Shown here piece by piece: positions 1 through 18,560 of a stretch of 18,560 nucleotides of DNA. The notes beneath the pieces were generated by a model. That model saw nothing but the letters and a program-made list of their open reading frames with translations. It ran no database searches and was not told the origin of the DNA. Source of the DNA: Pseudomonadota bacterium (lineage in GTDB: Bacteria; Pseudomonadota; Gammaproteobacteria; Burkholderiales; Burkholderiaceae); assembly GCA_021783435.1 (NCBI GenBank), contig JAJXUC010000074.1, forward strand, positions 1 to 18,560. Reading direction: 5' to 3'. Each line of letters begins with the position of its first letter. Position 1 is the stretch's first letter. The position numbers were made by a program, and so were the translations under genes.

Positions 1-1199
1 AGCGCGGCCGCAGCCATCTGTGGAAGCCGCTGCTGCACCAGGCCGCCGCCGGCACGCTGGGCATCGACGACAACGAACTCAACTACCTGGCGCAATCCAC
101 CTGGCACCATTTCAAATACCGGCTCGGTGCGATGGACGGCCTGGACCGGGCCAACAAGCAGGTTCTGGTGGCGCCCACGCGCGACGACGACGGGCGCGAG
201 ATCGTGCCGCGCCGCAGCTTCGGCTACGACATCCTGGTGCTGGCCCTGGGCAGCCAGAACAATGACTTCGGCACCCCGGGTGCGGCCGAATATGCCATCG
301 CCCTCGACACCGTGGACGACGCGCGCCGCTTTCACCGCCGCCTGGTCAACGCCTGTATCGCCGCCAACACCCAGGCCGCTCCGCTGCGCCCGGAGCAGCT
401 CAAGGTCGTGGCCATCGGCGCGGGCGCCACTGGGGTGGAGCTGGTGGCCGAACTGCACAACTCAACACGCGCCCTCGCCGCCTACGGCCTCGACCGCATC
501 GACCCCGAGCGCGACGTGCGCCTGAGTCTGATCGAGGCGGCGCCGCGCATTCTTCCGGCACTCCCCCCGCGGCTGTCGGCCTCGGCGGCGGCCGAACTGG
601 CCAAGCTCAAGGTTGAGATCCACACAGGCAAGCGCGTCACCGCCGTCACCCCCACGGGAGTGCAAACGGCCGATGGGGACTTCCTGCCGGCGGAGCTGGT
701 GGTATGGGCCGCGGGCGTGAAGGCCCCGGACGTACTGCGCGACCTGGATGGCCTGGAGAACAACCGCATCAACCAACTCGTGGTGCGCCCAACCCTCCAG
801 ACCACGCGCGACGACGCCATTTTCGCCCTCGGCGACTGTGCTGCCTGCCCCTGGGACGGGCGCGATGGCAATGTGCCGCCGCGCGCCCAGGCGGCACACC
901 AGCAGGCCAGTTTCCTCGTGCGCCAGATCTCCAGGCAACTGGCCGGCAAGCCCATCGGCACGTTCAAGTACCGCGATTTCGGCTCACTGGTCTCCCTGGG
1001 CGAGCACAGCACCGTGGGCAGCCTGATGGGCGGCTTATCGAAGGGCAGCATGTTCATCGAGGGGCACTTCGCCCGCTTCATCTACTGGCTGCTCTACCGC
1101 AAGCACCTGCTGAGCCTGCACGGGTTCTGGAAAACCGTCTTCCTCACGCTCGCGCGCATGATCTCGCGCACGGCCGAACCCCGCATCAAGCTGCATTGA
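1..1199 (+). CDS. ndh: Type II NADH dehydrogenase (NDH-2), 5' end cut off by the window edge
   Basis: The product is a single-subunit, FAD-dependent NADH:quinone oxidoreductase that passes electrons from NADH to the membrane quinone pool without pumping protons. The reading frame is open from base 3 (398 codons visible). It begins inside the family's N-terminal SHLWKPLLHQAAAG segment, so roughly 35 residues, including the first GxGxxG FAD-binding loop, lie upstream. Visible hallmarks are the second Rossmann loop VVAIGAGATGVELVAEL (bases about 407-457), the FAD-contacting IFALGDCA segment (about 820-843) and a C-terminal stretch rich in aromatic and basic residues (FIYWLLYRKHLLSLHGFWK). In this family such a tail forms an amphipathic membrane anchor. 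The first ATG in the frame, at 132, is internal and not the start. The 253 bases to the next gene contain no convincing intrinsic terminator. The family assignment is firm; the exact quinone is unknown. Confidence 0.93.
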   Translation, partial: RGRSHLWKPLLHQAAAGTLGIDDNELNYLAQSTWHHFKYRLGAMDGLDRANKQVLVAPTRDDDGREIVPRRSFGYDILVLALGSQNNDFGTPGAAEYAIALDTVDDARRFHRRLVNACIAANTQAAPLRPEQLKVVAIGAGATGVELVAELHNSTRALAAYGLDRIDPERDVRLSLIEAAPRILPALPPRLSASAAAELAKLKVEIHTGKRVTAVTPTGVQTADGDFLPAELVVWAAGVKAPDVLRDLDGLENNRINQLVVRPTLQTTRDDAIFALGDCAACPWDGRDGNVPPRAQAAHQQASFLVRQISRQLAGKPIGTFKYRDFGSLVSLGEHSTVGSLMGGLSKGSMFIEGHFARFIYWLLYRKHLLSLHGFWKTVFLTLARMISRTAEPRIKLH

Positions 1200-1452
1200 G
1201 CCACGCGATCCTGCACGTAACGGGCCCCTGGCGAGATGATCGATGGAGTTATCTGGATTTTTATGCAGGTTATTGAGTAAGCTTCGGCATTCGGCGAAAT
1301 CAACGATAAAAACGTGAGCATCCGGGGATATGCACCACCATTCAGGCCTGCGTTGGGCCATCGCAACGCCAAGGGCTGTGCGCGGCCGGCCATGGCGCGC
1401 ATGCCGCCGCTCCGACGGACCCCCGGCCTCGCACGCCTGATGCGGGCCTGAC

Positions 1453-3717
1453 ATGGCCAGCCGCCCCAGCGCCTCCGCGGGCCAACTTTGGCGCCTGCCA
1501 CTGCTCAACACCGCGCTGGCCGCCACCTATGTCTTGCTGGCCTGGGGTGCCACGCGCAGCGATCCGTCGAACGCCGTCCTGTGGCCCTCGAGCGCCATCG
1601 CCGTCTTCGGCGTCTGGGTCCTGGGTTTCATGGCCGCGCCCGGCATCCTGCTGGGCGCCTATATCGCCAACGCCGAGGTCATCGGTTGGTCTGCGCAGGC
1701 AGCCCTACTCATCGCCGTGGGAAACACCGCGAGCGTGCTGTTCGCCTGGTGGGTCCTGCGGCGCATACGCCAGCCCTGGCGCGGCCTGCAGGACACCGGC
1801 GACACGCTCGCCTTCATCCTCACGCTCGGTCTGCTGGGGCCGGCCATCAGCGCCAGCGTCGGCGTGATCAGTTCCCTGCTCGCCGCGCCGCCGCGGCTTC
1901 ACGACATCGGCATGCTGGGGCCGGTGTGGCTGATTTCAGATGCCTGCAGCGTGCTCGTGTATGCGCCGATGCTGGTGCTGTGGTGGGAGCGCCGTCACGA
2001 GCGTCTGCCACGCCCGACCGTCGAATTCGTCATCCTGCCGCTGATCGCGCTGATCGGCGTGGCCGTGCTGGCCTTTTCGCCGCCCGCGCGGCAGGCGCTG
2101 CCGCTGGGCCTGGCTTCGCTCGCCTTGCTACCGCTGCTGTGGGGAGCGATGCGGCTGTCCATGCGCCTGGCCAGCCTGTTCATGGCCGTCCTGTTCACGT
2201 TGGCGCTGGTGGGCGCTGCCCTGGGCCTGGGTCCCATGATGGTTCTTCCGATCGACGAACGCGCCTCCGTGCTGCAACTCCTGGGCATCAGCCTGGCCTG
2301 CACGGTGCTGCTGGCCAGCAGCCTGGCCCAGGAGCGCAGTCTCGCGCTGCGCCAGCTGCGCGAGGCGAATGCGGGGCTGGAACGGGCCGTGGAACGGCGC
2401 ACCAAGGCCATGGTGAAAAGCCAGCGCAAGTTGCAGGAACAGCTGCGCTTCCAGGACTCGCTGCTGGGCGCATTGCCCAACCCCACGGCGTACAGCGCGG
2501 CCAACGGGCGGCTCGAGCTGGTCAATCAGGCCTTCACGCGGCTGTTGGAGCGCAGCCGCGATGCCTTGCTCGGACGCCGCCCCGCCGAGGTGTTCGAGGA
2601 CAGCCTGCTGCATACCTGGACCTCGATGGACCGGCAGCTGCATGCCGAGCGGCGCCCTCTGTCGCAGGAATGCAGGCAAGTGTCCTCGGACGGCGATGTC
2701 ACGGTGTGGATCGTCAACAAGGCGCAGGTCACGGATCCGGCCAGCGAGGAGCCTCTGGGCATCGTCACCAGCCTGCAGGACATCACCGAACTCAAACGCC
2801 TGCAAGAACAGCTCGAGCGCGATGAGCGGGGCTTGCGCTTCCTGGTCGAGGAGTCCCCGGTGCCGCTGGTCATCACCCGCGTGCACGATTCAGTCCAGCT
2901 GTTTGCCAATCGCGCCGCCGACGAACTGTTCCGCGCCCATCACACCGGCCGTTCCGGCAAGCTCTTGCGGGATCTGTGGGTCGAGCCCGCGCAGCGACGG
3001 TCGGTGGTCGAGCAGGTACTGCGCGAGGGCGTGGTGCGCGGGCTGGAGACGCAGTTCCTCCGCTACGACGGCAGTCCGGTCTGGCTGCTGCTGTCCGTCA
3101 CCCACACGCAGTACCGAGGTGACGAAGCCCTGGTGTTCGCCTTCAAGGACATCACGCCGACCAAGGAACGCGAACACACCCTGCGCGCCCTGGCCTACAC
3201 GGACCCGCTCACGGGCGTGGCCAACCGCCGCAGTTTCCTGACACGTGCCGCGGCGGCCCTGCAGGAGGCCAAGATTCAGGGCAGGCCCCTGGCCGTTCTG
3301 GCGCTGGACATCGATCATTTCAAACAGATCAACGACGTCTATGGGCATCCGACCGGCGACCGTGCGCTGCGCAGTTTCTCGCAGGTCTGCCAGCAGCTTG
3401 CACGCGACGATGCCCTGCTCGGCCGCCTCGGAGGCGACGAGTTCGCCATCGTCCTGCCGCGCAGCGACGACGGCGCGGCCTATGACTTCGCGCAGCGCCT
3501 GCGCCTGGCCGTGCAGGAGAGCGCAACGGCCGAGCACGCCCCGCTGCGCCTGCAGCTCACCACCAGCATCGGCATCGCACATCATCCCTGCGAACACATG
3601 ACCGAATGCGGTCTGGACGACCTGCTGGCCCGTGCTGACCAGGCGCTCTATCGTGCCAAGCAACGCGGGCGCAACCGCGTCGAACTCTGGACGGGGCGCG
3701 ACCCGGGTTCCGTGTAA
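1453..3717 (+). CDS. Membrane-bound diguanylate cyclase: MASE1, two PAS domains, GGDEF
   Basis: A 754-residue signalling enzyme predicted to make cyclic di-GMP from two GTP. Residues about 10-300 are a hydrophobic MASE1-type sensor with some eight membrane segments. A short basic coiled-coil linker follows (about 295-330), then two PAS domains (about 335-450 and 458-580), each closing on a DIT motif (SLQDITELK, FKDITPTKE). The GGDEF domain (about 585-745) has an intact active-site GGDEF at residues 660-664 and the expected DIDHFKQINDVYGH metal/nucleotide segment, so it should be catalytically active. The inhibitory I-site, normally RxxD five residues before GGDEF, reads RDDA: the Arg is kept but the Asp is lost, so product inhibition may be weak. 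No EAL domain is present. The ATG at 1453 was chosen because the hydrophobic domain begins right after it; its ribosome site is weak. The ligand sensed by MASE1 or PAS cannot be told from the sequence. Confidence 0.93.
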   Translation: MASRPSASAGQLWRLPLLNTALAATYVLLAWGATRSDPSNAVLWPSSAIAVFGVWVLGFMAAPGILLGAYIANAEVIGWSAQAALLIAVGNTASVLFAWWVLRRIRQPWRGLQDTGDTLAFILTLGLLGPAISASVGVISSLLAAPPRLHDIGMLGPVWLISDACSVLVYAPMLVLWWERRHERLPRPTVEFVILPLIALIGVAVLAFSPPARQALPLGLASLALLPLLWGAMRLSMRLASLFMAVLFTLALVGAALGLGPMMVLPIDERASVLQLLGISLACTVLLASSLAQERSLALRQLREANAGLERAVERRTKAMVKSQRKLQEQLRFQDSLLGALPNPTAYSAANGRLELVNQAFTRLLERSRDALLGRRPAEVFEDSLLHTWTSMDRQLHAERRPLSQECRQVSSDGDVTVWIVNKAQVTDPASEEPLGIVTSLQDITELKRLQEQLERDERGLRFLVEESPVPLVITRVHDSVQLFANRAADELFRAHHTGRSGKLLRDLWVEPAQRRSVVEQVLREGVVRGLETQFLRYDGSPVWLLLSVTHTQYRGDEALVFAFKDITPTKEREHTLRALAYTDPLTGVANRRSFLTRAAAALQEAKIQGRPLAVLALDIDHFKQINDVYGHPTGDRALRSFSQVCQQLARDDALLGRLGGDEFAIVLPRSDDGAAYDFAQRLRLAVQESATAEHAPLRLQLTTSIGIAHHPCEHMTECGLDDLLARADQALYRAKQRGRNRVELWTGRDPGSV

Positions 3718-3761
3718 GACCCAAGGCTCCCCTGCCGCGAGCCTGTGCGCGAGCGACGCGC

Positions 3762-3787
3762 AAAAAAAAGCCAAGCATGCGCTTGGC
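3762..3787 (-). terminator. Intrinsic terminator of the small secreted-protein gene
   Basis: Read on the minus strand, a 7-base-pair stem GCCAAGC/GCTTGGC with a 4-base loop (3770-3787) is followed directly by eight T residues (3769-3762). It lies 44 bases past the stop codon at 3831. With the T run on the minus side only, it serves the minus-strand gene and not the converging diguanylate cyclase gene. Confidence 0.85.
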
Positions 3788-3830
3788 CAAGGGGGGAGGA
3801 GACAACAACCATCGTCAGGCGGGGCCTGAT

Positions 3831-4109
3831 TTATTCCTTCTTCTCGCCTTCGTTTTTCTTCTTGTCGGCCTTGTCGTGTGACCCGGCCGGGGCGGACGCG
3901 CCATTCTTGGCTGCGTCATAAGTCATGGCTTGCATGCCGGCAGCCGGCATCGCGCCTTGGGCCCCACTGACATGGACATTGGCTTGTGCCGCGGCCTCGG
4001 CAGGCATGCCGGCGGCACGGGCCTGGCTTGAGACGAAAGCGGCCAACAAAAGAGCGACGCCGAAGCCGAGAGCGGATAGCGAGGGTTTGTTCAGAATGCG
4101 CGGGTTCAT
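3831..4109 (-). CDS. Small secreted protein of unknown function, probable QseF/sigma-54 target
   Basis: A 92-residue protein that I do not recognise as a named family. It begins MNPRILNKPSLSALGFGVAL, a positively charged start and hydrophobic core typical of a Sec signal peptide, with likely cleavage after the Ala-Arg-Ala near residue 32. The mature part of about 60 residues is rich in Ala, Gly and Met and ends in a highly charged tail (KADKKKNEGEKKE). There is no Cys in the mature part and no lipobox, so it should be a free periplasmic or exported protein. The start at 4109 is chosen over an in-frame ATG at 4229 for three reasons: AGGAG lies 6 bases upstream, the signal peptide starts there, and the predicted sigma-54 start site (about 4169) lies inside the longer frame. 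An intrinsic terminator follows, so the transcript is predicted to be about 410 nt and monocistronic. It sits directly downstream of qseF. Its role is unknown; envelope stress or homeostasis would be a guess from the regulator family. Confidence 0.8.
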   Translation of the reverse strand: MNPRILNKPSLSALGFGVALLLAAFVSSQARAAGMPAEAAAQANVHVSGAQGAMPAAGMQAMTYDAAKNGASAPAGSHDKADKKKNEGEKKE

Positions 4110-4115
4110 GGAAAA

Positions 4116-4120
4116 CTCCT
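4116..4120 (-). promoter_or_regulatory. Ribosome binding site deciding the start of the small secreted protein
   Basis: On the minus strand AGGAG stands 6 bases before the ATG at 4109 (AGGAGTTTTCCATG). It is one of the best Shine-Dalgarno matches in the window and fixes the start just before the signal peptide. Confidence 0.85.
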
Positions 4121-4179
4121 GTGATGCTTCGAGAGGTCTGCGAACCGGACCGGAATCCGTCATCGCGATGCCTTCTATA

Positions 4180-4196
4180 TGCACTTCCCGTGCCAG
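4180..4196 (-). promoter_or_regulatory. Sigma-54 (-24/-12) promoter of the small secreted-protein gene
   Basis: The minus strand reads CTGGCACGGGAAGTGCA. Compared with the RpoN consensus YTGGCACGrNNNTTGCW it differs at one base (GTGC for TTGC) and keeps the required GG-N10-GC spacing. The predicted start point is about 4169, giving a 5' leader of about 60 nt that includes the AGGAG site. It sits next to the gene for a sigma-54 activator and downstream of matching activator and IHF sites, which makes chance unlikely. Confidence 0.82.
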
Positions 4197-4213
4197 GCAA
4201 TTTTCATGTTTTG

Positions 4214-4226
4214 AATCAATGCGTTG
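4214..4226 (+). promoter_or_regulatory. Promoter-proximal IHF site
   Basis: AATCAATGCGTTG is a full match to the IHF consensus WATCAANNNNTTR. It lies between the -24/-12 element (4196) and the nearest activator site (4257), the position where IHF bends DNA so that a bound activator can touch sigma-54 polymerase. The same 13 bases recur in inverted orientation at 4325-4337. Confidence 0.72.
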
Positions 4227-4256
4227 CATCCGGCGAAGCGGCCACTGTCAGGGCCA

Positions 4257-4274
4257 TGTCGAATGTGCCCCTCA
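4257..4274 (-). promoter_or_regulatory. Degenerate third QseF/GlrR-type site
   Basis: On the minus strand TGAG-N10-GACA: the right arm is perfect and the left arm matches 2 of 4 bases of TGTC-N10-GACA. Alone it would not be called. It is listed because its centre lies 32 bases, about three helical turns, from the perfect site at 4289-4306, so both would face the same side of the DNA. Confidence 0.4.
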
Positions 4275-4288
4275 AACCGTGCGCGAAA

Positions 4289-4306
4289 TGTCGCTACAGC
4301 CCGACA
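4289..4306 (-). promoter_or_regulatory. Perfect QseF/GlrR-type activator site TGTC-N10-GACA
   Basis: The minus strand reads TGTCGGGCTGTAGCGACA, an exact match to the TGTC-N10-GACA motif described for GlrR/QseF in enterobacteria (for example upstream of glmY). It is centred about 128 bases upstream of the predicted start point, a normal distance for a sigma-54 enhancer. The gene for a GlrR/QseF-type activator ends about 120 bases away. Confidence 0.78.
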
Positions 4307-4324
4307 TCCAACAGGGCTAATTTT

Positions 4325-4337
4325 CAACGCATTGATT
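4325..4337 (-). promoter_or_regulatory. Distal IHF site
   Basis: The minus strand reads AATCAATGCGTTG, again a full match to WATCAANNNNTTR and identical to the proximal site but on the opposite strand. It lies between the distal activator site (4353-4370) and the perfect one (4289-4306), in an AT-rich patch that stands out from the GC-rich surroundings. Confidence 0.65.
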
Positions 4338-4352
4338 TTGTTTCTATTTTTT

Positions 4353-4370
4353 TGTCGCCTGAGAGCGACG
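4353..4370 (-). promoter_or_regulatory. Distal near-perfect QseF/GlrR-type site
   Basis: The minus strand has CGTC-N10-GACA, matching 7 of the 8 specified bases of TGTC-N10-GACA. Its centre is 64 bases, about six helical turns, from the centre of the perfect site and about 192 from the predicted start point. The arms can also pair as a short stem, but the neighbouring T run is on the wrong side for a terminator of either strand. Confidence 0.6.
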
Positions 4371-4428
4371 CAGCCCGAAACCCTAGGGCAGGACACCGGG
4401 GTACCCGCGCAGACCGCAGGACCAAGTC

Positions 4429-5775
4429 CTAGTCCATTGATTTGAACAAGGCGGGGGACAGCGCGTGCTTTTGCAGCAAGCGGTAGAACTCCGTGCGATT
4501 GCGCTGGGCCAGGCGCGCGGCCTCTGTCACCTGACCGCCCGTGAGCTTCATCAGGTTGACCAGATAATCGCGCTCGAAATGGTCCTTGGCCTCGGCATAG
4601 CTCAGGATTTCCGTCGGCTTGTTGCGCAGGGCGCGCGTCACCAGCGCGGCCGGGATGCGTACCGTGGTGCACAAGGCGCAGCATTGTTCGACGACATTCA
4701 TGAGTTGACGGATATTTCCCGGCCAGTCGGCGCGCATCAGCAGATCCAGCGCGTCGGGAACGAAACCGATGATGCGCCGTCCGTGCTTCTTCGCCAGCAG
4801 ATCGACGAAATGCTGGGCCAGCGGCCCGATGTCCTCGCGCCGCTCGCGCAATGGTGGAATGTGCAGGTTCACCACATTGAGCCGGTAGTACAGGTCTTCG
4901 CGGAACTGCTGTTCGGCGATGGCCGCCTCCAGATCGCGGTGGGTGGCCGAGACGATGCGCACGTCGACTGGGATCGACTGGCTGGCGCCGACCGGTCGCA
5001 CCTCGCGCTCCTGCAGCACGCGCAGCAGTTTGGCTTGCAGGGCGATCGGCATGTCGCCGATCTCGTCGAGAAACACCGTGCCGCCCTGCGCCGTCTGGAA
5101 CAAGCCCTTGCGGCTGGTTTCCGCCCCGGTGAACGCGCCTTTGGCATGGCCGAACAGCTCGGATTCCAGCAGCGCCTCGGGAATCGCCGCGCAGTTGATG
5201 GCGACGAAAGGCCCGCGCTTGCGCGTGCTGGCCTGGTGCACGGCGCGCGCAAGCATCTCCTTGCCGGTGCCGGACTCGCCCTGGATCAGCACGCTGGCCT
5301 CGCTGGCGCCGACCAGCGCCACCTCGTCGAGCAGGGCGTTCATCAGGGGGCTGACCGTCACGATGTCGGGAAATCGCACCCGCGCCGGCTTGCCGGTTTC
5401 GGGGCCTCCGGTCCCCACCGCGCGCGCCAGCAAGGCAAGCAGTTCCGGCGCCTCGAAGGGCTTGGTGAGATAGCCGAACACCCCGCTCTGCGCCGCGGCC
5501 ACCGCATCGGGAATGGTGCCGTGCGCGGTGAGGATGATGACCGGCAGCGAGGGATCGGCGGCGTGGATGCGCTCGAACAGGGCCATGCCGTCCATGCCCT
5601 GCATCCGCAGATCGGTGATGACGGCGCGCGGACGCGATACGGCGAGCCGCGCCAAGGCCTCCTCGCCGCTGGCCACCGTGATCGGCCTGTAACCCGACGA
5701 CTGCAGGCGCATGCCGAGCAGGCGCAGGAGGTCGGCATCGTCGTCGACCACCAGCACACTGGGGGTCGCATTCAT
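4429..5775 (-). CDS. qseF: Sigma-54-dependent response regulator QseF (GlrR)
   Basis: A 448-residue NtrC-type activator, the normal length for QseF/GlrR. The receiver domain (about 5-120) has the acidic pocket DDD at 11-13, phospho-acceptor D55 in VITDLRM, T83 and K105. The AAA+ domain (about 137-365) has Walker A GESGTGKE at 166-173, the sigma-54-contacting GAFTGA loop at 213-218 and Walker B VFLDE around 234-238. A Fis-type helix-turn-helix ends the protein ([20 protein letters not shown]). Phosphorylation by the upstream kinase should drive oligomer formation and opening of RpoN promoters. The start has a strong AGGGGAG site about 7 bases before it. The gene follows the lipoprotein gene after 55 bases. 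The segment after its stop shows no intrinsic terminator and carries the predicted binding sites for this regulator. The gene order and C-terminal helix sequence favour QseF over other NtrC-like regulators. Confidence 0.93.
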
Positions 5776-5830
5776 CGTGACTCCCCTGCGTCGCGGAAAC
5801 CCGGGGGTCGGTGCCGGGTATGCCGCCGCC

Positions 5831-6472
5831 TCATTTGGTCTGCCCGGGCTTGGTCTGCCCAGGTCGGCTTTGTGCGCGGTCTTGCAATTCCACCTCCAGG
5901 TTTTTGATCTGTCCGATCTTGTCCTGCAGATCGGCCACTTGCTTGTTGCTGCGAACCAGTTCTGCGCGCAACTGCGCCAGATCGAGGGTCTGGCGGCTCA
6001 GGCGCTGCAACACGCGAATGAACTGCTTGGATGCCGGATCCTCGGTCTGGTTGTCCAGTCCCCGCAGCAAATCCTGTGCCTGCGTGGCCTCGTCGGCGGT
6101 CGGCGAGGCGCGCGCCATGAGCAAATAGGCGAGTTTGAGCTTGTCCGCCGGAGTGCGCTGCGCACCCAGCGCCTGCAAGCGTTGCTGATCGGCGTTGGCC
6201 GCGGCCTGCGACTCGATGGCGATGTGGCGCAAAGTGTCGCCGATCCAGGTCATGCTGAGCGGCTCGGGCTTGAACAGGCTCGCCAGCGGCGAGGCAGGCG
6301 CGGCAGACTGGACTTGCGCCGCTGCCGGCGCCGGCTGGGTGGCCTGCGACTCGGCATGCGCCGCAGCGGTGGCGGAAGGTGCCTTCAACGCCGCGCAGCC
6401 GGACAACAGGGGCAGCGCGCAGGCGCAAGTCAACAGGCATGCGGCAGAAACACGCCGATTGATGTTTCCCAA
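5831..6472 (-). CDS. qseG: QseG-like outer-membrane lipoprotein with a non-ATG start
   Basis: Predicted 213-residue lipoprotein encoded between kinase and regulator, the place of qseG (yfhG) in enterobacteria, where QseG interacts with the QseE sensor. After a basic start (NINRR) and a hydrophobic stretch comes a lipobox LLSGC with Cys at residue 26. An Ala/Pro/Gln-rich linker (about 30-70) and a helical domain follow, with a coiled-coil stretch near the end (LAQLRAELVRSNKQVADLQD, about 165-205). The end repeats GQTK (RPGQTKPGQTK). The only start codon close to the signal peptide is TTG at 6472, with a poor ribosome site. The frame stays open upstream to an ATG at 6874, but that would run through a repeat and into the kinase gene. 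The repeat just upstream may have replaced the original leader. Similarity to QseG is inferred from position, lipobox and size; the sequence itself is poorly conserved. Confidence 0.72.
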   Translation of the reverse strand: MGNINRRVSAACLLTCACALPLLSGCAALKAPSATAAAHAESQATQPAPAAAQVQSAAPASPLASLFKPEPLSMTWIGDTLRHIAIESQAAANADQQRLQALGAQRTPADKLKLAYLLMARASPTADEATQAQDLLRGLDNQTEDPASKQFIRVLQRLSRQTLDLAQLRAELVRSNKQVADLQDKIGQIKNLEVELQDRAQSRPGQTKPGQTK

Positions 6473-6488
6473 CTTCGTGCCAGTCCGA

Positions 6489-6633
6489 CCCCCTCCCCAC
6501 CCCAACCCGCCCCATGCATGGGGCGGGAGCTGCCGCAGCTCCCGCCTGGCGAGGAAGACGGGTGTGCAACCCACAAGTTCGCGCCGCGCCCTTCTCACCT
6601 CCCCCACCGCGTGGGGGAGGCCGGGAGGGGGAG
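6489..6633 (+). repeat. GC-rich dispersed repeat with nested palindromes between qseE and qseG
   Basis: About 145 bases built almost wholly of inverted repeats: outer arms CCCCCTCCC (6489-6497) and GGGAGGGGG (6623-6631); a perfect 22-base palindrome at 6506-6527 (CCCGCCCC, ATGCAT, GGGGCGGG); GGGAGCTG/CAGCTCCC with a 3-base loop at 6525-6543; and CCTCCCCCAC/GTGGGGGAGG with a 3-base loop at 6598-6620. It codes for nothing recognisable. It resembles the short GC-rich dispersed elements scattered between genes in Burkholderiales, judged from memory of such sequences. It lies in the 236-base gap of an otherwise compact operon and would form strong hairpins in the mRNA. Confidence 0.7.
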
Positions 6634-6708
6634 CTTCGTGCGCCGCTTCGTGTCTGTCGCCCATTCTGAAAATCGCAATCAGTCGGCGCAAGGGAACGAG
6701 GTGAAGTG

Positions 6709-8250
6709 TCATGGATGGTCGCAAGGTTGGGTCTGTTGCCAGCCGGGCTCGTCGTCCTGGGCGCTGGACTGGGCAGCCACCGGGGTCGAGGCCGCCGTCG
6801 AGCCCGGCTGCGGGCTGATGGCGATCGGGAGATGCACGCAAAAGCAGGCGCCGGCCTGGCCGGGCGTGTCGCACAGGCGAACCTCGCCGCCATGAAGTTG
6901 CGCGTATTCCTGCGCGATGGCCAGCCCCAGGCCATTGCCTGGCGCGGCCGAAGGCGGTTGGCGACTGCCCTGGAAGAAGGGCTTGAACAGGTGGGTGCGG
7001 TCGTGCTCGGCCACACCCGGGCCCTGATCGCAGACCATCACATCCACCGCGTCCGCGCCGGCGCGCAGATCCAGGCGGATGACTCCACCCTCGGGGCTGA
7101 AGCGCATGGCGTTGATCAGCAGGTTCTCGAACAGGGTGTCGAGCTTGCCGGCATCGGCCTTGAGCAGCGGCGTCTGCCCGCTGCGCTCGACCCGCAGACG
7201 CTTGGCCCGCAGGGCCAGGTCGTTGCGCCGCACCAGGGCATCGAGCAGGGCCGGCAGATCCACACCGCTGGACACCAGCGGATCGAGTTGGCGCTGGGCA
7301 CGGCTGTAGTTGATGAGATTCTCGATGCGCTGCTGCAGGTCGCGCGCATTGCCGCGCATGATCTGGGTGATCTCGCGCTGCTGACCCGAGAGACTGCCGC
7401 CCACGCCGTCGGCCAGCAGTTCCACCCCTTCGCGCAAGGATGCCAGCGGGGTCTTGAGCTCGTGCGAGACGTGGCGCAGGAAGCGCAGCTTCTGCTCGTC
7501 CAGCTCGCGCAGGCGCTGGCGCAGCCAGTCGAGCTGCTGACCCAGAAACACCAGGTCGATGGGACCCCGCACCGGCGGCTGGGGTTGCAGGTCGCCCGCG
7601 CCGAGGCGGCGGATGGCCTGGTCGATCTGCCGCACCGGACGGTTGAGCAGCCAGGAAAACAGCCCGGCGATGAGCACGGACAGGAGCACGGCGGCAGCGG
7701 CCTGGCTCAGCAGCACGGTGCGCAGCGTCCGAGCGCGGCGGGTGAGCGAGGCGACCTGGTCGTCGACCATGGCGTTGCCGGCGACGGTGAGCTGGTTGGC
7801 GAGGCGGCCCAGGCGCGTGAAATCGTCGGTGAAGGAATCGAAGCGGCGCAGGCCGACGTTGGCGGGATCGCTCAACTGCGCATACAGCACGCCCTCGCGC
7901 AACGCGAGCTGCCGCAAACGCTCGGTGTTGGACGGCCCATAGGGCAAGGCGTGCAAGGTCTGCAGAGCCCGCCCGATGGCCTCGTGCGCGTCGCGCATGC
8001 CGTCTCTCAGCTGAGGATCGCGCAGGACGTAGAACTGGCCCGCGGAACGCTGCAGGCTGGAAATGTCCTCGGCCAGCTGCCGGGTCGTGCGCGTGACCTG
8101 CAGCGTGAGCGAAATGGCCTGCCGGGTCTGCGCCGCGAGCCGCTCCTGCACATAGGCGGTATAGCCCATCCCGGTCAGCAGCGGCAGCGTGACCAGCGCG
8201 AAACCGGCGAGCAACAGGCTGGAAAACGAGCGTGGGTAGGGCAGACGCAT
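6709..8250 (-). CDS. qseE: Sensor histidine kinase QseE (GlrK)
   Basis: A 513-residue membrane sensor that should phosphorylate QseF. Two membrane segments (about 10-30 and 183-203) frame a helical periplasmic domain of about 150 residues. A HAMP segment follows (about 204-255), then the H box FLRHVSHELKTPL with phospho-acceptor H263, the N box NLLINAMRFSP, and the G boxes DQGPGV and GNGLGLAI. The H box with the following SLREGVELLADG is characteristic of QseE/GlrK. The last 35 or so residues after the catalytic domain are a Ser/Ala/Gln-rich tail not needed by the family and of unknown use. The ribosome site before the ATG is weak. The gene starts 96 bases after rlmJ on the same strand. What it senses here is not visible in the sequence. 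Confidence 0.9.
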   Translation of the reverse strand: MRLPYPRSFSSLLLAGFALVTLPLLTGMGYTAYVQERLAAQTRQAISLTLQVTRTTRQLAEDISSLQRSAGQFYVLRDPQLRDGMRDAHEAIGRALQTLHALPYGPSNTERLRQLALREGVLYAQLSDPANVGLRRFDSFTDDFTRLGRLANQLTVAGNAMVDDQVASLTRRARTLRTVLLSQAAAAVLLSVLIAGLFSWLLNRPVRQIDQAIRRLGAGDLQPQPPVRGPIDLVFLGQQLDWLRQRLRELDEQKLRFLRHVSHELKTPLASLREGVELLADGVGGSLSGQQREITQIMRGNARDLQQRIENLINYSRAQRQLDPLVSSGVDLPALLDALVRRNDLALRAKRLRVERSGQTPLLKADAGKLDTLFENLLINAMRFSPEGGVIRLDLRAGADAVDVMVCDQGPGVAEHDRTHLFKPFFQGSRQPPSAAPGNGLGLAIAQEYAQLHGGEVRLCDTPGQAGACFCVHLPIAISPQPGSTAASTPVAAQSSAQDDEPGWQQTQPCDHP

Positions 8251-8346
8251 GGCCGGTGCAAGTCGAAACGCTCTACTCTACCCTGTCCCGGTCAGCGAGT
8301 CAGGCGGGCCGCGCCGCAAATCCGGGGATTCAACCGGGGCGGATGC

Positions 8347-9189
8347 TCAGGGCGCATGCGCCTCGAGCAGGTGCTTGCCCGCTCCATCCTGACCCAGCGT
8401 GCGCGCCAGCCAGGGCAAGGTCGCCTTCAGACTCTCCTGCAGGCCGAAAGGCGGGTTGATGACGAACATGCCGCTGCCCATGAGGCCGAAGCCGTCGTCG
8501 CGCGGGGCGGCCACCGTGAGCTGCGCGTGCAGCCAGCCCGCCGGGGACAGCGCCTTCAGGCGCTTGGGCAGGCGGATGGACTCCAGGCTCTGCAGCTGGG
8601 GGTACCACACCAGGTAGACCCCGGTCGCGAAACGGGTGACGGCGTCGCGCAGCGCGGCCACCAACTGGCCGTAATCGCTGCTGAGTTCGTAGGACGGGTC
8701 GAGCAGCACCACGCCGCGCCGCGACGGCGGCGGCAACATGGCCTTGAGCCCGCCGAAGCCATCCGCCTGGCGCACCTCCACATGCGCCTGCTGCCCCCAG
8801 GTATTGGCCAGCAGGCGGTGGTCGGTGGTGTGCAGCTCGAACAGGCGCATGCGGTCCTGCGGCCGCAGCATCACGCCGGCCAGCGCGGGCGAGCCGGGAT
8901 AGGTACGCAAGGCGCCGTCGGCATTGAAGGCGCGGATCTGTTCCACATAGGCGGCCACGGCCGGAGGCAGATCCTTGCGGCCCCAGAGCCGGCCGATGCC
9001 GGTTTCGTACTCGGCCAGGCGCTGCGCCATGCGCTCGCCAAGCTGGTAGCTGCCGGCTCCGGCGTGGGTGTCGATGTACCAATAGGCTTTGTCCTTGGCG
9101 GCCATGCGTTCGAGCACGCCGAGCAGCACGATGTGTTTGAGCACGTCGGCATGGTTGCCGACGTGAAAGGCATGTCGATAAGCGAGCAT
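8347..9189 (-). CDS. rlmJ: 23S rRNA (adenine-2030-N6)-methyltransferase RlmJ
   Basis: A 280-residue protein, the same length as E. coli RlmJ, which uses S-adenosylmethionine to methylate A2030 of 23S rRNA. The start MLAYRHAFHVGNHADVLKH is the family signature and fixes the ATG at 9189; the frame stays open upstream to 9654 but is meaningless there. Other matches are the SAM-binding segment YIDTHAGAGSYQLG, the PGSPALAG loop, the ADGF segment, the catalytic LLDPSYE (motif IV, usually DPPY in N6-adenine methyltransferases, here DPSY) and FVINPPFGLQ near the end. A hairpin lies just before the start codon. It stands alone between the sulfur genes and the qse operon, and has no evident functional link to either. 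Confidence 0.93.
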   Translation of the reverse strand: MLAYRHAFHVGNHADVLKHIVLLGVLERMAAKDKAYWYIDTHAGAGSYQLGERMAQRLAEYETGIGRLWGRKDLPPAVAAYVEQIRAFNADGALRTYPGSPALAGVMLRPQDRMRLFELHTTDHRLLANTWGQQAHVEVRQADGFGGLKAMLPPPSRRGVVLLDPSYELSSDYGQLVAALRDAVTRFATGVYLVWYPQLQSLESIRLPKRLKALSPAGWLHAQLTVAAPRDDGFGLMGSGMFVINPPFGLQESLKATLPWLARTLGQDGAGKHLLEAHAP

Positions 9190-9193
9190 CGCG

Positions 9194-9213
9194 GGCTTCT
9201 TGCGGGAGAAGCC
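9194..9213 (-). other. Hairpin in the rlmJ mRNA leader
   Basis: Arms GGCTTCT (9194-9200) and AGAAGCC (9207-9213) pair perfectly around a 6-base loop. The stem ends only 4 bases upstream of the rlmJ start codon, so in RNA it would cover the place where the ribosome binds. A regulatory role is possible but unproven. Confidence 0.45.
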
Positions 9214-9411
9214 GCACTGTAGCGCCTGCGGCTCCGCCCGGGCCTCAGCGCCTCGGCGCCAGCGAACAATGCCCCGCGTCCGCTGCCGGACCGCTGCCCA
9301 GCGCCAAAGGTGGGGGTTCGGCGAAACGCTGGTGCGGCGAACTGTTGCTCCAGTCGAGCGCGACCAGCCCGAGCAGGACGCTCCACAGCGCCCAAGCGGG
9401 CCAGTTCCTGA

Positions 9412-9481
9412 GCGCCCCCAGGGCTGGGCTGCGCCCAGCCCGCCCCCCGTGGGGGTCAACGAAACTTGGGGCGGCCCGGCG
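9412..9481. repeat. GC-rich intergenic repeat
   Basis: About 70 bases containing a perfect stem GGGCTGGGC/GCCCAGCCC with a TGC loop (9421-9441) and a second C5/G5 stem (9443-9455), followed by GTCAACGAAACTTGGGGCGG. From memory, near-identical sequences occur many times between genes in Burkholderiales genomes. It differs from the repeat at 6489-6633. It lacks a T run, so it is not a standard intrinsic terminator for the transporter gene upstream. Confidence 0.6.
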
Positions 9482-9529
9482 TTTCCTTGAGAGCTTGCAG
9501 GGTCTTGGCATGGCGCCGTCCTCCCCCGC

Positions 9530-10687
9530 TCAATCGGCCATGCCCAGCCGGCGGCGCAGGCGCACGCCCAGCAGGCTTCCGGCAAACGCGCAGGCGAACC
9601 ACACCCAACCGTGCAAACTACCGGTGGCGATGCCGGAGAAGTAGGCGCCCACATTGCAGCCGAAGGCCAGGCGCGAGCTGTAGCCCAGCAACAACCCGGC
9701 GACGATCGACGCCGCCCAGCCGCGCGGCGGCAGTTTCACGTCGGGGCAGGCCTTGCCCTTCCAGCTCGCCGCGATGAGCGCGCCGAGCAACAGGCCCAGA
9801 TCGGTGACGCTGGTGTTGTCGGCCAGCACCGTGGCGTGCAGCTGCGCCTGCTGCGCCGGAAGGCCCCAGAAAGCGTTGCGACTCAGGTCGAAGCCCAGCG
9901 CCTGCACCACCTTGGCGCCCCACAGGCCCAGACCGTAGACGATGCCCCAGGGCTGGCCGGCCACCACCAGATTGGCGGCCGCGAGCAGGCCCAGCGCCAC
10001 CGCCGCGCCCCACACCGCCTTGCCTTGCCAGCGCGAGGGCTGCGTCCCGCTGAACCGCCACAACGCGAGGGCGAGAAAAGCGAGGCCGCCAAGCTGGGCC
10101 GCCAGGGTCCAGGCCGCGCCGAGCCGGTGCACCAGATTCACCGGCGGCAAGGCGCCGAGGCTGAGCCAGGCCGGCAGTTGCGCCGCACCGAGAAAACTGC
10201 CGAACACGAAAGCCGGCAGCACCGCGAGGCTCACGGGATGGCCGAGTCCCGCCTTGTACAGCGTGCCCGAGCCGCAGCCGTCGGCCACCTGCATGGCGGC
10301 GCCAAACACGAAGGCACCGACCAGCAGACTGACCGACAGCGGACCGTCGGCGCCCTGCAGTTCAGGGTGCGCGGCGAGCAGCGGCACACTGACGAGCATG
10401 GCCACCGCGATGCCGACGAACTGCGCCCACAAGCCCTTGGGGTCGCGCTGCGTGATCCACACCCGCCAGCCGGTGGTGAAGCCGAATGCCGCGGCCGACA
10501 ACGCCAGCCCATAGCCCACGCCGATGCACCACAGCAAACCCTGGCGCCAGCCCACCAGCCAGGTGACGGCGAACCAGCCGGCCAGCGCGGCGCCCAGCAG
10601 CAGCGCCGGGCGTCCGGGAACAACGACGGCGCGCAGGGCCGGCGGCGGGTTCAAAGCCCTTGCCAGGCCTGTTTGAGCTGTGTCCAT
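9530..10687 (-). CDS. YeeE/YedE-family sulfur-compound transporter (TsuA-like)
   Basis: A 385-residue integral membrane protein with about nine hydrophobic segments. It carries the two family signatures, VADGCGSGTLYKAGLG (Cys138) and FGCNVGAYFSGIATGSLHGW (Cys344). In the studied member TsuA, cysteines in such motifs line the path for thiosulfate. Uptake of thiosulfate or a related sulfur anion is therefore likely; the substrate is inferred. The ATG at 10687 lies inside the rhodanese gene, whose coding region it overlaps by 37 bases, so the two are probably translated together. The ribosome site is weak, as expected for coupled translation; a TTG at 10651 is a less likely alternative start. 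No intrinsic terminator follows. Confidence 0.85.
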   Translation of the reverse strand: MDTAQTGLARALNPPPALRAVVVPGRPALLLGAALAGWFAVTWLVGWRQGLLWCIGVGYGLALSAAAFGFTTGWRVWITQRDPKGLWAQFVGIAVAMLVSVPLLAAHPELQGADGPLSVSLLVGAFVFGAAMQVADGCGSGTLYKAGLGHPVSLAVLPAFVFGSFLGAAQLPAWLSLGALPPVNLVHRLGAAWTLAAQLGGLAFLALALWRFSGTQPSRWQGKAVWGAAVALGLLAAANLVVAGQPWGIVYGLGLWGAKVVQALGFDLSRNAFWGLPAQQAQLHATVLADNTSVTDLGLLLGALIAASWKGKACPDVKLPPRGWAASIVAGLLLGYSSRLAFGCNVGAYFSGIATGSLHGWVWFACAFAGSLLGVRLRRRLGMAD

Positions 10688-11691
10688 AACTGTTCGAATC
10701 GACTGGGAACATGGGCCATGGGCTCATCGGCGCGCGACCAATCCACCATCGAGCCTGGATAGAGCTTCACATCCGGGCGGTGCAGCACTTCGGACAGCAC
10801 GAACCAGTTGGTCGCGGCCCAGTGCCCGGTATTGCAGAACGACACCACCGGGCGCTTCGGGTCCATCGGCGGCAGGCCTTGGGCGACGCGCTGCAGAACG
10901 GCCGCATCCGGCAAGGCGCCGGACTCCCCCGCAAACCAGCGGGCGTTGTCGAAGTCCACCGCGCCCGGCAGGGTTCCGGGCCGGGCTGCCGCCGGCGCCT
11001 TGGCCCGGCCGAGATAGAAGGCGCGCGGCCTTGCATCGAGCAACAGCGCCGCGCGCGGGTCCTGCACATCGCGGAAAACCGCCGCCCGGGTGGCGAGGAT
11101 GGTCGCATCGAACCGAGGGACGAAACGGCTCGGCCTGGCCCGCACGGCCTGCCGCGTGACCGGCAGGCCCGCGCGCGTCCACGCCGCCATGCCGCCGTTG
11201 AGAATGGCCAGACGCGGCACACCCAGCCACTTGAGCGTCCAGTACACCCGCGCCGGAGCGCCGAAGTCGCTCGAATCGCTTCCATCGGCCACCAACACCA
11301 CGGGAGTCTGCGCATCCACGCCCAGGCTGCGCACCAGCGCGACGTAGCGGGCCACGGGCAGCAGTTCGCCGGGATTGTCGGCAGGCCCGCGCCACGCGGC
11401 ATAGGGCGCCGACACGGCGCCGGGAATGTGGCCGGCGGCGTAGGACGCGTCCGCGCCATCGGCCTCGCGCAGATCCACCACCCGCACCCGTGGCAGTTGC
11501 GCCAGCAGTGCCGCGGGTGTGAGCAGGGGTCCGAATGCGGCACCCCGGACGCCGGGCTGCGCCGCGCCCACACCCTGGCTCAAGGCCCAGGTGGCCAGGG
11601 CCCAGGCCAAGAGGCAGCCGCGCCGGATGCGGACCCAGACGGCCGAAAGACGCGATGCGGAAAGATGGCGGTGGCTGGGATCGGATGTCAT
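10651..11691 (-). CDS. Exported two-domain rhodanese-like sulfurtransferase
   Basis: A 346-residue SseA-like protein. The start is followed by a basic stretch (VRIRRG) and a hydrophobic core (CLLAWALATWALS) ending at Gly-Ala-Ala near residue 44, a probable Sec signal, so the enzyme should act in the periplasm. The first rhodanese domain (about 57-175) has VVDLRE and AGHIPGAV but carries VADGSDSSDFG where the active loop should be, with no Cys, so it is inactive. The second (about 195-325) has LLDARP and an active loop SFCNTGHWAA with Cys286. It would move a sulfane sulfur from thiosulfate or similar to an acceptor. It overlaps the transporter gene by 37 bases, suggesting that the two handle one sulfur compound. 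Starts at 11691 and 11700 (MPGM) are both possible. Sequence upstream of 11700 in this frame is not coding. Confidence 0.85.
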   Translation of the reverse strand: MTSDPSHRHLSASRLSAVWVRIRRGCLLAWALATWALSQGVGAAQPGVRGAAFGPLLTPAALLAQLPRVRVVDLREADGADASYAAGHIPGAVSAPYAAWRGPADNPGELLPVARYVALVRSLGVDAQTPVVLVADGSDSSDFGAPARVYWTLKWLGVPRLAILNGGMAAWTRAGLPVTRQAVRARPSRFVPRFDATILATRAAVFRDVQDPRAALLLDARPRAFYLGRAKAPAAARPGTLPGAVDFDNARWFAGESGALPDAAVLQRVAQGLPPMDPKRPVVSFCNTGHWAATNWFVLSEVLHRPDVKLYPGSMVDWSRADEPMAHVPSRFEQLWTQLKQAWQGL

Positions 11692-11851
11692 GCCTGGCAT
11701 TGTGGGCCGGGCTGACCCCACGGGGGAAATACTGTTTTCGCATACGTCTAGAACCCCACGGCATATAGACACCGCCGCCTGCTCAGGCCCGCGCCGGGCA
11801 CTCAAGGAACAGGCCTGCGCCAGTCTTCTGGCCCCCACAGGGGCCGGGCGC

Positions 11852-13294
11852 TCAATAGTTGCGCGCCCCGCCGGCGATGGCGATGAACAAGCGCGCAGCC
11901 AGCGCCACCAGCGGACGTATCCACCAAGCCACGCGCTTGTCCAGATTGGCGTGGTTGATGGGCAGGGCATGGACGAGTTCGCCCCGCACGTGCTCGGCAA
12001 GCGCATGGGCAAAATGCGGGTCGCGCACCAGCAGGTTGGCCTCGCGGTTGACCAGCAACGATAGCGGATCGATGTTCGAGCTGCCGACCGTGGCCCAGGT
12101 CTCGTCGACCACCGCCACCTTGCCGTGCAGATAGGCGCGCTGGTATTCGTAGATGCGCACGCCGGCGGCGATCAGCTCGCGGTACAGCGCCCGCGCGGCC
12201 CAGGCGGCGGCGCGGTAGTCGACGCGGCCCTGAAGCAGCAGGGTCACGCGCACCCCGCGCCCGGCGGCGTTCTTGAGGCTTTCGCGGAACGCTTGGCCGG
12301 GGTAGAAGTACGGCGACACCAGCAGCACGCTCGTGCGGGCCTGGTCGATGGCCTGGGTATAGCCGTGCTCGATGGTGCGGCGCTGCAGCAGGTTGTCGCG
12401 CACCACCAGGGCGGCGCGCACGCTGGGCAGGCCATCCGGACTGCCGGGCCTCGCGGCCGCGCCGGACCGCAAGCGGCTTTCCGCCGCGCGGATTTCCCGC
12501 AGCGGCGGCGCCTCGCCGCCCCAGGTGAGGAGTTCGTCCAGATAACGCCTGCGCGCTCCCCTGGACCTCAGCACATCGGGCCCGGGCATGCGGCGCAACT
12601 GGCGCTGCAGGCTTCCGGTGGCCACCGTGCGCAACCACAGCCGGCGCATGCTCCACAACACCTGCTGGGCCACCAGGCCCTGCACCCGCACCGCGTAGTC
12701 CAGCCGCGGCTGGTCGCTCCAGCCGTGGTGGATGTCGTAGCGGTCGTCGATCAGGTTGATGCCGCCGATGAAGGCCACCTGCGCATCCACCACGCACAGC
12801 TTGCGGTGCAAGCGGCGCCAGTGCCCGCGCTGCACGAGATCCAGCCAGCGGCGCCAGGGTCGGTAGACCATGAATTCCACCCCGCTGTCCCTGAACAGGG
12901 CATCCAGCTGGGGAATGCTGCGCGCCGACCCCAGGCCGTCGACCATCACGCGCACCTGCACGCCGCGCCGCGCGGCATCGACCAGGGTGGTGGCCAGATC
13001 CAGGGCCACCGGGTCATGATGAAAGATGTAGGTTTCCAGCCAGATGCTGCCGCGCGCCTGTTGCCAGGCCGCCTTCAGTGCGGGAAACAGGGTTTCGCCC
13101 AGGGGCAGGAGATCCACGCGGTTGCCGCCGGACCAGGTGGGGCCATGCGCGGCGTCGTCATCGGCGGTGGCTTCCAGCTGGACGCGCGCCGCGTCGCGCG
13201 ACCAGCGGGCCGCATGCCAGGCAGCCCGCAACCAAGCTTGCGCACGGCGCGTGCGCGAACTGTTCGGTCTTCGGGGCAATGCGGGTTCGGCCAT
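11852..13294 (-). CDS. clsB: Cardiolipin synthase B (phospholipase D family)
   Basis: A 480-residue enzyme with two HKD catalytic motifs: HRKLCVVD at residues 163-170 followed by FIGGIN, and HGKVAVVD at 390-397 followed by VGSSNID. It should join phospholipids to make cardiolipin at the inner face of the cytoplasmic membrane. There is no N-terminal pair of membrane helices, which separates it from ClsA; the ClsB type is expected after an endonuclease/exonuclease/phosphatase-family gene. The region between the motifs (about 225-300) is longer and more Arg-rich than the core requires. An in-frame stop lies 18 bases before the ATG at 13294, so the start cannot be far upstream. A GC-rich 6-base-pair hairpin (11830-11845) follows the stop but has no T run. 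Confidence 0.92.
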   Translation of the reverse strand: MAEPALPRRPNSSRTRRAQAWLRAAWHAARWSRDAARVQLEATADDDAAHGPTWSGGNRVDLLPLGETLFPALKAAWQQARGSIWLETYIFHHDPVALDLATTLVDAARRGVQVRVMVDGLGSARSIPQLDALFRDSGVEFMVYRPWRRWLDLVQRGHWRRLHRKLCVVDAQVAFIGGINLIDDRYDIHHGWSDQPRLDYAVRVQGLVAQQVLWSMRRLWLRTVATGSLQRQLRRMPGPDVLRSRGARRRYLDELLTWGGEAPPLREIRAAESRLRSGAAARPGSPDGLPSVRAALVVRDNLLQRRTIEHGYTQAIDQARTSVLLVSPYFYPGQAFRESLKNAAGRGVRVTLLLQGRVDYRAAAWAARALYRELIAAGVRIYEYQRAYLHGKVAVVDETWATVGSSNIDPLSLLVNREANLLVRDPHFAHALAEHVRGELVHALPINHANLDKRVAWWIRPLVALAARLFIAIAGGARNY

Positions 13295-13382
13295 GCAAAA
13301 CGGGATTGCTCATCGGCGGCGAAAGCCTGCCGGCCGGCAGCATTGTGCCCGGCCCACAGGAGGAGAAGCTAGGGCCTGCGCG

Positions 13383-14264
13383 CTATTTGTACGCCGGGAT
13401 CGGCCCTCCTGGCGCAGCCGGGCTGCTGGCGGGCACACCCTCCACCGGTTCGAGTTCCACCAGCAGCGGAGCATGGTCGGACAGACGTGCCCAGCCCGCG
13501 CCCCAGCCCAGCTCCAGCCGCCGCGTCGAAAAGCCACGCGCGTAGATGCGGTCCAGCGGCATCAGCGGCAGCCTGGCGGGGTAGGTTCGCACCCGGTGAT
13601 ACCAGCGCGGCACCTGCACATCAGGCCGGGATGCGCTGCGCGCCGACACGTCCACCACGTCCACGGCGGCCAGTTCGGCACCGAGCTGGCCGCGCCAGTC
13701 GTTGAAATCCCCGGCCACGATGACCGGCTCCTGGGCCGGGATGTGGGCGGCGATGTAGTGCGCCAGCCGTGCGATCTGGCGCTTGCGTCCGGCGCCGAAC
13801 AGACCGAAATGCACGACGACGCCGTGCAGGACCGCAGCCTGCGCCACGGCCTGGCCCGGCGGATGCAGGGCCAGCCGCACGTGGAGCAGGCCGCGCTGCT
13901 CGAAGCGGTGGTCGGACACGTCGTGGTGCGCCACGCTCAGGATGGGAAAGCGCGACAGCAGCGCATTGCCGTGCTCGCCGTGCCGCGTCGTGGCATTCGT
14001 GTGATACGCGGTATGCAGCCCCAAGGCCTGCCCGAGCAGCTCGTGCTGCGGCAGATCAGGCCAGTGCGCGAAGCGGCGCGCGTGGTGGCGGTGCGTGAAC
14101 TGCACCTCCTGGAGAAAGATCAGATCCGCCTGCAGATGGCGCAGGCCCTCCTGCAGGCCGTGGATGCTCAGTCGCTTGGCCGGCCCGAGACCCACCACGC
14201 CCTTGTGGATGTTGTACGACGCCACACGCAAGGGGCCCGGCGCCGGGCTGGGGGCTTGCTGCAT
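13383..14264 (-). CDS. Endonuclease/exonuclease/phosphatase-family protein
   Basis: A 293-residue metal-dependent phosphoesterase of the family that includes DNase I, exonuclease III and sphingomyelinase. Conserved catalytic parts are visible in order: VASYNIHKG (Asn18), LIFLQEV (Glu53), VIVAGDFNDW (metal and phosphate site) and the closing SDHAPLLVELE with the catalytic Asp-His. There is no signal peptide. The start ATG at 14264 lies 2 bases after the nudB stop (TGACGATG), so translation is coupled. A gene of this family next to clsB is common in proteobacteria, where a role in phospholipid or envelope metabolism is suspected. The true substrate cannot be read from the sequence. The frame is open upstream to 14477 but that part overlaps nudB and is not coding. 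Confidence 0.88.
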   Translation of the reverse strand: MQQAPSPAPGPLRVASYNIHKGVVGLGPAKRLSIHGLQEGLRHLQADLIFLQEVQFTHRHHARRFAHWPDLPQHELLGQALGLHTAYHTNATTRHGEHGNALLSRFPILSVAHHDVSDHRFEQRGLLHVRLALHPPGQAVAQAAVLHGVVVHFGLFGAGRKRQIARLAHYIAAHIPAQEPVIVAGDFNDWRGQLGAELAAVDVVDVSARSASRPDVQVPRWYHRVRTYPARLPLMPLDRIYARGFSTRRLELGWGAGWARLSDHAPLLVELEPVEGVPASSPAAPGGPIPAYK

Positions 14265-14266
14265 CG

Positions 14267-14794
14267 TCAGGCTCCGCACCGCACGCGGCGGGGAAGTTGG
14301 CGAATCGCCTCGGCGTTGGACGCCGAGAAGCAGCGCGCCGCCGCCTCCCGCCAGGGCAGCCAGACCGAGGCCCGATGCTCGCGCGGCGCGAGCGTCACCG
14401 GCGTGCCTGCGGGAACCTCCAGGCTGAACACATGCTCGGTGTTCTTCCACACGCCCGGCGCGTAGCGGTGCCGCCACAGCGGATAGATGTCGTACACATT
14501 GGTCTGGTGCCAGTCGCGCAGCGCGGCCTGGGGGATGATGGCCGAACCGACTCGCATGCCGGTCTCCTCGGCCACCTCGCGCGCGGCCGTGGCCGCCAGC
14601 GGCTCGTCCGGCGTATCCAGGCTGCCGGTGACGCTCTGCCAGAACCCCGGCTGCAGGGCGCGCTCGATGAGCAGCACGTCGAGCTGCGGGGTGTGGATGA
14701 CCACCAGCACCGAGACGGGGATCTTCGCGGCGGGCAAGGCTTGTGGGGCGGCTGCGGACATCGCGGCGAAAGCGGGCTTGGGCGTCGCGCTCAT
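14267..14794 (-). CDS. nudB: Dihydroneopterin triphosphate pyrophosphatase (Nudix)
   Basis: A 175-residue Nudix hydrolase that removes pyrophosphate from dihydroneopterin triphosphate in folate synthesis. NudB hallmarks are the IPVSVLVVIHT start of the fold, FWQSVTGS at residues 51-58, the Nudix helix REVAEETGM at 72-80, and RHRYAPGVWKNTEHVF, which closely matches the RHRYAPG-NTE segment of E. coli NudB. The spacing from the Nudix Gly57 to the Glu64 is one residue longer than the textbook GX5E. About 22 residues precede the conserved core, longer than in E. coli. The start codon comes one base after the aroG stop (TAAGATG). The gene is the middle member of the tight aroG-nudB-phosphoesterase group. 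Confidence 0.9.
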   Translation of the reverse strand: MSATPKPAFAAMSAAAPQALPAAKIPVSVLVVIHTPQLDVLLIERALQPGFWQSVTGSLDTPDEPLAATAAREVAEETGMRVGSAIIPQAALRDWHQTNVYDIYPLWRHRYAPGVWKNTEHVFSLEVPAGTPVTLAPREHRASVWLPWREAAARCFSASNAEAIRQLPRRVRCGA

Positions 14795-14795
14795 C

Positions 14796-15962
14796 TTAGG
14801 TACAAGCGGCGCGGCGCGCGCGCACCGACTGCGCCAGATCGCGCAGCAGCGGCAAGGTGTCGTCCCAACCCAGGCAGGCGTCGGTGATCGACACGCCGGG
14901 CTGCAGGGGCTGGCCGGGGCGCAGGTCCTGCCGGCCCTCGCGCAGATGGCTCTCGATCATCACCCCCGAGATGCGCCGCTCCCCCGCCGCCACGCGCGCG
15001 GCGATGTCCCGCGCCACGTCCATCTGCCGGCGCGGCTGCTTGGCCGAGTTGGCGTGCGAGCAGTCGATCATCACCTGCTCGCGCAAACCCGCCTTGCGCA
15101 GCACGGCACAAGCGGCGTCCACCGCCTGGGCGTCGTAGTTCGGCGCCTTGCCGCCGCGCAGGATCACGTGACAGTCCGCGTTGCCGCGGGTTTCGAAAAT
15201 GGCCGCCACGCCCATCTTGGTCATGCCCATGAAGGCATGCGGCGAGCCGGCGGCGACCACCGCGTCGGCTGCCACCTGCACGCCCCCGTCGGTGCCATTC
15301 TTGAACCCGACCGGGCACGACAGGCCCGAAGCCAGCTGGCGGTGGCTCTGGCTCTCGGTCGTGCGCGCGCCGATCGCGCCCCAGGCCACGAGGTCGGCCA
15401 GGTACTGCGGCGACAGCAGATCCAGGTATTCCGTTCCCGCCGGCAGGCCCAGCGCGGAAATGTCCAGCAGCAGCTGGCGCGCGCGGCGCAAACCCTCGTT
15501 GATATGGAAGCTGCCGTCCAGGTGCGGGTCGTTGATATAGCCCTTCCAGCCCACCGTGGTGCGGGGCTTCTCGAAGTACACCCGCATCACCACCACCAGC
15601 GCGTCGGCCAGTTCCCGTGCGGCGTCCGCCAGCAGGCGGGCGTACTGCATGGCCTGGTCGTGGTCGTGGATGGAACAGGGCCCGACCACCGCGATGAGCC
15701 GGTCGTCGCGCCCGTGCAGCACCGCGGCGACCTCATCGCGCCCGCGCTCGACCACCGCCTCGACCTGTGTCGTGACCGGCAACTCCTCCAGCAGCACCGC
15801 CGGCGCGACCAGCGCGCGTACCGCCTTGATGCGGGTGTCGTCGATGCGGGTGGTGTCGGGCGTGGCGTCGGCGATGCCGGCTTCGCGGTCGTGGGCGGGG
15901 TCGTCGATACGGGGCATGAGGGGATGGTCGGTTGATGATCCGTCTGCGCAGGCGCAAGCCAT
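14796..15962 (-). CDS. aroG: Class I 3-deoxy-D-arabino-heptulosonate 7-phosphate (DAHP) synthase
   Basis: A 388-residue enzyme condensing phosphoenolpyruvate and erythrose 4-phosphate, the first step to aromatic amino acids and to chorismate for folate. All metal ligands of the AroFGH type are present: Cys96 in GPCSIHD, His in DCSHANSAK, Glu in GVMIESHL, and Asp in SITDACLGW. Also visible are MRVYFEKPRTTVGWKG and GFKNGTDG. Which amino acid inhibits it (Phe, Tyr or Trp) cannot be safely read; aroG is used as the general name. The ATG at 15962 has a CAGG 7 bases upstream; a second ATG at 15917 would give a 373-residue protein closer to the E. coli length. A strong hairpin lies in the region upstream (16032-16062). 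It appears to be the first gene of the aroG-nudB-phosphoesterase(-clsB) operon. Confidence 0.93.
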   Translation of the reverse strand: MACACADGSSTDHPLMPRIDDPAHDREAGIADATPDTTRIDDTRIKAVRALVAPAVLLEELPVTTQVEAVVERGRDEVAAVLHGRDDRLIAVVGPCSIHDHDQAMQYARLLADAARELADALVVVMRVYFEKPRTTVGWKGYINDPHLDGSFHINEGLRRARQLLLDISALGLPAGTEYLDLLSPQYLADLVAWGAIGARTTESQSHRQLASGLSCPVGFKNGTDGGVQVAADAVVAAGSPHAFMGMTKMGVAAIFETRGNADCHVILRGGKAPNYDAQAVDAACAVLRKAGLREQVMIDCSHANSAKQPRRQMDVARDIAARVAAGERRISGVMIESHLREGRQDLRPGQPLQPGVSITDACLGWDDTLPLLRDLAQSVRARRAACT

Positions 15963-16031
15963 ACGCAGGCCTGCCGCAAGGCCGCTGCGGCCTCAACATT
16001 TGAAATGGTAGGCCGGAAACCCGGTTTGCGA

Positions 16032-16062
16032 TCTGCGGCAAGGCAGAAAGCCTCGCCGCAGA
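16032..16062 (-). other. Strong stem-loop between the symporter gene and aroG
   Basis: Arms TCTGCGGCAAGGC (16032-16044) and GCCTCGCCGCAGA (16050-16062) form a 13-base-pair stem around a 5-base loop. The single mismatch becomes a G-U pair only in minus-strand RNA, which suggests that strand is the one that matters. There is no T run after it, so it is not a standard intrinsic terminator. It could be a weak or Rho-assisted end for the symporter transcript or a structure in the aroG leader. Confidence 0.5.
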
Positions 16063-16124
16063 CCTCCGCCTTGCATCCATCCCCGCCGGGGGCAACGCCG
16101 GTGCAGAAATGGCGTGAACAGGCC

Positions 16125-17603
16125 CTAATGCGAAGCCGGTTCGCCGTGGGCCGGCGCCGAAGTTGTCCGTAGCGTCAACAAACTCACCACGGCCAGCACC
16201 AGGACATTGCATCCCAGCGCCACGATGCCCACGTTGAGGTCTGCCCACGCGCCATGGAGAAAAGGCATGAGCTTAGCCAGCGAGCTGTGGCTCAGGCTCA
16301 CTACGGCAACCGTGGCCACGCCGGCGGCAATCCCGGCGAAGGCGCCCGCAGGGGTGACCGGATTGCGCGGCAGCAGGCTCATCAGCAGGGCGGGAAAAAG
16401 CTGGGTGACGAAGCTGTACCCCATCAGCAGCAGGGCCACGATGGTTTCCCCACCACGCAGGGTGAAACCCACCGCCACCAGCGCCACCAGCGGCACCAGT
16501 CCCTTGGCCATACGGGTCACCTCGGCATCCTGTGCGTCCCGGCTCGCAAGCCGGTACAGGTTGTGCGACAGCAGCGTGGCGGCATTCATCATGATCAGCG
16601 AACCGGGCACCAGGGCCGTGAGTATGCCGATCCCGCCGATGATCCCCACCACGGCTGGAGAGAAGGTGGCCGTGGCGATGTGGAACAGCGCAAGATCGAT
16701 GTCCGCCCCCTTCAACCCCGGCACCTTGAGGATGGCCGCAAACCCCACGAAATAGACGAACAGCAGCACGAACTGGTAGAGCGGAAGCACCACCGCGTTC
16801 TTGCGCAGCGTGCGTTCGCTGCGCGCGGTATACGACGCCGCGAAGGAATGCGGCCACATGAAGAAACCCAGCGCCGTGAGCAGCACGGTCGAAATGAACC
16901 ACGACACGCTCTGCCCATGTTCCGGCAGGGCGAGAAAGCCGGGCTTGGCGGCGGCGATGGCGCGGAACATCGGCTCGATGCCGCCGTAGTCGCGCCAGGG
17001 GAGATCAAGGCCCAGGAAGATCACCACGGCGAGAATGCCGATGTCCTTGACCACCGAGGTCCAGGCCGAGCCGCGCACGCCCGAGACCATGACGTAAATC
17101 GTCACCACCAGCGCACCGATCCAGATCGCCACTGCGTTGCCGATCGCGCCATAGCTCGCCGCATGCACGATGATGCCCAGGCCCTTGAACTGCAGCACGA
17201 GGTAGGGGACGAGGGCGACGATGTCCACCAGCGAAACCAGCACCCCGAGCGCCGGACTGGCGTACTTGCGGGCGAAAAAGTCCGGCTGGCTGATCAAACC
17301 GTGCTGGCGCGCGTAGCGCCACACCGGCGGCAGGATGAAATACGACAACGTGTAGGCAATGCCGCCATAGGCCAGGATGTAGAAGGCCGGCCCGCCCAGG
17401 CCGTAGGCGAAGCCCGAGGCGCCAAGAAAGGTGAAGGTGGTGTAGATCTCGCCTGCCAGCAGCAGGAATACGAACACCGCGCCGAAGCCACGCCCCGCCA
17501 CCGTCCACTGATCGAGCACCATCTGCCGCCCGCCCCGGGCAAGCACGCCGAGTACCAGTGCCAGCAAAACGGCCAGGGCCATGAACAGCCATGCGATGTT
17601 CAT
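16125..17603 (-). CDS. mctP: Sodium:solute symporter, monocarboxylate permease type
   Basis: A 492-residue SSS-family transporter with about 13 membrane segments, the usual fold of this family (LeuT-like). Typical segments are WTVAGRGFGAVFVFLLLAGE near the start, YTTFTFLGASGFAYGLGGPA, FFMWPHSFAASYTARSERTL and GIGILTALVPGSLIMMNAATL. It should bring in a small organic acid (lactate, pyruvate, acetate or similar) with sodium or protons. The MctP subtype is inferred mainly from the small DUF3311 protein encoded just upstream, a well-known pairing, and from the overall sequence style; the substrate is not certain. The ATG at 17603 overlaps the DUF3311 stop by 4 bases (ATGA), so translation is coupled. 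It is followed, after 162 bases, by aroG. Confidence 0.87.
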   Translation of the reverse strand: MNIAWLFMALAVLLALVLGVLARGGRQMVLDQWTVAGRGFGAVFVFLLLAGEIYTTFTFLGASGFAYGLGGPAFYILAYGGIAYTLSYFILPPVWRYARQHGLISQPDFFARKYASPALGVLVSLVDIVALVPYLVLQFKGLGIIVHAASYGAIGNAVAIWIGALVVTIYVMVSGVRGSAWTSVVKDIGILAVVIFLGLDLPWRDYGGIEPMFRAIAAAKPGFLALPEHGQSVSWFISTVLLTALGFFMWPHSFAASYTARSERTLRKNAVVLPLYQFVLLFVYFVGFAAILKVPGLKGADIDLALFHIATATFSPAVVGIIGGIGILTALVPGSLIMMNAATLLSHNLYRLASRDAQDAEVTRMAKGLVPLVALVAVGFTLRGGETIVALLLMGYSFVTQLFPALLMSLLPRNPVTPAGAFAGIAAGVATVAVVSLSHSSLAKLMPFLHGAWADLNVGIVALGCNVLVLAVVSLLTLRTTSAPAHGEPASH

Positions 17604-17812
17604 GTGGCAGCCTCGTCATCGGCCGGTTCCCGGTTGGCAGGGTCCAGGAAATACACCAGGGCCATGACGGGCGTGGTGAGCAGGAGCCAGACCGAGATCC
17701 ACCCCAGAATGAAAGGCATGCCAAGGATGAAGGGATGCACGTCGTTGTGCAGCAGCGGCCCGAGCAAAGAGCCGACTGGGGGGATCAAAGCCAGATACCG
17801 AACGGACTTCAT
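17600..17812 (-). CDS. DUF3311 small membrane protein, partner of the symporter
   Basis: A 70-residue protein with two membrane segments (about 3-20 and 28-52) and a cytoplasmic acidic tail. LIPPVGSLLGPLLHNDVHPF with ILGMPFILGWISVW is the DUF3311 pattern. Members are usually encoded directly before SSS-family permeases and are thought to help or regulate them; the mechanism is unknown. The ATG at 17812 is preferred to one at 17857 because the hydrophobic region starts there and GGGAG lies 7 bases upstream. The end overlaps the symporter start by 4 bases. The upstream region carries palindromes that may control both genes. Confidence 0.85.
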   Translation of the reverse strand: MKSVRYLALIPPVGSLLGPLLHNDVHPFILGMPFILGWISVWLLLTTPVMALVYFLDPANREPADDEAAT

Positions 17813-17849
17813 CGCGCGTCTCCCGGGGGCTTGGCGATGCGTCCAGCGT

Positions 17850-17878
17850 AAACGCATCCGTCAAGACGGGATGCGTTT
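17850..17878 (-). promoter_or_regulatory. Long inverted repeat upstream of the DUF3311-symporter pair
   Basis: AAACGCAT (17850-17857) and ATGCGTTT (17871-17878) flank CCGTC-AA-GACGG plus one extra G, giving a 13-base-pair stem with a single bulge and a 2-base loop. It lies 38 bases before the start codon. It may be a leader hairpin or an operator; it has no proper T run for a terminator. Confidence 0.5.
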
Positions 17879-17891
17879 CGTTGCGTAAAAC

Positions 17892-17905
17892 ACGAAACAT
17901 TTCGT
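17892..17905. promoter_or_regulatory. Candidate operator ACGAAA-N2-TTTCGT upstream of DUF3311-symporter
   Basis: A perfect palindrome ACGAAACATTTCGT, with a third TTTCGT half-site at 17876-17881. It lies about 80-93 bases before the DUF3311 start, in the only AT-richer part of this gap. The regulator is unknown and no matching regulator gene is adjacent. Confidence 0.45.
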
Positions 17906-17980
17906 ACGAGCTTGGCGTGTGGAAACGCCAAGTCCCTATCGAGCGCAAAGCGGCATCGGCGACGCCCGGGGATACCGCGC

Positions 17981-18005
17981 AAAGAAAGGGGCACTCCTGT
18001 GCCCC
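17981..18005 (-). terminator. Intrinsic terminator of aspS
   Basis: Minus strand: stem GGGGCAC/GTGCCCC with a 4-base loop AGGA (17988-18005), followed by TTTCTTT (17987-17981), 22 bases after the aspS stop codon. It separates aspS from the DUF3311-symporter genes, which therefore need their own promoter. Confidence 0.88.
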
Positions 18006-18027
18006 CGGCTTCGCATCGGCGCGGAGG

Positions 18028-18560
18028 TCAGGTCGCCGGCTGCGCCTGCCGCAGGCGGATGTGCAGTTCGCGCAGCTGCTTCTCGTCCACCTCGCTGGGG
18101 GCGTTGGTCAGCAGGCACTGGGCACGCTGGGTCTTGGGGAAGGCGATGACGTCGCGGATGCTCTGGGCACCGGTCATCATGGTGACGATGCGGTCCAGGC
18201 CGAAAGCAATGCCGCCGTGGGGCGGGGCGCCGTATTGCAGCGCGTCGAGCAGGAAGCCGAACTTCGCCCGCGCTTCCTCGGGGCCGATGTTGAGCGCGGA
18301 GAAGACCTTGCTCTGCATCTCGGCGCGATGGATGCGCACCGAGCCGCCGCCGATTTCCCAGCCGTTGAGCACCATGTCGTAGGCCTTGGCCAGGCAGCGG
18401 CCGGGGTCCGTGGCGAGGTACTCGACATGCTCATCCTTCGGCGCGGTGAAGGGATGGTGGCAGGCCACCCAGCGCTGGGCGTCGTCGTCGAACTCGAACA
18501 TGGGGAAGTCCACCACCCACAGCGGCTTCCAGGCGTCCTCGAACAGGCCGCGGGCGCGGG
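18028..18560 (-). CDS. aspS: Aspartyl-tRNA synthetase, C-terminal part (5' end beyond the window)
   Basis: About 177 C-terminal residues of a bacterial-type AspRS, which charges tRNA with aspartate. The frame runs through the window edge ([20 protein letters not shown]). Features seen are [26 protein letters not shown] (class II active-site region) and class II motif 3 in [15 protein letters not shown]. The family's usual ending, [24 protein letters not shown], follows. The full protein should be about 590-600 residues. Whether it also charges tRNA-Asn cannot be told from this part. A strong intrinsic terminator follows. Confidence 0.96.

Follow-up and report, generated by a model that had tools for sequence, protein, structure and literature searches.

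A conserved QseF/σ54-type enhancer-promoter beside qseF in Thiomonas probably drives an sRNA-like, CU-rich transcript that doubles as the mRNA of an exported peptide

The window analyzed here, the whole 18,560-nt stretch, whose genus we took to be Thiomonas, carries on its minus strand a gene for the response regulator and σ54 activator QseF (qseF, also glrR; 4429 through 5775). The translated protein matches the Pfam domains Response_reg (receiver) and Sigma54_activat (σ54 interaction), and its C terminus includes RNRTEFYRLLQKH; its best NCBIfam model is GlrR (NF011695) at 583 bits, which is below that model's curated cut-off of 763. QseF of the nearest relative genome (G001) is 98% identical over the whole length, and a close orthologue (E below 1e-230) is present in 27 of the 28 genomes of the genus, being absent from the matches for G017. 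The 28 loci compared below are the window and those of 27 relatives with qseF. According to the portions of the source available, QseEGF is widespread across Gammaproteobacteria, Betaproteobacteria, and Acidithiobacillia (PMC12691602); our partial search of mainly open-access literature found no description of a betaproteobacterial QseF target.

Immediately behind qseF, direct reading and pattern scans recovered, at the same minus-strand positions, all of the elements of a σ54 enhancer-promoter named in a preliminary description of this DNA. A first UAS of the form CGTC-N10-GACA (UAS1, CGTCGCTCTCAGGCGACA; 4353 through 4370, minus strand) is followed by a distal IHF-consensus match (4325 through 4337, minus strand), a perfect TGTC-N10-GACA (UAS2, TGTCGGGCTGTAGCGACA; 4289 through 4306, minus strand), a promoter-proximal IHF-consensus match that the scan reads on the plus strand (4214 through 4226), and a −24/−12 element with one mismatch (TGGCACGGGAAGTGCA; 4180 through 4195, minus strand). 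The geometry of σ54 promoters places the start of transcription about 12 nt after the GC of the −12 element, which here would be position 4169 on the minus strand. The motifs had been described as rare, and this is true of the IHF matches, two of which are exact in the 18.5-kb window against 0.06 expected. It is not true of the UAS type, with 7 matches at ≤1 mismatch against 5.1 expected, nor are matches of the −24/−12 type rare (10 at ≤2 mismatches against 13.0 expected). As neither the UAS nor the −24/−12 element is unusual in the window alone, the case for a promoter rests on conservation and comparison.

Two GTCG-N8-CGAC cores, 63 to 64 bp apart, are found in all 28 Thiomonas loci, with UAS2 in register throughout; this count takes the in-register site as the second core of L005, where a tied alternative exists, and an automated count without it gives 27 of 28. 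The −24/−12 element, with its GG and GC dinucleotides, is likewise kept in 28 of 28 loci and lies 93 to 115 bp past the start of the second core. An alignment of relatives, proposed earlier as a check on the promoter, bears it out fully for these elements and in part for IHF: the proximal match (≤1 mismatch) occurs in 22 loci, in 20 of which it lies 31 to 32 bp upstream of the −24 element, and is absent or weak in the other six, and the distal match (≤1 mismatch) occurs in 10 of 28. A half-conserved third copy of the UAS, claimed at 4257 through 4274, was rejected for want of conservation, third sites with ≤2 mismatches being present in 9 of the 28 loci at scattered positions. We also attach no meaning to the two IHF 13-mers being identical and inverted in the window, because they differ in the nearest relative (L001). 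On this comparison of aligned sequences the promoter is real and conserved; it is very probably under QseF control, and QseF and IHF would bind at the predicted sites. A search with the combined pattern found it at the qseF locus in 26 of the 28 Thiomonas genomes, together with five matches elsewhere, against seven for a reversed control pattern. Since the extra matches do not exceed the control, the qseF-linked site is apparently QseF's main target with this architecture, and weaker or differently spaced targets are possible.

Enterobacterial QseF sites are given, in the accessible text of two papers, as TGTN12ACA and TGTCN10GACA, and Proteus mirabilis is credited there with three putative QseF sites and two putative IHF sites (PMC6075780, PMC8745638). 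As far as those sources extend, the Thiomonas promoter resembles that of glmY in the Enterobacteriaceae in its palindromic QseF sites, IHF, −24/−12 element, linkage to qseEGF, and (predicted) short RNA product. The preliminary description held that the enterobacterial layout is kept here. For the QseF, IHF, and σ54 elements, which are conserved and qseF-linked, that view stands, but for position it does not: glmY lies upstream of qseE (PMC6075780, in the part available), whereas the Thiomonas promoter lies downstream of qseF. The glmY promoter has three UAS against two conserved in Thiomonas and, unlike that of glmY, the transcript of 22 of the 28 Thiomonas loci codes for an exported peptide as well.

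That another σ54 activator uses these sites, or that the motifs arose by chance, we consider extremely improbable. Matches to σ54 activators are many in each searched genome (up to 30 counted in one), and the likeness to enterobacterial sites is drawn from papers, so such a reading has something in its favor; the distribution of the architecture across the order speaks against it. A sample of 250 genomes of the order was searched with a strict pattern that ignores qseF, which matched 15 genomes, with no control match; a qseF immediately precedes 12 of the 15 sites, the exceptions being L113, L119, and L120. In the same sample a QseF orthologue was found in 102 genomes (E ≤ 1e-140). The 109 regions downstream of QseF comprise those of all 108 non-Thiomonas QseF matches and L029; seven regions were read from pattern-search loci, whose genomes are among those with a QseF match, and seven genomes supply two QseF-like matches each. 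UAS and a −24/−12 element at ≤3 total mismatches occur in 74 of these 109 regions, and in none of 109 reverse complements or 545 dinucleotide shuffles. At that threshold the architecture was not found in the remaining 35 regions; at four or five mismatches, 8 of the reverse complements and 32 of the shuffles match as well. Distances between UAS and promoter cluster near 71, 82, 93, 102, 113, 136, and 147 bp and are phased, with a resultant of 0.66 at a period of 10.75 to 11 bp (n = 79 sites, related genomes unweighted), as needed by an enhancer-binding protein acting via looped DNA. In one genome (G057) no enhancer-promoter was found behind qseF (L028), and a BON-like gene on another contig (L113) has one; here target and regulator may have become separated.

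The predicted transcript first offers a ribosome-binding site (AGGAG; 4116 through 4120, minus strand) and, from an ATG at 4109 through 4107, an ORF of 92 aa (3831 through 4109, minus strand) with a signal peptide recognized by inspection, the sequence A-AGMPAE, and a low-complexity Lys/Glu tail. The peptide has six homologues among 5.8 billion proteins in a search that requires shared five-residue words, matches no Pfam or NCBIfam family, and was seen here only in Thiomonas loci. Its constant part is the motif AGMP[AP][ED], close to where signal-peptide cleavage is expected; the motif is found in an ORF in 22 of the 28 loci. Against L001 the window ORF has a dN of 0.058, a dS of 0.424, and a dN/dS of 0.14; ratios are 0.07 to 0.33 in eight pairs from the window's clade and two neighboring clades, and 0.37 to 0.73 in six pairs from other clades (all computed with starts linked to a ribosome-binding site, which for the window, L001, L022, and L023 are downstream starts). 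The low ratios indicate that in the window's clade the ORF is a genuine gene, kept more loosely elsewhere, and the purifying selection in the window's and two neighboring clades indicates that the peptide matters there. The small signal-peptide ORF reported earlier behind this promoter is therefore upheld, both in its presence with a ribosome-binding site and in its selection.

These properties of the ORF are what would be expected if the promoter's output were the small exported protein, with a 3' end that is a mere terminator and with ORF-less loci as decayed copies. The order-wide use of the same slot to drive small envelope-type proteins also favors this reading, which we nevertheless judge unlikely; the looser selection in other clades is one argument against it, and the 3' end and the ORF-less loci supply the others. 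Less likely still is a dual-function mRNA whose peptide feeds back on the periplasmic QseG/QseE sensor, the RNA tail being a secondary regulator. The peptide gene occupies the genus's only repeated enhancer-promoter place, beside qseF, and a constant part near the signal-peptide cut would suit such a role, but 6 of the 28 loci do without the ORF while retaining qseF.

The 3' end of the predicted transcript, which we refer to as the RNA module, begins just 3' of the stop codon with a hairpin (TCAGGC-CCC-GCCTGA; 3815 through 3829, minus strand), continues with a CU-rich tract that is a predicted unpaired seed (TGTCTCCTCCCCCC; 3791 through 3804, minus strand), and closes with an intrinsic terminator (TTGGCCAAGC-GCAT-GCTTGGC-T8; 3762 through 3790, minus strand). 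A MASE1-PAS-GGDEF diguanylate cyclase gene (1453 through 3717, plus strand) converges on the transcript; in several Thiomonas loci (e.g., L009, L011, L024, and L026) a gene read as that of a DEAD-box helicase lies downstream instead. In all 28 loci the predicted transcript ends in CCCCCCTTGGCCAAGC, a loop of 4 to 5 nt, GCTTGGC, and at least six T, so that the stem and T6 of the terminator are invariant, as is the CCCCCC (C6) at 3791 through 3796. The alignment of the module has 29 invariant columns, including one run of 16 nt, whereas the qseF codon alignment of these loci keeps only 5 of its 126 fourfold sites unchanged and has no invariant run longer than 8 nt. The module pattern itself set the limits of the module sequences; a looser pattern also matched all 28 loci. 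A terminator stem is free to change in pairs and C6 lies outside the stem, yet both are invariant, from which we infer selection on the sequence itself. A plain terminator could do without an invariant stretch of 16 nt, and above all without the C6 outside its stem, which argues against the protein as the sole output.

The upstream hairpin is present in many loci with a sequence that varies between them. Its folding gives a mean z of −1.64 over the 28 loci against −0.11 for control windows, although five of the hairpin windows have a z above −0.4, among them that of the window itself (−0.33). Covariation in the hairpin was not above that of shuffles: one pair changed on both sides (10 of 28 sequences), which 147 of 500 shuffles reached. 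In the isolated module the C6 is predicted to be unpaired with a probability of 0.77 in the window and 0.95 on average over 28 modules, against 0.48 for the upstream bases. In full-length folds the probability ranges from 0.13 to 1.0, with C6 buried in L019 (0.13), L011 (0.19), and L018 (0.33). In the Lys/Glu tail, GA-rich codons (3831 through 3860, minus strand) partly pair with the CU-rich tract in a short fold, a possible masking of the seed that finds no support in the full-length fold, in which the C6 of the window is unpaired at 0.99.

The module pattern occurs in 25 stretches of an 84,980-genome collection, once in each and always on an apparent qseF contig. Outside Thiomonas the module was not found at qseF, either with the pattern over the 84,980 genomes or with an RNA model over the 250 genomes of the order. 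The RNA model matched 29 of these 250 genomes, in many through the terminator alone. Among its 11 full-length matches outside G001, nine are in QseF-bearing genomes, on other contigs or far away, and two (G114 and G170) are in genomes without a listed QseF match; given these locations away from qseF, we take none of the 11 as this module.

Six of the 28 loci (L018, L019, L024, L025, L026, and L027) lack an ORF with the motif, though unrelated short frames are possible in them, and all six retain the promoter and the 3' module. Their predicted RNAs are short (131, 143, 75, 101, 75, and 70 nt, respectively), and the −24/−12 element has no mismatch in five of the six, so that loci without the peptide keep good promoters together with the module, against what a series of decayed copies would suggest. 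In a tree of QseF, L025 groups with the ORF-bearing L020, L010, and L017 (support 100/98), and the other five lie inside a separate 15-row branch (100/100) as two groups whose mutual relation is weakly supported. Because the ORF is present in every larger branch, the branches of the tree indicate that it was lost at least twice, perhaps three times, and that promoter and module were kept on each occasion; a group statistic of one change for the ORF-less rows sets them against the outgroup alone and has no bearing on this number. Since relatives without the peptide retain both the switch and the tail, the RNA is probably a main product in its own right, and the RNA module is more likely than the peptide to be the constant product in Thiomonas. 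The earlier proposal of a protein in place of a small RNA finds no support in this comparison: the 3' module is invariant in 28 of 28 loci, 6 of 28 keep promoter and module with no ORF, and in another family of the order (f23, below) a short RNA is predicted in 14 loci.

We compared the module with known RNAs. No Rfam family matches the window at gathering level, and the module is below threshold for every family. GlmY gave no match at E up to 5 in positions 3700 through 4200, nor any in five ORF-less loci, and membership of that family was rejected on these grounds. The best match of the window's module is RF02278, a toxic sRNA of Betaproteobacteria; it scores 24.6 bits, where the cut-off is 50 (E = 0.0089 with 501 bases searched), and the CU-rich tract and the family consensus have TGTCTCCTCC in common. 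Among the matches listed, five genomes score 21.8 to 24.6 bits at the qseF locus. Other places in the same Thiomonas genomes match better (up to 33 bits, still below the cut-off), 10 of 14 control genomes also give sub-cut-off matches, and a separate full-score copy of RF02278 lies away from qseF in 28 of 28 Thiomonas genomes (two copies in G018). We therefore rejected membership of RF02278, the score being below the cut-off and not distinctive genome-wide. Matches of L018, L019, and L025 to SorX were sub-threshold (E of 0.7 to 2.9) and were given no weight.

The gene glnA is under σ54/NtrC control. GlnZ is described, in the available part of its source, as an sRNA with a conserved seed that RNase E releases from the 3' end of the glnA mRNA (PMC9731577), and the 3' end of the Thiomonas mRNA also carries a conserved predicted seed. 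The same text has GlnZ coming from the mRNA of a metabolic enzyme, whereas the Thiomonas module, whose release we only propose, follows an ORF that some species lack. As presented in the accessible parts of the relevant papers, S17 of Bordetella, related to RF02278 and bdhR1, is a short RNA that RNase E makes from a longer one containing a 32-aa ORF, and it acts through ribosome-binding sites as a repressor (PMC11722255). RF02278, bdhR1, and S17 share with the Thiomonas module an unpaired CU-rich tract, hairpins, and a terminator (PMC11722255, PMC5688073; again from the parts available), but the S17 promoter described there is of the housekeeping type, in contrast to the QseF/σ54-type promoter of the Thiomonas unit. 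A conserved putative seed and a terminator at an mRNA 3' end, as sought in an sRNA derived from a 3'UTR, are found here through conservation and predicted accessibility.

Taken together, we favor as probable the reading that QseF and σ54 drive an sRNA-like transcript that is rich in CU and, in the window, codes for an exported peptide as well, the module acting as a base-pairing regulator and the peptide being a second output; the base-pairing role is suggested by analogy. QseG and QseE would relay envelope signals, leading to phosphorylation of QseF, which would act on the two UAS while IHF bends the DNA and σ54 polymerase starts near 4169. The unit, on the minus strand, would start at about 4169 and reach 3762, roughly 400 nt in all, encoding the small exported peptide and ending with the hairpin, the unpaired CU-rich tract, and the terminator. 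The module would be freed from the mRNA or, in ORF-less species, be the whole transcript, and with Hfq it would base-pair with G-rich ribosome-binding sites. The peptide would be selected in the window's clade and dispensable in the genus.

We infer the processing of the module, its dependence on Hfq, the action of its seed, and its targets. A target search with CCAAGGGGG-N3-10-ATG in eight Thiomonas genomes gave 22 matches against 8 for the control. It returned no orthologous set at true gene starts; the sole orthologous set, of three loci, apparently lies inside a gene that we take to be argJ-like. The RapZ N-domain is found in 27 of 28 Thiomonas genomes, which makes a GlmY-like decoy role possible, the presence of RapZ doing no more than permit it.

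Across the order, the slot behind qseF holds other genes. Pfam families were tallied for the first ORFs of 67 of the 74 positive regions, leaving out four with no usable ORF (L034, L121, L153, and L189) and three with doubtful ORFs (L116, L142, and L157); start codons for these and for the motif ORFs were chosen by simple rules, and one protein may match several families. Among the families listed (25 of 27), BON accounts for 22 of the 67 ORFs, EF hands for 11, and the glycine zipper of the 17-kDa antigen type for 8, followed by glycosyltransferase-2 (6), MdoG/OpgG (3), CsbD (1), DUF3563 (1), and a PAS/histidine kinase match (1). By our own reading the glycosyltransferase-2 ORFs are OpgH and, by name, many of these outputs are envelope functions. 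In L116 (G202) the QseF promoter leads to a short ORF with three GGFGGTGAP repeats, ∼108 to 270 nt past the start of the −24 element, that is unlike the other outputs.

A second predicted RNA occupies the slot in order-family f23, where a conserved AGAGTGCGCCTTG-N-GGGG element is followed by a terminator. Its 18-mer is present once each in 14 of the family's 28 genomes, the other 14 being without the exact 18-mer. All 14 loci (L256 through L269) lie behind a QseF C terminus with UAS and −24/−12 at ≤2 total mismatches. The −24 element starts 49 to 120 nt before the 18-mer, and the longest frame with a start codon in the predicted RNA is 19 to 50 codons; with so little space and such short frames, no protein seen elsewhere fits, and a short peptide could. 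CTCCTCC occurs upstream of the 18-mer in 8 of the 14 loci. Four of the loci gave no Rfam match above the cut-off, and we regard the element as a candidate new sRNA family, unrelated to the Thiomonas module. Inspection by eye shows paired changes between loci in the stem of the f23 terminator.

The wider pattern here, one enhancer kept while its outputs are exchanged, is in our ranking the more interesting result. In a broader reading that we hold to be evenly balanced between right and wrong, the slot behind qseF is a lineage-wide socket for exchangeable outputs, in which one QseF/IHF/σ54 enhancer has been refitted with envelope proteins of the BON, EF-hand, and glycine-zipper kinds, genes for glucan synthesis, and two or more regulatory RNAs that are unrelated to each other. 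The CU-rich RNA of Thiomonas would carry a peptide gene that several species have dropped, and the GlmY-like logic from envelope sensor to sRNA would have persisted, or arisen again, in Betaproteobacteria with new RNAs. The analysis provides a concrete, conserved candidate QseF target in 74 of 109 QseF regions, with its operator and helical phasing defined, and predicts two new sRNA families. A transcript that loses its reading frame and leaves a bare regulatory RNA would bear on the origin of dual-function and 3'UTR-derived sRNAs.
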